A DNA stretch of 64,000 nucleotides from an uncultured Halobacteriovorax sp. (GTDB taxonomy: Bacteria > Bdellovibrionota > Bacteriovoracia > Bacteriovoracales > Bacteriovoracaceae). A program made the position numbers and the translations under genes. The DNA is taken from contig CAJXVS010000001.1 in NCBI GenBank assembly GCA_913061265.1, forward strand, positions 372,001 to 436,000. Reading direction: 5' to 3'. This document shows positions 1 through 64,000 of the stretch, one piece after another (within the stretch, counting starts at the first letter, position 1; each line of letters opens with the position of its first letter). Below the pieces are notes generated by a model, which saw nothing but the letters and a program-made list of their open reading frames with translations, searched no databases and had not been told where the DNA came from.

Positions 1-17
1 AGAAAGAAGGCAGAAAG

Positions 18-647
18 ATGGACGGAACCTTCCGCGCCATTTGGGATGCCCGTCAAGCTGAGATTGATGAATTCAAAGTCGCAGTAGATGAACTCTATAA
101 GCAAATAAATTTTGAACAAAAACAAAGCAAAGAATATAAAAGTCTTCTAGAGAAATCTATCAGTGAAAATGCTGCTCAAGAAGAAAGGCTTAATAGGTTA
201 AGTGAATTCCTCTCTGTTTCAACAACAGAGTTTGCAGATGAGCTCTTTCAAAAAGAGAAGATGATCACTTACTTAAATAAGAAGTTTGAAGAAAGACTCG
301 CCTTTGAAGAAACCCTTAATACTGAGATTGAAAAGAAAGAGCGCTTTAGCCGCTCTCTTGAATCAGCCTTCAATATGGCCCAGTCACAAATCGGTCATGA
401 TTCAGAAGTTGTAGAAAATAAAGAAAAAGCTGTAGCTGAGCAGTCTGTTCAGATAAGTCTTCTTCTTAAAGAAGTTAAGAACCTTAAAAATAAGAATCAA
501 GAAGTGAATCAAGAGTTAGAAAACACACTAAAAGAGCTAGAAGAATCAAAGAGCTACGCTAGGCAATACAAGATGATCAATAATAAGATGTCTAATGAGC
601 TTCACCGCTTAAATAATAAAGTTCACGAATTAGATCCCTATCAGTAA
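18..647 (+). CDS. Coiled-coil protein (possibly 5'-truncated by the window)
   Basis: The 209 residues are almost entirely Glu/Lys/Gln/Leu-rich and predict a long alpha-helical coiled coil, with no signal peptide or membrane segment. The reading frame is open back to the window edge, so the gene may start outside. The ATG chosen here has a plausible GAAGG ribosome binding site 7 nt upstream, so both readings are possible. The family is not recognised. The protein ends directly against the convergent gene on the other strand, with no intergenic base. Confidence 0.6.
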   Translation: MDGTFRAIWDARQAEIDEFKVAVDELYKQINFEQKQSKEYKSLLEKSISENAAQEERLNRLSEFLSVSTTEFADELFQKEKMITYLNKKFEERLAFEETLNTEIEKKERFSRSLESAFNMAQSQIGHDSEVVENKEKAVAEQSVQISLLLKEVKNLKNKNQEVNQELENTLKELEESKSYARQYKMINNKMSNELHRLNNKVHELDPYQ

Positions 648-1526
648 TTACTGACAGACTGATTTAATATTAGTTTTGAATTTTCGGTCAGCTGTAATCT
701 CATCAGAAAGCGCATTGATTGCCCTCCAATTATGTTTCATCCCGGTCTTCAAATGGCAGACTGCCTTTAAGATACCTTGAAAACCTGACTCATTAAACTT
801 TAAGCCTTTTAGTTTTTCGAAGACTAAAATAGTTGTATAGGGATCAGCGCCGCTTAATGATTCTTCAATAAGAGACTGCATCTCATCGTCAGAGATAGAC
901 CCATTGTTAATTAACTCTAAAGACCTGATAACCGCTTTACCTTTCATATTTGAGAGGACTTCTTTTAGTGTCCCTTTTCTGTGAAGCTGAAGGACTGCTT
1001 CCCCAGCCAATTCATTATTCTCGCTTTGAATAAAACTCTCTAGAACCGATGTTGGTAGGAGAAATTTACTCTCTTCTTTTTCTTCATAAGCTTTATTTAA
1101 GAGCTTAATCAGTCTTAACTGACTCTTTCTTGCGTGAGTTTGAGATTCATCAAAATAACCGTCTTCATCGGGCTCCATGCCACAGAAATCTTTCTCTTGG
1201 CAGTTCTCTAAGTTTTCAAGCAGGCCCTTAGCCTCATCTTGCCACTTCTCTTTTAGCTCCGGTAAGAGTTCTTTTATGGACTTTGAGAAGTCTTGGGCCT
1301 TTTCAAGAAGCACCACTTCTGTACTTTTACGAGAGACTTTACTGTTAAGGATCTTTAATTCCGCGGTTGGCCCCCCAGGAGCTTCGACTTTAATGACAAT
1401 TTCTTTGGTTTTTTTAGCTTTGACAGGCGCATCTGAAAAATTCTTTTTGAGGTAGTACTCATTGAATAAAAAAAGAAGGGGGGCGAACCCCATTGTGAGT
1501 AAGACTTTGCGCCAAAAACCTTTCAC
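648..1526 (-). CDS. Membrane-anchored helical-repeat protein of unknown function
   Basis: This 292-residue protein starts at GTG behind a GGGGGG ribosome binding site 5 nt away. Residues about 7-24 form one N-terminal hydrophobic segment (signal anchor or uncleaved signal), after which the chain should be periplasmic. The rest is a Lys/Glu/Leu-rich helical protein, and the second half resembles HEAT/ARM-like helix pairs in spacing. A small acidic loop near residues 110-125 carries two Cys. I do not recognise the family. It lies 45 nt downstream of the transglycosylase-like gene on the same strand and may be co-transcribed with it. Confidence 0.6.
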   Translation of the reverse strand: MKGFWRKVLLTMGFAPLLFLFNEYYLKKNFSDAPVKAKKTKEIVIKVEAPGGPTAELKILNSKVSRKSTEVVLLEKAQDFSKSIKELLPELKEKWQDEAKGLLENLENCQEKDFCGMEPDEDGYFDESQTHARKSQLRLIKLLNKAYEEKEESKFLLPTSVLESFIQSENNELAGEAVLQLHRKGTLKEVLSNMKGKAVIRSLELINNGSISDDEMQSLIEESLSGADPYTTILVFEKLKGLKFNESGFQGILKAVCHLKTGMKHNWRAINALSDEITADRKFKTNIKSVCQ

Positions 1527-1571
1527 TTTCGCCCCCCAGAAGAGGTTTCTCGTTAAAGAAACTTCTCGGTA

Positions 1572-2540
1572 TTATTTATTTAATAATCTTTTAAGTGCTA
1601 CTGAGTTATTTGTTTTATTCTTCATGTTGTTAATAACTTCAATAACAGCTGCCTTAACATCTCCACTTAGGCGAAGATTTAGGTCTTCATGCATACCAAT
1701 GATACCTGTCTCAGGATAAGCTAAAACTTTATCTAGGTTTCTTTTGAACCCTCTGTCATGACCTTGGTAAGCTGAAGCACTGTCTGCAAAACGACAAGCA
1801 TTCTTGTATGATCCACCATTATAATAACCACCCCAGATTCCTCTCACAAGGCTTTCGTAGTTAACAGATCCATTTTCATAGATACAATCATAGTTATTAG
1901 CCGTTCTATAGAGAGGCTCAAAACCTTTCATTAGAAAACCAATTCCATACTTCATTGTTTCATCAACTGACTCATAGTTCTTGTTGGCCAAGAATACATC
2001 ATAATGCCAACGAACTGAAACTTGCATCATACCAATATCTGTTCCGTTAGCACCTCTTACAAGTTGCTTAAGAACTGCTTCTTTTTTTACTGATTTACAT
2101 TTTTTAGGAATATAAGCGCTTCCAAAACGAGGTTGAAGATACTTCTTAAAAAGCTTCTTCGTTTGCCCGCCTACATCAACGCCCTGTTTTTTATTATTAC
2201 AAACATCTCCATCATTATCTACAGCTCTAAAATGCATATAAAGACCTTCGTGCATTGGAACTGTCATAGAAAGAGTTAGGAAAGAGTAATAAGCTTCTGG
2301 ATCATTTAATTTAAGATATTTTGCAGCTACTTTATCAGCGTTCTTCAAAAGAAGAGTCATGATATTGTTTCCGTAAGTATTCTTAACGCTATCTTTGTTT
2401 TCAAAGATGGGTCCAACGGTTCTTCCTTCTGGATTAATAGTAAACATCATACTATCAAGCATTTCTACTCGAGAAGCATTGGCGTTCACACTTACTAGGG
2501 CCGCACTTGATAAAAGCGCAGCGACGATCAACTTTTTCAT
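1572..2540 (-). CDS. Secreted lysozyme/SLT-fold (lytic transglycosylase-like) protein
   Basis: The start at MKKLIVAALL is chosen because AGGAG precedes it and a clean signal peptide (cut near VNANA-S) follows; an upstream in-frame ATG would add 11 residues and spoil the signal. The mature part (322 aa in all) has features of the soluble lytic transglycosylase fold: an HEG motif that could hold the catalytic Glu, GTDIGMMQVS (the G-x-M-Q signature), and GIWGGYYNGG, resembling the AAYNAG motif. Between the HEG and MMQ motifs is a Cys-containing insertion. The likely role is cleavage of peptidoglycan in the periplasm. It is divergent from an L,D-transpeptidase, consistent with cell-wall work. The catalytic assignment is inference. 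Confidence 0.6.
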   Translation of the reverse strand: MKKLIVAALLSSAALVSVNANASRVEMLDSMMFTINPEGRTVGPIFENKDSVKNTYGNNIMTLLLKNADKVAAKYLKLNDPEAYYSFLTLSMTVPMHEGLYMHFRAVDNDGDVCNNKKQGVDVGGQTKKLFKKYLQPRFGSAYIPKKCKSVKKEAVLKQLVRGANGTDIGMMQVSVRWHYDVFLANKNYESVDETMKYGIGFLMKGFEPLYRTANNYDCIYENGSVNYESLVRGIWGGYYNGGSYKNACRFADSASAYQGHDRGFKRNLDKVLAYPETGIIGMHEDLNLRLSGDVKAAVIEVINNMKNKTNNSVALKRLLNK

Positions 2541-2655
2541 TTTAAGTCTCCTATTCACAATGGGTGTTAACAATTTATAAACCTAATTCCCAAATCCCTG
2601 GATATAAGTAAATCGTTAAACTTATTTCATGAAATCTTTATGCGCTTCGCAAAAA

Positions 2656-2675
2656 GCCTGTAATTTTAACAGGTT
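2656..2675. promoter_or_regulatory. Inverted repeat in divergent promoter region
   Basis: AGCCTGT and ACAGGTT flank a 6-nt AT-rich centre, giving a 7-bp imperfect inverted repeat. It sits between the divergent starts of the transglycosylase-like gene and the L,D-transpeptidase gene. The placement suits a shared operator, but no cognate regulator is visible here. Confidence 0.3.
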
Positions 2676-2810
2676 ATGCGACGCGTCACAATTGGTAAAC
2701 TTTACATGAACTTTCCCCTAAGGAAGACAAAAATCCAGTTTTTCGGTAGAAGAACCCAACTTAAAAATAAGAATGCCAAAAACTTAAAACCTTTGTGTGG
2801 GAGATAAATC

Positions 2811-4184
2811 ATGACAAAGAACATTATCCTTATAGGACTTGTTTTAATCATCACTGCTTGTGGTGGTAAATCAAATGAAAAGTATCCAAATACTGGAAAC
2901 GCAGACAACGAACTAATGGTCAGTTATACAATTGGTGACCGATCAGAGCTTGTTGTTGGTGAAGAGTACTGGGTTTCCACTGGAGTTAGAATTCGTTCAA
3001 GTGATGAAGTCGCTAGAAACTCTCTTGGAATAGTTAACAGAAATGACAAAGTAAGAGTTGTTAATGTCGGTCCTTTTAATGACGACTACGTTCAAGTTGA
3101 AGTTGTTAAAACAAGATCAAACATTGTTGAATCTGATCGCTACTTTATGAGCTTCAAGTATCTTGAAAAAGAAAAAGTTGATTATAAAGAATTCAAAGGC
3201 GACCTTTTTGTTATTCAAAACATCGCGACTGAGAGATTAAGAGTTTATAAAAGAGTCTGTGCTGATAACTCTTGTCCACATAAGATGATCCTTGAAACAG
3301 AACTTGCTGTTGGTGAAGATAAGAACAATAAAGTTCGTACTTGGCCTGGATCATTTCGTGTAACAAAATGGTTCAAGTTCTACCAAGATGCAGCTAAGCA
3401 TTACCCAAGATGGTTCATGAAAGTTAAGAATGAAGACGGATTTCTTGAAGACTTCATGCCACCAAAAGCTGGTAAGAGTTTTAGACAATGGATGAGAAAG
3501 AAGTATATGCCAGAAAATTCTGAAGGAAAAAGATACGGAGATATCCGTGGAGCCTTTGGTTGGTTTACGGCTCACGTTGGACCAAACTCTAACTCACAAT
3601 GGACACACGGTACTGTTGGTTGGGGATCTGATAAGAAAAAGTATATTCATTATACAAAAAAGAAATGGGCCAATATTCTTGTTAACCCAAGAAGTTCAGG
3701 ATGTTCAAGAACAGATAATGAGTCTATCGCTTACCTTAGAGAGATTCTTCCTGTAGGAACACCAATAATCAAGATCTACGCTAAAGAAGCTCTTCTTGAT
3801 CCAAGCCTTAAAGGCTATAGCCCAATCAATAGAACATGGGACTATAACCTAACAACTGTGCCTAACCAAAAAGCTGGTGCTGGAACAGTTCTAGCTGAAG
3901 GAATATCTGAAGGTAACACTTCACTTGAAACTGGTTCTTATGAATTAGATGAGTATCCATCAGTTATCGAGTATCAAGCTGGTGAAGACCTAGGAAGAAA
4001 TGAAGCCGCTACTGGTAACTCTGGAAACGTTTACAGAGTTGAATCAGAGAAGATGCGTGGTGTTTATTATATCGACGCTGGTTATGTTTCTGGTTACACA
4101 ATGCCAAAGCACGAGTCACTTAACCGTGGTGGATTTCCTGATGAGGAAGTTGGTCCTTGGATGAATATGGATCTTGTTAAATAA
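2811..4184 (+). CDS. L,D-transpeptidase (YkuD) lipoprotein
   Basis: The start has GGGAG 7 nt upstream. The first 18 residues are a lipoprotein signal with the lipobox IITAC, so the protein should be lipid-anchored. Residues about 40-120 look like an SH3-type domain (VRIRSSDEVARN). The YkuD catalytic domain follows: GDLFVIQN near residue 128, HGT near 265, and the active-site motif SSGCSR near 300, with Cys as nucleophile. About 130 residues of Gly/Ser/Glu-rich C-terminal extension remain unassigned. YkuD enzymes form 3-3 cross-links in peptidoglycan or attach proteins to it; cell-wall editing is the likely role. A terminator follows 27 nt downstream. Confidence 0.85.
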   Translation: MTKNIILIGLVLIITACGGKSNEKYPNTGNADNELMVSYTIGDRSELVVGEEYWVSTGVRIRSSDEVARNSLGIVNRNDKVRVVNVGPFNDDYVQVEVVKTRSNIVESDRYFMSFKYLEKEKVDYKEFKGDLFVIQNIATERLRVYKRVCADNSCPHKMILETELAVGEDKNNKVRTWPGSFRVTKWFKFYQDAAKHYPRWFMKVKNEDGFLEDFMPPKAGKSFRQWMRKKYMPENSEGKRYGDIRGAFGWFTAHVGPNSNSQWTHGTVGWGSDKKKYIHYTKKKWANILVNPRSSGCSRTDNESIAYLREILPVGTPIIKIYAKEALLDPSLKGYSPINRTWDYNLTTVPNQKAGAGTVLAEGISEGNTSLETGSYELDEYPSVIEYQAGEDLGRNEAATGNSGNVYRVESEKMRGVYYIDAGYVSGYTMPKHESLNRGGFPDEEVGPWMNMDLVK

Positions 4185-4210
4185 GAAGCTGATTAAAATT
4201 TTAAATATTT

Positions 4211-4240
4211 GGGCCTCCTTTTGGGGGCCTTCTTTTTTTT
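4211..4240 (+). terminator. Intrinsic terminator after the L,D-transpeptidase gene
   Basis: GGGCCTCC and GGGGGCC form a GC-rich stem around a short T loop, followed by a run of eight T (one C before it). It lies 27 nt past the stop codon. Confidence 0.8.
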
Positions 4241-4345
4241 CAAAGCCCTATTAGAAAAAGAAAAGGGGTTCATAAGCGAAGCTTGTGAGCACCAACCAAG
4301 GGGCTACAAACTAGTTATAGACTGATAATGAGTTCCCGCGGGAGT

Positions 4346-4400
4346 AAAAAAAGGCTCCTTAAAGAGAGCCTTGATTTTGTTCAAAGATACTCCGCGCGCT
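4346..4400. repeat. Module head, copy 1
   Basis: This copy starts with an A-tract and a GGCTC/GAGCC hairpin and ends in TACTCCGCGCGCT. It aligns over about 54 nt with 4483-4536 with few mismatches. Confidence 0.7.
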
Positions 4401-4429
4401 CCTTGCTGCCCTATCGGGTCAGCTGGAGC
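4398..4429. repeat. Interrupted hairpin in core of module 1
   Basis: GCTCC pairs with GGAGC, GCTG with CAGC and CC with GG around a TATC loop, giving an 11-bp interrupted stem. The equivalent core of module 2 has a different stem (TTAGTGC at 4512 with GCACTAA at 4544). Confidence 0.55.
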
Positions 4430-4458
4430 TTACGATAAAAAGCTTTCGCTTTTTATTA

Positions 4459-4492
4459 GCCGTCGCTTACGAGCTTGAAAAGAAAAAAGGCT
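4459..4492. repeat. Module tail, copy 1
   Basis: The 34 nt beginning GCCGTCGCTTACGAGC are repeated almost identically at 4557-4590; only the last few bases differ. Confidence 0.8.
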
Positions 4493-4536
4493 CTACGAAG
4501 AGAGCCTTGATTTAGTGCAAATATACTCCGCGCGCT
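4483..4536. repeat. Module head, copy 2
   Basis: This is the second copy of the A-tract, GGCTC/GAGCC hairpin and TACTCCGCGCGCT block. It overlaps the tail of copy 1, so the modules are arranged in tandem. Confidence 0.7.
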
Positions 4537-4556
4537 TTGGGCCGCACTAACGTTTG

Positions 4557-4590
4557 GCCGTCGCTTACGAGCTTGAAAAGAAAAAAGCCT
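4557..4590. repeat. Module tail, copy 2
   Basis: This is the second copy of the GCCGTCGCTTACGAGC tail. It runs into the palindrome that covers the end of the HiPIP gene. Confidence 0.8.
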
Positions 4591-4610
4591 AGGCTTTTTT
4601 CTTATCAAGC
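4571..4610. terminator. Near-perfect 40-nt palindrome at the 3' end of the HiPIP gene
   Basis: GCTTGA and TCAAGC form the outer arms, and AAAAAAGCCTAGGCTTTTTT is a perfect central palindrome. Only one outer pair is mismatched. The T-tracts on both strands fit a bidirectional intrinsic terminator. It overlaps the last codons and the stop of the HiPIP gene on the minus strand. Confidence 0.65.
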
Positions 4611-4954
4611 TTATAACTCTTACACCAGCCACAACTAGCAACATACTTATTTGCTGCCATTGAACATGGGGCGTAGTTCTCAACTTCTTTTTTAGCATTA
4701 TAGAACTTACAGTTTCCGCAATTCGATCCTGCCGTATATTTCTTATGCTTGCTAGCTGTTGCATTAACTTCATAATCTAATCTTTTTGCCGTTTTTCCAT
4801 CAGCTTTTAGGAGCTTCTTAAGCGCTTTTTTATCAGTAGGATCTTTCTGTGGGCAAGACTTAGCAGTTGCTGCAAGAGCACCGGTAGACTTCAATAATGG
4901 GATCGCCGTAAGGCTTAAAAGAGCTGCTTTAAAAAATGATCTTCTTGTTTTCAT
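4589..4954 (-). CDS. High-potential iron-sulfur protein (HiPIP), Tat-exported
   Basis: The 121-residue protein opens with TRRSFFKAA followed by a hydrophobic stretch to about residue 29, which fits a twin-arginine signal; Tat export is expected for a protein folded around a cluster in the cytoplasm. The C-terminal half has the four-Cys HiPIP pattern: NCGNCKFY, then YAPC, then VASCGWCKSY (the last block has two Cys, of which one is the ligand). HiPIPs bind one 4Fe-4S cluster and shuttle electrons in the periplasm. No redox partner is next to it. The gene stands alone, with a palindromic terminator on its end. Confidence 0.85.
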   Translation of the reverse strand: MKTRRSFFKAALLSLTAIPLLKSTGALAATAKSCPQKDPTDKKALKKLLKADGKTAKRLDYEVNATASKHKKYTAGSNCGNCKFYNAKKEVENYAPCSMAANKYVASCGWCKSYKLDKKKA

Positions 4955-5161
4955 GTGTTCACCTATATTGTTTTATCGTTTTAAAGTAATAGCAGTTTAC
5001 CATCTTCTTTTCTTAAAAAAAATAAGACTAAAAATGACTTTTTCTGTTTGATTACTCAAACAAACAGTAGCTTAATGCACTCTATCAAATGCTATTAACT
5101 ATTCTAAGTGTATTAGACATGATAATTGGTTTTAATCACATGAAAGGGATTTGATAATAAG

Positions 5162-5848
5162 ATGATAAATATCAGGGTTCTTACTTTAGGACTCCTTCTT
5201 TTATTTAGTTTTGATGGTTTTTCACAGGAAACGAATCCTATTGATAAACTAGACTCTGGGGAGCGAGACCCTAGAAAGCGCCAAGTTGATTATCACTATG
5301 GCTATAAAAACCGTCCTCATTCTTTTAAAGAAGCCAGCACTCACGTGGCCGCCGTCTATGGCATCACCTGGGTCCTCTATCCTGCTACCCAGCCTAAAGT
5401 TTTTAGAGATAAGGGAAGTTTTAAGAATTATAAAAGAAATTTTGGCAGATTAGTCTTCGATCATGATGAACCCTTTTGGAACTGGTTTGTTCATCCCATT
5501 AGTGGCTCACAACTATACCTTTTCTATCGCGCCAATGGTTATAGCCGCGTCGATTCTCTAGGCATGTCTTTTATAAGCTCTACTCTTTTTGAACTCACTG
5601 TAGAGATTTATACAGAACCTGCCAGTGTGCAAGACCTTTATCAAACTCCAGTCATTGGATCTATTTTAGGCCTCGGTCTTGAAAACCTAAGTATGTATTT
5701 ATTGAATTCAGGAAATGTTCTAGGAAAGTTTTTAGGTCATGCCTTAAATCCGGCTACTCTTTTTTGGTTTTACGAAGGAAAGGTTCAAATGATTCCAAGG
5801 TACAATGGAAAGAAGACTGGAAGCCTAACCTTTGTGATGGATTTTTAA
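5162..5848 (+). CDS. DUF3943-like exported protein
   Basis: The 228-residue protein has a signal peptide (residues 1-21, cut near GFS-Q). The central part has the pattern typical of DUF3943: NWFVHPISGSQLYLFYRANG, then a segment with SSTLFELTVE, then DLYQTPVIGSILG. It probably associates with the outer membrane or periplasmic face. The biochemical role of the family is unknown. The stop codon overlaps the next start as TAATG, so it is translationally coupled to the barrel protein downstream. Confidence 0.65.
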   Translation: MINIRVLTLGLLLLFSFDGFSQETNPIDKLDSGERDPRKRQVDYHYGYKNRPHSFKEASTHVAAVYGITWVLYPATQPKVFRDKGSFKNYKRNFGRLVFDHDEPFWNWFVHPISGSQLYLFYRANGYSRVDSLGMSFISSTLFELTVEIYTEPASVQDLYQTPVIGSILGLGLENLSMYLLNSGNVLGKFLGHALNPATLFWFYEGKVQMIPRYNGKKTGSLTFVMDF

Positions 5849-6519
5849 TGAAGGTCTATCTAATCATCATCTTTATTTTCTTTTCAACTTCACTCTTCTC
5901 TTATGAGAATGTGATGGCGCTTAAAAGCGGCATCGGTGTTGCTCAATCAACCATTCACGCCTTTGATTCCTCTGAAGATCACATGACTGGTACCGGCTTT
6001 AATACTCAATTTGGCTATCGTTTTACTAATTGGGAAGTCAACCTTACTAGTTATATCTACTGGGGAAAGATAGATGATCTTCGCTTTGAAGCGAATAATA
6101 CTTCTATTATTGGTTCCGGGGTTTTTAGTAATGTTAGCTTTGGTCCCATCGCAAAATATATCTTCGACTTTCAACCCTTACAGGGATGGAACCTCTATTT
6201 AGGCGGGGGCTATGCCTACTCTCTTCAGACAGTAAAACTAAAAGAGTTCCAATCTAGTAATGGCAGCTTTAACTCAAATTACAAACTCAATTACATCTCA
6301 CGAGGCCCTACAGCGGCAATCGGAATCGAAGAGCTCCTTCCTTTTAAAGAGATGCATGCGGTTTATATTGAACTGCTTTATAGCAATCAGATTAGTAAGA
6401 GAGTCTCTGTTGTAGACACTACTGATTTTGCTGAAGTTAAAACAATTACGACCGAAGAGAGCCGTCAGAAGATCAGAGGATCATTCTTTATGCTCAACGC
6501 TGGTATTACTTTATTCTAA
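5848..6519 (+). CDS. Small outer-membrane beta-barrel protein
   Basis: The start is set at MKVYLIII because it overlaps the preceding stop as TAATG and gives a clear signal peptide (cut near LFS-Y). A longer in-frame version from 5764 would have no signal. The mature ~205 residues show alternating hydrophobic/polar strands rich in Tyr, Gly and Asn, and the chain ends in LNAGITLF with a terminal Phe, as in outer-membrane barrels. An 8- or 10-strand barrel is likely. No specific family is recognised. It is coupled to the DUF3943-like gene. Confidence 0.65.
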   Translation: MKVYLIIIFIFFSTSLFSYENVMALKSGIGVAQSTIHAFDSSEDHMTGTGFNTQFGYRFTNWEVNLTSYIYWGKIDDLRFEANNTSIIGSGVFSNVSFGPIAKYIFDFQPLQGWNLYLGGGYAYSLQTVKLKEFQSSNGSFNSNYKLNYISRGPTAAIGIEELLPFKEMHAVYIELLYSNQISKRVSVVDTTDFAEVKTITTEESRQKIRGSFFMLNAGITLF

Positions 6520-6528
6520 GGATTTCTT

Positions 6529-6876
6529 ATGATCGCAAGACTTTTTCATAACCCTAGGTGCTCAAAGAGCAGACAGGCCTTGGCCCTTCTTCAAGAATCC
6601 AATGTTGATTTTGAAATCCTTGAATATTTAAAGTCACCTCTTGATGAAACTGACCTATTAGCCTTATTTAAAAAGTTAGATAAAACACCTCTTGAGATCG
6701 TTCGCAAAGGTGAGGCCGTCTTTAAAGAGCTCTCCTTATCAACTGCAGAGTTAAGCCAAAAAGAGTGGGCTCAGCTCCTAGTTAAGAACCCCATTCTCCT
6801 TGAGAGACCTATCTTTGATAACGGTTCAAAGGCCGTTATTGGTAGGCCCCCAGAGGATATTCTTGCTTTAATCTGA
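6529..6876 (+). CDS. arsC: ArsC-family (glutaredoxin-like) reductase
   Basis: The 115-residue protein matches glutaredoxin-coupled arsenate reductases of the ArsC/YfgD type. It has HNPRCSKSRQAL with the catalytic Cys at residue 11 in the C-S-K-S-R loop, then an LKSPL segment, and near the end LERPIFDNGSKAVIGRPPE. The second Arg of that block is part of the family's substrate-binding set. AAGGA lies 8 nt before the start. No arsenic efflux or ArsR gene is adjacent, so a role in arsenate resistance is uncertain; YfgD-like proteins are often of unknown substrate. It follows the barrel gene by 9 nt. Confidence 0.8.
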   Translation: MIARLFHNPRCSKSRQALALLQESNVDFEILEYLKSPLDETDLLALFKKLDKTPLEIVRKGEAVFKELSLSTAELSQKEWAQLLVKNPILLERPIFDNGSKAVIGRPPEDILALI

Positions 6877-7068
6877 CTTAAAGATTCAAGTACCTACACA
6901 GCCTTAGACAACTATTATGGACGGCCATTTTTTGGACGGAGAATTCACCTACCTTTTTTCAAAGGCTTAGGGGCTAAATAATTCGGAGTTAGTTTCCCTA
7001 AAGAACGGGCGTAAAATAGACGATACAGGAGTGATTAGGAATATCGATAGAACATAAAGGAAAGAGTT

Positions 7069-8319
7069 ATGAAATCACTATTAAAAACCGGGTTAATGAG
7101 CTTTGTTCTTCTACTCAGTTTTATTGTTTTTGCAGCGGAAGGCGATGTGGCGAAAGTCATCATTCTCAAAGGTTCTGTGAAGGTGAAACTAAAAGACAAT
7201 ACTGTTAAGACTCTTAAGAAAGGTGATTGGGTTCCAGAGGGAGCGCAGGTTAAGACTGAAGATAAGTCTTTTGTAAAACTCCTCTTTATCGATAAATCAC
7301 AAATGAACTTAGGTCCTAATTCACAGATGATCATCAATAAATTCCCAAAGAAAAAAGCCGGGATCATCACCCTTATGAAAGGTCAGCTAAGATCTAAGGT
7401 GACAAAAGATTATATGCAAATGGATCAAACAAAAGAGAAGCTTTATATTAAAACAAAGACTGCGGCCATGGGTGTGCGTGGTACCGATTTTGAAGTTGGA
7501 TTTGAGAACGGAATCACGACAACAAACCTCTATGAAGGTGCCCTTGTTGTGACTTCATTTGATGAAATGGGTCCACCACCAAATATGGCAAAGCTCTTTG
7601 GGGATCAAGCAAAATTAGTTCCTATTAGTGCCGGTCAAATGGCCATCTTCAAAGGACCTTCAGCTATGCCTGCGGTTTTAAAGATCCCTGAAAATATTAT
7701 GAAAGAAGCTGTAAAGTCTGGTGGAAAAGGTGGAAACCTTAAAACTCTAAGCAACTCTAATATTAAAGTCGGAGGTAATAACCTATTGCTTCCTGGAACT
7801 AAGAAAGAAGATGTAGCTAACTCCTCAGCGGGTGAAGCTTCAAAGGTTGCCTCTGGTGGAGGCGATGATAAAGGTCCCGTTGTTAAAGAAGAAAAAGCTC
7901 CTGCTGTAGAAGGCGGACGTGGCCCTGGTGATAAGATCGCTGGTGGTCCTGGAGTTGCTGGCGGACCAAACAATGGTGGAAACGGCGGAGGTCCTATGGA
8001 CGGACCTAATGATGGCCGTGGACCAGCGAGTGCCGACGACGGTGGTGGCCCCCCTGGTGAATTTGGTGGTGAAGAGGGAGGAGGAGACTGTCCTCTTTCA
8101 GGCTGTGGTGGTGTAACCGGAGCTGAAGGACCAGCAGGATTTGAGCCTGAGTTCGGAATGGATGGACCACTCCTCGAAGATCCTTGTGTCTTAGACCCTG
8201 GATTATGTGAAGTGGCTCCTCTAGATGGAGATATTTGTGCTGCTAACCCTCAATTGCCACAATGTGGCGGAAGCGCTGGGTCATCAACTAATGTACAATT
8301 CAACTTTTCAACTGAGTAA
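7069..8319 (+). CDS. FecR-domain exported protein with Gly/Pro-rich tail
   Basis: AAAGGA precedes the ATG and a signal peptide ends near residue 23 (VFAAE). Residues about 25-195 are a FecR domain: KGDWVPEGAQVKT, NLGPNSQM, and the diagnostic KTKTAAMGVRGTDFEV. Residues about 250-400 are a low-complexity tail dominated by Gly, Pro, Asp and Asn, with several Cys near the end. FecR domains are periplasmic; stand-alone ones in such operons have no known sigma partner. No anti-sigma region or transmembrane segment is present. It is first in a three-gene set with a TPR/barrel protein and a CHASE2 cyclase, but a terminator separates it from the next gene, so it may be over-expressed relative to them. 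Confidence 0.85.
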   Translation: MKSLLKTGLMSFVLLLSFIVFAAEGDVAKVIILKGSVKVKLKDNTVKTLKKGDWVPEGAQVKTEDKSFVKLLFIDKSQMNLGPNSQMIINKFPKKKAGIITLMKGQLRSKVTKDYMQMDQTKEKLYIKTKTAAMGVRGTDFEVGFENGITTTNLYEGALVVTSFDEMGPPPNMAKLFGDQAKLVPISAGQMAIFKGPSAMPAVLKIPENIMKEAVKSGGKGGNLKTLSNSNIKVGGNNLLLPGTKKEDVANSSAGEASKVASGGGDDKGPVVKEEKAPAVEGGRGPGDKIAGGPGVAGGPNNGGNGGGPMDGPNDGRGPASADDGGGPPGEFGGEEGGGDCPLSGCGGVTGAEGPAGFEPEFGMDGPLLEDPCVLDPGLCEVAPLDGDICAANPQLPQCGGSAGSSTNVQFNFSTE

Positions 8320-8374
8320 TTCTTTTCAATAAAAGCTATTTCTAGCTATAATTATCTATAATTAAAGGTTTTTT

Positions 8375-8404
8375 GAGGCTCGATCTATCGAGCCTCTTTT
8401 TTTT
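8375..8404 (+). terminator. Strong terminator-like hairpin inside the FecR-cyclase gene set
   Basis: GAGGCTCGAT and ATCGAGCCTC form a perfect 10-bp stem with a 2-nt centre, followed by eight T. It lies between the FecR gene and the TPR/barrel gene and should cut off or attenuate read-through. Confidence 0.85.
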
Positions 8405-8419
8405 CAAGGAATGAAACTA

Positions 8420-10003
8420 ATGCCAATCTTAAGGACGCTTTTTTGTCTTATTATACTTCTCACCTCTTCTCAGTCCTTCGCTCAATCAAGAGGCTTTGAT
8501 GCTATATCTAATTTATTTAGCAAAGGCTCCTTCGCTGAGGTTTTAGAATCACTTAAAACTTATAGGCCAAAATCGAGGGCCCTCCGTTCAGAGAAGGAGT
8601 ACTTCAAAGGAATTTCAGAATCTCGTTTAGAGCAGTTTGATCCTTCTACAAAATCACTTTTGAAATCAATTGCTCTTGGAAGTAAACGTTCTGATATCTA
8701 CTATGAACTAGGTCAGGCTTACTATGGAAATAATGATCTTCCTAAAGCTCAGAAGTATTTTATACAATCTGCTAAGAGAGGCTTCAAGCCATCTATTTCT
8801 TATTACTACGTAGCCTACTCTAACCAGATCCTTGAAAAGTATACGGCTGCTAAGAAATACTACTCACTAATGCTTGTGCAAAAAGATGCCAGTAAGGATT
8901 ACCTTCAAATTGCAAATTATCAATTGGCAGAAATCCTCCATGAGCTTGCCCTTAAAAAAGACAATACAAAAGAGCTTGTAGTTAAGTATGTCATCCCTCG
9001 CTACGACCAAGCCTTGGCCGTCGATCCAAAGGCAAGACTAGCAACAGAGATTACTAAAAGAAAAAAAGAAATCATTAGACGCTACGGACTCGATCCAAAT
9101 CAACTTGTTTCAGGAAAGATGTTTCCAAAAAAGCGACACCGCCTAACTCTTTCTCAGAGTTATAAATATGATAATAATATTACTCTTACCACTAACCTTC
9201 CCTCTGTGCAGGCAACTAAGAAAGATTCTTATATCTATGAAACAAATGCTGGTGCTTCTTATAGCTTCCTCTTTGGACAACGATACATTCTCACTCCAGA
9301 GCTTAAGTTTAAGTATGTAAAACACTCAGACAGGGAAACTCCAGCTGTTTATGAAGACGACCGCTACGAGATCAAACCCGCTATTAAAAATAGACTTGAT
9401 CATAAGATTGGAAAGAAAGCTGGTAGTTTTACTTTTGATTACAAATGGGATTACGCCGCAAGAGATCAGTATCAAATAAAATCTTTAGGCAAGTACAGCC
9501 AAGGCTCCACCTGGACTATAGGTGAGAAGATTGGCTTCTTTCGTTTTGGGGATTCAGGAATTAGTTTCTCAAATGGCGGAACTGATTATCATAACCCAAG
9601 CCTTGATTATGACTTAACAAGTTGGACCATAACTCAAACCGTGATCAGACCTAGTGGGAGCCTCTTTCTTCTCATGGCCAATTTTTCTGAGAGTCGCTTT
9701 GGACTTGCTCCGACTAACGACTCAGATACAACAATGCTAAGGGTTGATTATATTCTTCCAAAGTTTGCAAATCAATATTCATTTCACTTTGGTTTCTCAG
9801 TTACATTCCTAAAAGTCTTGGCCACTCTTGCAAGAATAGGCACGGAGAAAACCTTTGCCCCAAGTCTTAAACTAACTAAAGCTGTAAGGCCTAACGTAAA
9901 ACTCGCAGTAAGTTATGATTACTCTAAAAAGGTTTCAAATGCTGGCGAGACAAACGAATACACTAAACACGTAACAGGTTTTGAGATCAGCGCAAGCTTC
10001 TAG
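8420..10003 (+). CDS. TPR-containing outer-membrane beta-barrel protein
   Basis: Two in-frame ATGs occur 9 nt apart. The second (8420) is preferred because AAGGA lies 10 nt upstream of it, against 1 nt for the first. A signal peptide ends near SFAQ. Residues about 20-210 are helical with TPR-like pairs (YELGQAYYGNNDLPKAQKYF, then YYYVAYSNQILEKY). From about 235 to the end the chain is beta-rich with Tyr/Phe-alternating strands and finishes in a terminal Phe, as in outer-membrane barrels. The architecture resembles surface-lipoprotein-assembly modifiers (TPR plus 14-strand barrel), but that homology is not certain. It lies between the FecR and CHASE2 cyclase genes, suggesting one envelope-sensing unit. 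Confidence 0.7.
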   Translation: MPILRTLFCLIILLTSSQSFAQSRGFDAISNLFSKGSFAEVLESLKTYRPKSRALRSEKEYFKGISESRLEQFDPSTKSLLKSIALGSKRSDIYYELGQAYYGNNDLPKAQKYFIQSAKRGFKPSISYYYVAYSNQILEKYTAAKKYYSLMLVQKDASKDYLQIANYQLAEILHELALKKDNTKELVVKYVIPRYDQALAVDPKARLATEITKRKKEIIRRYGLDPNQLVSGKMFPKKRHRLTLSQSYKYDNNITLTTNLPSVQATKKDSYIYETNAGASYSFLFGQRYILTPELKFKYVKHSDRETPAVYEDDRYEIKPAIKNRLDHKIGKKAGSFTFDYKWDYAARDQYQIKSLGKYSQGSTWTIGEKIGFFRFGDSGISFSNGGTDYHNPSLDYDLTSWTITQTVIRPSGSLFLLMANFSESRFGLAPTNDSDTTMLRVDYILPKFANQYSFHFGFSVTFLKVLATLARIGTEKTFAPSLKLTKAVRPNVKLAVSYDYSKKVSNAGETNEYTKHVTGFEISASF

Positions 10004-10029
10004 CATTTGTAAGATTTGAAGGGATTATA

Positions 10030-12264
10030 ATGACTAAATTAATTCAATACATTGGTATTTTCTGTATTCTTGGGTTCTCAGCGGCATGTATCTTCTTGGC
10101 CATTGCTGAAAGAGATGTTCACCCTGGGCATAAGTATAAAGAGCTCTTTACTCTAACAACTTTCTTCGAAGATCGTTTCTACGATATTCGTATGAGACAA
10201 AACTTAAATTTTAACTCTCGTGATAACCGAATTGTTCTCGCTAGTATTGATGACGCCACAATTAACGGTCTTGGTGAATGGCCTCTTAGAAGACAAACCT
10301 GGGCCAAGATGCTTGATAAGCTTGAAACCTACGGAGCGAAAGTAGTCGCCTTTGATGTGTTCTACCCTGAGCCTTCATTAGTTTGTAATGGGGAGAACCC
10401 GGATACTGTCTTCGCAAATGCTATTCGAAAGTTTCAAAGTGTTCCTGAGAATAAAGTAATTCTTCCTTATGCACTGACAAGGGATGTAAGCAAAAGTATT
10501 GAAATGCCTGAAGTTCTCTATAACTTCATCATGGATACAAAACAAGGTGAAGGCGTCTCCTTAACATCCTGGCATGTTGGGAAAGAACAGTTCCCTATCC
10601 CCGCCTTACAAGAAACTGATGCCATTTTAACCCATCTTCAGGTTGGTTCTGATTCTGATGGAGTCTTTCGTCATTACCCCTTAGTGGGAAATGTTGATGA
10701 GATCTACTTTCCTTCTTTTTCCCTCGCCGTCTATGAAGCTTTTACTGGTGATAAGACTTCCCTGAATTTACTTAACCATGGTGACTTTGACATCAAGCTT
10801 AAAAATGGATCCGTCGGACTCAATATCAATGGTGAGGCTAAGATTCGTTGGCTTGGGGGATCAGAGAGTTTCCCTTCTTTTTCAATTATCGAACTTCTGA
10901 AATCTACTGATGCTGATTCTCAAAAATGGATCGAGATGTTAAAGGGAAAAATTGTCTTCGTAGGATCTACCGCCTTTGCGGCCCATGATATTCGGCACAC
11001 TCCAGTAGACCCACTTCTCCCTGGGGTTTATTTTCACATGAACATGACCCATATGCTTTTAGATGGAAAGTTCTTTGCTCCTTATGAAGATTCCGCCATG
11101 TACTCTTGGCTTATTCTTTTTATTGGAACTCTCTTTATCCTTGCTGTTCAATTATATGGAAATGCCCTTATCGATTTAGTTTCCGTCGCCGCCATCTCTG
11201 GTGGTGTTTATTATATAGACACCTTTCACCTCTTACCAAAAGGTTATGAGATCAAGCTCTTCTTTTGCCTCTTTAGTATTTGTGCTTGTTATTCATGGAA
11301 CACTTTTCTTCACTTCTATATGGCCAACAAAGATAAGGCTTTTTTAAAGAATGCCTTTGGGAACTATATCTCCCCCGAACTTATTGATGAGATGTACTCA
11401 AATGGTGAATCGCCTAAACTTGGTGGGGACTCAGGAATCAGAACGGCTTATTTTACTGATATTCAATCCTTCTCTACCTTTTCGGAAAAACTCTCCGCCA
11501 CTCAGTTAGTTGAACTTCTCAATGAATACTTAACGGCCATGACAGACATTCTCCTTGAAGAAAAAGGAACTCTTGATAAGTACGAGGGCGATGCCATCAT
11601 CGCTTTCTTTGGGGCTCCTATGCCGCTTCCAGATCACGCTGAGCGGGCCTGTCTAACGGCGCATAGAATGCAGATGTCTCTTTTAAAGCTTAGAGAAAAA
11701 TGGGTTACTGAAGGCGATAAGTGGCCAGTTATTGTTCACGAGATGAGAATGAGAATTGGGATTAACACCGGTGAGATTGTGACAGGAAACATGGGTTCTG
11801 CCAGTCGTATGAACTATACAATGATGGGAGATTCTGTGAATCTAGCCGCTAGGCTTGAAGAGTCTGCTAAGCAATACGGGATCTTTACTCAAGTTTCAAA
11901 AGATACCAAAGAAGCTGCAGGAGACGCTTTATTTATCTGGAGAGAACTCGATACGCTTAAGGTTGTAGGAAAGTCAGTTCCTGTTACAACTTTTGAGTTA
12001 TTAGGTCTTCATGAGACAGCAGAAGATTTCCTAAAAGAATTGATGATCAAATTTAAAGATGGGATTGAGGCCTATAAGAGTCAAGAGTGGGATAAGGCCT
12101 TAGCCCTATTCAATGAAACTCTTGAACTTGAGTATCAGCGTTTTCCATTACTCAAGGGAAAGAAAACCAATCCTTCTGAAATTTATATTGAAAGATGTAA
12201 TGAATTCAAGGCCAATCCTCCAGGGGAAGATTGGGATGGCGTTTATACTCTTACTTCTAAGTAA
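10030..12264 (+). CDS. CHASE2-domain transmembrane adenylate cyclase
   Basis: The 744-residue protein has one TM segment (about 6-27), a periplasmic CHASE2 domain (about 40-345, with NRIVLASIDDATI and AFDVFYPEPS), a further TM block (about 357-435), then a class III nucleotide cyclase domain. The catalytic part is complete: TDIQSF near 472 (metal Asp), DKYEGDAIIAFFG near 515 (second Asp; Lys typical of ATP specificity), and NYTMMGDSVNLAARLE near 595 (Asn and Arg of the transition state, Thr of the Lys/Thr adenine pair). It should make cAMP in the cytoplasm in response to a periplasmic cue. A TPR-like tail follows the cyclase domain. Its 3' end overlaps the convergent epimerase gene by 8 nt. 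Confidence 0.9.
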   Translation: MTKLIQYIGIFCILGFSAACIFLAIAERDVHPGHKYKELFTLTTFFEDRFYDIRMRQNLNFNSRDNRIVLASIDDATINGLGEWPLRRQTWAKMLDKLETYGAKVVAFDVFYPEPSLVCNGENPDTVFANAIRKFQSVPENKVILPYALTRDVSKSIEMPEVLYNFIMDTKQGEGVSLTSWHVGKEQFPIPALQETDAILTHLQVGSDSDGVFRHYPLVGNVDEIYFPSFSLAVYEAFTGDKTSLNLLNHGDFDIKLKNGSVGLNINGEAKIRWLGGSESFPSFSIIELLKSTDADSQKWIEMLKGKIVFVGSTAFAAHDIRHTPVDPLLPGVYFHMNMTHMLLDGKFFAPYEDSAMYSWLILFIGTLFILAVQLYGNALIDLVSVAAISGGVYYIDTFHLLPKGYEIKLFFCLFSICACYSWNTFLHFYMANKDKAFLKNAFGNYISPELIDEMYSNGESPKLGGDSGIRTAYFTDIQSFSTFSEKLSATQLVELLNEYLTAMTDILLEEKGTLDKYEGDAIIAFFGAPMPLPDHAERACLTAHRMQMSLLKLREKWVTEGDKWPVIVHEMRMRIGINTGEIVTGNMGSASRMNYTMMGDSVNLAARLEESAKQYGIFTQVSKDTKEAAGDALFIWRELDTLKVVGKSVPVTTFELLGLHETAEDFLKELMIKFKDGIEAYKSQEWDKALALFNETLELEYQRFPLLKGKKTNPSEIYIERCNEFKANPPGEDWDGVYTLTSK

Positions 12265-13204
12265 GAAGACCTTCACCTTTTAATAACTCGGTTAGACCAC
12301 TTTTCAGATCATGATTAGGGGTCCAGCCGAGAATCTCTTTTAATTTCGTAACATCAGCCTGAAGATGAGGTCTCTCTGTTGCCCTAACTTTAGCAGGATC
12401 AGTTTCCACGTTAATCTTTTTGCCTAAGACTTCCCCTACCATATCAATCACTTCTTGCATGGATTGAGCGACACCCGTTGCGAAATTTAAAGTAAAGCAA
12501 CCATCATCTATTTTTTCAAAGACTTCATAGATGGCGCGGGCGACCTCGTGAATAGGAACTAAGTCTCTCTTTGGGTATAGGTTCCCTAGCCTAAGAGTTG
12601 TATTAATATCTTTTTTCAGCTGACCTATTATCTCTGGAAGAATATGAGGGTTAGTCTCTCTAGATCCGTAAAGATTCAAAAGCCTGCCAATAACAATTTT
12701 TCTATCAGGATATTCCTGAGCACCAAATCGAACCAGCTCTTCCATTAAGAGCTTACTCTTTCCATAAATATTAAAGGGTTCAAGCGCAGCTTCTTCTGTA
12801 TGAGCCGTCTCACTTGGCTTATAAACATCCCCTGTTGAAGCAAACCATAAGAACTTAACACCAGAATCTAAAGCCGCTTTTAAGACCACTTGGCTTCCGA
12901 AGATATTAAATTTTACGGCCTTAGAAGGATCCTTTATACAATCAGGAATAAAGTGAATAGCGGCTAAGTGAATCAGGCCATCGACTTTCTCTTCGGTGAA
13001 GATCTTATTCATGGCCTCAATTTTACAGATATCTTCCTTATAGAATTTAAAATTCTTATGTTCTAGATGGGGATCAATATGTTCTTGAATACCCCAGCCC
13101 ATATTATCAACAGCAACAACCTTATCCCCTCTCTCGAGTAATTGTTCAACTACATGAGAGCCTAAGAATCCTGCTGCTCCAGTTACCATCCATTTCTTAC
13201 TCAT
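12257..13204 (-). CDS. NAD-dependent sugar epimerase/dehydratase (SDR)
   Basis: The 315-residue protein is an extended short-chain dehydrogenase: GAAGFLGSHV near residue 9 (NAD-binding Gly motif), ASTGDVY near 123, and YGKSK near 147 (catalytic Tyr and Lys). It resembles UDP-glucose 4-epimerase-type enzymes acting on nucleotide sugars. The start overlaps the stop of the glycosyltransferase gene as ATGA, so the two are coupled and probably serve a common glycan. The exact substrate cannot be read from the sequence. Confidence 0.8.
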   Translation of the reverse strand: MSKKWMVTGAAGFLGSHVVEQLLERGDKVVAVDNMGWGIQEHIDPHLEHKNFKFYKEDICKIEAMNKIFTEEKVDGLIHLAAIHFIPDCIKDPSKAVKFNIFGSQVVLKAALDSGVKFLWFASTGDVYKPSETAHTEEAALEPFNIYGKSKLLMEELVRFGAQEYPDRKIVIGRLLNLYGSRETNPHILPEIIGQLKKDINTTLRLGNLYPKRDLVPIHEVARAIYEVFEKIDDGCFTLNFATGVAQSMQEVIDMVGEVLGKKINVETDPAKVRATERPHLQADVTKLKEILGWTPNHDLKSGLTELLKGEGLLT

Positions 13205-14376
13205 ATCTTCTCCGTCATTTTTGTATAAACTGTTTCAAGTTGATCAAGGGTGGCCTTAGCGCCGCAAAAGCTAGAGACTAATTCTCTTCCCTTTAATCTT
13301 TGTTTATTTTGTTTTTCTTTATCTTTTAACAAGGCCACTGTTCTTTCAATAAGCCCTTCATCATCTTCACAGAGGCCTGCATGAACGCCGTCGATAACCG
13401 GAAGCCCTTCACTACCCTCGCTTGTGGTCACTACAGGAATACCAAAAAGCATGGCCTCAAGGATCTTAATCTTCATGCCAGATCCTCTTCCTGGAGCGTA
13501 AACAAAGACTGAGCCCATTTTAAAATAGGGTTCAATTTCAGGAACATTTTCAAAGACCTCAACGCCCTCTAAGTTTAAGTACTCTTTAAGCACACTCCTA
13601 GCGTCGTAACCTACGATCTTAAGCTTGGCGTTTGGCACTTGTTTTTTTATCTCGGGCCATAGCCTCTCTAAGAGACGAACTGCCGCTGAAGAGGTTGGAT
13701 ACCAAGTCATGGTTCCTATCATCACAATAGTCGGATCAACACCTCGGTCTTCGTCTTTTATGTATTCATAAAGTGAGTCATCCATCCCGACAGGAATGGT
13801 CTCAACCATGGCACTGGGATTTATCTCTTTAGAGAAAGCTTCAAGTCTTGGAGAACAGCTTCTGATAAAGGGAAAGTCCCTCGTCAGTTTATTTTCTGTT
13901 CGAAGGATCTGCCATTTCTCATACTTCTCTCGCAGAGTTTTGTTATGAGTAAACTCAAGATCGATACTTTGAAAGTGATGAATATTCATTAAGGTCTTGC
14001 TCGTTACTTTTTGCGCTGACCATCCCCCCCAGAGCTGCTCCACATGGAGGATATCAAAGCCTTTTTCAAGTTCCCTATCGAGATCTCTCTGAAGTGCATC
14101 GCTTATCTTGAAAGAAAAAGGCTTAATAAAAGAAGTTACTTTCTGAGTTAAAGTTGAACTTGTCCGCATAGGGAAAAGCCTTAGATCAAACTCTGGTTTA
14201 GGAAAAAGCTTGGAGGCCTTTTCAATTTCATTTTCTTTAGAACAGGTAGCGAAAGCGCTAACATCATGTCCCCTTTCAACTAAGCCTTTTAAAAGGACAT
14301 AAAACCATCTGGCCGCTGCATTTCCAAAAGGAAGTGGCGGCTCAATTAGGAGAATGATAATTCTTAATTTCTTCAA
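13201..14376 (-). CDS. Glycosyltransferase, GT-B fold (family 4-like)
   Basis: The 391-residue protein begins at TTG with AGAGG 7 nt upstream. The N-terminal half is a Glyco_transf_4-like domain (PPLPFGNAAARWFYVLLKGL). The C-terminal half is GT1-like: VMIGTMTWYPTSSAAVRLL, LKIVGYDAR, and the nucleotide-sugar site VYAPGRGSGMKIKILEAM followed by GIPVVTTSEGSEGL. It probably transfers a sugar from a nucleotide donor at the cytoplasmic side of the membrane. It is coupled to the epimerase downstream; the acceptor is unknown. Confidence 0.8.
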   Translation of the reverse strand: MKKLRIIILLIEPPLPFGNAAARWFYVLLKGLVERGHDVSAFATCSKENEIEKASKLFPKPEFDLRLFPMRTSSTLTQKVTSFIKPFSFKISDALQRDLDRELEKGFDILHVEQLWGGWSAQKVTSKTLMNIHHFQSIDLEFTHNKTLREKYEKWQILRTENKLTRDFPFIRSCSPRLEAFSKEINPSAMVETIPVGMDDSLYEYIKDEDRGVDPTIVMIGTMTWYPTSSAAVRLLERLWPEIKKQVPNAKLKIVGYDARSVLKEYLNLEGVEVFENVPEIEPYFKMGSVFVYAPGRGSGMKIKILEAMLFGIPVVTTSEGSEGLPVIDGVHAGLCEDDEGLIERTVALLKDKEKQNKQRLKGRELVSSFCGAKATLDQLETVYTKMTEKI

Positions 14377-14448
14377 TGAATAACCTCTAAGTCATATTAT
14401 CTTAACAGACTTAGAGGTAAAAATATTTTGAACTATTTTGATCAACTA

Positions 14449-16497
14449 TTAATAAGAAAGAAGCTCTCTTGCTCCTGCTACTACTTTATCAGCATTAGGA
14501 AGAGTGGCCCTCTCCAGGATTCTATTGAAGCCAACAGGAGTGAATTCCGATCCAATTCTTCTCACTGGAGCGTCTAGAGATTCAAAAGCTTTCTCATTAA
14601 TTAAGGCGACTAATTCTCCGCCAAAACCAGCAAACACTTTATCTTCATGAACCACAAGACAGCGGTTTGTTTTTCTCACAGAGGCTAAGATCCCTTCTTC
14701 ATCAAGAGGACTTAAACTTCTCAGATCGACTACTTCAATTGAGGAGCCGTCCTCTTCAAAGATCTTAGCAGCAGCTTCTAAGCTATGATGAACTGTATTT
14801 CCGTAAGTCAGAATTGTTAGGTCAGAGCCTTCTCTTCTCACTCGGCATTTACCAAAAGGAACTTCAAAGTCTTCAGGCACTTGAGAGATGGCCTGTTTTG
14901 CATTGTAGAGAGCTTTTGGTTCTAAAAAGATATTCAATCCTTCTGATCTCATGCAAGTACGTAGGAGCCCTGCTGCATCATCAGCGAAGGCCGGTACAAC
15001 AATCCTACAACCAGGAAAAGGAAGAAGAGATGATTCAATATTTTGTGAGTGATAAAGGCCGCCACCAATATAACCACCACTAGCTAAGCGGATAGTAAAG
15101 TTCGGGCAATAGGCTCCGTTTGATCTCCAATAATCGTGAGTCGTCTCAACTAACTGCTCCATAGCAGGCCAGAAGTAATCAGCGAACTCAGCGCCTTCAA
15201 CAACGACTCTAATTTTGTCATTGAAGCGGCAAAAACCATTGGCCGTTCCTACAATAAAGTCTTCAGCAATGGGAGCGTTAAAGACTCTCTCAATACCAAA
15301 CTCTTGTTGCATTCCTTTTGAGACATTGAAGATTCCGCCCTTATCTCCATTGGCCATATCTTGTCCCCAAATATACGTATCAGGGTTTGCTCTAAATTCT
15401 GCTTTTAATGTTGAGTTAAGAGCGTCGATGAACTTCATCGGCTCACCTACCCCCTCAGAGACTCCCTCTGGGTATTTTTCACTAACTGGGTTATCAGGAA
15501 TTACAAAGTCGTAAATAGAAGCTGGGTCTGGGTTTGGAGCTTTGATTGAACTTGTATGGGCCTCAACAACCATGGCCTTTGCTTCGACATCTAAAGCTTC
15601 CATTTCTTTTTTAGTAAGAAGCTTATTTGCCGTCATAAGTTCTCTGAAGGTCTTAAGTGGATCTTGTTCAAGAGCTTCTGCTCGCTCTTCTTCACTTCTA
15701 TAAAGCTCATGCTTATCTGAGTTTGAGTGGGCACCCATACGAACGCAATCTGCGTCTACAATACAAGGCTCCCCTTTTTCAAGAACATGCTTTCTAGCTT
15801 CTGCCATTGCGTTCATTGAATCAAAGATATCTTTACCGTCACATTGAATGATTCGAAGATTACCAAAACCTCTGAAGTTATCAGAGATCTTTTCATTGGC
15901 TGTTTGATCTCTTTTTGGAACAGAGATTCCATAACCATTATCTTGAAAGACAAAGATGACTGGAAGCTTTTCTTTAGAAGCACCATTGATAGCTTCGTAG
16001 CAATAACCTTCAGAAACTGAAGACTCACCTTGAGAAGAGATCGCCACACCTTTATGACCATAGGTCTTCATAGCGCGGGCAACACCCACTGCGTGAAGAG
16101 TATGATTTCCTGTACATGAACTTACGTTATGAATATTCCATTCTGGTTTCGCAAAATGATTACTCATATGACGTCCACCTGAAGCTAGATCAGTCGCCTT
16201 AGAGATTCCATTAAGGATGATCTCTTCAGCGCTAACACCAGCACTCATGGCCGTAAGCATATCTCTGTAATAAGGAAAAAGATGATCTTCACCGAGAGTG
16301 AAGGCCTGACCAATAGCTAGTTGAATTCCATCGTGTCCCGCGTACGGAGCATGATAAGACCAACCGATGGCCTGCTTTAAGTAATTAGGAGCCCTTTCAT
16401 CAAGTTGCCTTCCCAAAGTTAAAAGGGAGTACCATTGTTTAAGGGTGTCTTTGTCTGTGTTTTTTAAGGTGAATTTCTTCGCCACTTTCATAAGCAT
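14449..16497 (-). CDS. Fused E1 alpha-beta subunit, 2-oxoacid (branched-chain) dehydrogenase
   Basis: The 682-residue protein joins both E1 subunits in one chain. Residues about 1-320 are the alpha part: GRHMSNHF, a thiamine-diphosphate site GESSVSEGYCYEAIN ending in DNGYG. Residues about 350-682 are the beta part: NAPIAEDFIVGTANGF, SGGYIGGGLYHSQ, and VVDLRSLSPLDEE. This is the arrangement of branched-chain 2-oxoacid dehydrogenase E1 fusions, which decarboxylate keto acids of Val, Leu and Ile. AGAGG lies 5 nt before the start. No E2 or E3 gene is nearby. Pyruvate as substrate is the main alternative. It could supply iso-branched acyl-CoA primers for membrane lipids (inference). Confidence 0.85.
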   Translation of the reverse strand: MLMKVAKKFTLKNTDKDTLKQWYSLLTLGRQLDERAPNYLKQAIGWSYHAPYAGHDGIQLAIGQAFTLGEDHLFPYYRDMLTAMSAGVSAEEIILNGISKATDLASGGRHMSNHFAKPEWNIHNVSSCTGNHTLHAVGVARAMKTYGHKGVAISSQGESSVSEGYCYEAINGASKEKLPVIFVFQDNGYGISVPKRDQTANEKISDNFRGFGNLRIIQCDGKDIFDSMNAMAEARKHVLEKGEPCIVDADCVRMGAHSNSDKHELYRSEEERAEALEQDPLKTFRELMTANKLLTKKEMEALDVEAKAMVVEAHTSSIKAPNPDPASIYDFVIPDNPVSEKYPEGVSEGVGEPMKFIDALNSTLKAEFRANPDTYIWGQDMANGDKGGIFNVSKGMQQEFGIERVFNAPIAEDFIVGTANGFCRFNDKIRVVVEGAEFADYFWPAMEQLVETTHDYWRSNGAYCPNFTIRLASGGYIGGGLYHSQNIESSLLPFPGCRIVVPAFADDAAGLLRTCMRSEGLNIFLEPKALYNAKQAISQVPEDFEVPFGKCRVRREGSDLTILTYGNTVHHSLEAAAKIFEEDGSSIEVVDLRSLSPLDEEGILASVRKTNRCLVVHEDKVFAGFGGELVALINEKAFESLDAPVRRIGSEFTPVGFNRILERATLPNADKVVAGARELLSY

Positions 16498-16601
16498 ACG
16501 AACCTCTATATGTGCCTGATTATAGACTAAAGAAACTAACTAATGGCGGTTTGATTGGCAATAAGCTTATGCTTACAACGCGGCGAAAACCTGTTGAAAT
16601 C

Positions 16602-17606
16602 TTATTTTAAGAAGCTAAGAATTTTCTTCATGACCGGCTCACGAATGCTGTCACGCTCCATAAGTATTTCATGCTTAGCTCCATGGATAAGATTGGCCTC
16701 GCAATTAACTAGCTCCTTACAGAGCTTATCTTGTCTTTTATAACGGCTAAAATGCTCCGTCTCAGCTTGGAATAAAAGCATCTTAGTCTTAGCTAGCTTG
16801 GCCCTTTTTCTAAAGGTTTTTCTCCCAAGCTTTATCCCTTCTAGAACCCACTGATTTGTTGAGGCCCCCATGATTAACCTTGGTTCTTCTCGTTCAAGAA
16901 CTCTCGCCATTTCAAAACGACTTTGACTTGAAGTAACTTTATTTTCTTCAAAGCGCCCTTCTGCCCGAGTAGGTCCGCCGCCAGGGATATAATTCTTTCC
17001 CTTTCCCATGAGAACATTAAGCCTCATTAAAGTAGCTACTAACCTTTCATTTTTATCACCAAGTTTTAATTCTATCATTGGAGAATTGACGATGATTTTT
17101 GAAAAAAGTCCCGGGTTTAACTGAGCATAGCGAAGGCCTATAGCTCCTCCCATTGAATGCCCAAGAAAAACAATCTCAGAATACTTTGACTTTAAGTCTT
17201 CGGTGGAAAAGAGCTCGTCTATATCAGTTAAATAATCTTTATAAGACTTAACCCAGCCCTTTTGCTTATCTTTTAATTCACGTTCTGAATAACCTTGGCC
17301 TCTTGCATCGAGAAGAAGAAAATCAAAGCCCGCATCCTTTAAATCAAAGACGACTTCTTTGTATTTACTAGTTGGCTCAGTTCTTCCCGTCATGATGAAG
17401 ATAAGCTTCTTATTTCCCTTACCTATTTTATGATAAGACAGCTCTACGCCGTCACGGGCCTTAAAAGAAAGAGTTGATCCGCTTTCATAAAAGGGCATGA
17501 CCTTATCTTGATAAGTTTTTTGATAATCAATTTCAGAGATAGCTTGAGCCTGAAGCGAGAGCCCTAGGCTTAAGAAAAGAACCGATCTTTTTATTAGCTT
17601 CTTCAT
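16602..17606 (-). CDS. Exported alpha/beta-hydrolase (monoacylglycerol-lipase-like)
   Basis: The start at MKKLIKRS is chosen for its GGAGAG site and the signal peptide that follows (cut near AQA-I); an upstream in-frame start would add 10 residues. The 334-residue protein has the serine-hydrolase fold with the nucleophile elbow GHSMGG near residue 145, an upstream DARGQGYSERE segment, and a late GAKHEILME segment holding the catalytic His. The family cleaves monoacylglycerols or lysophospholipids. Location in the periplasm or outside is likely. No operon partner is seen. Confidence 0.8.
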   Translation of the reverse strand: MKKLIKRSVLFLSLGLSLQAQAISEIDYQKTYQDKVMPFYESGSTLSFKARDGVELSYHKIGKGNKKLIFIMTGRTEPTSKYKEVVFDLKDAGFDFLLLDARGQGYSERELKDKQKGWVKSYKDYLTDIDELFSTEDLKSKYSEIVFLGHSMGGAIGLRYAQLNPGLFSKIIVNSPMIELKLGDKNERLVATLMRLNVLMGKGKNYIPGGGPTRAEGRFEENKVTSSQSRFEMARVLEREEPRLIMGASTNQWVLEGIKLGRKTFRKRAKLAKTKMLLFQAETEHFSRYKRQDKLCKELVNCEANLIHGAKHEILMERDSIREPVMKKILSFLK

Positions 17607-17756
17607 CACTCTCTCCAGAAAACTATTAGAATCCACCTTTTAGCATAGTTTTGAACTGTTTAAAGCCCACCGTGAAAAAGAAGCAGGGCGCGTAGAAATA
17701 CCTGTTTTCTTAAGGTTTAATGGCCCAAATCTAGATCAATTTTAAAGGAGCCCACC

Positions 17757-18782
17757 ATGCCTGTTGCTAATTATGAGCAGTACTGCCAAATGCTTGAAAA
17801 AGCGTCCAAAGAAAAATTCGCTTTTCCAGCGATTAACGTCACTTCAACTTCAACTGCCAATGCTGCCTTAAAGGCCTTCTCAGATATGAAGTCTGATGGG
17901 ATTATCCAAGTATCAACCGGTGGTGGTCAATTCGCTTCAGGACAAATGCATGGAGATATGGCCCTAGGAGCTATCTCAATTGCTCAGCATGTTCACTTAG
18001 TAGCTGAGAAACTAAATGTTTGTATTGCTCTTCACACGGATCATTGTCATCCAGATAAAGTCGAATCTTTTATGATTCCTCTTATTGAAGAAACAGAAAA
18101 GAGAAGAGCTGCTGGTCAGCCAAATCTTTTTAATTCACATATGTTCGATGGAAGTGAGCTTCCCCTTGAGCAAAATATTGCTACTTCAAGAGAGCTTCTT
18201 GAAAGATGCGCAAAAAGCCAAATCATCCTTGAAGTTGAAACTGGTGTTGTTGGTGGTGAAGAAGATGGAGTGAATAACGAAAACACACCAGCTGATAAAC
18301 TCTACACAACCCCAGAAGAGATGGTTCAGATTGCAAAAGAATTAAATCCACTTGGGAAGATCATGTACGCGGCCACTTTTGGTAATGTTCATGGAGTTTA
18401 TAAGCCAGGTAATGTTAAGCTTCGCCCAACTATTTTAAAAGATGGACAAGACGCTGTTGAAAAGGAACTAGGAAAAGACGATCGTCACCTTCTCGTTTTT
18501 CATGGTGGTTCAGGCTCAAACCTTGAAGAAATTCATGAAACTCTTGAGTATGGAGTTATCAAGATGAATGTCGATACGGATACTCAATATGCTTATACAA
18601 GACCTGTCGTTGATCATATGTTTAAGTATTATGATGAAGTCCTAAAGGTTGAAGGCGAAGTAGGGAATAAGAAAAGATACGACCCTCGCGCTTGGAGTAA
18701 AGCCGCTGAAAACGGAATGACTGATAGGATTATTCAATCGATCAAAGATTTAAAATCAGATGGGAAATCTATTCTTGCTTAA
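17757..18782 (+). CDS. fbaA: Fructose-bisphosphate aldolase, class II
   Basis: The 341-residue enzyme has AAAGGAG 6 nt before the ATG. It carries the zinc and substrate motifs of class II aldolases: PAINVTSTSTANA near the start, HTDHCHPDK near residue 93 (zinc His), the ETGVVGGEEDGV block, GNVHGVYKPG, and FHGGSGS near 245. Length and the GGEEDGV block fit the class IIA (E. coli FbaA) type. It cleaves fructose-1,6-bisphosphate in glycolysis and the reverse in gluconeogenesis. The stop codon interlocks with that of the convergent methyltransferase gene in TTAA. Confidence 0.92.
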   Translation: MPVANYEQYCQMLEKASKEKFAFPAINVTSTSTANAALKAFSDMKSDGIIQVSTGGGQFASGQMHGDMALGAISIAQHVHLVAEKLNVCIALHTDHCHPDKVESFMIPLIEETEKRRAAGQPNLFNSHMFDGSELPLEQNIATSRELLERCAKSQIILEVETGVVGGEEDGVNNENTPADKLYTTPEEMVQIAKELNPLGKIMYAATFGNVHGVYKPGNVKLRPTILKDGQDAVEKELGKDDRHLLVFHGGSGSNLEEIHETLEYGVIKMNVDTDTQYAYTRPVVDHMFKYYDEVLKVEGEVGNKKRYDPRAWSKAAENGMTDRIIQSIKDLKSDGKSILA

Positions 18783-19696
18783 TTCTTTTTAGCAATAATA
18801 GTTATGTTTAAACCCAAATTAAGACCTGTTATTTTTCTAAATATTTCAAGGGCCGTGTGAACCACGGTCCTTATTATATTCTTTAGCTTAAACTTTAAAC
18901 TATCACTTCCCCACATCTCACTTTCGGCCACGATACATTCAAGAGGCTCGAGTCCACACTTCGAGATAACCTTTGAAAGCGATCTCGATGAAAATAAGTT
19001 GATATGCCCAAAGTTATGAAAGATACCTCTATTGGAGATACCAAAGAAATTCGCTATATTTTGCTTAAAATGCTGAGGACCATAATGAGGAACCTTAATC
19101 ACAAGAACTCCCCCTGGTTTTAAAAGTTTACTGGCCGCTTCTATGACTCCTCTTGGTTCAAAAAGGTGCTCTAGAACATCAATTAATGTGATGACGTCAT
19201 ACTCTCCTGCATGTCCTTCAAAGTCTTGAACCTTGGTATTATGAACCACCATATTCAAGGTCTTGCTACAGTGTTCAGCCATGTTCTTATTTACTTCAAC
19301 ACCTTCCGCTTCGTAACCATGTTCAGAAGCAAACTTCATAAGATTGCCTCCAAAGCTACCGAGGTCTAATAGCTTTCCTTTAGAAGGTTGATATTTTTCA
19401 ATCAACTTAAAGGTTTGGACGAGAATAGAACTTTTGTAATTGGCATTATATTCAAAGCCAGGATCAAAATTGAATTGATAACGTTTTGTGAAAAAGTCCG
19501 GATCTGATGGAATCTCTTTTGAGAAAGCAAAACTACAGTCTTGGCACTTCAGTAGAGTGACCCAAGTTCCTGTAAAAGACTCGACGTCTTCATGAACCCC
19601 AGAACCAAATTCGTTTTTTTCAAACTTAACTGGTTTTGTGCGCTCACTATCACAGAGCGGACATTTTTTAAGAAGAAAGACTTCATGATAGGACAT
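18779..19696 (-). CDS. SAM-dependent methyltransferase with N-terminal zinc ribbon
   Basis: The 305-residue protein starts with a four-Cys zinc-ribbon-like segment (CPLCDSE at about 12, CQDCSF at about 51). A class I methyltransferase follows: LLDLGSFGGNLMKFA near residue 100 (SAM-binding), ITLIDVLEHLFEP, then LLKPGGVLVIKVP. This layout is common in enzymes that methylate sugars or lipids in surface-polysaccharide loci. The substrate is unknown. No strong ribosome binding site is visible. Confidence 0.75.
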   Translation of the reverse strand: MSYHEVFLLKKCPLCDSERTKPVKFEKNEFGSGVHEDVESFTGTWVTLLKCQDCSFAFSKEIPSDPDFFTKRYQFNFDPGFEYNANYKSSILVQTFKLIEKYQPSKGKLLDLGSFGGNLMKFASEHGYEAEGVEVNKNMAEHCSKTLNMVVHNTKVQDFEGHAGEYDVITLIDVLEHLFEPRGVIEAASKLLKPGGVLVIKVPHYGPQHFKQNIANFFGISNRGIFHNFGHINLFSSRSLSKVISKCGLEPLECIVAESEMWGSDSLKFKLKNIIRTVVHTALEIFRKITGLNLGLNITIIAKKN

Positions 19697-19745
19697 GGTC
19701 TTATTGTAACTGAGAAGGCCCCCAGAATATAGGGGCCAATATTAC

Positions 19746-22388
19746 TTAGTTTAAGATCTTACTAACAATCTCAAAGGTGTTTTTTGAAAGCCCTTCTACT
19801 TCGCTGAGAGCTTGTAGTTGGGTCTTCATTAGTTCTTTAGAATCTTTGTTTAGTCTACTGTAGTCTCTAAAAACCCCAGCAAGCCCAGAGGCCATTTGTG
19901 GATTAATTTTATCAATTTCTAGGATCTTCTTGGCCACATACTCATAACCTTTTCCGTCAGCTCTATGAAATTGAACAGCATTCCGAGCAAAAGCTCCAAG
20001 AAGACTTCTTACAAGGTTTGGAACTGTTTTATCATAGACACTGCTTGTCTCTAGCTCCATCACCCTTTCAAGAGTGTTATCAAACCTACAAGATCCTTGA
20101 ACCCCAAGCCACTTTTGCATAACAAGAGTTTCATGCTTCCATTTTTCGAAGAATTCATTAACGGCTTTATCTTTAAGATCAGTGGTGCAATTTATAAGAC
20201 AGCCCAGTGCTGAGATTTCATCAGTCATATTAGTGGCTGATTTGAATTGCTCATAACAAAGCTCATGTACATCTTTTGTATCTAGGGACACGAGATAACC
20301 GAGACAAGAGTTCTTAAGATCTCTCTCCCCGATTGAGTCTGGGTCCAGCTTATATTCTCTTGGAGTCTTAAGCTCATTATAAGTCTTTAAAAGTAGCTCT
20401 TTTGAATGTGCTGCTAATTCACTTTTTACCCAGCGTCTTACTTCGTGGAGTCCGTGATAATCAATAGGACTATGTCCTTGTTGCAAGATTGATTCACTTG
20501 GAAGGGAGAGGATCTCAGCTTTGATTGAATCATCAATACTAGAATCTTCTAAAACTTTCTTCCATGCGTCTTTATAATCTTGATCTAAAACAAGTTCCTT
20601 ACCGGCATGTTTTTCTTTTAAGTTATGAGAGACTAATCGACTCGCCATAACTTGAGCTGCTTCATAACGATTGAACTCATCCGTATCATTTCCTAATAAG
20701 AAGATAAGATCAGACTCAAGATAAGGAGTCTTAACTTTTATAGGTGCTGAGAAAGCTCTATTTAGAGAGACAACTGGCTCGCTTTCTACGTTTGAAAAAG
20801 TGAAGGTCTCAGTCTCTTTTGTTATATGTAGGATGCCTTGATCAATTTGTGGTTGCCCTTCTCTATTATCTAATTGAAGAGAAAGCTCTTCTCCAGCGCG
20901 GCTTAAAAGCGCTAGGCGAAGTGGGAAATGGTAAGGGCTTTTCTTATCTTGCTCTGGAGTGGGAGGACAAGATTGAGTAATGCTTAAGCTGTAAGTCTTC
21001 TCATTTTCCTTATAATCCCATTTTACATCTATAACAGGTGTTCCAGCTTGCTTATACCAAGTTTTGAACTGATCAAAGTTATAATTATCATTGGCAATAC
21101 TCATTGAATGAATAAAGTCCTCCGTTGTTACGGCTTGACCATCAAAGAGTTCAAAGTACTTATCCATCCCAGATCTAAAACCTTTTTTTCCAAGAAAGGT
21201 TTCAATCATACGAATAACTTCAGCCCCTTTGTCATAGATGGTTGAAGTATAGAAGTTATTAATCTCCATATATGATGGCGGCTTAATAGGATGGGCTGTA
21301 GGGCCTGCATCTTCACGGAATTGATGATTTCTTAGGATGTCGACGTCCTGAATTCTCTTAACAGCGTGAGAGTTCATATCTGAAGAAAATTCTTGGTCCC
21401 TATAAACAGTAAGACCTTCTTTAAGAGTTAATTGAAACCAATCACGGCATGTGATTCTGTTTCCAGTCCAGTTGTGAAAATACTCGTGTCCAACAACTCC
21501 TTCTATGCCAAGGAAGTTATCATCAGTTGCCGTCTCAGGCTTTGCTAGAACGTAGGCAGAGTTAAAGATATTAAGGCCCTTGTTCTCCATAGCTCCCATA
21601 TTAAAAGAGTCCACAGCAACGATCATGTAGATATCAAGGTCGTACTCAAGACCATAAGTATCCTCATCCCACTTCATGGATTTCTTTAAAGATTCCATGG
21701 CGTGACCACACTTATCTTCATTTCCCTTGTCACAAAAGATTTGAAGTAAGATCTCACGGTTCTTCATCGTGGTATAACTAGATTCAACAAGACCTAGATC
21801 TCCGGCCACTAAGGCATAGAGATAAGAAGGCTTTGGAAACGGATCTTCCCAAACAACAAAATGCCTACCATCTTCAAGATCTCCTCTTTCAAGAGGATTC
21901 CCATTAGAGAGAAGAGTTGGGTAGAGCTTCTTGTCGGCTATCACTTTAGTGGTGAACCGGGCCATCACATCTGGACGGTCTATATAATAAGTAATTCTTC
22001 TAAAACCTTCTGGTTCATTTTGAGTGCAGAAGATGCTACCTGATTTATAAAGTCCATCGAGGGCCTTGTTAGCTTCAGGGTTGATTTCATTTTCAATTTC
22101 TAAAGTAAATTTCTCGGGTACGTCTTTTATCGTTAAAAGCTCATCAGTGAATTCCATACGATCTGCCTTAAGCAGAACTCCATCAATCTTAGCGCTCTTA
22201 AAAACCAATTGCTCACCGTTGAGAACAAGTGGAGCTGAAGAGACAGATCCAGTAGCTTCAACTTTCATAGTACTTAGCACCTTCGTGGCCGTATCATGGA
22301 GGTCGAACTCTAGGTTTATCTCAGTGATCGTAAAATCAGGCTTCTTGTAATCCTTGAGATAAATAGTCTGAGGAGTGGCATGTTTCAT
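19746..22388 (-). CDS. pepN: Aminopeptidase N (M1 family)
   Basis: The 880-residue protein has the size and organisation of E. coli-type PepN. The substrate motif GAMENKGLNIFN is near residue 263, the zinc motif HEYFHNW near 300, and the third ligand Glu lies in LKEGLTVYRDQEF. It is cytoplasmic (no signal peptide) and removes N-terminal residues from peptides. AAGGATAC lies just before the ATG. It is a monocistronic unit. Confidence 0.95.
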   Translation of the reverse strand: MKHATPQTIYLKDYKKPDFTITEINLEFDLHDTATKVLSTMKVEATGSVSSAPLVLNGEQLVFKSAKIDGVLLKADRMEFTDELLTIKDVPEKFTLEIENEINPEANKALDGLYKSGSIFCTQNEPEGFRRITYYIDRPDVMARFTTKVIADKKLYPTLLSNGNPLERGDLEDGRHFVVWEDPFPKPSYLYALVAGDLGLVESSYTTMKNREILLQIFCDKGNEDKCGHAMESLKKSMKWDEDTYGLEYDLDIYMIVAVDSFNMGAMENKGLNIFNSAYVLAKPETATDDNFLGIEGVVGHEYFHNWTGNRITCRDWFQLTLKEGLTVYRDQEFSSDMNSHAVKRIQDVDILRNHQFREDAGPTAHPIKPPSYMEINNFYTSTIYDKGAEVIRMIETFLGKKGFRSGMDKYFELFDGQAVTTEDFIHSMSIANDNYNFDQFKTWYKQAGTPVIDVKWDYKENEKTYSLSITQSCPPTPEQDKKSPYHFPLRLALLSRAGEELSLQLDNREGQPQIDQGILHITKETETFTFSNVESEPVVSLNRAFSAPIKVKTPYLESDLIFLLGNDTDEFNRYEAAQVMASRLVSHNLKEKHAGKELVLDQDYKDAWKKVLEDSSIDDSIKAEILSLPSESILQQGHSPIDYHGLHEVRRWVKSELAAHSKELLLKTYNELKTPREYKLDPDSIGERDLKNSCLGYLVSLDTKDVHELCYEQFKSATNMTDEISALGCLINCTTDLKDKAVNEFFEKWKHETLVMQKWLGVQGSCRFDNTLERVMELETSSVYDKTVPNLVRSLLGAFARNAVQFHRADGKGYEYVAKKILEIDKINPQMASGLAGVFRDYSRLNKDSKELMKTQLQALSEVEGLSKNTFEIVSKILN

Positions 22389-22549
22389 CTTTGTATCCTT
22401 TATTTTCTTCTTTATAGGGCTCGGATTATGCCTTAAAAAGCTAACGATTGTCAGTTTTTAAAAGCCTTTAGATTTCGAGTGCTTGCGACAAATTTTGCCT
22501 ACTTAGTTCACTTTTTTTTAATCCGTTTTCAGTTTAAAATAGAAGCACC

Positions 22550-23299
22550 ATGACTAAACGAGATCCGAATAAAAAACACTATTTCGATGAGGTTGCCCTT
22601 CAGGAAATGAAGGACCTTATGCCGACTTTGATTGAATCAAAGGCGGAAGTGAATATTTGGGAACAAGGTAAACATGAAGATGTTGAGTTTTATAAATGCA
22701 CAAGTGGTGACGAAGAGAGCATGCAGCTTTTCTTAGAAAACCAAGGTGGCTTTCTTTCAAAACTAACCGGCTCTTCCCTAAAAGACAAAGACGTCTTTAT
22801 TAAGTTTACCATAGGGAAAATGCAGTATTTTACGACTTCTTTATTACAGCAAGATGAAACCTCTAAAGACTATATTTTAACTTTTGATCGTAAGGTTTAT
22901 AAGTCTCAACAAAGATCAAATTACCGTCTTATGTTCTCTTCAAGCGTTACTATTCAATTTAAGATTGATGATGAAGTCTTTGATGGCCTAGATATCTCAG
23001 CCGGTGGAACAAGCATCGAAGTGCCTGAATCTGAAGCCGATAGGTTCGCTAAAGATAAAGAGTTTAGCGAGTGCCAATTAAGACTAAATACCTTCAAAAC
23101 AGATATAGCGCAATGCAAGGTAGCAGGATCCTGGGTGGCCAAAGATAGTTTGGGCCAGCCAAATGGAAATATTAAGCTCGGAATTGCCTTTTTAAATGTC
23201 GATAAAAAGACTGAAGAGAAGCTTTTTCAAGAGATTAACTCTGAAGCAAGGGCTGAAGAGATGCGTAAGATGATGGCCAAGCGCGCCGCGTCTAAATAA
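22550..23299 (+). CDS. PilZ-domain c-di-GMP-binding protein
   Basis: The 249-residue protein has a beta-rich N-terminal domain (about 1-110) of the type found in YcgR-like flagellar-brake proteins. A PilZ domain follows, with the c-di-GMP motifs QRSNYR near residue 121 (both Arg kept) and DISAGG near 148. It probably binds c-di-GMP and passes the signal to a partner through its N-terminal domain. It lies upstream of the serine palmitoyltransferase gene on the same strand, with a gap of about 110 nt, so it may have its own promoter. Confidence 0.8.
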   Translation: MTKRDPNKKHYFDEVALQEMKDLMPTLIESKAEVNIWEQGKHEDVEFYKCTSGDEESMQLFLENQGGFLSKLTGSSLKDKDVFIKFTIGKMQYFTTSLLQQDETSKDYILTFDRKVYKSQQRSNYRLMFSSSVTIQFKIDDEVFDGLDISAGGTSIEVPESEADRFAKDKEFSECQLRLNTFKTDIAQCKVAGSWVAKDSLGQPNGNIKLGIAFLNVDKKTEEKLFQEINSEARAEEMRKMMAKRAASK

Positions 23300-23408
23300 A
23301 CTAATCCCCTTTACATCGCCGCATACAAAATACTCACATAGTTGACTATGACACTTGCCCTTTATATACCACAGTGCACATAAAGTTATGAATAGATTGG
23401 GGACTATA

Positions 23409-24614
23409 ATGGGGAATTCAACTTATACTCATCGCATTTTAGATACGGCGAATATGCTAAAGGATAATAATCTTTATCCATTTTTCAGGGCCATTGAAGC
23501 TAGCGATGGAACAACTATTACTCACGATGGTATCGACATGGTGATGATTGGTTCTAATAACTACTTAGGTCTTACCCATCACCCTTATGTTCAAGAAGCC
23601 GCCATCAAGGCCATCGAAAAATTTGGAACCGGTTGTACTGGTTCTCGTTTTCTCAATGGAAACCTTACCATCCACGAAGAATTAGAAGAAAAACTAGCCA
23701 GATACTTAGGTCATGAAGATGCCATTGTTTTTTCAACTGGCATGCAAACAAACCTAGGTGCCCTAGCAGCTCTTTGTGGTCCAAAAGACTGTATGCTCTT
23801 TGATAGCGAAAACCATGCTTCGATGATCGATGCTTCAAGACTTGCTCTTGGACCAACTTTTAAATGGAAGCACAACGATATGGAATCTCTTGAAGAGGTT
23901 CTAGCTTCTAATATCAACCGTTTTAACAGAGTCACTATTGTTGCTGACGGTGTCTTTTCAATGACTGGGGATGTCCTTAGACTTCCTGAAGTTGTGGCCT
24001 TAGCTGAAAAGTATGGCGCTCATATCTACCTAGATGATGCCCATGGTATCGGTGTAATGGGAGACCGTGGACGCGGAACTATGAATCACTTTGGTGTGAC
24101 TGATAAGATTAATTATAATATGGGAACTTTCTCAAAGTCTTTTGCTTCTATTGGTGGAGTTATCTCTGGATCAAGTGAAGCTATGGATTATGTAAGACAT
24201 ACTGCTAGAAGCTTTATGTTTTCAGCTTCAATGGCGCCAGCTTCGGTGGCGACTGTTTCAGCTTGTATTGATCTTTGTGAAAAAGATAATTCAATTCATG
24301 AAGCTCTTTGGGGGAACGTAGATTTTATTCAAAAAGGATTTAAAGAACTTGGTTTTTATACCTATAACTCTGAAACTCCTATCGTTCCTGTCTTTATTGG
24401 GGATGATTTAAAGGCCATGCAAGTAACACAATTTCTTAAAGAAAATGGTGTCTTTGCTACTCCTGTTATCTCTCCAGCTGTTCCAAAAGGTGAAGCCTTG
24501 ATTAGAACCAGCTATATGGCCTCGCATAAAAGAGAACATTTAGAAAAAGTTTTAGATGTCTTTGAAAAAGCTAAGAAGGCCTTAGATATTCCAACAGGTC
24601 ACAGACTGCATTAA
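23409..24614 (+). CDS. spt: Serine palmitoyltransferase-like alpha-oxoamine synthase
   Basis: The 401-residue start at MGNSTYTH is preferred because GGGGA lies 5 nt upstream; a TTG at 23355 or ATG at 23388 would extend it. It is a PLP enzyme of the alpha-oxoamine synthase family: GSNNYLGLTHHP, GTGCTGSRFLNG, ENHASMIDASR, the DDAHGIGVMG block, and the PLP Lys in GTFSKSFASIGG (Lys243). This family includes serine palmitoyltransferase, 8-amino-7-oxononanoate synthase and 2-amino-3-ketobutyrate CoA ligase. Serine palmitoyltransferase is favoured because the next genes match ceramide-synthesis partners and no biotin or threonine genes are near. It would condense serine and acyl-thioester to 3-oxosphinganine. 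Confidence 0.75.
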   Translation: MGNSTYTHRILDTANMLKDNNLYPFFRAIEASDGTTITHDGIDMVMIGSNNYLGLTHHPYVQEAAIKAIEKFGTGCTGSRFLNGNLTIHEELEEKLARYLGHEDAIVFSTGMQTNLGALAALCGPKDCMLFDSENHASMIDASRLALGPTFKWKHNDMESLEEVLASNINRFNRVTIVADGVFSMTGDVLRLPEVVALAEKYGAHIYLDDAHGIGVMGDRGRGTMNHFGVTDKINYNMGTFSKSFASIGGVISGSSEAMDYVRHTARSFMFSASMAPASVATVSACIDLCEKDNSIHEALWGNVDFIQKGFKELGFYTYNSETPIVPVFIGDDLKAMQVTQFLKENGVFATPVISPAVPKGEALIRTSYMASHKREHLEKVLDVFEKAKKALDIPTGHRLH

Positions 24615-24623
24615 GAGCTGACT

Positions 24624-25736
24624 ATGGTTGAAATCAAAGAAGTCATCACGAAAAAAGATCTTAAGAATCTCTTAGAACTTCCTTGGAAGCTTTATAGAAA
24701 TGATTCAAATTGGGTGGCCCCTTTAAAAATGGCACTCAAAGATATCTTCAATCCAAAACACCCTTTTTATGAAACCAGCAGAACCAAGTCCTGGCTTGCC
24801 TTTGATAAAGGTAATATCGTGGGCAGAGTGGTTGCAGTGGTCAATGATCATCATAATAAATTTCATGATGAAAAGGTTGGCTTCTTTGGATTCTTTGAAA
24901 CAATTAATGATGATTTTATTGCCCATACTCTTTTTGAGACCGCAGAGAAGTGGCTTAAAGAGCAAGGCATGACTAAGGTCATGGGCCCAGTTAACCCTTC
25001 TACTAACTATGAAGTGGGAACCTTAGTCGAAGGTTATGAAGATCCACCGCAGATCATGATGACCTACAATCCCTCTTATCATAAAGAGTTGATTGAAAAG
25101 AATGGCTACACTAAGGCCAAGGACTTAATCGCTTATAAGGTGATGGTTCCTTTTGAAATGCCTGAGAAAGTGGTCCGTGTTGCCGATCGAATTCTAGAGA
25201 AGAGTAAAGTTAAGTTTAGAACTGTTAAGAAGAGTGATTGGAACAACGAAGTTCTTCGTATGCATGATATTTATAATGATGCCTGGGAAAAGAACTGGGG
25301 CTTTGTTCCTATGACTGATAATGAATTCTTTCATACAGCGAAGGACCTAAAGTCAGTTATTGATGAAAGGCTTATCCTAATGGCAGAAGTTGAAGGTGAA
25401 GTTGTAGGCTTCGCTGTTTGTCTTCCTGATGTTAATCAAGTGCTAGCTCATAATCCCTCAGGAAAGCTTTTTCCCACGGGAATCTTTAAGCTTCTCAATA
25501 TGAAGAAATACGTTAAGCGCTGCAGAGTCATCACCCTAGGGTTAAAGCCTAAGTACCGTAAGATGGGATTGGCCGCTGTTATGTACCGCCAGCTTCAAGA
25601 TAATATTGTGGCCTGTGGCTACAATGAAGTTGAGATGAGCTGGGTGCTTGAAGATAATTTAGAGATGTGTAAGCCTCTCGAGCTTATGGGCGGAAAGATC
25701 TATAAGCGCTACCGCGTGTTTGAAAAGAACCTATGA
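24624..25736 (+). CDS. GNAT-fold N-acyltransferase, bacterial ceramide synthase candidate
   Basis: The 370-residue protein has the conserved opening of a large GNAT-like family (LPWKLYRNDSNWVAPL, then NPKHPFYE, then GFFGFFE). The acyl-CoA-binding region lies near residues 285-330 (VITLGLKPKYRKMGLAAVMYRQL). This is longer than simple acetyltransferases. Bacterial ceramide synthase (bCerS of Caulobacter) is a GNAT-type N-acyltransferase in a locus with spt and cerR; membership in that family is my inference from fold and gene order. It lies 9 nt after spt and overlaps the next gene as ATGA. It would N-acylate a sphingoid base. Confidence 0.6.
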   Translation: MVEIKEVITKKDLKNLLELPWKLYRNDSNWVAPLKMALKDIFNPKHPFYETSRTKSWLAFDKGNIVGRVVAVVNDHHNKFHDEKVGFFGFFETINDDFIAHTLFETAEKWLKEQGMTKVMGPVNPSTNYEVGTLVEGYEDPPQIMMTYNPSYHKELIEKNGYTKAKDLIAYKVMVPFEMPEKVVRVADRILEKSKVKFRTVKKSDWNNEVLRMHDIYNDAWEKNWGFVPMTDNEFFHTAKDLKSVIDERLILMAEVEGEVVGFAVCLPDVNQVLAHNPSGKLFPTGIFKLLNMKKYVKRCRVITLGLKPKYRKMGLAAVMYRQLQDNIVACGYNEVEMSWVLEDNLEMCKPLELMGGKIYKRYRVFEKNL

Positions 25737-26710
25737 AGATTCTCGTTACCGGTGCTACTGGCTTTGTGGGCTCTCATCTAGTGGATCTCTTGCATAAAGA
25801 TGGTCATGAGATCTACTCGTTAATCAGATCTCCCGCTAAGGCGGCCGAATTTGAAGTCAAAGGTACATTGATAGAAGGAAGCTTAAGTTCTCATCAAGAG
25901 AACCCTTGGGTAGCTTCCCTTCCTGAGGACCTTGAGGCGGTTGTTCATACTGCTGGAATCGTTCACGCAAGTAATACTGATGAATTCTATAAAGTGAACA
26001 CTCATTGCACTCTTCAGTTAGGGAGCGATCTTATGGGGCGTTACCCTAAGCTTAAGTTCATTCTTATCTCCTCTTTAGCGGCCGCTGGGGCCTCGGAGAA
26101 GGAGCTGAGTGAATCGAGCCTAGAAGAACCTCTAAGCGAGTATGGGAAGTCTAAATTAGCAGCAGAACAAATAGTCAAAGACCACTTTCCTAAAGAATGG
26201 GAGAAAACAATCATCCGTCCTCCAATGGTCATAGGCCCAAGAGACCCTGCCGTCCTTGATGTTTTTAAGATGGTTAAATCTGGCTTTGTTCCAGGAGTTG
26301 GATTAAAAGCTGGCCTCAAAGCTTATAGTTTTGTTTGTGTCTTTGACCTGATCAAGACTATAGAACTAGCCCTTCAAGATTCAAGAGAAGAAACTCAGGT
26401 TTATTTTTCAAGTTATCCAAAGCCAATTAGATTTGATTCTCTTCTCACCTCCATCGCCTCACACTTAGAGAAACGAAATCCCATCATCATTCCCCTTCCA
26501 ACAGGGATGATTAAAATTGTTTCAAAGCTCATACCAAAGCTCGCCCCAAAGGCGCGTTTAACAGAAGATAAATTAAAAGAGATTATTCCCAAGGCCTGGC
26601 TTTGTTCATCTGAGAAGTCTGTTAAGGAATTAGGTCAATCTTATGAATGGAACTTAGAAAGAACGATCGAGGTTACTTTAAAGGATTATCAATCGAGAAG
26701 TTGGCTCTAA
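25733..26710 (+). CDS. NAD(P)-dependent epimerase/reductase, candidate ceramide-pathway reductase (CerR-like)
   Basis: The 325-residue protein is an extended SDR: GATGFVGSHLVDLL near residue 7, SSLAAAG near 113 and YGKSKLAAEQ near 138 (Tyr and Lys of the active site). In Caulobacter an NAD-dependent epimerase-like protein (CerR) reduces the 3-oxo group during ceramide synthesis and is encoded beside spt. The same order here (spt, acyltransferase, SDR, with ATGA coupling) supports that role, though the fold alone would also fit a sugar epimerase. Its stop interlocks with the convergent PAP2 gene in CTAA. Confidence 0.65.
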   Translation: MKILVTGATGFVGSHLVDLLHKDGHEIYSLIRSPAKAAEFEVKGTLIEGSLSSHQENPWVASLPEDLEAVVHTAGIVHASNTDEFYKVNTHCTLQLGSDLMGRYPKLKFILISSLAAAGASEKELSESSLEEPLSEYGKSKLAAEQIVKDHFPKEWEKTIIRPPMVIGPRDPAVLDVFKMVKSGFVPGVGLKAGLKAYSFVCVFDLIKTIELALQDSREETQVYFSSYPKPIRFDSLLTSIASHLEKRNPIIIPLPTGMIKIVSKLIPKLAPKARLTEDKLKEIIPKAWLCSSEKSVKELGQSYEWNLERTIEVTLKDYQSRSWL

Positions 26711-27507
26711 AAAGTGAAGCTGACCTTTGGTCCCCAAGTTTTTTTATAATAAAGCATCCCAACTTCTACATCATGCTCTAACCACTTCTTATAAAACTCG
26801 TGGTTACCAGAATAGTTAGCCGCTTTTCTCACTCCTTCAGAAGCAAAAGCAGTAAAAAAGAAGGCGCCTACAATATCTGAAAGATAGTGCTTACCATCTT
26901 GCATTCTTTGAAGCCCAGAGACGAGGGTGAAAACTAAAGGTATAGTCGACCATGCTGGGCCGTAGAATTGAAGGGTTTTAAAAAAGAGAGTTGAATAAGG
27001 CATGATATGACCAGAAGGCCAAGATGAATCCCCTCTAAATTCTTTTTCCCAAAAAGAGACATTATCTGAACTAGGTCTCTTATGAATCTGTATATAGCTA
27101 ACCAGACCACTCTCACCGAGAGCTAAGTACATAGCCGCAGCATACTCCATGGCAAAGCGCTGAAGCTTTGTGTCCTTAGATTTCTTACCAAGGTACCAAG
27201 TTCCCATAGCAGCGAAAGGAAAGTTAAAGAAAACGCCAGCATCTCCAATATGATTCACAATATTTTTAATATCTTTTGAAGCTGTTAAGGCGGCCACTCT
27301 ATCGTCGTGCTCAAAGGCGTACCAGCTAGCCGCAGCTCCAGCCCCTAGATAGTAGAGGTTATTTCTAGTGGTAAATTGAAGATAAGAGCCCTGAAGCATA
27401 AGGGAAACGGTGGTTTTAATATCAGTCCAACCATCGTCAGTTGGAGCGCTCTCACTCGCTTCTAGATTTAAACTAATTAGGGTCAACAGAATTATTAAAT
27501 ACTTCAT
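26707..27507 (-). CDS. PAP2-family membrane phosphatase
   Basis: The start at MKYLIILLTL is set by a TAATG overlap with the hydroxylase stop and gives a signal peptide; an upstream in-frame start is ignored. The 266-residue protein carries the three PAP2 motifs: KRP near residue 141, SSWPSGH near 163, and KHYLSD near 205, with Arg in GLQRMQDG. The usual SR-x6-H-x3-D motif is thus slightly altered (Gln-Arg). PAP2 enzymes remove phosphate from lipid phosphates at the periplasmic face. The genomic setting suggests a lipid substrate such as sphingoid- or ceramide-phosphate, but isoprenyl diphosphate or lipid A are possible. Confidence 0.75.
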   Translation of the reverse strand: MKYLIILLTLISLNLEASESAPTDDGWTDIKTTVSLMLQGSYLQFTTRNNLYYLGAGAAASWYAFEHDDRVAALTASKDIKNIVNHIGDAGVFFNFPFAAMGTWYLGKKSKDTKLQRFAMEYAAAMYLALGESGLVSYIQIHKRPSSDNVSFWEKEFRGDSSWPSGHIMPYSTLFFKTLQFYGPAWSTIPLVFTLVSGLQRMQDGKHYLSDIVGAFFFTAFASEGVRKAANYSGNHEFYKKWLEHDVEVGMLYYKKTWGPKVSFTF

Positions 27508-28121
27508 TAGCGTTTTACTTTTTTTGGTCCAGTTACTGATCCTAAGATATAATCCCACAGAGGATTGCTCACTCCATACTTAGATTCTTCTTTAGAATTG
27601 TGATGTTGAAGATGAAACTTTCTTAGGTAACGACCAAGTCTTGAGGTCATCGGAAAGTGATGAGTGGCATAGTGAATATAGTCATAACAAAGATAACCGA
27701 TAATAAAAAAGGCCATAAAGCCTTCTAGGTGCCGGCTTGGTATAACTAAGCTAAAGCAGAAATATAAAAGGGCCATGATAAGAATGGCTGGCACAGGCGG
27801 CATTACTAAACGAGTTGGATCGTCTGGGTCATCATGGTGAAGGCCATGAAAAAGAAAAACAAACCTTTGCCCAATCTTAGTATCAGAATCCCAATGAAAG
27901 ACCCAGCGATGAAGGGCGTACTCAGTAAAGGTCCAAACAAGAAGACCAACAACTGAAACGCCAATCCATTCTATAAAGCTATAGTTGTATAGAGTGACTC
28001 CGCGAAAACCTAAGATCAAAACCACTGGTCCCCACATTAAAAGAGGGAGAATCGGATGCACATGTGTGCACCATTCAAGAATCGGGTTTTTAAAGATACG
28101 AATTGAATCGTATTTTTTCAT
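27507..28121 (-). CDS. Fatty acid hydroxylase, FA2H/Scs7-like (ceramide 2-hydroxylase candidate)
   Basis: The start at MKKYDSIR has GGAGC 7 nt upstream; an in-frame upstream start would add 22 residues. The 204-residue membrane protein has about four TM segments and the histidine cluster of the diiron fatty-acid-hydroxylase superfamily: EYALHRWVFHW (about 66-77), FHGLHHDDPDD followed by RLVMPP (about 92-110), YIHYATHHFP (about 150-160), and FHLQHHNSK with YGVSNPLWDY (about 168-190). The order and the RLVMPP and GVSNPLWDY blocks are close to FA2H/Scs7, which put a 2-hydroxyl on ceramide acyl chains. The cytochrome b5 domain of eukaryotic forms is absent. It is coupled to PAP2. Confidence 0.75.
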   Translation of the reverse strand: MKKYDSIRIFKNPILEWCTHVHPILPLLMWGPVVLILGFRGVTLYNYSFIEWIGVSVVGLLVWTFTEYALHRWVFHWDSDTKIGQRFVFLFHGLHHDDPDDPTRLVMPPVPAILIMALLYFCFSLVIPSRHLEGFMAFFIIGYLCYDYIHYATHHFPMTSRLGRYLRKFHLQHHNSKEESKYGVSNPLWDYILGSVTGPKKVKR

Positions 28122-28229
28122 ATTGAGCTCCAAAATATTGCGGCAAGTTATCCTATAATTCACTACTTGTCTATGCCAAGAGATCATTTTAAGGGTGCCA
28201 AACTTAAGCCCTTTTTCTATGATAGCCCC

Positions 28230-28934
28230 ATGAAATTACTAATTGCGCTCATAGTTACTCTTTATATTTCCCCTGCTTATGCAAATGGGCTTGTTAGCCC
28301 TATTACTGAGGAGATGCATAAAGTCTTTAGTGAAAAGGACCATAAAACCTTAAGAGAACGTGGTTTTGTCATTAAAAAGAAGAATGTAAATAAATCAGCA
28401 TGGCCTGAACTGACTTTTTACTTTGAAACCGACGCAACTCCACTCCAGGCCATCTCCGTATTTGCGGCCTTTGAACATCAGATAAATTATGTTCCTGGTA
28501 TCATCAAATCAAAAGTCATCAAACAAGAATCCCCCATCCTCGTTCATACAGAATATGAAATGGATATGCCTTGGCCTATTCCTAACAGTAAGTATGTTCA
28601 TGCTAGTACTTTAAAACAAATTGATAACGATACCTACCGTATGGAATGGTACATGGTTAAATCAAATTCAGCAGAAATCGTAAAAGGTTTTGCAGAGTTT
28701 TATCCACGAGATGGAAAAACTATTTTCAAATATAGAAGTTTTATCAATCCAAAAAGTTTCCTCGCGGGCCTCTTTAAAAAGACAATGATCAAAGATGTTC
28801 AAACTTCACTAGAGGCCATCAGGTCTGAAATTGAAAAACAAAAAGGAACTTCGAAAGGAACGGAATTCGTCGGTCTAATTAAGACGGCACTTTCAGGAAA
28901 ATTCGCCTACCCAAATGGTCAGAGCGCTCAATAA
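28230..28934 (+). CDS. Exported START/SRPBCC-like lipid-binding protein
   Basis: The start at MKLLIALIV is chosen because a signal peptide follows directly (cut near AYA-N); in-frame starts 63 nt upstream exist, but none has a good ribosome binding site. The 234-residue protein has the spacing of a START/SRPBCC domain: TFYFETDATPLQAISVFAAF, then EMDMPWPIPNSKYV, and a C-terminal helix near residues 190-215. SRPBCC/START proteins hold a lipid in a cavity. With a signal peptide it should act in the periplasm. It is divergent from the hydroxylase and could carry ceramide to the outer membrane (inference). It ends about 150 nt before a terminator-like hairpin. Confidence 0.6.
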   Translation: MKLLIALIVTLYISPAYANGLVSPITEEMHKVFSEKDHKTLRERGFVIKKKNVNKSAWPELTFYFETDATPLQAISVFAAFEHQINYVPGIIKSKVIKQESPILVHTEYEMDMPWPIPNSKYVHASTLKQIDNDTYRMEWYMVKSNSAEIVKGFAEFYPRDGKTIFKYRSFINPKSFLAGLFKKTMIKDVQTSLEAIRSEIEKQKGTSKGTEFVGLIKTALSGKFAYPNGQSAQ

Positions 28935-29081
28935 ATAGCCTTTAAATTTTCCTAGTTTCGAGCAGTTAATCCCATTGCCCGATTGTTTTCATATCCCCCG
29001 TAATTAAAAGTAAGAAAAATAATCCTGTTGTCTTACGCTGTGAGCGAATAGACTAGTAGATAGCAGAGACAAATTCCTCAT

Positions 29082-29138
29082 ATGAATTGAATCGACCTTG
29101 GATAAAGGGAGTTTGAAGAGGTCGATTTTTCAATTCAT
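29082..29138 (+). terminator. Inverted repeat / possible terminator between START-like gene and tetR
   Basis: ATCGACCT at 29091 pairs with AGGTCGAT at 29119, followed by a short T run. Outer arms ATGAATTGA (29082) and TCAATTCAT (29130) pair again after a 3-nt bulge, giving a 17-bp interrupted stem. It overlaps the tetR stop codon. A plus-strand terminator fits best, but the T-tract is short and the loop long. Confidence 0.4.
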
Positions 29139-29734
29139 CTTTTAAGCATTCCAAACATTTTATTCTCAAAATAGGCCCTTAAACTTTCTTCAAGTTTAAG
29201 ATTATTTTTTATTAAGAAGCTTGGTTCTAGTAGTGCATTCAAGAAGATTTCATCCCCTACTTTTAAAAGCTGCACACTAGTATCACCAAGCATAGATTCT
29301 TTAATGCCTTCAGCGTAAAACTCACCGAGCTCGTCGATCACAGTTTTCTTAAATCCTTCTACGAGCTGCCAAAGCTCAGGGTGATACTTCTTTAAATCAA
29401 AGAGAAAACTTCCTGAGATTCCCTTTAGTTCTTTAGAGAGAAGCTCTACCGATCTTTTGTAACGGACTATATAATCTAGACTTGAATCATTTAATAAATC
29501 TCTAAACTTAGAGAGCTCCTTAAAAAGGAGCTCTAGAATCACGCTTAAAATATCTTCTCTATTAGAAAAATACTTATAGATAGTGGCCTTACTTTTTCCG
29601 AGCTTTAAAGACGCATCATCCATATTGAAGTTCTTAGTCCCTTTCTCCTTGAATGAAGGCCAGAGCTTAAGTGCCCACTCTTCTCTAAAAGGGTGATCCT
29701 TATTAATGCCTTTTTTTCCCGCAATTCTTCCCAT
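29135..29734 (-). CDS. TetR/AcrR-family transcriptional regulator
   Basis: The ATG at 29734 has AAAGG 7 nt upstream and is preferred over a TTG two codons earlier. The 199-residue protein has the TetR helix-turn-helix near residues 25-60 (FNMDDASLKLGKSKATIYKYFSNREDIL) and a helical ligand domain. It is divergent from an alkB-type gene, and a perfect 12-bp palindrome lies between the two starts, so it probably represses both. A fatty-acid or alkane-type ligand is likely from the context. Confidence 0.85.
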   Translation of the reverse strand: MGRIAGKKGINKDHPFREEWALKLWPSFKEKGTKNFNMDDASLKLGKSKATIYKYFSNREDILSVILELLFKELSKFRDLLNDSSLDYIVRYKRSVELLSKELKGISGSFLFDLKKYHPELWQLVEGFKKTVIDELGEFYAEGIKESMLGDTSVQLLKVGDEIFLNALLEPSFLIKNNLKLEESLRAYFENKMFGMLKR

Positions 29735-29759
29735 ATTCAAGCCTTTAGATACTCTATAA

Positions 29760-29793
29760 AAAATGAACTATTTTATATATTATAGTTCATTTT
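29760..29793. promoter_or_regulatory. Palindromic operator between tetR and alkB
   Basis: AAAATGAACTAT and ATAGTTCATTTT form a perfect 12-bp inverted repeat separated by 10 AT-rich bases. It lies 26 nt upstream of the tetR start and 17 nt before the alkB start, covering the region where both promoters should be. Dyads of this size and position are typical TetR-family operators. Confidence 0.75.
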
Positions 29794-29809
29794 ATGTTAA
29801 TATCCAAAT

Positions 29810-30775
29810 ATGAAGTACCTACTGGCCTATACCATTCCTTTTGCTACTTATATCTCTCTTGAATCAAGCGGGGCTCTTTCGTGGCTTACTCTTGTCTTTG
29901 TTTTTGGACTAATCCCTATTGCTGAACTTTTCACGAAAGGCTCTAAAGATAATAATGGGTCAAAGCTTTCACCAATATTCTTTGATACCCTACTCTTTAG
30001 CATGATCCCGATTCATTTAAGCTTGGGTTACCTTTTCTTAAATCAGATGGAGGGATATCAAGAGCTCGGTCTGTGGCCAGTCTTAGGAAAAATAACGGCC
30101 ATGGGAATATCAAATAGCCTAGCGATCAATATCGCCCATGAACTTGGTCATAGAAAATCAAAGATTAATCAATTTATAGCCCAGGCTATTCTTTCAACAA
30201 GCCTCTATATGCACTTTTTTATAGAGCATAATAAAAGCCATCATAAGAATGTATCCACCCCGCTCGATCATGCATCAGCTGAAAGAGGTATAAACCTTTA
30301 TGCCTTCTTAAGACGTAGTTTTTATCAAAGTTTTCTCTCCGCCTATAGAGTCGATAAGAAGCAGACACTCTTATTTATGGGTCTTCAGCTAACTCTATGC
30401 TTACTCATTTTATTTATTTTTAGCCCTGTGGTTCTAGTTTGCTTTATCTTAAGCTCCGCCGTTGGAACTCTCCTTTTGGAGGGAGTTAATTATATTGAAC
30501 ACTACGGTCTTAGAAGGAAGTTAAATCCCTCCGGTCGCTATGAGAAAGTGGCTCCTAAGCACTCTTGGAATTCAAATCATCCTATTAGCCGCATCATTTT
30601 ATTTGAGCTCTCAAGGCATTCTGATCACCATGCGAATGCGGACCGTCCTTATCAACTACTAAGAAGTTTTGATGAAGCGCCGGAACTCCCTACGGGTTAT
30701 CCCGGAATGTTACTTCTCGCTACTGTTCCAAAACTTTGGTTTAAGACAATGCACCCTATGCTAGATACGCATTAA
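29810..30775 (+). CDS. alkB: AlkB-type membrane diiron monooxygenase
   Basis: The 321-residue protein has about six TM segments and all conserved histidine boxes of alkane monooxygenases: HELGHR near residue 109, EHNKSHH near 138, NYIEHYG near 227 and RHSDHHA near 268. AlkB hydroxylates the terminal carbon of alkanes or long acyl chains using rubredoxin and oxygen; no rubredoxin gene is in this window. Length is shorter than the ~400 residues of pseudomonad AlkB. No Shine-Dalgarno sequence is visible. It is divergent from tetR. Confidence 0.85.
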   Translation: MKYLLAYTIPFATYISLESSGALSWLTLVFVFGLIPIAELFTKGSKDNNGSKLSPIFFDTLLFSMIPIHLSLGYLFLNQMEGYQELGLWPVLGKITAMGISNSLAINIAHELGHRKSKINQFIAQAILSTSLYMHFFIEHNKSHHKNVSTPLDHASAERGINLYAFLRRSFYQSFLSAYRVDKKQTLLFMGLQLTLCLLILFIFSPVVLVCFILSSAVGTLLLEGVNYIEHYGLRRKLNPSGRYEKVAPKHSWNSNHPISRIILFELSRHSDHHANADRPYQLLRSFDEAPELPTGYPGMLLLATVPKLWFKTMHPMLDTH

Positions 30776-30793
30776 TGGTTTATAATATTCAGT

Positions 30794-31768
30794 ATGTCTG
30801 ATTATTCTGAAGTCATGCTCGCAAAACTAAATCCGGAAGCTAAGCTACCGGCTGACGTTTATATTTTCTTAAACGGCAAGCATGTAAAATTCAAAGAAAA
30901 AGGTGATACCTTAAGCCAAGAAAAGTATGACCTCTTTTTAGCTAAGAATGTAAAAAGCATCTATGTTGAATCCGAACATATCCTAGAGTTCCTCGAATGG
31001 ATCAGTGATCAAAAAGAAGAAGATATTGAGGATATGGTTAAGAATGCTGGTGAAGAAAACAGAGGGTTAATAGAAGATTCTCTTGAGATGAAAGAGAAAG
31101 TTTACGAAGTCTTCTCTGATGAAAAGCTTACCCCCGAAAAGGTTGAAGCCATTCAAGAAAATGTTAGAGACTTCGTCGATAAGATAAAATCTGATCCTAT
31201 TACAGCTCAAGCCATAGAGGCTATTATGAAGCGTAATGATGATATTGCAGCTCATTCAATCAATGTGGCTAACTTGGCCGTTTTTCTAGGCATGGCCGTA
31301 GGTCATGGGCATAGCTTTGTATTAGAAAATCTATATATGGGTTCTATCTTTCATGATTATGGAAAAGCTAAGATACCACCAGAGATCTATAATAATCTTG
31401 AGCACCCCGACTATGCTAAATGGATTAATGATCATCCAGAGAATTCAGTTAAGATCATTAGTAAGTCTGAAGGAATACCGGATCAAGTTTTTAACATAAT
31501 GCTTCAACATCATGAGTACTATGATGGATCGGGATATCCAAGTGGGCTTCGTGGCTCTAATATTTACTCTCTCGCTCAGATTGTTTCTATGGCCAATGAA
31601 ATTGATAACCTTCTAACTAAGACTAAAGATGAAGAGGATGAGATTCGTTATAAAAAAGTTATTGATATGCTTACTTTAGGTGACGGAACGAAATGGGACC
31701 CTAAGTTCTTTCCAAGAGTTACTCAAGCTTTCAAGGTTGGCTTTCTTGGAGACCAAAAGCTTACTTAG
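30794..31768 (+). CDS. HD-GYP c-di-GMP phosphodiesterase
   Basis: The 324-residue cytoplasmic protein has an N-terminal domain of about 130 residues with an acidic linker, then an HD-GYP domain. Catalytic motifs are intact: AAHSINVANLA near residue 153, FHDYGK near 185 (the HD pair), and HHEYYDGSGYPSGLRG near 237. It should hydrolyse c-di-GMP. TATAAT lies 7 nt before the ATG and no Shine-Dalgarno is seen, so a very short or leaderless transcript is possible. It follows alkB by 18 nt. Its stop interlocks with the convergent peroxiredoxin-like gene in TTAG. Confidence 0.9.
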   Translation: MSDYSEVMLAKLNPEAKLPADVYIFLNGKHVKFKEKGDTLSQEKYDLFLAKNVKSIYVESEHILEFLEWISDQKEEDIEDMVKNAGEENRGLIEDSLEMKEKVYEVFSDEKLTPEKVEAIQENVRDFVDKIKSDPITAQAIEAIMKRNDDIAAHSINVANLAVFLGMAVGHGHSFVLENLYMGSIFHDYGKAKIPPEIYNNLEHPDYAKWINDHPENSVKIISKSEGIPDQVFNIMLQHHEYYDGSGYPSGLRGSNIYSLAQIVSMANEIDNLLTKTKDEEDEIRYKKVIDMLTLGDGTKWDPKFFPRVTQAFKVGFLGDQKLT

Positions 31769-32355
31769 TATTTAATTCCACAGCCGTATTCAGGATAATA
31801 AGACTTCATTCCCTTAGGTAAACTTCCCTTTTTAGTTAAAGAAGCCAAAGCCATATCGACATAGTTCTTTCGTTTTGATCTAGGTTTCTCTCCAAAGGTG
31901 TCATCGTCAACGGCCCCTTGATAAACCAAGATGCCTTTATGAATGATAAAGATATGTGGGGTTACTCTAGCATCGTACTTCTTTCCAACTGCCCCAGTTA
32001 AATCTTGAAGGATGGGATAGTTCACTCCATACCTTTGAATCCAATCATAGTATTCAATCATATTGGCGGCTGCACTTGGGTTTGATGAATCGATGGCCAA
32101 GAAATCAACATTCTTAGAAAGGTATTTATTTTGAAGATCGATAAAGGTCTTCTCTACCGTATGCCTTTTTGAAAAAGGACATTTCGGATTATGCCATTCA
32201 AGGACCAGAGTTTTTTGATGAAACTCTTGAATCTTATGGGTATTACCGTTGATGTCTTTTAGGGCAAAGGTCGGTGGTGCTTTTTTATTGGGAAGCTTTG
32301 CCCATAAAGGCAAAGCAACAAGGAGTGAAAGTGAGATCATTGTGAAAGTTCTCAT
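31765..32355 (-). CDS. Exported peroxiredoxin-like / thioredoxin-fold protein
   Basis: The 196-residue protein has a signal peptide (residues 1-19, cut near WA-K). The thioredoxin fold carries NPKCPFSKRH near residue 58, a C-P-F-S site with a single Cys, followed by DFLAIDSSNPSAA. A second Cys lies in YPEYGCGIKY at the C-terminus, a feature typical of the PRX_like1 group of AhpC/TSA-related proteins. It probably acts in periplasmic thiol redox. Activity as peroxidase or reductase cannot be told apart. Confidence 0.75.
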   Translation of the reverse strand: MRTFTMISLSLLVALPLWAKLPNKKAPPTFALKDINGNTHKIQEFHQKTLVLEWHNPKCPFSKRHTVEKTFIDLQNKYLSKNVDFLAIDSSNPSAAANMIEYYDWIQRYGVNYPILQDLTGAVGKKYDARVTPHIFIIHKGILVYQGAVDDDTFGEKPRSKRKNYVDMALASLTKKGSLPKGMKSYYPEYGCGIKY

Positions 32356-32498
32356 AGAGAGATTATGACTAAGGCATTTAAAATCAACAACTTAAATAGT
32401 GAATATCTTACTCTTTCTCAGGCTCTAATTGCGCCGCAGCATTCACTATGTTATTTAAAATAGGTGAACTTAAAAGAAAATAAAATCAAACTTTCAAA

Positions 32499-32534
32499 GG
32501 ACAGATCAAAGGAGAACCTTCTTTGGACTCTGTT
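32499..32534. repeat. Interrupted hairpin in intergenic region
   Basis: ACAGA pairs with TCTGT, and within it AAGG-AGAA-CCTT forms a perfect small hairpin (or alternatively CAAAG with CTTTG). It lies in the 285-nt gap upstream of the small secreted protein. No T-tract follows, so it is not an obvious terminator. Nothing else is recognised in this gap. Confidence 0.3.
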
Positions 32535-32641
32535 ATTCTTCCTTGTCCTCTCTATTTTAAGATAACCAACTAGTCTTCTCGATTAAAAAATACTGATTAA
32601 AATTTTATTGTTCAACAAGTATTATTGAGTATACTTTGGCT

Positions 32642-32941
32642 ATGAAAATTATAGCGCTCATGGCCCTCTCACTTTTTATAGTGAACAAGGCCTATTCTCA
32701 AAACCTTGTCTTAGATTTCTCTAAGAAGGTTAAACTCAGTTGCCCCGAGGCATCGAGTAATCTCTCAAAGAAACTTCTCATAAAGATTATTAAATCTAAT
32801 GGAAACTTGGACTGTGAAGATGACCAAGTCAAAAATAGATATTTTAAAAAGTGTAATGAAGGTTTTTCTTGCAAGCAAAGCAATTCTCTCTACCTAGAAA
32901 TAAAGTCAGTTTATTCAGGTAATGTTATTGGTGGTGAATAA
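32642..32941 (+). CDS. Small secreted protein of unknown function
   Basis: The 99-residue protein starts at ATG (MKIIALMALS); a TTG two codons upstream is not needed. A signal peptide ends near AYS-Q. The mature part of about 80 residues has five Cys (one after the signal region, then a cluster CNEGFSC) and is Lys-rich. The family is not recognised. It ends 1 nt before the start of the DUF3373-like barrel gene, so the three genes 32642-35305 probably form one operon. Confidence 0.65.
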   Translation: MKIIALMALSLFIVNKAYSQNLVLDFSKKVKLSCPEASSNLSKKLLIKIIKSNGNLDCEDDQVKNRYFKKCNEGFSCKQSNSLYLEIKSVYSGNVIGGE

Positions 32942-32942
32942 T

Positions 32943-34355
32943 ATGAAAAAAATAACTCTAATGATCCTCCTAACTTTTCCCCTCCTTTGTTTTGCCGAAA
33001 AACAGGACTATAAAGAGTTAGAAAACAGGATTGAAGAACTTGAAAACTCTCTTCTAGATATTGAACTAAGCCAAGCGGCTCGAAAATTCTCCTTTAGTGG
33101 AGACTTTGGCGTTAATTACGATAATTACCAATCTGACGGGTGGGCCAATTCTCCTAAGAATAGATCTTCTAATGTCACCAATATAGTCTTTGAACTAAAT
33201 GCTGATGTTAAAGTTTCAAAGCGCCTAAGTTTCTACTCAACTCTTTATTCAAATTTTTACATGAATAAAAATGTCGCCACTGTTGGACCAGTCTTAGAGA
33301 CAAGCCGCCATCTTGATGGAACGGCCTTTTTAAAACTTAATAAAGCCTACCTCGATTACCAAATTATTCCAGGCACCCTAGTTCTTTCAGCTGGTCGATT
33401 GCCTACGACTGATGGGCCACCAGAGCATTTAAAAGATGGAGATGAAAGAAGAGGGACTTATAACACCCTTTCTTATTCACTTCCTTTTGATGGTTTTGCT
33501 CTTACATACAAAGGGAGCTCAGACGATAAAAAGCATAGCTACTCTTTAAGAGGAATCGTGAACCCAGGAAACATCGTTCCCACCACTGATATTCATGGCG
33601 GCAGTGAAAAAGGAAAAGAGTCCTCTGTCAGAGGACAGATCTCTAAACCTGAAAGTTTTTACTTTGCTACAGCTGAATATCAAACGAAGGCCTTTCGCCT
33701 GGTTGATAAACTTACTCTCCTGCTTAACTATGCCGCCTTCTCCCTCGCAGGTCCTGGAGAACAAGTCTCAAGAGGACTCCTTGATTCAAGTAAGCCCGGG
33801 GACCGAAATGTTTATAGAATAAGCCACCCAGAGGATACGGCCTATTCAGCACAGAATATTGTGGCATATTTAGAATTAGAGGGACTTTTTAAGTCTCGCT
33901 TTGATATTTATTCTAGTTATAAATATACAAATGCTAAGAAACGAGGAAATCTTATTGGCACGATTATTGAGGATAACGAAGGCGGCGCCTTAGGTGCTCA
34001 AGGAACGACTTATAGCCTAGGTGGCTTCCTAACCGACTCTGATATTACAGCAGGTCAACAGCTCCATGGCGTCCGCTATAGGTACAATGATAGGCTCCTA
34101 ACTGGCTTAGAATACATAAGTACAAATATTGGGACCACTCCTTCGAGCTTTTTTAGCCGAAGAAATACGGCCCAATACAACTGGATGGGTCAGGGATATC
34201 ATTCTTATGTTACCCTATTAATGCCTTCTCAAAGCTCATCTTTAAGAGTGGGATATATTAACTTTTTAAGAGATCATTATTTTAATAATATTAACTATTC
34301 GGTCATCGACCAGCGAGTGCATAACACCTACTTCGCCTATGTATTGAGACTATGA
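32943..34355 (+). CDS. DUF3373-like outer-membrane porin-type protein
   Basis: The start at MKKITLMILL gives a signal peptide (cut near CFA-E). A short coiled coil follows (residues about 22-42, LENRIEELENSLLDIE), as in trimeric porin-like proteins. The beta-rich rest of this 470-residue protein has the DUF3373 landmarks: AYLDYQIIPGTL, AGRLPTTDGPPEHL and SYSLPFDGFALTY. It ends in YVLRL. The family is thought to form outer-membrane barrels; the substrate is unknown. The stop overlaps the kinase start as ATGA. Confidence 0.7.
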   Translation: MKKITLMILLTFPLLCFAEKQDYKELENRIEELENSLLDIELSQAARKFSFSGDFGVNYDNYQSDGWANSPKNRSSNVTNIVFELNADVKVSKRLSFYSTLYSNFYMNKNVATVGPVLETSRHLDGTAFLKLNKAYLDYQIIPGTLVLSAGRLPTTDGPPEHLKDGDERRGTYNTLSYSLPFDGFALTYKGSSDDKKHSYSLRGIVNPGNIVPTTDIHGGSEKGKESSVRGQISKPESFYFATAEYQTKAFRLVDKLTLLLNYAAFSLAGPGEQVSRGLLDSSKPGDRNVYRISHPEDTAYSAQNIVAYLELEGLFKSRFDIYSSYKYTNAKKRGNLIGTIIEDNEGGALGAQGTTYSLGGFLTDSDITAGQQLHGVRYRYNDRLLTGLEYISTNIGTTPSSFFSRRNTAQYNWMGQGYHSYVTLLMPSQSSSLRVGYINFLRDHYFNNINYSVIDQRVHNTYFAYVLRL

Positions 34356-35305
34356 AATATTATATTGTTCCTATTCTTTTAAGTTCTCTCATAGGGTTAT
34401 TAATCCCCGTTATCTTCGTATACCTTGATCTCTCAGAGCTTGAGATGTCCTTTAATCTTAAGAATTTTATTTGGGATATAGATAGTCAAAGGATCTTAAA
34501 GTTTAGCCTACCGGCCTTCCCACTCATCTTTGCTTGCGCGGGATACCTCTACGTTAAAGAAAAAGAATTACTTAAAAGAATCAATAAAAATGAGGCCGAT
34601 GATAAAAGAAATCAACATCTTGCTGCGATTGGTGAGATGACTTCAAGTGTGGCCCATGAAATCAACAACCCACTAGCTATCATTAATGGTACCTCACTCA
34701 TTTTAAAGAGATTGCTTGATAAGGAACATACAGTTGATCAGCTAAAAGAGAAAATTGATCTCATTAGCAATACCTGTAAAAGAATTTCTGCGATTGTGAG
34801 AACGATGCAAGATATCACGCGGGATACAACTAACGAAGAACCTACACTAACGAGCCTCAAAGAAGTCATAGGCGATATTGTTGAAGTCTTTGAAGAGAAG
34901 ATTAAGGGAACTGAAATTAAGTTAGATCTTGATTTAGAAAGTGAAGTGAGTCTTACACCAATTCTAGTCAAAAGGATTTCTCTCTCTAGAGTCTTTATTA
35001 ATCTTATCAATAACTCCATCGACGCAGTCGCGGATTCTCCGAGTCCCTGGATCAAGGTTACAGCTGAGTTTAAAAAGAATACCTTAAAAGTCAGTATTGA
35101 AGACTCAGGACTAGGAATCTCTGAAGAAGTTGCAGAGCGTGTTTTTGAACCTTTTTACACCAGTAAAGATATTGGAAAAGGCACAGGTCTTGGGCTTAGC
35201 ATCTCTGCAAAAGTTGTAAGAGATGAAGGTGGAGATATCTATATTGATCAAGATAAAGCGAATACAACCTTCATTGTTGAGATTCCTCATAAGAAATCTG
35301 CCTAA
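34352..35305 (+). CDS. Membrane sensor histidine kinase without adjacent response regulator
   Basis: The 317-residue protein has two TM segments (about 5-24 and 52-67) with a short periplasmic loop of about 27 residues. A HisKA domain follows with SSVAHEINNPLAI (His about 102), then a HATPase domain: NLINNSIDAVADS (N box), DSGLGISEEV (G1), FEPFYTSK (F box) and GTGLGLSIS (G2). All ATP-binding motifs are intact. With such a short sensor loop it may read a membrane or partner-protein signal. No response regulator is encoded nearby. It is coupled to the outer-membrane protein upstream. Confidence 0.88.
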   Translation: MKYYIVPILLSSLIGLLIPVIFVYLDLSELEMSFNLKNFIWDIDSQRILKFSLPAFPLIFACAGYLYVKEKELLKRINKNEADDKRNQHLAAIGEMTSSVAHEINNPLAIINGTSLILKRLLDKEHTVDQLKEKIDLISNTCKRISAIVRTMQDITRDTTNEEPTLTSLKEVIGDIVEVFEEKIKGTEIKLDLDLESEVSLTPILVKRISLSRVFINLINNSIDAVADSPSPWIKVTAEFKKNTLKVSIEDSGLGISEEVAERVFEPFYTSKDIGKGTGLGLSISAKVVRDEGGDIYIDQDKANTTFIVEIPHKKSA

Positions 35306-35341
35306 CTAGTGTGAAAGTCTTCTTAATGGCATAATACTCCA

Positions 35342-36565
35342 ATGATAGAAAAATCTCTTAAGCTTCCTTGTGGAGCCATTATTAAAAATAGAATTGCTAA
35401 GTCTGCCATGAGTGAAAACATGGCCGATGCGGGTCATGCCCCTGGCTTTAAGTTTACAAACCTTTATTCCACTTGGGCCCGTGGCGGCGCTGGTTTAGTC
35501 ATTACGGGAAATGTCATGCTCGACTTAAATGCATTAGGCGAGCCCCATAATGTTGTCATAGAAAAAGATCATGAATGTTTAGAAGAGCTTCATGCCTGGG
35601 CCAAGGCCGGCACTCAAAATGATACTCACCTTTGGATGCAGATAAATCATCCGGGAAAACAAAGCCCTAAGTTCTTATCCAATACTCCCATGGCCCCCTC
35701 AGCAATTGCTTATGAAAGTCATATGAAAAATATGTTCAATAAGCCAAGGGCCTTAACAGCTCAAGAGATTGGTGAGATCGTGGAGCGCTTTGCTTATACT
35801 TCTGAAAAAGCAAAGTCAGCAGGCTTTACTGGGGTTCAGATTCATGGAGCTCATGGTTACTTAGTCAGTCAGTTCCTCTCCCCTCGTCATAATCAAAGGA
35901 CAGATCAATGGGGCGGTAGCCTAGAAAATAGAATGAAGTTTGTGATTGATGTCTATCAAGCGATTAGAGTGGCTGTTGGCCCTAACTTTCCCATAGGCAT
36001 AAAGTTAAACTCCGCTGACTTTCAAAAAGGCGGCTTTAGTGAAGAAGACTCCATGCAAGTAGTTAAGACCTTAAGTGAACTTGGTATGGACTTAATAGAG
36101 ATCTCTGGTGGAACTTACGAAGCTCCTAAGATGATGGAAGGCGCAAAGAAGAAAGACTCAACGGTAAAACGAGAAGCTTACTTTCTTGAGTACTGTGAAA
36201 AAGTTAAGAAGCTCATTGATACTCCTCTTTTATTAACAGGAGGCTTTCGTTCTAAAGAAGGAATGGAAGAGGCCTTAGCTACTGGTGCCTGTGAGATGAT
36301 AGGCCTTGCTAGATCTTTAGCGATAGATCCAGATTTTCCTAATAAACTGATTTCAAATGAAGATGTTAAAAGCCAAGTCAGGCCCTTAACTTCTGGTATA
36401 AAAGCTGTTGATAAGATCATCCCTATTGAGATTACTTGGTATACAGAGCAGCTTCACCGCATGGGAAAGGGAAAAGACCCCGTTCCGAACGCATCTGTTA
36501 TTATGTCTGTTTTAAGAACAGTCTTTGGAATCGGATCCGCCATGTTGAGACGAACCCGAGCTTAG
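35342..36565 (+). CDS. NADH:flavin oxidoreductase, old yellow enzyme family
   Basis: The 407-residue protein is an FMN-dependent TIM-barrel of the OYE family. Motifs include LVITGNVMLD, QINHPGKQSP, the active-site GVQIHGAHGYLVSQFLSP near residues 168-185, and RTDQWGGSLENR. The last 50 residues form an extra helical tail. It reduces alpha,beta-unsaturated carbonyls with NAD(P)H. No redox iron-sulfur domain as in 2,4-dienoyl-CoA reductase is attached. No pathway is evident from its neighbours. Confidence 0.88.
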   Translation: MIEKSLKLPCGAIIKNRIAKSAMSENMADAGHAPGFKFTNLYSTWARGGAGLVITGNVMLDLNALGEPHNVVIEKDHECLEELHAWAKAGTQNDTHLWMQINHPGKQSPKFLSNTPMAPSAIAYESHMKNMFNKPRALTAQEIGEIVERFAYTSEKAKSAGFTGVQIHGAHGYLVSQFLSPRHNQRTDQWGGSLENRMKFVIDVYQAIRVAVGPNFPIGIKLNSADFQKGGFSEEDSMQVVKTLSELGMDLIEISGGTYEAPKMMEGAKKKDSTVKREAYFLEYCEKVKKLIDTPLLLTGGFRSKEGMEEALATGACEMIGLARSLAIDPDFPNKLISNEDVKSQVRPLTSGIKAVDKIIPIEITWYTEQLHRMGKGKDPVPNASVIMSVLRTVFGIGSAMLRRTRA

Positions 36566-36568
36566 AGA

Positions 36569-36967
36569 TTAAAGATCGTTTGGGTTTGCTTTTGAGCACC
36601 AGTTTTCTTTAATGCCAACAGTACAGGCCCTTTGCCACTTTTGTTCCCAGTCTTGAGTATTAGGATCATAACAAGTGACTCCCCTAACTTTTACCCATTC
36701 AGAACAAACATCACCAAAAGTATCTGGGTTTGAAGGATGACAAATAGCTTCTTGATCACAATTAGGCCCCATGTTTCCACGGCGAGTAACAGGATTATAC
36801 CAGCAGGCATTTTCACACTGACGTTTATAAAGGCTGGCTTTTGATCCAGCAAAGATACAGGTAACACTTCTTTGAGCTTGCCACTCAGTACACTTTAACT
36901 CTGAAGCTGCTACGCCTCTGACGCTAAAAAAGATAATGGCAAAGATACAGATTGATTGGATCTTCAT
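36569..36967 (-). CDS. Secreted Cys-rich protein with internal duplication
   Basis: The start at MKIQSICIF has GGGGGA 6 nt upstream and a signal peptide ending near VAA-S; 28 upstream in-frame residues are rejected. The mature ~110 residues contain ten Cys. The pattern CTEWQAQRSVTC recurs as CSEWVKVRGVTC, each followed by a Trp/Arg-rich stretch with further Cys, so the protein is a tandem duplication of one disulfide-rich module. The family is not recognised. It would be secreted or periplasmic. Confidence 0.65.
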   Translation of the reverse strand: MKIQSICIFAIIFFSVRGVAASELKCTEWQAQRSVTCIFAGSKASLYKRQCENACWYNPVTRRGNMGPNCDQEAICHPSNPDTFGDVCSEWVKVRGVTCYDPNTQDWEQKWQRACTVGIKENWCSKANPNDL

Positions 36968-37081
36968 AATTTTCCCCCGAAATTTTGATTGCGCCTGAAA
37001 CCTATGACAGTAGGCATCCTTTGTAAAATAATGACTCGTCGCAAGATGCATTTAACTCCCCTTTTATGGCCCCAGTGCCGT

Positions 37082-37093
37082 GTGATTAATCAC
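37082..37093. promoter_or_regulatory. 12-bp perfect palindrome upstream of a lipoprotein gene
   Basis: GTGATTAATCAC is self-complementary over all 12 bases. It lies 110 nt upstream of the Cys-rich lipoprotein gene. Its half-sites resemble CRP half-sites, but the spacing is 4 rather than 6, so the factor is unknown. Confidence 0.3.
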
Positions 37094-37191
37094 GCGCGAC
37101 GCGTTTAGTGACTGATATCAAACAAAACCATCTTGGCACGCAGCTTGCTTCTTAACCTCCCGTAAACAACATCTACATGGGAGAGAGTAAG

Positions 37192-37848
37192 ATGCGTTTG
37201 ATGACTATAGCCTTGGCCGGGCTTTTAACTATTGGCCTTAGTTCTTGTAATGATTTTTCTGGCGAATTTAAGACAGGACAAAAACTTAAGATTGTTCACA
37301 CAACTATGTTTGGAAAGAAGAAAACAAAGAAGATTCCAGCAGGTAGTTACCGGGCGACTCTTGGTTTTTCTTCAAGTTCTAAAGTTAAACTATCTTTAAA
37401 GAGAAGTGGTCAAAAGGATATTGATGTAAAGATCAAGCTTCCTGACAACGCTCAATTTCCTACGTATGAAGGTGATATCGTAATCCCTGCTTCACAATCA
37501 GGACAAAGATATGATCTTAACGGAAAGATTGCTACTAACATAACTCGTTCAGGGCAGACTAATACTTATGAGTCTTGTTCATATACTGACTATGTAAGAC
37601 GTTGTGAAAAAGTCTGTAGAGATGTAACTAAGCCAAATGGTGAAGTTGTAAAGAGATGTAAAAAAGAATGTAGACGAGTTGCTGTAACTATCAGAGGCTC
37701 AAGAGATGTAACTTACCATATGGTTTATACTGCTAAGAAGATTAAGCTTGGCGTATTCAACCCAGGGACAAGGGACCGTCTTGGAGATTTTAAAGGAAAC
37801 TTTAATGACTCTACTAAAGTCTATGACTACCAAAGTTCATGTAGATAA
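37192..37848 (+). CDS. Cys-rich lipoprotein of unknown function
   Basis: GGGAGAG lies upstream of ATG 37192, which is preferred over the ATG 15 nt earlier because that one overlaps the binding site. The 218-residue precursor has a lipoprotein signal with lipobox LSSC near residue 20. Residues about 120-165 hold a Cys cluster (SCSYTDYVRRCEKVCRD and RCKKECRR) in a basic context, and one more Cys is the penultimate residue. The remaining sequence is beta-rich and Lys-rich. No family is recognised. A strong terminator follows. Confidence 0.65.
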   Translation: MRLMTIALAGLLTIGLSSCNDFSGEFKTGQKLKIVHTTMFGKKKTKKIPAGSYRATLGFSSSSKVKLSLKRSGQKDIDVKIKLPDNAQFPTYEGDIVIPASQSGQRYDLNGKIATNITRSGQTNTYESCSYTDYVRRCEKVCRDVTKPNGEVVKRCKKECRRVAVTIRGSRDVTYHMVYTAKKIKLGVFNPGTRDRLGDFKGNFNDSTKVYDYQSSCR

Positions 37849-37873
37849 GGTTTATTTGAATAAAGTATAATAT

Positions 37874-37901
37874 AAGGCCCGTTGATTAACGGGCCTTTTT
37901 T
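37874..37901 (+). terminator. Intrinsic terminator after the Cys-rich lipoprotein gene
   Basis: AAGGCCCGTT and AACGGGCCTT form a perfect stem with a GATT loop, followed by T residues. It lies between convergent genes and its T-tract touches the stop codon of the ABC-F gene. Confidence 0.88.
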
Positions 37902-39492
37902 ATTTTTGTAGAATTTCTTCTAGGTATTCGTCATAAGTGGTTGGCTTGTCGTAAACAATCTTACCATTTTCAATATTGATCACTCTATTAGCTACAGTTT
38001 GAATAAACTCATGATCATGGGTGGTAAAAAGAACTGTTCCATCGAAGGTTGTTAGGCCTTCGTTGACGGCTTGAATACTCTCTAGATCAAGGTGATCAGT
38101 AGGTCCATCAAGCATAAGAACATTCGCCCCAGATAACATCATTTTAGAAAGCATGCAGCGAACCTTCTCACCACCAGATAAGACAGAACATTTCTTCTTG
38201 GCCTCTTCGCCAGAGAAAAGCATCTTACCTAAGAAGCCTCTAATAAAGTTCTCTTCTTTTTCTTCAGAGAACTCACGAAGCCAATCAATGAGGTTATCTT
38301 TTGATTGAAAGTACTTTGAGTTATCAGCTGGGAAATAGCCAAGAGTCGTTGTCACTCCCCATTCAAAAGATCCAGACTCAGGCTCTTCTGAGCCACCTAA
38401 TATTTGAAAGAGAGTTGAGATAGAAAGAGAGTTATCACTTAAGAAGATGATCTTCTCCCCTTTTTGCATTTCAAAACGAACATTATCGAGAAGCTTCTTC
38501 CCTTCTAATTCTTTTGAAAGTCCATCAACTTTTAGAAGCTCTTTTCCTGCTTCACGGGTTGGTTTAAAATGCACATAAGGATATTTACGTGAACTTTGAG
38601 GGAGGTCATTTAATTGAAGCTTATCTAATTGCTTCTGTCTTGAAGTTGCCTGACTTGATTTAGAAGCGTTCGCTGAGAACCTTTGGATAAAGGCCTTAAG
38701 TTCTGCTGCTTTTTGTTCAGTCTTCTTATTCTCATCATTTCTTAAGCGCTGAGCTAGTTCAGATGACATCCTCCAGAAATCATAATTCCCGGCATAAGTA
38801 TTGATCTTACCAAAATCAAGATCTGCGATATGAGTACAAACCTTGTTGAGAAAATGTCTATCATGAGAGACCACGATAACTGTGTTCTTAAAGTTCATGA
38901 GAAAGGCTTCAAGCCATTTAACGGCGGCAATATCTAAATGGTTGGTTGGCTCATCTAGAAGAAGGATATCTGGATTTCCAAAGAGCGCTTGGGCCAGAAG
39001 AACTTTTACTTTCTCTGGTCCAGTTAATTCTTTCATTAATTTATGATGGTACTCAGTTCCGATCTTTAGCCCTGCAAGCATGATCCCAGCATCTGATTCT
39101 GCTTCCCATCCGTTCATCTCAGCAAACTCTGCTTCTAGTTCAGAGGCTTTGATACCATCGGCATCAGAGAAGTCTTCCTTGGCATAGATGGCGTCTTTTT
39201 CTTGCATGATCTTAAAGAGGTTATTATTTCCCATTAAGACTGTTTGAAGAACCGGGTACTCATCATAAGCATAGTGATCTTGTTTTAAAACTGAGAGGCG
39301 CTCACCTGGAGTGATATTAACTGAGCCTGATTGAGACTCTAGTTCACCAGAGAGGATCTTTACGAAGGTTGATTTTCCAGCACCATTGGCGCCGATAAGG
39401 CCGTAGCAATTTCCTGGAGTAAACTTGATATTAACGTCATTAAAAAGTTTTCGCCCACCAAAGGCGAGGCTTACATTACTAGTGCTGATCAT
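37900..39492 (-). CDS. ybiT: ABC-F ATPase (YbiT-like) with degenerate second ATPase site
   Basis: The 530-residue soluble protein has two ABC domains and no membrane segment. The first domain has a normal Walker A (GANGAGKST) and Walker B (LLLDEPTNHLD) but a poor signature (LTGPEKVKV). The linker has SANASKSSQATSR, as in YbiT. The second domain has an intact signature (LSGGEKVR), but its Walker A is lost (LSDNSLSIST) and its Walker B reads MLDGPTDHLD, with Gly for the catalytic Glu. One composite site should therefore work and the other should be dead. ABC-F proteins act on the ribosome. The paralogue EttA is an alternative, but linker and length fit YbiT. Confidence 0.88.
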   Translation of the reverse strand: MISTSNVSLAFGGRKLFNDVNIKFTPGNCYGLIGANGAGKSTFVKILSGELESQSGSVNITPGERLSVLKQDHYAYDEYPVLQTVLMGNNNLFKIMQEKDAIYAKEDFSDADGIKASELEAEFAEMNGWEAESDAGIMLAGLKIGTEYHHKLMKELTGPEKVKVLLAQALFGNPDILLLDEPTNHLDIAAVKWLEAFLMNFKNTVIVVSHDRHFLNKVCTHIADLDFGKINTYAGNYDFWRMSSELAQRLRNDENKKTEQKAAELKAFIQRFSANASKSSQATSRQKQLDKLQLNDLPQSSRKYPYVHFKPTREAGKELLKVDGLSKELEGKKLLDNVRFEMQKGEKIIFLSDNSLSISTLFQILGGSEEPESGSFEWGVTTTLGYFPADNSKYFQSKDNLIDWLREFSEEKEENFIRGFLGKMLFSGEEAKKKCSVLSGGEKVRCMLSKMMLSGANVLMLDGPTDHLDLESIQAVNEGLTTFDGTVLFTTHDHEFIQTVANRVINIENGKIVYDKPTTYDEYLEEILQK

Positions 39493-39526
39493 AGGTCTTC
39501 CTGCGATGAATTATTTTTTGGTTTTT

Positions 39527-40429
39527 TTACACTATTAAGGACTGCTTGTGAGGCCCTCTAAGTTCAGAAATAACCAATAATAGACAGCTTAGAAGAATTA
39601 ACACACCTCCCAATATTTCGCTTCCATCGGGAAGTTCCATCCCAAGGCAAAGAGCGAAAAAGAAGGAATGAACCGGCTCTAACTGAGTAAAGACGGTAGC
39701 ATGGCCTAAAGAGATCCTTTTGAGACTCTCCATATAGCAGATCCTCGCCAAGACCGGTCCGGCCAGGGCGCAAAGGGCGGCGTACTTAAGACCTTCAAAG
39801 CTAGGTTCCACCCAGCCGTGATTGATAAAGGCCAGAAGAGCAAAGAAGGGAAGGATCAGCATATTTCTAATAAATGTGAAGACCCTTGAGTCCACCATAT
39901 TTGCCATAAACTTTGTTCCAAGCTCTCCAAAAGCAAAACCAAAAGCTGCCAGCATAACAAGAAAGATGCCCCAATTCTTTCCTGTATTTCCTTGTAAGAC
40001 ATCTTGAAAGATCTCCCCTTCAGTCATGACAAGAATTCCAATCAAGCTGATCACAATAGCAGGATAGATGATCTTTCCTAAGCGCTCTTGAAGAAAGAAC
40101 ATTGAGATCATCATAACGATAGGAAACTCAAAGCGAGAAACAAAGGCCGCAGTAGGAGCATCTAAGTATTGAAGGCCACTTAAAGATACATACCAACCAA
40201 AGACTATGCCTCCTATATGAAGAGAAAAGTATCTAAGGGATTTTTTATCTGTTGGAAAGATGAGCTTCTTGCCATAAGGAAAACTCAAGATCGTAGAAAA
40301 AGCGTACATCCAAGTGAGAAACCAAAGGGTGCTCATATGAGAGAGGGCCAACTTAGATGTTACCGAGACGGCCCCTACACAAAAGGTTCCCACTAGAATG
40401 AATAGATAACCCTTTGTTTGATCTTTCAT
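39527..40429 (-). CDS. EamA/DMT-superfamily transporter
   Basis: The 300-residue protein has ten predicted TM segments in two repeated halves of five, typical of EamA (drug/metabolite) permeases. Two EamA signatures are visible: YLDAPTAAFVSRFEFPIVMMI in the first half and GHATVFTQLEPVHSFFFAL in the second. These are inner-membrane exporters of metabolites or amino acids; the substrate is unknown. It follows the divergent neighbour with a gap of about 50 nt. Confidence 0.82.
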   Translation of the reverse strand: MKDQTKGYLFILVGTFCVGAVSVTSKLALSHMSTLWFLTWMYAFSTILSFPYGKKLIFPTDKKSLRYFSLHIGGIVFGWYVSLSGLQYLDAPTAAFVSRFEFPIVMMISMFFLQERLGKIIYPAIVISLIGILVMTEGEIFQDVLQGNTGKNWGIFLVMLAAFGFAFGELGTKFMANMVDSRVFTFIRNMLILPFFALLAFINHGWVEPSFEGLKYAALCALAGPVLARICYMESLKRISLGHATVFTQLEPVHSFFFALCLGMELPDGSEILGGVLILLSCLLLVISELRGPHKQSLIV

Positions 40430-40482
40430 GGCAAAAGCATAGTCCCCTTGAAAAGCGGTGACAATCAGCTTAGCCTTGATCC

Positions 40483-41205
40483 ATGAAAATACTCTTCCCT
40501 ATTCTTCTTTTAACAATGCTTTCAAACTGCAGCTCCAATGGTTCATGGCGCACGGCAAGTAGAAAAAGCGCTAATATCGCCCCAAAGCCTAGTGATCTTA
40601 AAGAATCCATTATTCAAATATATGGCGCCCGGGCCTACTCTTGGCGAGGCTACTTTGGCATCCACCCTTGGGTCTCATGGAAGAAAAAAGATGAAAGTGA
40701 ATATACAGTCGCTCAGGTGATTGGTTGGCAGCTAAGAAGATCTAAGACCTCTGTCAGCGTAGAGAATGACCTACCCGATAGGCATTGGTATGGAAGTAAG
40801 CCGACTGTTCTTCAAACCATTCGCGGAGAAGAAGCAGATAAGGTTATCGATCATATTAAAGGCCTAATTCAAAAGTACACAAGAGGAGGAACCTATGTTG
40901 TCTTCCCCGGTCCTAATAGTAATACTTTTGTTGATTATTTAATTCGAAATACAAAAGAGTTAACTGTTGAACTTCCCCCTACTGCCGTTGGTAAGGATTT
41001 CTTATCAGATTCTATTCTCTTTGATAAAAGCCCCGGTGGTTATGGCTTTCAATTTTCGATCTATGGGCTTTTAGGACTTACCATGGGAGTAAGTGAAGGG
41101 ATTGAAGTGAACATCCTAGGATTAGTCTTTGGAATTGATTTCTTAAGACCAGCTTTAAAGTTGCCTTTAATTGGACGCCTAGGTTTTCCAGACGCCCCTT
41201 TATAA
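40483..41205 (+). CDS. DUF3750-family lipoprotein
   Basis: The 240-residue protein has a lipoprotein signal with lipobox LSNC at residue 16. The body matches DUF3750: IYGARAYSWRGYFGIHPW, VIGWQLRRS, DRHWYGSKP, RGEEADKVIDHI, and the block FPGPNSNTFVDYL followed by ELPPTAVGKDFL. The conserved GPNSNTF could be a catalytic or binding site, but no function is established for the family. The protein should be anchored to a membrane facing the periplasm. Confidence 0.8.
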   Translation: MKILFPILLLTMLSNCSSNGSWRTASRKSANIAPKPSDLKESIIQIYGARAYSWRGYFGIHPWVSWKKKDESEYTVAQVIGWQLRRSKTSVSVENDLPDRHWYGSKPTVLQTIRGEEADKVIDHIKGLIQKYTRGGTYVVFPGPNSNTFVDYLIRNTKELTVELPPTAVGKDFLSDSILFDKSPGGYGFQFSIYGLLGLTMGVSEGIEVNILGLVFGIDFLRPALKLPLIGRLGFPDAPL

Positions 41206-41208
41206 AGA

Positions 41209-41574
41209 CTATAGTTTTTTACAAGTCATCTTTGAGTCTTCGATTACTTCTTCACTATCAGCAGTAATAAAAGTTTTAACGATCGAAGATTTATTTTTTC
41301 CACGTCCAGCTAAGATTTTAATAACCGTCTTACTACCTTCACCTTCCGCAACTGAACAAGTTACTTCGAGTTTTCTACTCACAACTTCGAATCCACAATC
41401 TAAGATATCTGTGGCTTCTCCATTTTCGAAGAACTCTACATAAGTATCTCCATCGTTTATTGGTTTAATCTTTAAGACTGTTTCTTTATTGATTGAACAT
41501 GTCTTTCCTTTTTGAGTGCCTGAGGCAAAACTTAAAAGGGGAAAGAGAAGACTTAGGGCCAGTATCATTTTCAT
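41209..41574 (-). CDS. Small secreted protein of unknown function
   Basis: The 121-residue protein has a signal peptide (cut near SFA-S). The mature ~100 residues are beta-rich, contain four Cys (two probable disulfides) and end in KMTCKKL. The family is not recognised. It is convergent with the DUF3750 gene, 3 nt apart. The 228 nt upstream of it hold nothing I recognise. Confidence 0.6.
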   Translation of the reverse strand: MKMILALSLLFPLLSFASGTQKGKTCSINKETVLKIKPINDGDTYVEFFENGEATDILDCGFEVVSRKLEVTCSVAEGEGSKTVIKILAGRGKNKSSIVKTFITADSEEVIEDSKMTCKKL

Positions 41575-41802
41575 ATAAACTCCAAATTGTTAACATGTTA
41601 ACCTAGTTTAAAAGCGAAATTAGCACTAGCTTACAGCGCTGACAACCCATTTTGCGTTACATAGAATTCTTACAAAATAAGGAAACTTCGTGATTTCAGC
41701 TTCCTAGCTTTATTTCTTCATCACCATTTAAAAGCTTTAGTTTAAGACGAAGTTATTCTTTCAAGTGCTTGTTTCAATTGAATTCTTCGCTTAATTTATC
41801 CC

Positions 41803-43605
41803 ATGCTTATAAAGATCCTGATCCTGCTTATTCTTCCCCTCCAAAGTTTCGCCTCTAACAAGATAGTTGGTGGCGTTCTCCCTGGGGAAAAGCACCCCGG
41901 AAAATTTAATACTGTCGCCATGATTCATGCTTCTAGTAAAAAGGTTTTCTGCACCGGCTCTTTGATTTCTAAGACGATGATCCTAACGGCAAAGCACTGC
42001 CTAATAGATAAAGATCCAGCTGATGTCTTAGTCTTCTTTGGAGATGACACACATAAATTGGATCAGGGTTTTATAAGAGAAGTCTCCTCTATGAAAGTAA
42101 GAAGGCCAATAGACTGGGAGATGACCTTTCCTAGTTTTGATGTGGCCTGGATTGAATTAAAAGAAGCGGCACCGTCAAGCTTTCGCCCCCTTCCTATTTT
42201 AAGTTCTAAAATAGAGCTTCCCATTGCCCCAGTTCATCTAGCCGGTCACGGAAATTCCTCCCCAACAAACGGGCAAATTAAAGCAGGGGTTAAGTTCATA
42301 ACGACCACAAACTTAAAGACCTATTATGACAACTCTCGATTTTTCCATATCCTTCTATTTGAAGGCGAAGAAGGACAAGGCGCCTGTCATGGCGATAGTG
42401 GTGGACCTGCTTATATTAAGACTTCAAAAGGCTGGGCCATCATTGGAGTGACTAATGGTTTTGATATAGTTCTTACTCCTAAAGCGATGAAGCGAACGGG
42501 GGATGAGCACTTTCCCTACAGAATTGATTGTAAGAAAAATCAAATGCTTTATTCTTTCGCTGGGGCCCATGGTGCCTGGATTGAAAGAACATCAAAACAA
42601 AAGATCTTAAAGACCAGTGAGTTTAATGAATCCGTTAAGGAGCCTTCAATAGAAATTGAGACTCTCCAAAAATGGTGTAAGAACCCAGACTTCGGCTCCC
42701 CTGCTTGGAACTTTCTAAAGCTCCTCTTAGATAAGAAAGTCGATAAGATGGATCAAAACCTCGCTGAGGGTTTTTATAACGACTGCTCTATGATTGAATC
42801 CTACCTACTCTCCCTTGAGGAAGTTAGGATAGATGGAGAGACCACCGTGGATGCTTCTTATTCAATGGCCCCTCTTCATTTACTAGATTTAAAGACTCTG
42901 AAAATCTATAATTCAGATATTAAGCAATATAGTTTTTCTTCGAATAAAAGGTTCTCCATCGGAAGGTTGGTTCTTAACAGAGTTAACTTAACTGATTTAG
43001 ATGTCCTTAATTTCTCTAACCTCTCCCTTGATGAATTAGACCTTGGAAATAACCCGCTTACCTCTCTTAAGGGTTTAGATAAGTTATCTAGCCTTAAAGG
43101 GATATCTTTATATAGAACCAAAGTTCAAGATTTCTCCCCTCTTAAGAGTTTTAAAATGCTAGAGAAGTTAAACCTCTCTTCTACTCTTCTAGCGAACACT
43201 GAGATCTTAAAGAACTTTAAATTAACTGAGTTATCGATAGGAAGCAGCGATCTTAAAGAGTTAAGTTTTGCTGGGCAAGATAAGCTTGAGGTTCTATCGG
43301 TTCACTCCACTGACTTATTTCACCCAGAGCTTCTTAGTGAGACACCAGGATTACGAGATGCCAATCTTCCTCATTTAGCTATTAAAGACCTCTCCGTGTT
43401 TTCTAGGTTTGAGTTTTCAGATTTAGAGAGTATTAATCTAACGGGGAATCCCATCATTGATCTGAGTTCATTATCTTCTTTGAATGCTCTTGTGAAATTG
43501 AAGTTATTCGGAACGCCGCTAGCAAGAAAAGAAGTAACTAAAACTCCAGAGAATTGTCCTAGAGTAGGACCTGAAGTCTTAGTTAAGTTTTGTTCTATTC
43601 CCTAA
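41803..43605 (+). CDS. Secreted trypsin-like serine protease fused to leucine-rich repeats
   Basis: The 600-residue protein has a signal peptide (cut near FAS-N) directly followed by NKIVGGV, the site where chymotrypsin-family zymogens begin their mature chain; here almost no propeptide is present. The S1 catalytic triad is complete: TAKHC (His65), FDVAWIEL (Asp113) and GACHGDSGGP (Ser199). From about residue 350 to the end there are at least eight leucine-rich repeats (LDELDLGNNPLTSLKGLDKL; LSSLKGISL; LEKLNLSS; LESINLTGNPI). The repeats could select protein substrates. Such a protease may serve prey or host protein digestion (inference). Confidence 0.88.
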   Translation: MLIKILILLILPLQSFASNKIVGGVLPGEKHPGKFNTVAMIHASSKKVFCTGSLISKTMILTAKHCLIDKDPADVLVFFGDDTHKLDQGFIREVSSMKVRRPIDWEMTFPSFDVAWIELKEAAPSSFRPLPILSSKIELPIAPVHLAGHGNSSPTNGQIKAGVKFITTTNLKTYYDNSRFFHILLFEGEEGQGACHGDSGGPAYIKTSKGWAIIGVTNGFDIVLTPKAMKRTGDEHFPYRIDCKKNQMLYSFAGAHGAWIERTSKQKILKTSEFNESVKEPSIEIETLQKWCKNPDFGSPAWNFLKLLLDKKVDKMDQNLAEGFYNDCSMIESYLLSLEEVRIDGETTVDASYSMAPLHLLDLKTLKIYNSDIKQYSFSSNKRFSIGRLVLNRVNLTDLDVLNFSNLSLDELDLGNNPLTSLKGLDKLSSLKGISLYRTKVQDFSPLKSFKMLEKLNLSSTLLANTEILKNFKLTELSIGSSDLKELSFAGQDKLEVLSVHSTDLFHPELLSETPGLRDANLPHLAIKDLSVFSRFEFSDLESINLTGNPIIDLSSLSSLNALVKLKLFGTPLARKEVTKTPENCPRVGPEVLVKFCSIP

Positions 43606-44110
43606 TTCTTGTACGAACCGTATGGCTTCCTACAACGGGGATTTCTTTCATAAGAATCTTTGTTCTAGCAAATCCGATTGATGGGATATCTGGGCAATAA
43701 GTAAAAACACCTACCCACTTATTATCTTTTCTAGGCTTAATTCTCACCTTATGACAGTCATAATGATTGGGAAGATCTGTTCTTCCTAAGTGAGTTAGAG
43801 TTGCGATCTCATCAGTAAGTGATCCGGCTTCTTCTAGTTCTTCATAACCGTATGGGCTTAAGTATTTTGTTGGAAGATCTATACTTGTGGTTCCATCAAG
43901 AGTTCTTTCAAAGAAAAGAAACTTTGCGAAGATATTGTATCTAATCTCCATAGTGAAAGTTTCAGCTAAGATGTTCTTTGTTGTGATCTTAAGTTCGCCT
44001 TTTCTTACAAGAGAATCTTTTTGAACATCGTGAACAATGGTCTCTGGAGTTTGAGCGAGTAGAGGTAAGCTCATTAAAACTACGCATAACGCAGCGAAAA
44101 TTTTTGTCAT
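43595..44110 (-). CDS. Exported beta-rich protein of unknown function
   Basis: The 171-residue protein has a signal peptide (cut near LLA-Q). The mature part is beta-rich, with two Cys that could form one disulfide (YDCHKVRI and FTYCPDI) and several Tyr-containing strands. The family is not recognised. It overlaps the convergent protease gene by 11 nt. Confidence 0.6.
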   Translation of the reverse strand: MTKIFAALCVVLMSLPLLAQTPETIVHDVQKDSLVRKGELKITTKNILAETFTMEIRYNIFAKFLFFERTLDGTTSIDLPTKYLSPYGYEELEEAGSLTDEIATLTHLGRTDLPNHYDCHKVRIKPRKDNKWVGVFTYCPDIPSIGFARTKILMKEIPVVGSHTVRTRIRE

Positions 44111-44217
44111 CTTGCATCCTTATAAAATTTTGAAGTGAGATGTTGTAACGCTTGAGATGCCTATGGGCAATAGGGTTTTGAAAAGAACGCTCCGAATCAT
44201 TACTAAAAAAGCTATAT

Positions 44218-47200
44218 TTAATAATACTGGCGCGAAGAGATAAGGGATTTCTTAGGAGTAGCCGCTCTCTTTGAGGCGAGGTTACTAATGGAGGCGACCT
44301 CCTCTTTAAGAGGATAGAAAAAGTTCACCAAGATAGAGCGGTAGTCCCCGGCCATTTGAAGCTCTCCATTTACGCAAAGAAAGCTCGAAGACTCGATCAC
44401 TTCATAAAAGGCTGCGTACTTATAAGGATGAACGGCCAAGTTGATAAAGCCCGTCTCATCTTCCATGGTGATAAAGACCATGCCTTTTGCTGTGGGAGGC
44501 GATTGCTTGACTCTGACCATGCCAAAAACATTCACATTCTTATTCTCCCTAATAGCTTGAAGCCCAGCGGAGAGGCTTAAGTCTTTTAACTTAAGAGGAT
44601 AATTCCAGCTCTCCTCGCGGATAATCCTAACCGGGTGATCATCAAGAGAAGTATTCATCGATGAAAAGTCTTTCATGACTTTCTCCATTCTTCCTTCCAT
44701 GCCCCAGTCTATATTCTTTTCTTCCCCGTCGATCATAGGCTTAAAAGGAACCGCTTCACTCATCCAAAGCGCGTTAGAGCGGTCCAGGTTAAAGTCTTTA
44801 TAAGCGTCCGCTGCCGCAAGGGCCGTTAGGTCATCACGGTAGAGAGCTGTGTCTTTAATAAAGCTATCAAAAGAATTCCATCCGCCTTTCTTTGACCTAA
44901 GAAGAACAAGAGACTTGGCCCCCGAAGTTGAAAGCTTGTTCACAAGGCGAAGCCCCATCCGGATGGCGTTCTTACCAAAGTGTTTTTCTAGTTTAGAATC
45001 ATAGTCTGAATGATTCACGCAAGGAGGCAGGACCTCAACTCCCTCTTGCTTTGCCGCTTGCAGAAGATTGTGAGGAGAATAAAAGCCCATGGGCTGCGAA
45101 TTTAAGACCGAGGTAAAGAAAGCCGCCGGGTAATGGCATTTTAAATAGCAAGAGGCGTAGGCGATAAAGGCAAAAGAGATGGCGTGGGACTCAGGAAAGC
45201 CATAGTCAGAGAAGCCCTTCATCTGGCCTAAGATCTGATCGATAAAATAATCATCAAAGCCCTTTCTTTTCATCCCAGCTTTTAGTTTTTCCATCCAAGG
45301 GCCAAGGGTTTGATCAAAGTCTCTTACATTCCAGGCCCCAATATTCCGGCGCAGTTCATTCGCCTCTCCTGCCGTAAAATCCCCGACTTCAACGGCGATA
45401 CGCATGGCCTGTTCTTGAAAGATGGCGATGCCAAGAGTTCTCTTTAAGATAGGTTCTAGACAAGGATCGGGATAGGTCACCGCTTCGATGCCATCTCTTC
45501 TTCGAAGATAAGGGTGAATAACCTTGCCTTGAATAGGCCCTGGCCTAATGATGGCGACTTCAACCACAAGATCATAGAAGCACTTGGGCTTAAGCCTTGG
45601 AAGCATAGTCATCTGGGCGCGGGATTCAATCTGAAAGACCCCCACAGTTTCGGCCCTTTGAATCATGGCGTAGGTTTTCTTATCATCGTGAGGAATATCA
45701 TAGAGCCCATAGTGCTTGCCGTAGGATTCTTTAACATAATGAAAGCATTTTCTAATCGCTGAGAGCATGCCAAGAGCTAGGATATCAATCTTAAAGAAAC
45801 CAAGGCCTTCAATATCATCCTTACTCCATTGAATAACTGTCCTTCCTTCCATAGTGGCGGGCTCCTGGGGAACTAAGTGATCGAGGTCTTTTCCCGCAAT
45901 GATAAAACCACCGGAGTGAACTCCCATATGACGAGGGAAACCTTTAAGCGCCTCACTAAAATGAATCCAAGCTTCGAAGGAAATATTAAGCTCTAACTCC
46001 TCACATTCTTTTCGCAAACGAAGAAGGAGAAAGTCATTACTGGCCCCTCTAAAGAGGCGGGTCTTTTGTAGATCAGTGGCCTTCTTTAAAACAAATTCAG
46101 GAACCCCGAGGGCCTTACCGACCGCGCGCATAGATCCTTTTTGGCGGAAGGTGATAATATTGGCCACCATCGCTGCGCGCGATCTGCCATAGCGCTCATA
46201 GATGTATTGAATGACTTCTTCGCGCCGCTCATGTTCAAAGTCCACGTCAATATCAGGGGGGTCTCCCCTCTCTTCGCTGATAAAACGCTCAAGGAGAAGT
46301 TCAAACTGATTAGGGTCAATGGAAGTGATCTCAAGAGCAAAGCAAACAATAGAGTTCGCGGCTGAGCCTCTGCCCTGACAAAGAATATCTTGCGAGCGCG
46401 CCCAGCGCACGATATCCCACACCGTTAAGAAGTAATCGGGAAAGTTTAATTTTCGAATCAGTTTTAATTCCCGCCATACCTTATCTTGTAAGGCCTCGTT
46501 AAAATCATTCCCAAGACGGCGCTGCATATTTTCAAGGACAATCTTTTCTAAGAACTCTTGGGAGGTAAAGCCACTTGGGATCATCTCCCCTGGGTATTTA
46601 TACTTAAGTTCATCAAAGCTAAAATCAATCCTCTCCGCTAGGTAGAGGGAATCTCTAATGGAGCGCTCATAGATAGGAAGCTTAGAGAAAAGAAACTCAA
46701 GACCATTTAGTGAATGAAGATGCCTCTCCCCGTTAGGAAAGAGGTGCTGATCACAGGAGCCCACGGGAAGATTTGTTCTAATAGAGTGAAGAAGATCATT
46801 AAGATTCTTTCTCTCCCTTGAATGAAAGAAAGCATCTTGAGTTAATAAAGTGGGCAGCTCTAAAGTTTTAGAGAGGTTTAAACTCTCCCCAATCCAAGCA
46901 TCTTCAGCCGGGTGAAGATGACGGCTTATGCCTAAGTAAAGTCCTTCATGAAAGATGTTCTTAAGCTTCTCTAAGTCCTGCTCCCCTCTGCCTTCACGAA
47001 TCCTTCCCCGCATGGGCCTAATGGCCACGATGCCTCTGGTATTACAGTTTTCAAGGTCAGTGGTAGAGAGGAAGGCCTCAGTCTTTGAAGCAATATGCGC
47101 CTTACTAAAGATCTTACACATATTCATATAACCGATCTTATTTAAAGCAACCAAGGCAATAGTTTGTTGCAAGAGAACAGGCCTACCATGATCTTGATAA

Positions 47201-47439
47201 AGATGAAGCTCTCCGCCGTAGTGAAGCTTAAGCCTACTATCGATGATCTTCTCTTTTAGATTAAGATGCGCCCGCGCCAAACCATAAACCCCATCAAAGT
47301 CATTGATGCATAAGGATTGATAGCGCTGATAGCTCGCCTCCTCTAACATCTCAAGTGGATGAGAGGCTCCTGTTAAAAAACTAAAATTGGTCTTGGCGAG
47401 CCACTCATGATGGCCGGCCCCGTTAAGAGAATAGCCCAT
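44218..47439 (-). CDS. dnaE2: Error-prone DNA polymerase III alpha subunit (DnaE2/ImuC)
   Basis: The start at MGYSLNGAG is preferred because GGGGAGG lies 11 nt upstream; a start 63 nt earlier lacks a site and extends further into imuB. The 1073 residues match DnaE2. An N-terminal PHP domain is seen (NFSFLTGASHP), the catalytic Asp pair in PDIDVDF near residue 398, the third Asp in FFKIDILALG near 550, then helix-hairpin-helix and OB regions (VNVFGMVRVKQSPP). DnaE2 works with ImuA and ImuB in mutagenic lesion bypass. It is third in an imuA-imuB-dnaE2 operon, its start overlapping the imuB end by 17 nt. Confidence 0.93.
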   Translation of the reverse strand: MGYSLNGAGHHEWLAKTNFSFLTGASHPLEMLEEASYQRYQSLCINDFDGVYGLARAHLNLKEKIIDSRLKLHYGGELHLYQDHGRPVLLQQTIALVALNKIGYMNMCKIFSKAHIASKTEAFLSTTDLENCNTRGIVAIRPMRGRIREGRGEQDLEKLKNIFHEGLYLGISRHLHPAEDAWIGESLNLSKTLELPTLLTQDAFFHSRERKNLNDLLHSIRTNLPVGSCDQHLFPNGERHLHSLNGLEFLFSKLPIYERSIRDSLYLAERIDFSFDELKYKYPGEMIPSGFTSQEFLEKIVLENMQRRLGNDFNEALQDKVWRELKLIRKLNFPDYFLTVWDIVRWARSQDILCQGRGSAANSIVCFALEITSIDPNQFELLLERFISEERGDPPDIDVDFEHERREEVIQYIYERYGRSRAAMVANIITFRQKGSMRAVGKALGVPEFVLKKATDLQKTRLFRGASNDFLLLRLRKECEELELNISFEAWIHFSEALKGFPRHMGVHSGGFIIAGKDLDHLVPQEPATMEGRTVIQWSKDDIEGLGFFKIDILALGMLSAIRKCFHYVKESYGKHYGLYDIPHDDKKTYAMIQRAETVGVFQIESRAQMTMLPRLKPKCFYDLVVEVAIIRPGPIQGKVIHPYLRRRDGIEAVTYPDPCLEPILKRTLGIAIFQEQAMRIAVEVGDFTAGEANELRRNIGAWNVRDFDQTLGPWMEKLKAGMKRKGFDDYFIDQILGQMKGFSDYGFPESHAISFAFIAYASCYLKCHYPAAFFTSVLNSQPMGFYSPHNLLQAAKQEGVEVLPPCVNHSDYDSKLEKHFGKNAIRMGLRLVNKLSTSGAKSLVLLRSKKGGWNSFDSFIKDTALYRDDLTALAAADAYKDFNLDRSNALWMSEAVPFKPMIDGEEKNIDWGMEGRMEKVMKDFSSMNTSLDDHPVRIIREESWNYPLKLKDLSLSAGLQAIRENKNVNVFGMVRVKQSPPTAKGMVFITMEDETGFINLAVHPYKYAAFYEVIESSSFLCVNGELQMAGDYRSILVNFFYPLKEEVASISNLASKRAATPKKSLISSRQYY

Positions 47440-48859
47440 GCTTAAACCATCCTCCCCTGGGGTCTTGAAAGGCCCACCACATAAGGCCTTCCTTATCTTC
47501 AATTAAATAATAATCCCTATCCCCAAGATGAGGATCACTTCCTCCCCACCATAAGGACGCCACCCGCTCTAGAAAGGTTCTTTTATAATTTCCCTCTAAG
47601 ATCAAGGGCTCGATCTTATTAAAGATAAAAAGAGGCTTTCGTTTAGAGGCCATGAGCCAAGGGAGTTTTTCCCCAAGGTATTCTTCATTGCTTTTTCCAA
47701 AGGAAGTCTCTGGAAAGAAACTTGCCTTTAAGGCGTAGTGATCAAGACTCAGAGGCAATTTATTTTCCATCTCAAGCCTTAGACTACTGACCCCTCCAGT
47801 GAGAAGATCTTCATTCTTAGGAGAGAGGCGAAGAGATTCGCTTATCATAAATTTCCAGCCTACCGTGGCCATGCGAAGAGGATAATCAAGATCCTCTTCC
47901 CTGCTCTCAACTTTTTTCATCATTTCAAGGTAGGAATAATAAGCTTGAAATAAAAAGGTTTCAAAATCAGGGGCATCAGTTGTTAATGAATGAGGGTTTC
48001 TAAAGACGATCTTACATGAGTGAACCTCTAAGCTCTCAAGGCTTACTTCCCAGTCAACCCGGCTGACCTTCTTATGTTTTAGTTCAGGATGATTCTTTAA
48101 CAACTTTAAAAGGTCTTCCTTAATAAAATCCGAGAACTGATCCCATTCAAGAAGAGGATAATCCAAGAAGCGCGTGACTTCAGGCAGCTCTCCTTTTTCA
48201 ATCTCATGCCAAGGGAAACTAGTATCAAAGGAGTCAAAGTTTGTTTGAAACAGATCCCCTTGCGTTGCCTCGAAGGTTCCTGATCTAAAGCCCGAAAAGC
48301 TCCAATGCCAAACCCTGCCTAGCCACTTTCCGAAGCGGCGCTCGAGAGAGTCTTGTTTTATTGAAGATAATTCAAAGGGCCTCGTGATCTTCATCCTCTC
48401 CACAAAACGCTCAAAGCGCCCAATCATACGCCCATATTCACTTTGATCTTTAGCTGGAAGATGCGCTCTTAGTTGCCATAAGAGCTTATGCCAATGTTCA
48501 AAGCTTTGATGACGATAGTACTGATCCCCTTGGGGGGTTCCAAGGCAGGTAAAGTCCTCTTTTTGATTCTCTAACATAAGAACGCATTGAAAAGGATGAT
48601 GAGCAAAACAAAACTTCTGATCTCCGAAGACCTTCTTAAGAAAGTCTTCAAAAAAAGGAAGAAGCTCCTCTTCCCCGGCGCTCCACTTCCAATAATTAAG
48701 AACATTCTTAAGATCAATTAATAAAAGACCATCGCTAAAGCGCATAAGCCTAGTCCCTACTTCAAAACCAAGATCTGGATCAAAGTCACCTTTGATTCCA
48801 AGGAAGGCAGGAAGCTCTATACCTCTTTTTAAATGATGTTTTAAGGAGATAACACTCAC
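47423..48859 (-). CDS. imuB: ImuB, catalytically dead Y-family polymerase-like protein
   Basis: The 478-residue protein is strongly diverged and recognised by context and by its C-terminus (RKPLFIFNKIEPLIL, then WWGGSDPHLGDRDYYLIED, then GGWFKHGLF), which is typical of ImuB. The acidic residues needed for polymerase activity are not evident in the N-terminal half, as expected for this family. A QGDLF motif near residue 205 is a good candidate beta-clamp-binding site. ImuB is thought to tether ImuA and DnaE2 to the clamp. It overlaps imuA as ATGA and dnaE2 by 17 nt. Confidence 0.82.
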   Translation of the reverse strand: MSVISLKHHLKRGIELPAFLGIKGDFDPDLGFEVGTRLMRFSDGLLLIDLKNVLNYWKWSAGEEELLPFFEDFLKKVFGDQKFCFAHHPFQCVLMLENQKEDFTCLGTPQGDQYYRHQSFEHWHKLLWQLRAHLPAKDQSEYGRMIGRFERFVERMKITRPFELSSIKQDSLERRFGKWLGRVWHWSFSGFRSGTFEATQGDLFQTNFDSFDTSFPWHEIEKGELPEVTRFLDYPLLEWDQFSDFIKEDLLKLLKNHPELKHKKVSRVDWEVSLESLEVHSCKIVFRNPHSLTTDAPDFETFLFQAYYSYLEMMKKVESREEDLDYPLRMATVGWKFMISESLRLSPKNEDLLTGGVSSLRLEMENKLPLSLDHYALKASFFPETSFGKSNEEYLGEKLPWLMASKRKPLFIFNKIEPLILEGNYKRTFLERVASLWWGGSDPHLGDRDYYLIEDKEGLMWWAFQDPRGGWFKHGLFS

Positions 48860-49479
48860 TGATCCCTCACCATTGAAAGAGGAACCTCAATAGAGCCCTC
48901 TCCCCCTTTTAAGAACTTTAAGTTGTACTTACCTATATTTGGTTTAAGCCAACAATTGAGGCGAAAATAAACCAAAGGGTTTCCTCTCTTAGGGGATAAG
49001 AAAAAGGGTCTTAAAACAAAGATCAACTGCTTATTCTCCCGCGCCTTCGCGCAAATGAAACTCCAATCTCCCGCGCTTAACTTTTGCGGGCAATCAATCA
49101 CCATGATCCTAAAGGCCGGCTCTAAAAAAAGAGGCCTAAGATCTGGAAGCGGAGTCCTAGATCTAATAAAATAAAACAAACTAAGATCCACTCCTTGAGA
49201 GGCCCAAGCCGGAGCATAGATCTTTATCTCTTCTTTTTGCCCATAGACCCAAACCACCGCTTCCCCAAGGTCCCGCAAGAAACGCAGGATCAAAAAACGC
49301 GAGCATCGCCCCATGGGCGCTCCCCATTCAATCACCCGCCCGTAGCGGATCCCTCCTCGCGAGGAGAGAAATTGATCAAGCTCTGGGAGTCCCGAGATAA
49401 TAGGATGCCCTTCATCTAAAATAGATGTGCGTGAAAGCTCCTCCCGTAGGCGGGCGGCTTCCTCCTCGTTTAACTCCAT
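48856..49479 (-). CDS. imuA: ImuA, RecA/SulA-like mutasome protein
   Basis: The 207-residue protein has a RecA-like core with PIISGLPELDQFLSSRGGI, typical of ImuA. The P-loop position reads WGAPMGRCSRF, so it has no canonical Walker A Lys-Thr. The Walker B strand is FRIMVIDCPQ. ImuA helps recruit RecA and forms the ImuA-ImuB-DnaE2 complex after DNA damage. It is the first gene of the operon; a tandem 11-nt repeat lies upstream in the probable promoter. Confidence 0.83.
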   Translation of the reverse strand: MELNEEEAARLREELSRTSILDEGHPIISGLPELDQFLSSRGGIRYGRVIEWGAPMGRCSRFLILRFLRDLGEAVVWVYGQKEEIKIYAPAWASQGVDLSLFYFIRSRTPLPDLRPLFLEPAFRIMVIDCPQKLSAGDWSFICAKARENKQLIFVLRPFFLSPKRGNPLVYFRLNCWLKPNIGKYNLKFLKGGEGSIEVPLSMVRDQ

Positions 49480-49529
49480 AACAAGACCGAATTTAAGTAA
49501 TAGTGGGCCCTTTTTTGATTAAAAGACCA

Positions 49530-49551
49530 TGCGTAAGTTTTACGTAAGTTT
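49530..49551. promoter_or_regulatory. Tandem 11-nt direct repeat upstream of imuA
   Basis: TGCGTAAGTTT is followed without a gap by TACGTAAGTTT. On the transcribed strand this reads AAACTTACGTAAAACTTACGCA, with repeated half-sites one helical turn apart and a TTACGTAA dyad in the middle. It lies 51 nt before the imuA start and may be a damage-response operator, though it does not match the known TTAC-N3-GTAA Bdellovibrio LexA box. Confidence 0.4.
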
Positions 49552-49581
49552 AGTTTTTTTGCAAGTCAGGCCGCGCAAGGC

Positions 49582-50265
49582 CTAGCCGAAGAAGGTTCCT
49601 TCAAAGAAGACAGGCTTCTTATCCCCTAAGAGTTCATAGAGCTCACTCTTAGTTTCAACCTCTGGCTCAAGCCAGTCTTTTAGATGCTCTTCTTTAAGAA
49701 TAAGAGGAGTCCTGTCGTGACCCTTTTCTAGAACTTCAGGATTAGGCTCGTCAGTGATCATAGCAAAGGAGTCAATATACTCCTCCCCTTTTTGCCAGCG
49801 ATCCCAAAGGCAGGCGACCCAGAAGTTCTCTTTATTGTCCGGGCGAAATTCAATCAAGGCCTTAGATCCGTTTCTATCAACCCATTCATAAAAAGATTGT
49901 AAGCAAATGGCCCCATGACGTTTACCAAACAAAGGCTGCCAAGCCTTTCGCTCTTCAAGAGAATCGATGCGAGCATTAAAGGTATTCTTTATCTCTACAT
50001 TTCGTCCTGTCTTAGGATTAACACGGGTGTACTTATCCTCTTTGCAAAAAGAAGGAAGAAGCTGATAGCGCATAGGCCTTAACTGAAAACCTTCGCGCCC
50101 ACGAACTAAGAGAGGCGCCCAAGTCTTTGGATAAAAGCGGTTGTCCTCTTCAGGTTCTTTAGAATTTTCAGGGTAACCAATGGTTTTGATACTCTTAATA
50201 TCTAGGAGATCAGACTTAATAAGTTCTTGTCCCGTGACTTTAGCAATCATGGCAGAAAAACACAT
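49582..50265 (-). CDS. yedK: SRAP-domain (HMCES/YedK-type) DNA-protein crosslinking protein
   Basis: The 227-residue protein begins MCFS, placing the catalytic Cys at position 2, which forms a thiazolidine with abasic sites in single-stranded DNA after removal of Met. Other SRAP residues are present: FNARIDSLE near residue 93 (Asn and Glu region), FYEWV near 125 (Glu) and GHDRTPLIL near 185 (His). SRAP proteins shield abasic sites. The location beside imuA-imuB-dnaE2 supports a joint DNA-damage role. It follows yqeY by 4 nt on the same strand. Confidence 0.9.
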   Translation of the reverse strand: MCFSAMIAKVTGQELIKSDLLDIKSIKTIGYPENSKEPEEDNRFYPKTWAPLLVRGREGFQLRPMRYQLLPSFCKEDKYTRVNPKTGRNVEIKNTFNARIDSLEERKAWQPLFGKRHGAICLQSFYEWVDRNGSKALIEFRPDNKENFWVACLWDRWQKGEEYIDSFAMITDEPNPEVLEKGHDRTPLILKEEHLKDWLEPEVETKSELYELLGDKKPVFFEGTFFG

Positions 50266-50269
50266 ATTG

Positions 50270-50683
50270 CTATCCCTTAAGAGCTTTAATCACTAGCTGA
50301 GAAGCTAGCTTGCCATCGAACTTCCCTTTGATTTGAGGGGAAAGCTCTTTCATAACAGAGCCCATATTAGGATTATCAATAGAGCTTACGATAGAGCCGA
50401 TAATCTCTACAACGGCTGCTTCATCAAGTTGCTCAGGGAGATACTCAGAGAGGATTACAACCTCAGCTTCGATCTCTGCTCGCTGATCAGATCCTTCAGG
50501 ATAAAGGCTAATAGAATCTTTCACTTTCTTAGCGTAAGAGATCACAATCTCCATTTCTTCAATGGGTTTCTTAGAGGTATCGTTCTCAATAAAGAGCTTC
50601 TTTAAATAACGAAGAACATTTAAGCGCGGCTTATCTTTTGCCTTCATAGCGGTAATGATTTCTTTTGAAACTCTATCTTTCAT
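50270..50683 (-). CDS. yqeY: YqeY-family (GatB/YqeY domain) protein
   Basis: The 137-residue protein is all helical and matches YqeY: an opening KEIITAMKAKDKPRLNVLR, a central ISYAKKVKDSI, then EVVILSEYLPEQL, and the C-terminal MGSVMKELSPQIKGKFDGK. The C-terminal half is the tRNA-recognition domain also present in GatB, and the stand-alone protein may help tRNA-dependent amidation; its role is not proven. It overlaps the upstream gene by 11 nt and precedes the SRAP gene by 4 nt. Confidence 0.88.
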   Translation of the reverse strand: MKDRVSKEIITAMKAKDKPRLNVLRYLKKLFIENDTSKKPIEEMEIVISYAKKVKDSISLYPEGSDQRAEIEAEVVILSEYLPEQLDEAAVVEIIGSIVSSIDNPNMGSVMKELSPQIKGKFDGKLASQLVIKALKG

Positions 50684-51158
50684 TTTGACATCCTCTTATC
50701 TCATCTAATAATTTACTATCATGTTCTAGGATCATAGGACGAATCATCTCTACGATTCCTTTATTTTGTCTTAAGACTTTAACGAAACGACAAAGAAGGT
50801 CCTTATCATTTTCATTTTTATCATTAAGAGAAAAAGAAGTTACATCATACTCTGTTAAGTAGAATATTTTAAAAAGAAGCTCTCGGTATTCAAGATTAAC
50901 CATCTTTCCAGAATGCTTTACTAGCCTTTCAGCAAGCTCATCATCATGAATAGAGAAATCCCAAGTTAACCTGTCTCCACTTCCAAGATCTAAAGTTCCT
51001 TCCCATGTTTTAGGAAGAAATCCTTTTTTAGAAAGCTTAACAAGTTTTCCAACGCGGTTCCCCTGAGAATAGCTATAGTTTAGGACTAAGTAACAAACTC
51101 CCGCACTTATAAGGCTTAGGAGGATTAAGGAACTAATGATTTTCTTTTTCATAGGCAT
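50673..51158 (-). CDS. Membrane-anchored protein of a family often mislabelled as 6-phosphogluconate dehydrogenase
   Basis: The 161-residue protein has one N-terminal TM segment (about 6-26) and then YSQGNRVGKLVKLSKKGFL and KTWEGTLDL. That pattern is typical of small single-pass proteins of Bacteroidetes that databases sometimes call 6-phosphogluconate dehydrogenase without basis. No NAD-binding motif is present. Two Cys are near the end. The function is unknown. It overlaps yqeY by 11 nt, so the two are probably co-transcribed. Confidence 0.6.
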   Translation of the reverse strand: MPMKKKIISSLILLSLISAGVCYLVLNYSYSQGNRVGKLVKLSKKGFLPKTWEGTLDLGSGDRLTWDFSIHDDELAERLVKHSGKMVNLEYRELLFKIFYLTEYDVTSFSLNDKNENDKDLLCRFVKVLRQNKGIVEMIRPMILEHDSKLLDEIRGCQNER

Positions 51159-51256
51159 AAGTTACTCAAATTGAGCTCCTGTGTCACGCTGCTTCTTCAC
51201 GGAGGAGAACCAGTGCGTTAAGCTCTCGCCATTATAAAGCCTCAAAAGGAAATCTT

Positions 51257-53074
51257 ATGGAACAAATTACTGATTGCACTACTTGGGATAATTCAAACGT
51301 CTATTGCTCTATTGAAGATCCAAAGATTGAAGAAACTCTGACGAGTATTTCTAAGAGATCTAGTTTATTAAGAGAACCTGCAGAACTTATTGCTAACTCT
51401 CTTCAAGAACTTGATTCAAAAGCCGAAGCTCTAATCCCAACGGCTCAAAAGCTAATGCTTGATCATCACTCTATAAGTATCGAGATCTATACCTTAAGAA
51501 CTTTTGCCAGTTGCCTAACTTCAACTGATGCAAAAGATGAAAAGGCCCGTGCTCTACTTTCAAGAATTTCAAAAGTTAATACAGAGCTAAATCAGATTGC
51601 AACTCCCCTTTTTGTTTTCACCGACAAGATAAGTGAAAAACACTTAGAGATATTTCTCGATCATAAAGAAGCAAAAGACTGGGATTTTCAATTGAATCAC
51701 GGAAGACTTCTTTCAGAGTACTCGCTTAATAACTCAGAAGAACAGATCATCTCTGGTCTCTCTGTTGATGGTCTCCACGCATGGGGCAATCTATATAACT
51801 CAATTTCAGGAAAACTTATTTGTGATATCGATGGAGAAAAACTAGGTCTTGCAAGAGCTTCTAGTCTTCTTCGCCAAGGAGATAGAGATAAGAGAATCAA
51901 GGCTCATAAAGCGATCAAAGAGGCTTGGTCAGTTCACGAAGAAAGTAGTGCTTCTATTTTGAACGCTATCAATGGTTGGCGTTTAGAAAATAATACTCTC
52001 CGATCAAAGGGAGCTTCAAAAGAACTTCATTACTTAGATACGGCCTGCCATCAATCTCATATTAGTAGAAAGACTCTCGATACTTTAATGGAGACGACAT
52101 TTGAAAATAGAAGCATTGGTCACCGTGCTCATAAGGCCATGGCCAAAGGAATGGGCATTGAGAAACTTGGTCCATGGGACATCCTAGCTCCAGCTCCAAT
52201 GGGTAAAGGTAAAGGAAAGATCTATGGCTTTAAAGAATCCATTGATCTTATCAGTGAGGCCTTCTCAAGACTTACTCCCCAAATGGGTGAGTTCGCCCAG
52301 ATGATGTATAAGAATAATTGGATCGATGCAAAAGAGACTGAGTTTAGATCTCCTGGCGCTTATTGCACTGGTTTTGCCAAGTACAGAGAGCCTAGAGTCT
52401 TTATGACCTTTGATGGCTCAATTGGAAATGTCATCACTCTCGCTCATGAAATAGGTCACGCATATCATAACTGGGTTATGAGAGATATGCCCTTTGTTAA
52501 AACATTCTACGCTATGACAACGGCCGAGACGGCTTCAATCTTCGGAGAAACTCTTGTAAGAGATTACTTATTTGAAAACTGTAAAACTGAAGAAGATCGT
52601 TTTGAGATCACTTGGCAAGATGCAGAAGCAGCGGGGGCCATGCTTTGTAATATCCCTGCAAGATTTGAGTTTGAAAAACAACTTGTTGAAAAAAGAAAGG
52701 ATTCAGTTATTCCTGCAAGCGAGTTAAAGACCATGATGGGGAATGCTTGGAATACTTGGTATGGAGATTCCATTAGCGAAACTGATGAGATGTACTGGGC
52801 TTCAAAGCTTCACTTCTCTATTAGCTCAATTGGTTTTTATAACTACCCTTACCTCTTTGGTTACCTTTTCAGCCTGGGTATTTACGCAGAAAAAGACAAT
52901 CATGGGGACAAGTTCAACGAGCTTTATACTAATATTCTTAGAGATACTGGTTCTATGAATGCAGTGGAACTTATAAAGAAACATCTTGGAAAAAGCATTG
53001 AAGAGAAAGCCTTTTGGCAAGGCTCTCTTGATTTGGTTAATAAGTCAGTGACTCGTTTTGAGGGATTGGCCTAA
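51257..53074 (+). CDS. pepF: Oligoendopeptidase F-type M3 metallopeptidase
   Basis: The 605-residue protein is cytoplasmic (no signal peptide) and of the M3B type. The zinc site is HEIGHAYH near residue 397, followed by a third ligand Glu in AETASIFGE near 425. The N-terminal half is the helical M3 lid. PepF cleaves short peptides of about 7-17 residues. AAAGGAAA precedes the start. A strong hairpin terminator lies just after the stop. Confidence 0.9.
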   Translation: MEQITDCTTWDNSNVYCSIEDPKIEETLTSISKRSSLLREPAELIANSLQELDSKAEALIPTAQKLMLDHHSISIEIYTLRTFASCLTSTDAKDEKARALLSRISKVNTELNQIATPLFVFTDKISEKHLEIFLDHKEAKDWDFQLNHGRLLSEYSLNNSEEQIISGLSVDGLHAWGNLYNSISGKLICDIDGEKLGLARASSLLRQGDRDKRIKAHKAIKEAWSVHEESSASILNAINGWRLENNTLRSKGASKELHYLDTACHQSHISRKTLDTLMETTFENRSIGHRAHKAMAKGMGIEKLGPWDILAPAPMGKGKGKIYGFKESIDLISEAFSRLTPQMGEFAQMMYKNNWIDAKETEFRSPGAYCTGFAKYREPRVFMTFDGSIGNVITLAHEIGHAYHNWVMRDMPFVKTFYAMTTAETASIFGETLVRDYLFENCKTEEDRFEITWQDAEAAGAMLCNIPARFEFEKQLVEKRKDSVIPASELKTMMGNAWNTWYGDSISETDEMYWASKLHFSISSIGFYNYPYLFGYLFSLGIYAEKDNHGDKFNELYTNILRDTGSMNAVELIKKHLGKSIEEKAFWQGSLDLVNKSVTRFEGLA

Positions 53075-53085
53075 CAAGAAAAGCA

Positions 53086-53113
53086 GGTCTTACTAAAATT
53101 TCTTAGTAAGACC
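53086..53113. terminator. Bidirectional terminator between pepF and the Na/Pi symporter gene
   Basis: GGTCTTACTAA and TTAGTAAGACC form a perfect 11-bp stem around a 6-nt loop. T-rich stretches flank it on both strands, so it can serve both convergent genes. Confidence 0.8.
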
Positions 53114-53121
53114 CTTATTGA

Positions 53122-54780
53122 TTAAATATGTGCTTCAGCAATATTTTGAGCATGTGAGCGGATCTTTCTTACGGCCACGACCATATCTGAGAAGGTCAAT
53201 GTTGTAAGAGGATCAGTCTTTCCTTTAGAGACACGGACAAGTTGATTCTTACGAATCGTTTGAGCCTTTTGTCTTAACTCTTCAGACTTTCTATGAACAA
53301 TTGTTAAGTCCATTTGCTCTGTTGATTTGATTCTCTTTGTAATCCCTTGATAAAACTTTTCAACTTCGTCATAAAAGCTCAAGAATTCCTCTTTTGAATC
53401 TTCGGTAAGAACCTCATGTAGAGGGGTTCTTGAAGAATACTTAGCTAACCTTTCAAGATAGTCAGCAACAGATTCAAGCTCATCCGCTTCACGCATAATA
53501 GATTGAGCGAGATTTGACTCTTCTGATGTTAAACTGTTTTCACAAAGTTTAACTAGGAAGATGGTTATTTCTTTTTGAATATTATCTGTGATCTGCTCAT
53601 AGTCTCTAATCTTAATCAGAGCATCTTCAGGAGAGAGCTCAGACTTTTGACGAAGAAGTTTTCCTGTTAAATCATAAGCACGGTCAACAACATCTTTCAT
53701 CTTAGTAAGCTCGGCTTCCGCTTGAGCAAAGGCCGTGGCAGGAATCAAGTCTTTTGGGTCCCCAAGAACAACAAGATGATGTTGCTGTTTATTTCCTTTG
53801 TCAGGAGTGATCTTAGTAACAAAGGCAGCGAGCTTATAAAGAAAAGGGAGAAAGAGTAAGGTAGCTGTCACGTTAAAGATACTATGCCCCGTTGCAATAT
53901 GAACGGCGATATTTGGCTTATCCCCACTTGGTGAAATAAAGTTAGCCTCTCCAGGAACAATCCATTCAATAAACTCGACATAATAAGGAAAGATCAAAAA
54001 GATGACTAAAACACCGAGTAGGTTAAAGATTGCATGGGCCCGAGCCGCTCTTTTAGCGGTTATATTCGCTCCTACTGATGCCAGTAAGGCCGTGATCGTT
54101 GTTCCAATATTTTCACCTAAGACTAAAGCTGCTGCTGTTTGAAAACTAATCGCTCCAGAAGCGGCCATGGCAATAGTGATACCGAGCATGGCCGAAGAAC
54201 TCTGAATCACCATAGTAAGAATACAACCGACGAGGATACAAGCTGCGTAAGCGCCATAGTGAGGTTCAGAAAAGTAAGAGATCATCTCTAAGAATTCAGG
54301 CATGCTTCTTAGGGGCTTAAAGGCTCCTGACATAATCTTTAATCCGTAAAAGATCATACCAACACCAAAGAGGACCTTCCCTATTTGACGTGTTCTATGG
54401 GATTTTCCAAAAAGTAGAGGAAAGATTCCAAGAGCTATAAAAAGAAGCCCGTACTTACCAACTTTAATAGAGATGATCCAACCGGTAACAGTTGTTCCAA
54501 TATTAGCGCCAAAAATAACCCCTATCGCTTGGGTTAAGTTCATTAGGCCAGCATTTACAAAACCCACGACCATGACGGTTGTCACTGAAGAAGATTGCAC
54601 AATCATCGTCACGACAACACCAACCATCACGGAATAAATACGGTGCTTGGTAATTGTATCAATAGCCCGTTTAATAACGTCGCCCGCTGCAGATTGAAGA
54701 GCTTCACTCATTGACTTCATGCCAAAGAAGAAGATTCCTAAACCACCTAAAACGGTATAGCCCATAGTAAAGAGATCCAT
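53122..54780 (-). CDS. Na/Pi cotransporter with C-terminal PhoU-like domain
   Basis: The 552-residue protein has two inverted halves of TM helices, each with the hallmark QSSS motif (VQSSSVTTVM near residue 62; IQSSSAMLGI near 190) and a GANIGTT or GENIGTT block. This is the Na/Pi cotransporter family (NptA type). Residues about 340-552 are a cytoplasmic helical PhoU-like domain. It would take up (or export) phosphate with sodium. The gene is monocistronic. Confidence 0.9.
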   Translation of the reverse strand: MDLFTMGYTVLGGLGIFFFGMKSMSEALQSAAGDVIKRAIDTITKHRIYSVMVGVVVTMIVQSSSVTTVMVVGFVNAGLMNLTQAIGVIFGANIGTTVTGWIISIKVGKYGLLFIALGIFPLLFGKSHRTRQIGKVLFGVGMIFYGLKIMSGAFKPLRSMPEFLEMISYFSEPHYGAYAACILVGCILTMVIQSSSAMLGITIAMAASGAISFQTAAALVLGENIGTTITALLASVGANITAKRAARAHAIFNLLGVLVIFLIFPYYVEFIEWIVPGEANFISPSGDKPNIAVHIATGHSIFNVTATLLFLPFLYKLAAFVTKITPDKGNKQQHHLVVLGDPKDLIPATAFAQAEAELTKMKDVVDRAYDLTGKLLRQKSELSPEDALIKIRDYEQITDNIQKEITIFLVKLCENSLTSEESNLAQSIMREADELESVADYLERLAKYSSRTPLHEVLTEDSKEEFLSFYDEVEKFYQGITKRIKSTEQMDLTIVHRKSEELRQKAQTIRKNQLVRVSKGKTDPLTTLTFSDMVVAVRKIRSHAQNIAEAHI

Positions 54781-54951
54781 AAATGCCTTTTGTTAGGATT
54801 GTGTTAGGATAGAATACCTTTGGTATTAGTAATTTGCTAGCCTACTTTTTATAGAAAATTTTTCTGCGCTAATCCTTTCGAAGTAAAACTGACAGGTAAT
54901 AAATCAGATAATTATGTATAATACTTAAGAAACTTAAAAAGGAATCTTGTT

Positions 54952-55341
54952 ATGCTTGAGTCAAAAAAGATAGATATCGCACTACTTATATTAAGATTAA
55001 CTTCGGGTGGCTTTATGTTAACTCACGGCATTCCAAAACTTATGAAGTTCTTCTCAGACACTCCAATAAACTTTGCTGACCCCCTTGGAATCGGCATTGT
55101 CGCTTCTCTTTCACTGGCCGTTTTTTCAGAATTTATCTGCGCCCTTGGTCTAATGGCCGGCTTTAAGACCCGCTTTTGCGCCCTTTCCCTGGCCGTCACT
55201 ATGATCGTAGCGGCCTTCGTGGTTCATTTAGCTGACCCTTTTGCTAGGAAGGAAAAGGCCATTATCTATCTTTCTATTTACGTAGCCCTTTTCTTTAGCG
55301 GTGCAGGAGGCTTTTCTCTAGACCGCATTATGAAGAAGTAG
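54952..55341 (+). CDS. DoxX-family membrane protein
   Basis: The 129-residue protein has four TM segments and the DoxX pattern: LILRLTSGGFMLTHGIPKL, then EFICALGLMAGFKTR, then DPFARKEKAI, ending with a short basic tail. DoxX proteins are inner-membrane redox-linked components of uncertain role. TATAAT lies 29 nt before the start and could be the -10 box. A weak hairpin follows downstream. Confidence 0.85.
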   Translation: MLESKKIDIALLILRLTSGGFMLTHGIPKLMKFFSDTPINFADPLGIGIVASLSLAVFSEFICALGLMAGFKTRFCALSLAVTMIVAAFVVHLADPFARKEKAIIYLSIYVALFFSGAGGFSLDRIMKK

Positions 55342-55361
55342 AACTTCCACGGATATAAGCT

Positions 55362-55388
55362 GGGCCTTCTTCTTAGGGAGGCCTTTTA
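55362..55388 (+). terminator. Weak terminator after doxX
   Basis: GGGCCTTC and GGGAGGCC form an imperfect stem (one G-U pair) around TTCTTA, followed by only four T. Confidence 0.5.
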
Positions 55389-55480
55389 GTTTCCACCGAT
55401 TCAGTAATGTCCTACCTAAGGCATCAGATATATTAGCCTAAGCTTATATAGTTTTTATAAATATGAGGTTGAGCTTATTT

Positions 55481-56317
55481 TTAGGTAAAACTAAAATGAA
55501 TCCCTTCAGCAATCAAAACATATCCAATCTTTTTGTAGATTGAATTTGAAGTTGGGTTAAGTAGGTCAGTAAAAAGATTAGTAAACTTCTTTCCATCATC
55601 TAACAGCTTCTGAGAAAGAGCTGCTACTATTTGGCTAGCAAAACCTTCACCCCTAAGGCCCTTAGGTGTATAGACCCAAGAAATGGTAGCACCATTCTTA
55701 GTCTCTCTTGTATTGGCTGCCATTGAAACAATCCTTGATTGGTTATCTCTCCAAAAGAAGAGGCTTTTATTTTTTATATGCCTATTCATGGCCTCTATGG
55801 CGACGGCTTTAGCGTCCTTTTCATTAGGGAAGCAATCTTGGATAAAGCCCATACAATACTCAAGAGCCAGGTCTAGGTCATCTCTTGTCACAAGGTAAAG
55901 CTCTCCTCCCCTATCTAAAGGAGGTATAACAGTATCAAGCTGATAGATTCCTTGGTGCATTGAAATACTACTGTCCGATCCCCAGTGATCTTTGAAAAGA
56001 GTTGCTAACTCTATTGATCCTATAACTCCCTTAAGATTAAGTGATTCTTTTTTTAAAGATTCTACTAAGGGTTGAATATAACTTGATTCCATATTTGAGA
56101 GGATAAGAGGCTTATTGCAATCAGTTCTCATGGCCTGTCCAACAGGTCGCCCCTCGATTTCAATCGTATAATAAAGGGCTTCATCAGAGCTTCTTTTATT
56201 GTCTAAGATACCATTGGCTAAACCCAAAAGAAGATTATGCTCACTTTCTCTTGCTAATAAAGACTCTTCATTCTTAGCCAGGAAATCTTGAATAGAACTT
56301 TCTCTTATTATCTTCAT
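55481..56317 (-). CDS. GNAT-family N-acetyltransferase
   Basis: The 278-residue protein starts at ATG (MKIIRESSI); a TTG 27 nt upstream is less likely. The C-terminal GNAT domain has ISWVYTPKGLRGEGFASQIVAALSQ near residues 215-240 (acetyl-CoA loop) and NPTSNSIYKKIGY near the end. The N-terminal half is a second, diverged GNAT-like region (AMRTDCNKPL), as in FR47-like enzymes. The substrate is unknown. The 256 nt upstream to the next gene hold no convincing feature. Confidence 0.82.
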   Translation of the reverse strand: MKIIRESSIQDFLAKNEESLLARESEHNLLLGLANGILDNKRSSDEALYYTIEIEGRPVGQAMRTDCNKPLILSNMESSYIQPLVESLKKESLNLKGVIGSIELATLFKDHWGSDSSISMHQGIYQLDTVIPPLDRGGELYLVTRDDLDLALEYCMGFIQDCFPNEKDAKAVAIEAMNRHIKNKSLFFWRDNQSRIVSMAANTRETKNGATISWVYTPKGLRGEGFASQIVAALSQKLLDDGKKFTNLFTDLLNPTSNSIYKKIGYVLIAEGIHFSFT

Positions 56318-56573
56318 CTTTAAATTGTATTGTCCCTTGTACAACTAAACAATCGCGGAAGGCATTTTATCTAACCCGATTCCCCCCCTTTCTACCTCGT
56401 TAACAGCCTATCTTTTGTAAAAGATGGGGGAAAATGATTTCGACTCTAAGCCCGTAACCGAGAATAGAAGTCAGGGATACAAGATTATTAAAGTCTGCCA
56501 GCATATTTATATAAATATTCATTATGTGCTTAAAACATTTCTCAAGGGTCAACTGCTAGGTTAAGCTTATTAA

Positions 56574-57119
56574 ATGAAAATACTTGTCCTTTTAATGATG
56601 ATCCTAAGCACTAGCTGCGCCACTCTAAATGAAGATGAATGTAAGTCCTCTGATTGGCATTCTCTCGGTCTTTCAAACGGGAAAATAGGAAGGAACCTTT
56701 TAAGTGAGCACACAAAGGCTTGCTCTGAGTATTCTATTCAGCCAGATATAACTAAATATAATAAGGGTCTTGAACTTGGGCTTAAGTCATATTGCACAGA
56801 GGAAAATGGTTACCGAGAGGGTGTTTCTGGGAAGAGCTATCAGAGGGTTTGCCCTATACGTCTTGAAGTAAATTTTCTTAAGAAATATAAACTTGGAAAG
56901 AAGATTCACGATAATCTTGCAGAGCTTAGAAGACTTGAAGGAAATGTTGATAGACTAAACTCTCAACTAGCCTCTTCAGAAGCTGGATCTTCTAATTACA
57001 ATACTCTTAGGAATGAAAAATTAAGTGTAGAGAGTGAGATTAGTTTGATAAAGAAAAAGCTGATCTTTTTAAAAGCCAGATCAGGTTATGATTTAGAGGA
57101 TATTGTCGATTACTTCTAA
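56574..57119 (+). CDS. DUF2799-like lipoprotein
   Basis: The 181-residue protein has a lipoprotein signal with the lipobox STSC at residue 15. The pattern fits DUF2799: a DWHSLGLSNGKIG block, HTKACSEYSIQPD, YNKGLELGLKSYCTEENGY and YQRVCP. A coiled coil follows near residues 120-160 (LRRLEGNVDRLNSQL). The function of the family is not known. Its stop interlocks with the convergent FecR gene in CTAA. Confidence 0.75.
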   Translation: MKILVLLMMILSTSCATLNEDECKSSDWHSLGLSNGKIGRNLLSEHTKACSEYSIQPDITKYNKGLELGLKSYCTEENGYREGVSGKSYQRVCPIRLEVNFLKKYKLGKKIHDNLAELRRLEGNVDRLNSQLASSEAGSSNYNTLRNEKLSVESEISLIKKKLIFLKARSGYDLEDIVDYF

Positions 57120-58369
57120 AAGCCTAAGAAGTCCCCTACCTTATCAGTCACTTTCTTACGTGCCTTTTTTCTTATCTTATCTTCTTCACGTTTTCTTCTT
57201 CGTTGTACCCTTTTAGTTACTTTCTTTTTAACTGTCTTTTTAACTTCCTTCTTAACCGTCTTTTGAATAGGAAAATCTTGAACAAGACTTCCGACTTCAG
57301 TACTCAATGAGGCCTTCTTAGACTTTAATTGCTTTAAGTTTTCCCTAAGTGAGCCTTGTCTGCTTGAGAGGCTCGATCTTCTCTTTAAGAAGTCTTTTTC
57401 CTTCTTGGGATCCTTCTTTCCTAACTTTTTATAATCAGATAAATCTTTATCAAAACTAAGCCTATCTTTCTTTAGGTCTTTAACTTTAGATCTAAAAGAC
57501 CCTGAAGATTTAAGAAATCCATTTCTTTTAAAGTCGAGTTTCTTCTTCTTGTTTAAAAAGTTTGACCTCTCTTTTAAAAGCTTTCTTCTCTCCCCCTTAA
57601 GCCTATTTTCTTTTAGCTTATGAAGACCCTTACGGTTGCTCCATAGTTTTTTCTTAGCTAGCCACTTCTCTTTATTCCTCTGCCATTTCTTACGTTTTTG
57701 TCTAAACTCCAATCTTTTCTTACCTAAATGCTCTTTAAAGTAATCTGGCTTTACCGATTTATCACTTGCATCGAAGTTTACTTTTTTAATCCAATCGTAA
57801 TTCTGAGGTTGGGTAAAGTTCTCACCATTTTCAAGAGTCAGCCCTTTTCCTGCCGTTATAGCATCAGCTTTTTCTGGATCACCTATCTTTGAGACTTCAA
57901 CTTCTCCCTTTTGAACCGCAATATCGAGGTCATTTGATTCCTTATCAATACCCGCGAAAAAATAAGTTCCCCTAACACCGATGGCCACGGTCTTGGTTTT
58001 GATTTTGAAAACCGGGGCCTGACTTTTATTGATAATATTGATGACAGACCTACCGGCCTTAAGAATTAAACTGGTACTTCCAAGGCTTTCGTTACTAACC
58101 CTTTCCACGATTGATGAAATTTCGATAAGAGAGTTAGGCTCAACTCTGACCGTAGATTTATCAGGAAAGCGTAAGATCACTAGGGAGTTATCGCCTGTTT
58201 TAACAGAATCACCTTTAGAGACTACGTCACCTTTAGTAAGAGGCCCAAAAGGACCATCATTTGAAGAGTAAAAAGCCTTTCCTTTTATATGAAGAATCGA
58301 GACCGAATGACTTGTTTCTGCACTAAGGCAAATATTGATCGTTAGGAGAAAAACAAAGAAGATCTTCAT
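57116..58369 (-). CDS. FecR-domain exported protein with Lys/Arg-rich coiled-coil tail
   Basis: The 417-residue protein has a signal peptide (cut near LSA-E). The FecR domain (residues about 22-190) resembles the one in the FecR-cyclase set: GPLTKGDVVSKGDSVKTG, VEPNSLIEI, and KTKTVAIGVRGTYFFAG. Residues about 200-417 are an extremely basic helical region, with repeats of Lys/Arg/Leu/Ser and blocks such as KKEVKKTVKKKVTKRV. It should bind acidic surfaces such as nucleic acid, LPS or teichoic-type polymers. No sigma factor or TonB receptor gene is nearby. Confidence 0.8.
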   Translation of the reverse strand: MKIFFVFLLTINICLSAETSHSVSILHIKGKAFYSSNDGPFGPLTKGDVVSKGDSVKTGDNSLVILRFPDKSTVRVEPNSLIEISSIVERVSNESLGSTSLILKAGRSVINIINKSQAPVFKIKTKTVAIGVRGTYFFAGIDKESNDLDIAVQKGEVEVSKIGDPEKADAITAGKGLTLENGENFTQPQNYDWIKKVNFDASDKSVKPDYFKEHLGKKRLEFRQKRKKWQRNKEKWLAKKKLWSNRKGLHKLKENRLKGERRKLLKERSNFLNKKKKLDFKRNGFLKSSGSFRSKVKDLKKDRLSFDKDLSDYKKLGKKDPKKEKDFLKRRSSLSSRQGSLRENLKQLKSKKASLSTEVGSLVQDFPIQKTVKKEVKKTVKKKVTKRVQRRRKREEDKIRKKARKKVTDKVGDFLGF

Positions 58370-58399
58370 GGAGTGCCCTATAAATAAAGTTTCACTTTA

Positions 58400-58957
58400 T
58401 TATAAGATAATTTTAGAGAGCTTGCTGGTTAGGACATGATCTTGCCACTTACCATCGATTTTTAAGTAATTAGGCGCCAAACCATGCTCTTGAAAGCCCA
58501 GGGACTTTAAGACATTCCCACTTCTTCTATTAGTAGGGATATAATTCGCTTCAATTCTGTGAAGCCCAAGTTGACTAAAGACATAGTCGATCCCCACTTC
58601 TAGGGCTTCTTTCATATAGCCCTGTCCTTGAAACTTCTCAGCAAGTTTGTAGCCTAAGCGGCAATTTTGAAATGGACCTCTTTCGATATTGGTAAAATTA
58701 ATCATCCCCACTAACTCTTCTGTTTCTTTTAAATATATATTCAGTTTGAGAGATTGCTCAAGTTGAAACTCTTGATGGGCCAACTCAATTCTCGAAGCTC
58801 TAAAGGACTTATCAAAGAAGTTATCTGTTTTTTCAGGTGACCAGGGAGCAAAGAAAGCATCGTTTTCGAGGTAGAATTTAATCACTTCTTCTTCGGTTCC
58901 CATTTTAGGAAGACAGAGAGATAAGCGGCTAGAGTTTAATTTAAAGTTCAGGCTCAT
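58400..58957 (-). CDS. RimJ/RimL-type N-acetyltransferase
   Basis: The 185-residue protein is a GNAT of the ribosomal-protein acetyltransferase type. It has LRLGYKLAEKFQGQGYMKEALEV-like acetyl-CoA loop elements near residues 105-128 and RRSGNVLKSLGFQEHG near 148-163. RimJ/RimL enzymes acetylate N-terminal amines, but many homologues act on other amines or antibiotics. It overlaps the GFA gene as ATGA, forming a three-gene run. Confidence 0.8.
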   Translation of the reverse strand: MSLNFKLNSSRLSLCLPKMGTEEEVIKFYLENDAFFAPWSPEKTDNFFDKSFRASRIELAHQEFQLEQSLKLNIYLKETEELVGMINFTNIERGPFQNCRLGYKLAEKFQGQGYMKEALEVGIDYVFSQLGLHRIEANYIPTNRRSGNVLKSLGFQEHGLAPNYLKIDGKWQDHVLTSKLSKIIL

Positions 58958-59319
58958 ATTAACTTCTGTGAGGCGCCATCACCTAAAACAATATCCGTAA
59001 ATTCATAAGGATTGACCCCTTCAAGGCAGGCAATATTAAAGCCGAACTCCGTAGGATCACTTCGTCTTTGATGATGAGTATAGATACCACAATTCGAACA
59101 AAAATAATGCTTCGCGATCTTTGAGTTCCACTGATAAAGACTCAAAGAGTCTACTCCCTTTGTAATCTTTAATTTGGCTAAAGGAACACTCGCTATTATA
59201 GCGCCTTTCTTAGAACAAAGTGAACAGTTGCAGCGCCTAAGCTTTTCTAATCCATTATCAAGCTCCACTTCAAATTGGACTCTTTGGCAGTGGCAACTAC
59301 CTTTTATTATTTCACTCAT
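58954..59319 (-). CDS. GFA/CENP-V-family zinc protein
   Basis: The 121-residue protein has the zinc-binding Cys pattern of the GFA (glutathione-dependent formaldehyde-activating) family: GSCHCQRVQFEV near residue 7, RRCNCSLCSKKGA near 28 and YFCSNCGIYTHH near 72. Most members lack proven formaldehyde activity. It overlaps its neighbours on both sides as ATGA. Confidence 0.85.
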   Translation of the reverse strand: MSEIIKGSCHCQRVQFEVELDNGLEKLRRCNCSLCSKKGAIIASVPLAKLKITKGVDSLSLYQWNSKIAKHYFCSNCGIYTHHQRRSDPTEFGFNIACLEGVNPYEFTDIVLGDGASQKLI

Positions 59320-59852
59320 GACTTTATTCCTTTCAGTGCTTGATCAATCAACTCTTCAGTACTTCCTTCGTTGGTTATTCGAATGGTTTTACATGAGAGT
59401 CTTTTGATAAATTCTTCATGGCGCACTCTACTGCGGCCCCCTTGAGCTCCAGTTTCATATTGCAGGGCCCATTCAATAAAGATTTCATGTTCTTCAAACA
59501 TGTCTCCGCCTTTTAGAATCCTTTTAGAAAAGTTTTTAAGCTCTCTTGACCTTAAGCGTTTCTCACGAATTTCACTAGAAGCTTCAAGAAAAAAGGCGAG
59601 TTCAAAGTCATCAATAAAAGGCTCACACCATGAGTCCATTGAGCCTGAGAGAATCCAGCTACTATGGCCCTTGATCTCCTCGAGAATTAATTCTTGTCTT
59701 AACTTTAAAGGGTTCTTCTCGATAAAAGGAGGGTCAGTTTTCTTCCAATAGAAGTCGTCAACGTCGAGGTGTTTTGAATTAAGGATCCCTGCGAGTTCCC
59801 TACCTAAAGAAGTGGTTCCGGAGCCTGAAGAGCCAAAAATATGTATTTTCAT
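59316..59852 (-). CDS. P-loop kinase-like NTPase (adenylate-kinase-related)
   Basis: The 178-residue protein has a P-loop GSSGSGTTSLG at residues 7-17, in which Thr takes the place of the usual Lys. That substitution recurs in a small family of adenylate-kinase-like ATPases. It also has LDVDDFYW and a lid-like region with EIREKRLRSRELKNF. The substrate is unknown. It is the first gene of a three-gene run with GFA and RimJ-like genes. Confidence 0.7.
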   Translation of the reverse strand: MKIHIFGSSGSGTTSLGRELAGILNSKHLDVDDFYWKKTDPPFIEKNPLKLRQELILEEIKGHSSWILSGSMDSWCEPFIDDFELAFFLEASSEIREKRLRSRELKNFSKRILKGGDMFEEHEIFIEWALQYETGAQGGRSRVRHEEFIKRLSCKTIRITNEGSTEELIDQALKGIKS

Positions 59853-59927
59853 AGAATCATCCTCGATAACTCATCATATCAGAGCAATACTCGTTTAAAA
59901 AGAGCTTCCCCTAGGCTAGGATGCCCT

Positions 59928-60029
59928 ATGAAATATAATAAGAAAAAGATCATTCTTAAATCTATCGCTTTAGTTTTCTCTCTTTATATTTGGTATATAA
60001 TCTATCAAGGTTCAACGGGGAATTCTTAA
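59928..60029 (+). CDS. 33-residue single-pass membrane peptide coupled to yaeQ
   Basis: The ATG opens a 33-residue frame with a basic N-terminus (MKYNKKKIILK), one hydrophobic helix (about 12-26) and the tail YQGSTGNS. A longer in-frame version from 59841 would overlap the divergent gene. Its stop overlaps the yaeQ start as TAATG, the same overlap seen at other coupled genes here, which is the main reason to believe it is translated. No homologue is recognised. Confidence 0.5.
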   Translation: MKYNKKKIILKSIALVFSLYIWYIIYQGSTGNS

Positions 60030-60562
60030 TGGCCATTGGCGCATCAATCTACAAAGCTGATCTCAATTATTCAGACTTTACTCAACATAATTACCAAGAC
60101 TTTAATTTAACCATGGCCAAGCATCCCTCTGAAAATGAAGAGCGGATGATGTATAGGCTTTTAGCCTTTTGTTGCTTTGCTAGTGAAGATTTAAAGTTCA
60201 CTAAGGGTCTTAGCACTCAAGACGAGCCAGAGCTTTGGCATAAAGACCTAAGTGGTGACATCCTCCATTGGATAGAGCTAGGTCAGCCAGATGAAAAAAG
60301 ACTAAGACAGGCGGCCGGAAAATCAAAGAAGGTCTCCGTTTTTACAACCAATCCCAATACTTGGGATTCTTATTTTAAAAAGATCAAGAATAAGATCCCT
60401 CAAGAAAAAGTCGATATCTACTCGGTAGAGATCCTAGAGAATGGTCCCATCGACAGGATTGTCGAGCGCACCATGAAATTAAGCTGCACGATAGAAGATG
60501 AACTTATGTACTTAGGTAATGATGAGCTTCGTATCGTCATTAAGTGCAGTAAGCTTTCATAA
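60029..60562 (+). CDS. yaeQ: YaeQ-family protein
   Basis: The 177-residue protein matches YaeQ: MAIGASIYKADLNYSDFTQHNY at the start, HPSENEERMMYRLLAF near residue 31, EPELWHKDLSGDILHWIELGQP near 60, and RLRQAAGKSKKVSVFTTN. The fold is a PD-(D/E)xK nuclease-like alpha/beta fold, with the conserved Glu, Asp and Glu-Gly-Gln positions seen here. Enzyme activity is not established. It starts inside the stop codon of the small membrane peptide. Confidence 0.88.
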   Translation: MAIGASIYKADLNYSDFTQHNYQDFNLTMAKHPSENEERMMYRLLAFCCFASEDLKFTKGLSTQDEPELWHKDLSGDILHWIELGQPDEKRLRQAAGKSKKVSVFTTNPNTWDSYFKKIKNKIPQEKVDIYSVEILENGPIDRIVERTMKLSCTIEDELMYLGNDELRIVIKCSKLS

Positions 60563-60590
60563 ATCTGTTTCTCTGATACAATAGTAAGAC

Positions 60591-61637
60591 ATGACCACTT
60601 TCAAAAGAATTCAAGGCTTAGACTTATTAAGATTTATTGCTATATCGTTAGTGGTTCTGCTACACGCCTCAGAAGTCATCGGGACTATCAACCCCATTCT
60701 CTTCAAGTTCTTTAAGATAGGATGGATTGGAGTCGACCTTTTCTTTGTCCTCTCTGGTTATCTCATTGCTTCACAGGTTTTTAAAACTGAAGGTGATTCA
60801 AAATGGGCCAATCTCAAAGAGTTTTGGATAAAAAGATGGTGGCGAACACTTCCTCTTTATTTCTTTGCTCTTTTTGTTTACACCGTGATCAAGCCTTTAC
60901 TAGGCTTTCCCTTTCAACAGTTTAGTTTTAAGTTTTTCTTTTTCTTACAAAATTTCTCACGAATCTATGACTTCACTCAGTCTTGGTCTCTTTGTATTGA
61001 AGAGCATTTCTATATTATTTTTCCTATCTTGGCCTTCTCCTTTGGCCTTAAGAAAAACCGCGCCTATATTTGGCTTCTCTTCGTTCTTGGTAGTCTCTTA
61101 GCGAGGCTTTATTATTTTAAGAACTTTCAAATAGAGCCCTCTGCAGTTGGGATCGATTTTTCACTTAGGTTTGTTACTCAGTATCATTTAGATGGAATTG
61201 CTATGGGTGTTTTCATGGCAAAGACAAAGAATTCTTGGCTTAACTGGAGCAGAGAGGTCAAAATATTACTTGGCCTAATTGGTACCTTTTTGGTGACCTA
61301 TTTTCCTTATACAACTCCTTACTTCTTGCCTGGTTATAGTTCTGTTTGGATGTTTACTGTCTTGGCCATTGGCTTCTCAATGCTTTTAGTGGCCCTCCAC
61401 GACATAAAAATAGTTAAGCCAATCTCTAAGCCTATAGAGTTCATTGCTCTTTGGTCCTATGGAATCTATTTATGGAATGGCTTAGTTATAAGACTTTTTC
61501 ATCATTTGAAGCTTGGCACTAATGACTACTTAATTATTTTGATCTTTTTCTTAACAAGTGTTTGTGTCGCCATTCCTACTTACTACTTTGTCGAAAAACC
61601 TTTTCTTAAACTGAGAGACTCACTCTTAGCTCGGTAA
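60591..61637 (+). CDS. Acyltransferase family 3 membrane protein (OafA/YrhL-like)
   Basis: The 348-residue integral membrane protein has about ten TM segments. The acyltransferase-3 motifs are present: GLDLLRFIAISLVVLLHASE near residue 7 (catalytic His) and IGVDLFFVLSGYLIA near 46. These proteins O-acetylate or O-acylate extracellular glycans such as LPS or peptidoglycan. No C-terminal SGNH domain is attached. It lies 28 nt after yaeQ. Confidence 0.88.
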   Translation: MTTFKRIQGLDLLRFIAISLVVLLHASEVIGTINPILFKFFKIGWIGVDLFFVLSGYLIASQVFKTEGDSKWANLKEFWIKRWWRTLPLYFFALFVYTVIKPLLGFPFQQFSFKFFFFLQNFSRIYDFTQSWSLCIEEHFYIIFPILAFSFGLKKNRAYIWLLFVLGSLLARLYYFKNFQIEPSAVGIDFSLRFVTQYHLDGIAMGVFMAKTKNSWLNWSREVKILLGLIGTFLVTYFPYTTPYFLPGYSSVWMFTVLAIGFSMLLVALHDIKIVKPISKPIEFIALWSYGIYLWNGLVIRLFHHLKLGTNDYLIILIFFLTSVCVAIPTYYFVEKPFLKLRDSLLAR

Positions 61638-61693
61638 ATCATTCCCTTCAGCTTAATAACCTACTCTATAGTAAAATAACCGAAGGAGTTATT

Positions 61694-62725
61694 ATGAAGC
61701 ATTTTCTTCGGATATTATTAGGTAAGGTCTTACCTGCATCGCTCAGACGTCGTCTAGGCCTACTAAAGAATTCAGCGGAAGCGGGTCTCTGCAAGATTCC
61801 AGTTTTGGGACAGGCACACTGGTCTTCAAAAGTTAAGACCATCGAACAGACTCCTTTTCAAGTAAATATTGAAGTCACTAGTATCTGTAATGCTAAATGC
61901 ATTATGTGCCCGCGCCATTTAATGGATAGAAAGATGCAGGTTATGCCTTGGGATCTATTCACAAAAGTAATTCTAGAGAGTAAAGAAATTGGTGTTAACC
62001 GTTTTGCCCTAAATGGCTATGGTGAAATCTTTACAGCGAAAAAAGATTATAAGAAATACATCAATTACCTCTTTGAACATATCCCCCACGCAAGAGTGAT
62101 CATCAATTCAAATGGTTCTCTTCTTGATGATGATGCCGCTAGGTTTATCATAGAAAAAGGTGTTGATACGGTTCATTGTGATATCGATGGAGCTACTAAA
62201 GAGACCTTTGAGATAGTAAGAGAAAAGTTAAACTTTGATGATGTGGTAAAAAATATCCGTAATCTAGTAAAGGTTAGAAATGAGCTTGGTAAATCATTTC
62301 CTAAAGTAAGGGTTGGGATGATCGCTCAAAAGGAAAATCAGCATGAGCTTCAGGCTCACCATGATATGTGGACCGGAATTGCTGACTATGTTCAAAGTGA
62401 TTATATGGTAAGCCGTGCAGGAACCATAGAGACCTTCCATGGAAATATAGATGTAGACCGCCCCTGTTCTCTCATATGGTTTGAGATGAACATCTACACA
62501 AATGGAGAAGTGGTTTTATGTTGCGATGATTGGAATAATAAAGAGGTCATGGGAAATATCTTAAATGAAACTATTGTAGAGGTTTGGAAAGGTAAGAAGT
62601 TTAACGATTACAGAAAGAAGCATCAAGAAGGTAAGGCCTGCGAGATTTCTCTTTGTGCAAAATGTGATTTTGCCAGACCTGGCCCCGATTGGTTCCAGGC
62701 CAGGCGTTATTCAAATGCTTCTTAA
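61694..62725 (+). CDS. Radical SAM / SPASM-domain enzyme
   Basis: The 343-residue protein has the radical SAM cluster motif CNAKCIMC near residue 67. The C-terminal SPASM-like region contains CSLIWFEMNIYTNGEVVLCC, GNILNETIVEVWKG and a terminal CEISLCAKCDF, giving several Cys for auxiliary clusters. Such enzymes modify peptides, sugars or proteins. No precursor peptide gene is seen next to it, and it follows an acyltransferase, so a glycan or lipid-linked substrate is also possible. Its stop interlocks with the convergent GNAT gene in TTAA. Confidence 0.85.
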   Translation: MKHFLRILLGKVLPASLRRRLGLLKNSAEAGLCKIPVLGQAHWSSKVKTIEQTPFQVNIEVTSICNAKCIMCPRHLMDRKMQVMPWDLFTKVILESKEIGVNRFALNGYGEIFTAKKDYKKYINYLFEHIPHARVIINSNGSLLDDDAARFIIEKGVDTVHCDIDGATKETFEIVREKLNFDDVVKNIRNLVKVRNELGKSFPKVRVGMIAQKENQHELQAHHDMWTGIADYVQSDYMVSRAGTIETFHGNIDVDRPCSLIWFEMNIYTNGEVVLCCDDWNNKEVMGNILNETIVEVWKGKKFNDYRKKHQEGKACEISLCAKCDFARPGPDWFQARRYSNAS

Positions 62726-63234
62726 CTGGCGCATTCTATTTGCATATACTGTTGATCAAAATATTCTCCAGCATGTTTAATGCCCTTTTTTTCAAGGCCA
62801 TATTCTTCGAAGCCAGCATTCTTAAATAATATTAGGGCCTTCTTACATTCACTCGAAGCAATCAACCTCACCATCTTTAATTTCTTATCTTGAGAGGCAT
62901 CCCTTAAGAAGCTTGAAAGAAGTTTCTTACCATAACCTCTTCCTTGGAAAGCCGGGTCTACATAGAAACCCCAAAGAGTCGCCTTATGATCCACTGATGA
63001 CCTAGTCTCTGGTTTCATCCCTATAAGTCCAATCAATTTATTTTCAACAAACATACCTTTTAAATAAAACTGCGACTCACTAGCACTGTCTCTAAGAAGG
63101 TCTAAGTGTTTTTCTTTAGGACATTCTTTAAAGAATTCTGCCATGGAAGAATAGGCCACTGGGTATTGTTCTAAGGCCTTAAGCCTTACCCGGTAATATT
63201 CATCAAAGTCATTTTCATTTAAGTTTCTAAGCAT
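62722..63234 (-). CDS. GNAT-family N-acetyltransferase
   Basis: The 170-residue protein is a single-domain GNAT with the acetyl-CoA loop VDPAFQGRGYGKKLLSSFL near residues 92-110 and the late motif ALILFKNAGFEEYG. It opens MLRNLNENDFDEYYRVR, as in many acetyltransferases. The substrate is unknown. No operon partner is seen. Confidence 0.82.
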   Translation of the reverse strand: MLRNLNENDFDEYYRVRLKALEQYPVAYSSMAEFFKECPKEKHLDLLRDSASESQFYLKGMFVENKLIGLIGMKPETRSSVDHKATLWGFYVDPAFQGRGYGKKLLSSFLRDASQDKKLKMVRLIASSECKKALILFKNAGFEEYGLEKKGIKHAGEYFDQQYMQIECAS

Positions 63235-63343
63235 AGGCTCTCCATGATGTTATTGGTTAGCCTAGTTTTAAAGGAAGTTAGGAAAATAATCAACGCGCCG
63301 CGCGTATTGAGTTTTCAACTTTTTCGCGTACTATAGTAAGTAA

Positions 63344-63367
63344 GAAAAGGGCTTACGCCCCTTTTTT
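63344..63367. terminator. Terminator-like hairpin downstream of the SRPBCC gene
   Basis: AAAAGGGC and GCCCCTTTT form a stem with one mismatch around TTAC, flanked by T-tracts on both strands. It abuts the stop codon of the minus-strand SRPBCC gene. Confidence 0.65.
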
Positions 63368-63797
63368 ATCTAAGTGAAAATCCCTCTAGGTGTTTAAGAA
63401 TATTATTCCATCCACCCTTATGATCATTTCTTGATTCTAATGAAGGCAAGAGTTCATGAGTTAAAGTTAATGAACAAGAACTCTCGGAAGTTTTCGCAAT
63501 ATCAATAGTAACAACAGAGTCTTCATTGTTCGTGTTGCTTGAATTCCAAGTGAACTGAATCTTAGAAGGCTTATCGAGAATCTTATACTCACCTTTATGA
63601 GGAAGCCTATTTTCTCCCACATGCATTTCAAAAAGAAACTGTCCCCCAACTCTCGGGTCTACAACGGGATTGGGTACTTCTACAATATCACCTGGCTTAA
63701 TGAATTCCTTTAAGGCCTTAGGATCAAGCCATGCTTCATAGATCATCTCAGCTGAGACGTTAAAATCTTTCTTTACTTCAATCTTTGGAGTGGTCAT
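63366..63797 (-). CDS. SRPBCC (AHSA1-like) domain protein
   Basis: The start at MTTPKIEV has AAAGGA 8 nt upstream; 19 in-frame upstream residues are rejected because they overlap the regulator gene. The 143-residue protein has the AHSA1/START-like pattern: VSAEMIYEAWLDPKALKEFIKP near residue 15, DPRVGGQFLFEM, and GGWNNILKHLEGF at the end. Such proteins often bind small hydrophobic molecules and pair with ArsR regulators. The ArsR-type gene upstream overlaps it as ATGA. Confidence 0.82.
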   Translation of the reverse strand: MTTPKIEVKKDFNVSAEMIYEAWLDPKALKEFIKPGDIVEVPNPVVDPRVGGQFLFEMHVGENRLPHKGEYKILDKPSKIQFTWNSSNTNNEDSVVTIDIAKTSESSCSLTLTHELLPSLESRNDHKGGWNNILKHLEGFSLR

Positions 63798-64000
63798 TCT
63801 TTTTCCTTTTTGTTTGAGACAAAATTTTCTAGTTGATCCAATCTTTGATTCCAAAAACTAGTATAGTGATCAATCCATTTTTGCACCCTCTCTAATTCAA
63901 TTGGGTTGGCCTCGCAATAATGAACTCTCCCACTAACCTTTCTTTGAATCAATTCAGCTTTCTCTAAGACTTTTAAGTGTTTCGAGACCGCGTTCAAAGA
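63794..64000 (-). CDS. ArsR-family transcriptional regulator (5' end cut by window)
   Basis: The frame is open through the window edge, so the first part of the gene is missing. The visible part has the recognition helix region LNAVSKHLKVLEKAELI of the ArsR winged helix, followed by the wing RKVSGRVHYCEANP and a helical tail. It is coupled to the SRPBCC gene by ATGA, a common regulator-effector pair. No metal site is visible in this fragment; the regulator may respond to an organic ligand. Confidence 0.8.
   Translation of the reverse strand, partial: SLNAVSKHLKVLEKAELIQRKVSGRVHYCEANPIELERVQKWIDHYTSFWNQRLDQLENFVSNKKEKE

Follow-up and report, generated by a model that had tools for sequence, protein, structure and literature searches.

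Background

Animals commonly possess S1-fold proteases that include an arm for protein recognition, such as the clotting and complement proteases. In the bacteria surveyed so far, the S1 fold is paired mainly with PDZ domains; the available part of a 2008 survey of prokaryotes (PMC2605481) gives S1 with PDZ as the commonest such pairing, and leucine-rich repeats (LRRs) are not mentioned in a survey of serine-protease architectures in prokaryotes. In the Bdellovibrio group, a lysine-specific protease of the S1 fold, BspK (Bd1962), has been described from Bdellovibrio bacteriovorus. According to the available portion of that report (PMC5288813), BspK cleaves itself after K28 and K210, S230 is its catalytic residue, and a zymogen role was raised by its authors. 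The accessible parts of two further papers (PMC6510308 and PMC12546842) deal with other Bdellovibrio proteases, and the terms LRR and trypsin are both absent from PMC11656739. No description of a bacterial S1-LRR fusion was found in the open-licence literature.

The current work concerns such a fusion in a stretch of 64,000 nucleotides from an uncultured Halobacteriovorax sp., referred to below as the window. Our preferred reading, to which a probability of about 0.5 is given, is that the gene product is a secreted protease of chymotrypsin fold which is synthesized as a minimal zymogen, is gated by a lysine and carries a tethered internalin/SDS22-like arm that places it on a partner.

Gene and domain organization

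The gene (41803-43605, plus strand) is a single open frame running from ATG to TAA and encoding 600 aa, in which both Pfam Trypsin (PF00089, residues 31-218, E 2.1e-18) and LRR_4 (E 2.7e-8, 4 stretches, the best at 408-449) pass the curated cut-offs. The protein starts with a probable signal peptide (residues 1-17; 41803-41853), judged by the -3/-1 rule with cleavage assumed after A17, and is predicted to be secreted, as the initial annotation had proposed. The tripeptide S18-N19-K20 (41854-41862) follows, and the sequence IVGG begins at residue 21. We regard the tripeptide as a minimal propeptide and K20-I21 as the proposed activation bond.

The S1 domain of chymotrypsin fold covers residues 21-268 (41863-42606), as defined by Pfam, alignment and fold match. 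Alignments place an insert some 20 residues long (221-242; 42463-42528) between position 216 and Cys220, where it adjoins the specificity pocket and carries a conserved FDxxLTPxxMxxTxDxxFPY-like stretch. This loop is found in only part of the family, and the AlphaFold2 model has low confidence at residues 221-229. Behind the protease there is a variable linker (residues 269-287; 42607-42663), with 16-42% identity across seven g1/g13 orthologues, and then a helical LRR N-cap (42664-42837), seen as helices in the model and conserved in the alignment, in which C292 and C328 probably form a disulfide.

Ten leucine-rich repeats (42889-43557) are supported by Pfam, by the LxxLxL count and by the model. 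Placed in register by hand, the units start at residues 363, 386, 409, 431, 453, 474, 495, 517, 541 and 563 with a spacing of 21-24, in agreement with the earlier count of at least eight. In the strict form, the LxxLxL pattern is found 8 times in the protein; 2000 shuffled versions contained it 2.4 times on average, and 0.2% of them reached 8. The protein ends in a C-terminal cap (43555-43602) with C585 and C597 (ENCP...FC), which is nearly invariant in the alignment and appears as the final helix in the model.

Both flanking genes (41209-41574 and 43595-44110) are located on the opposite strand, so the S1-LRR gene stands alone. The second of these (minus strand) encodes a secreted-looking protein of 171 aa without a Pfam match, and it overlaps the S1-LRR gene tail to tail by 11 bases. 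Farther along, at 44218-48859 (minus strand), a DnaE2-like polymerase gene adjoins, by eye, an ImuB-like gene, a pair which we take to be the usual mutagenesis cassette. A scan of the S1-LRR gene for promoters and terminators gave no more sites than were found in shuffled sequences.

Catalytic site and specificity

The S1 triad, reported as complete by the initial annotation, consists of H65 (TAKHC), D113 (FPSFDVAW) and S199 (GDSGGP), and all three residues are invariant across 10 aligned sequences. D198, which corresponds to Asp194, and the cap cysteines are also conserved in this alignment. I21 of the I-V-G-G terminus aligns with residue 16 in the fold matches. The features of the S1A family are therefore present: the triad in its TAxHC, D and GDSGGP contexts, and an Ile16-type N-terminus with its Asp194 partner. 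Among the 12 PF00089 matches in the genome of the window, GDSGG was seen only in this protein (11 of the 12 were read out, the C8 match being left out).

Chymotrypsin position 189, counted from GDSGGP, is occupied by Gly193, and a preference for Lys or Arg is therefore not expected of the enzyme. Of the fused relatives L057-L068, 12 in number, 11 likewise have Gly at this position and L068 has Ser. Trypsin specificity, which depends on Asp at 189 and means cleavage after Arg or Lys, is ruled out by the Gly at the pocket floor. The earlier term "trypsin-like" thus holds for the fold and fails for the specificity. In another group of S1 proteins of the family (L036:1375-3045 and L037:1321-3006, both plus strand, about 560 aa), position 189 is Asp; helical and ankyrin-like repeats, recognized by eye, stand behind the protease and make up a second kind of S1-repeat fusion.

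The residue preceding the mature terminus

The window protein and all seven close orthologues (L057-L063) have Lys as the residue before the mature terminus (P1), always in front of I-[IV]-x-G. Because this conserved Lys precedes the mature end in 8 of 8 sequences, the protein is likely to be made as a zymogen. The short spacer ending in Lys would then be a trypsinogen-like activation bond in miniature, at which the putative cleavage would occur. The initial annotation had found no classic zymogen; for this clade that is probably wrong.

Another explanation is that SNK is a spacer without a gating role, and that the protein is matured by signal peptidase or any exopeptidase and is born active. 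This is possible, if somewhat doubtful. It is favoured by the diverged fused proteins L064, L065, L066 and, by eye, L067, in which the mature chain starts straight after an A-x-A-like signal-peptidase site with no Lys between; these would mature by signal peptidase alone. It is opposed by the pattern among the 8 close orthologues, where P1 Lys is invariant and the residues ahead of it vary, and by the rarity of Lys at this position elsewhere. In 70 other S1 open reading frames of related loci, Lys was counted 2 times and Arg 2 times, by a regular expression that visibly mis-picked L067 and several other rows and left 12 frames without the motif or HxC. The related loci had been picked by a CHGDSGGP or TAKHC-type pattern, and the His192 seen in them is partly due to this construction. 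Among other fused proteins, Lys is found at the position in G060 and is absent in G003 and G119. Since L064-L067 lack the Lys, gating would be limited to one clade.

BspK-like proteases

A Lys directly before the mature terminus also occurs in BspK. The record which matches BspK at K28, K210 and S230 (L137:841-1710, plus strand) reads K28-VIYG; K28 is therefore the bond before the BspK mature N-terminus, and this suggests that the K28 cut is an activation cleavage.

The window genome contains four BspK-like paralogues, 34-45% identical to that record, and three of them have Lys at the corresponding site. Two of the genes are located side by side (G000:C5:168847-171327; L004 and L006). They are separate genes from the fusion, in which the BspK-family motif GGNSGS is absent and GDSGGP stands instead. 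Self-activation of the window protein at K20 is unlikely, its pocket being not of the Lys type. Co-occurrence of BspK as a test of a cascade was uninformative, since BspK-like genes were found in 18 of 18 genomes tested. Genomes without the P1 Lys were included among these, so the presence of BspK is permissive and not diagnostic.

Structure of the leucine-rich arm

The AlphaFold2 model of the whole protein has a mean pLDDT of 87.0 and a pTM of 0.80, and residues 281-600 modelled alone form an LRR solenoid (pLDDT 92.6, pTM 0.87). The N-terminal part of the model matches proteinase 3 (1fuj) with Z 27.7 (211 aligned, rmsd 2.2). The C-terminal part matches InlF (4fmz) with Z 20.8 (281 aligned, rmsd 5.4) over residues 7-320 of that part. 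SDS22 gives a Z of about 20, within 1 of InlF, and the internalin match should be read only as likeness of the modelled fold, in which SDS22 ties. In sequence comparison, the best-matching LRR relatives of solved structure are a Chlorobium Roco protein and the internalins. The internalin features of about 22-residue LRRs behind a helical N-cap are found in the window protein; the Pfam scan found no Ig-like inter-repeat domain after the LRRs, the protein ending after its C-cap.

Degeneration of the LRR part, which had been named as a reason to doubt the fusion, is rejected by the Pfam LRR_4 match, by the excess of LxxLxL over shuffles and by the confident solenoid model. Within the genus, conservation is 0.48 on the concave face and 0.40 on the convex face of the solenoid. 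Since the concave face shows neither clear conservation nor hypervariability, it cannot be singled out as a binding surface, and surface conservation is a weak pointer to the ligand face. One other LRR protein of the window genome (L052:17-4060, plus strand; G000:C1:538500-544000) has 1347 aa, a DUF4842 domain and many LRRs, with DUF4114 just under its Pfam cut-off.

Loss of the protease domain

In genus g13, the locus of the fusion is syntenic in seven species, and the S1 domain is gone in two of them (G035 and G036). In these S1-less orthologues of the g13 fusions, a signal peptide is joined straight to the cap and the LRRs among the same neighbours, and both LRR parts pass Pfam. The initial annotation had proposed that two separate genes in close relatives would point to mis-assembly; in these relatives without the fusion, the S1 domain is missing and is not encoded next door.

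G036 and the fused G033 form a pair, with support of 84/92 in the tree of the LRR part and 100/99 in that of the concatenated locus. The hypothesis that the two S1-less forms arose once is rejected by the concatenated locus (p-AU 1e-6) and not rejected by the LRR gene alone (p-AU 0.098). The protease has apparently been lost twice in g13, as these sequences indicate, with the secreted LRR part kept. The retention of the LRR part without a protease in two species indicates that the repeats have not degenerated and that they probably have a binding function by themselves.

These forms bear on the view that the arm is an intramolecular regulator, which would pack on the protease and restrain or support the active site with no external partner. 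The pTM of the two-domain model suggests a fairly fixed arrangement, and the pocket-side loop carried by part of the family could contact the arm. Two species, however, keep the LRRs with no protease left to regulate, and the linker is variable; such a regulator is unlikely.

A further view takes the LRRs as the main element, a secreted adhesin or receptor to which a protease for general nutrition happens to be attached. The survival of the LRR part alone in two species and its internalin-like fold would agree with this, but among the large parts S1 is conserved best, with identities within the genus of 73% and 72% against 45% and 37% for the LRR, and we hold this view to be quite improbable. 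Against g13 the corresponding identities are 53-55% and 31-34%. The better conservation of S1 suggests that, where S1 is present, catalysis is under stronger constraint than the arm. Faster divergence of the LRRs is what would be expected if targets differ by species; plain structural tolerance would look alike.

Distribution of the fusion

Within the family (129 genomes), full-length fusions were found in two congeneric species (60% and 56% identity) and in five species of g13 (41-43%). A profile match spanning protease and LRRs was detected in at least 15 of 368 Bdellovibrionota genomes from two families. Among the matches listed, those of family f1 are G000 (the window genome), G037, G038, G030-G034, G119, G003 and G060, and those of family f10 are G235, G238, G241 and G227, the last being cut by a contig end. 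Ten of the 15 fused genomes had supplied the search profile. G047, in which S1 passes the cut-off and Pfam finds no LRR, was left out of this count. Pfam found both Trypsin and LRR in all five distant fused members scanned (L047, L048, L064, L066 and L067).

In a scan of named genomes, a single-protein query found nothing and an alignment query recovered L057-L068. These belong to Halobacteriovorax, Bacteriovoracaceae, Bdellovibrionales and the like, and all 12 are labelled as MAG. In Myxococcota, none of 282 genomes matched at E 1e-25 with the profile that does find the Bdellovibrionota fusions. Plasmid records gave only weak matches in 8 records, to the S1 half alone.

The presence of the same fusion in separate assemblies and different gene contexts refutes the notion of two neighbouring genes joined by an assembly error or a chance fusion, the probability of which is negligible. 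The window gene is thus confirmed, as first annotated, to be one intact gene, not two, for an S1 protease with LRRs that is predicted to be secreted, and its LRR part is not degenerate. Because fusions with the same cap turn up in several groups, we assume the fused state to be ancestral. The architecture is uncommon, as had been supposed, and is a lineage-restricted new combination of known parts.

The immediate neighbours of the window gene differ from those of G037 and G038, and a target is therefore not suggested by any operon partner. Four genes at 49.6-60.6 kb of the window are located at most 7 kb from the G037 fusion gene, and the neighbours of the g13 locus are conserved only within g13.

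Some variants of the architecture were also observed. In G060, the signal peptide of the fused protein (L048:4602-7121, minus strand; 839 aa) contains a lipobox-like Cys, and a further cap-like segment is recognized by eye behind the first block of LRRs; the protein is possibly an envelope-anchored variant. In G003 (L046:5329-6852, minus strand), a diverged S1-LRR with shortened LRRs is present, and its profile match crosses in-frame TGA codons.

Proposed mode of action

According to the reading of a lysine-gated protease guided by its arm, the signal peptide would direct export, and signal peptidase would cut near A17. The K20-I21 bond would then be cut by a protease that is secreted and Lys-specific; the most likely candidates are the four BspK-like enzymes of the same genome, proposed because BspK cuts at the matching K28 bond and four paralogues are present. 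Judged from the conserved residues and the published behaviour of BspK, Ile21 would be freed to pair with Asp198, and the active site would thereby form. The capped LRR solenoid may bind a partner protein and hold the protease beside its substrate, and selectivity would come more from the arm than from the non-tryptic pocket. Targeting of the protease by the LRRs is plausible, and an independent binding role of the repeats is supported by the orthologues which have lost S1. Judged from the lineage, the protein would be likely to act at the cell surface, or on the envelope of prey or of bacteria nearby.

A two-tier cascade may also be considered, in which a self-activating enzyme of the BspK type (K28|VIYG) cuts the conserved K|I[IV]xG bond of the LRR-guided protease and so switches it on, the LRRs select its target, and the arm alone serves as a secreted binder or competitor in two lineages. 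This extension is tentative and appears doubtful.

With its internalin-like arm, such an S1 protease would be an example of a guided protease made by nature. Should the Lys gate prove real, a secreted zymogen cascade would exist in the Bdellovibrio group, and the fusion would be a candidate natural substrate for BspK, which according to published work cuts antibodies as well as itself. The natural protease-less versions let the arm be studied alone.

Comparison with known systems

The window protein resembles S1A proteases such as proteinase 3 in its fold, triad, I-V-G-G N-terminus and Asp194, and in the cysteines at chymotrypsin positions 42, 58, 191 and 220. It differs from chymotrypsin and elastase in the insertion before Cys220, the LRR arm and Gly189.

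With HtrA/DegP the protein shares an S1-fold protease followed by a C-terminal protein-binding module. In HtrA/DegP this module is PDZ, whereas the Pfam scan found no PDZ domain in the window protein, which has LRRs, GDSGGP and a zymogen-type N-terminus. Repeats of about 22 residues are shared with the Listeria internalins (InlF, InlA) and SDS22-like proteins, and the helical N-cap with the internalins. Unlike internalins, the LRRs here stand behind a protease, have cysteine-bearing caps and belong to a Gram-negative organism, and no anchor was found after them.

BspK is likewise a secreted chymotrypsin-fold protease of the same phylum, with a Lys directly before V-I-Y-G as the window protein has one before I-V-G-G. 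BspK, however, is a single-domain enzyme with GGNSGS that cuts after Lys, whereas the window protein combines GDSGGP and Gly at 189 with an LRR arm.
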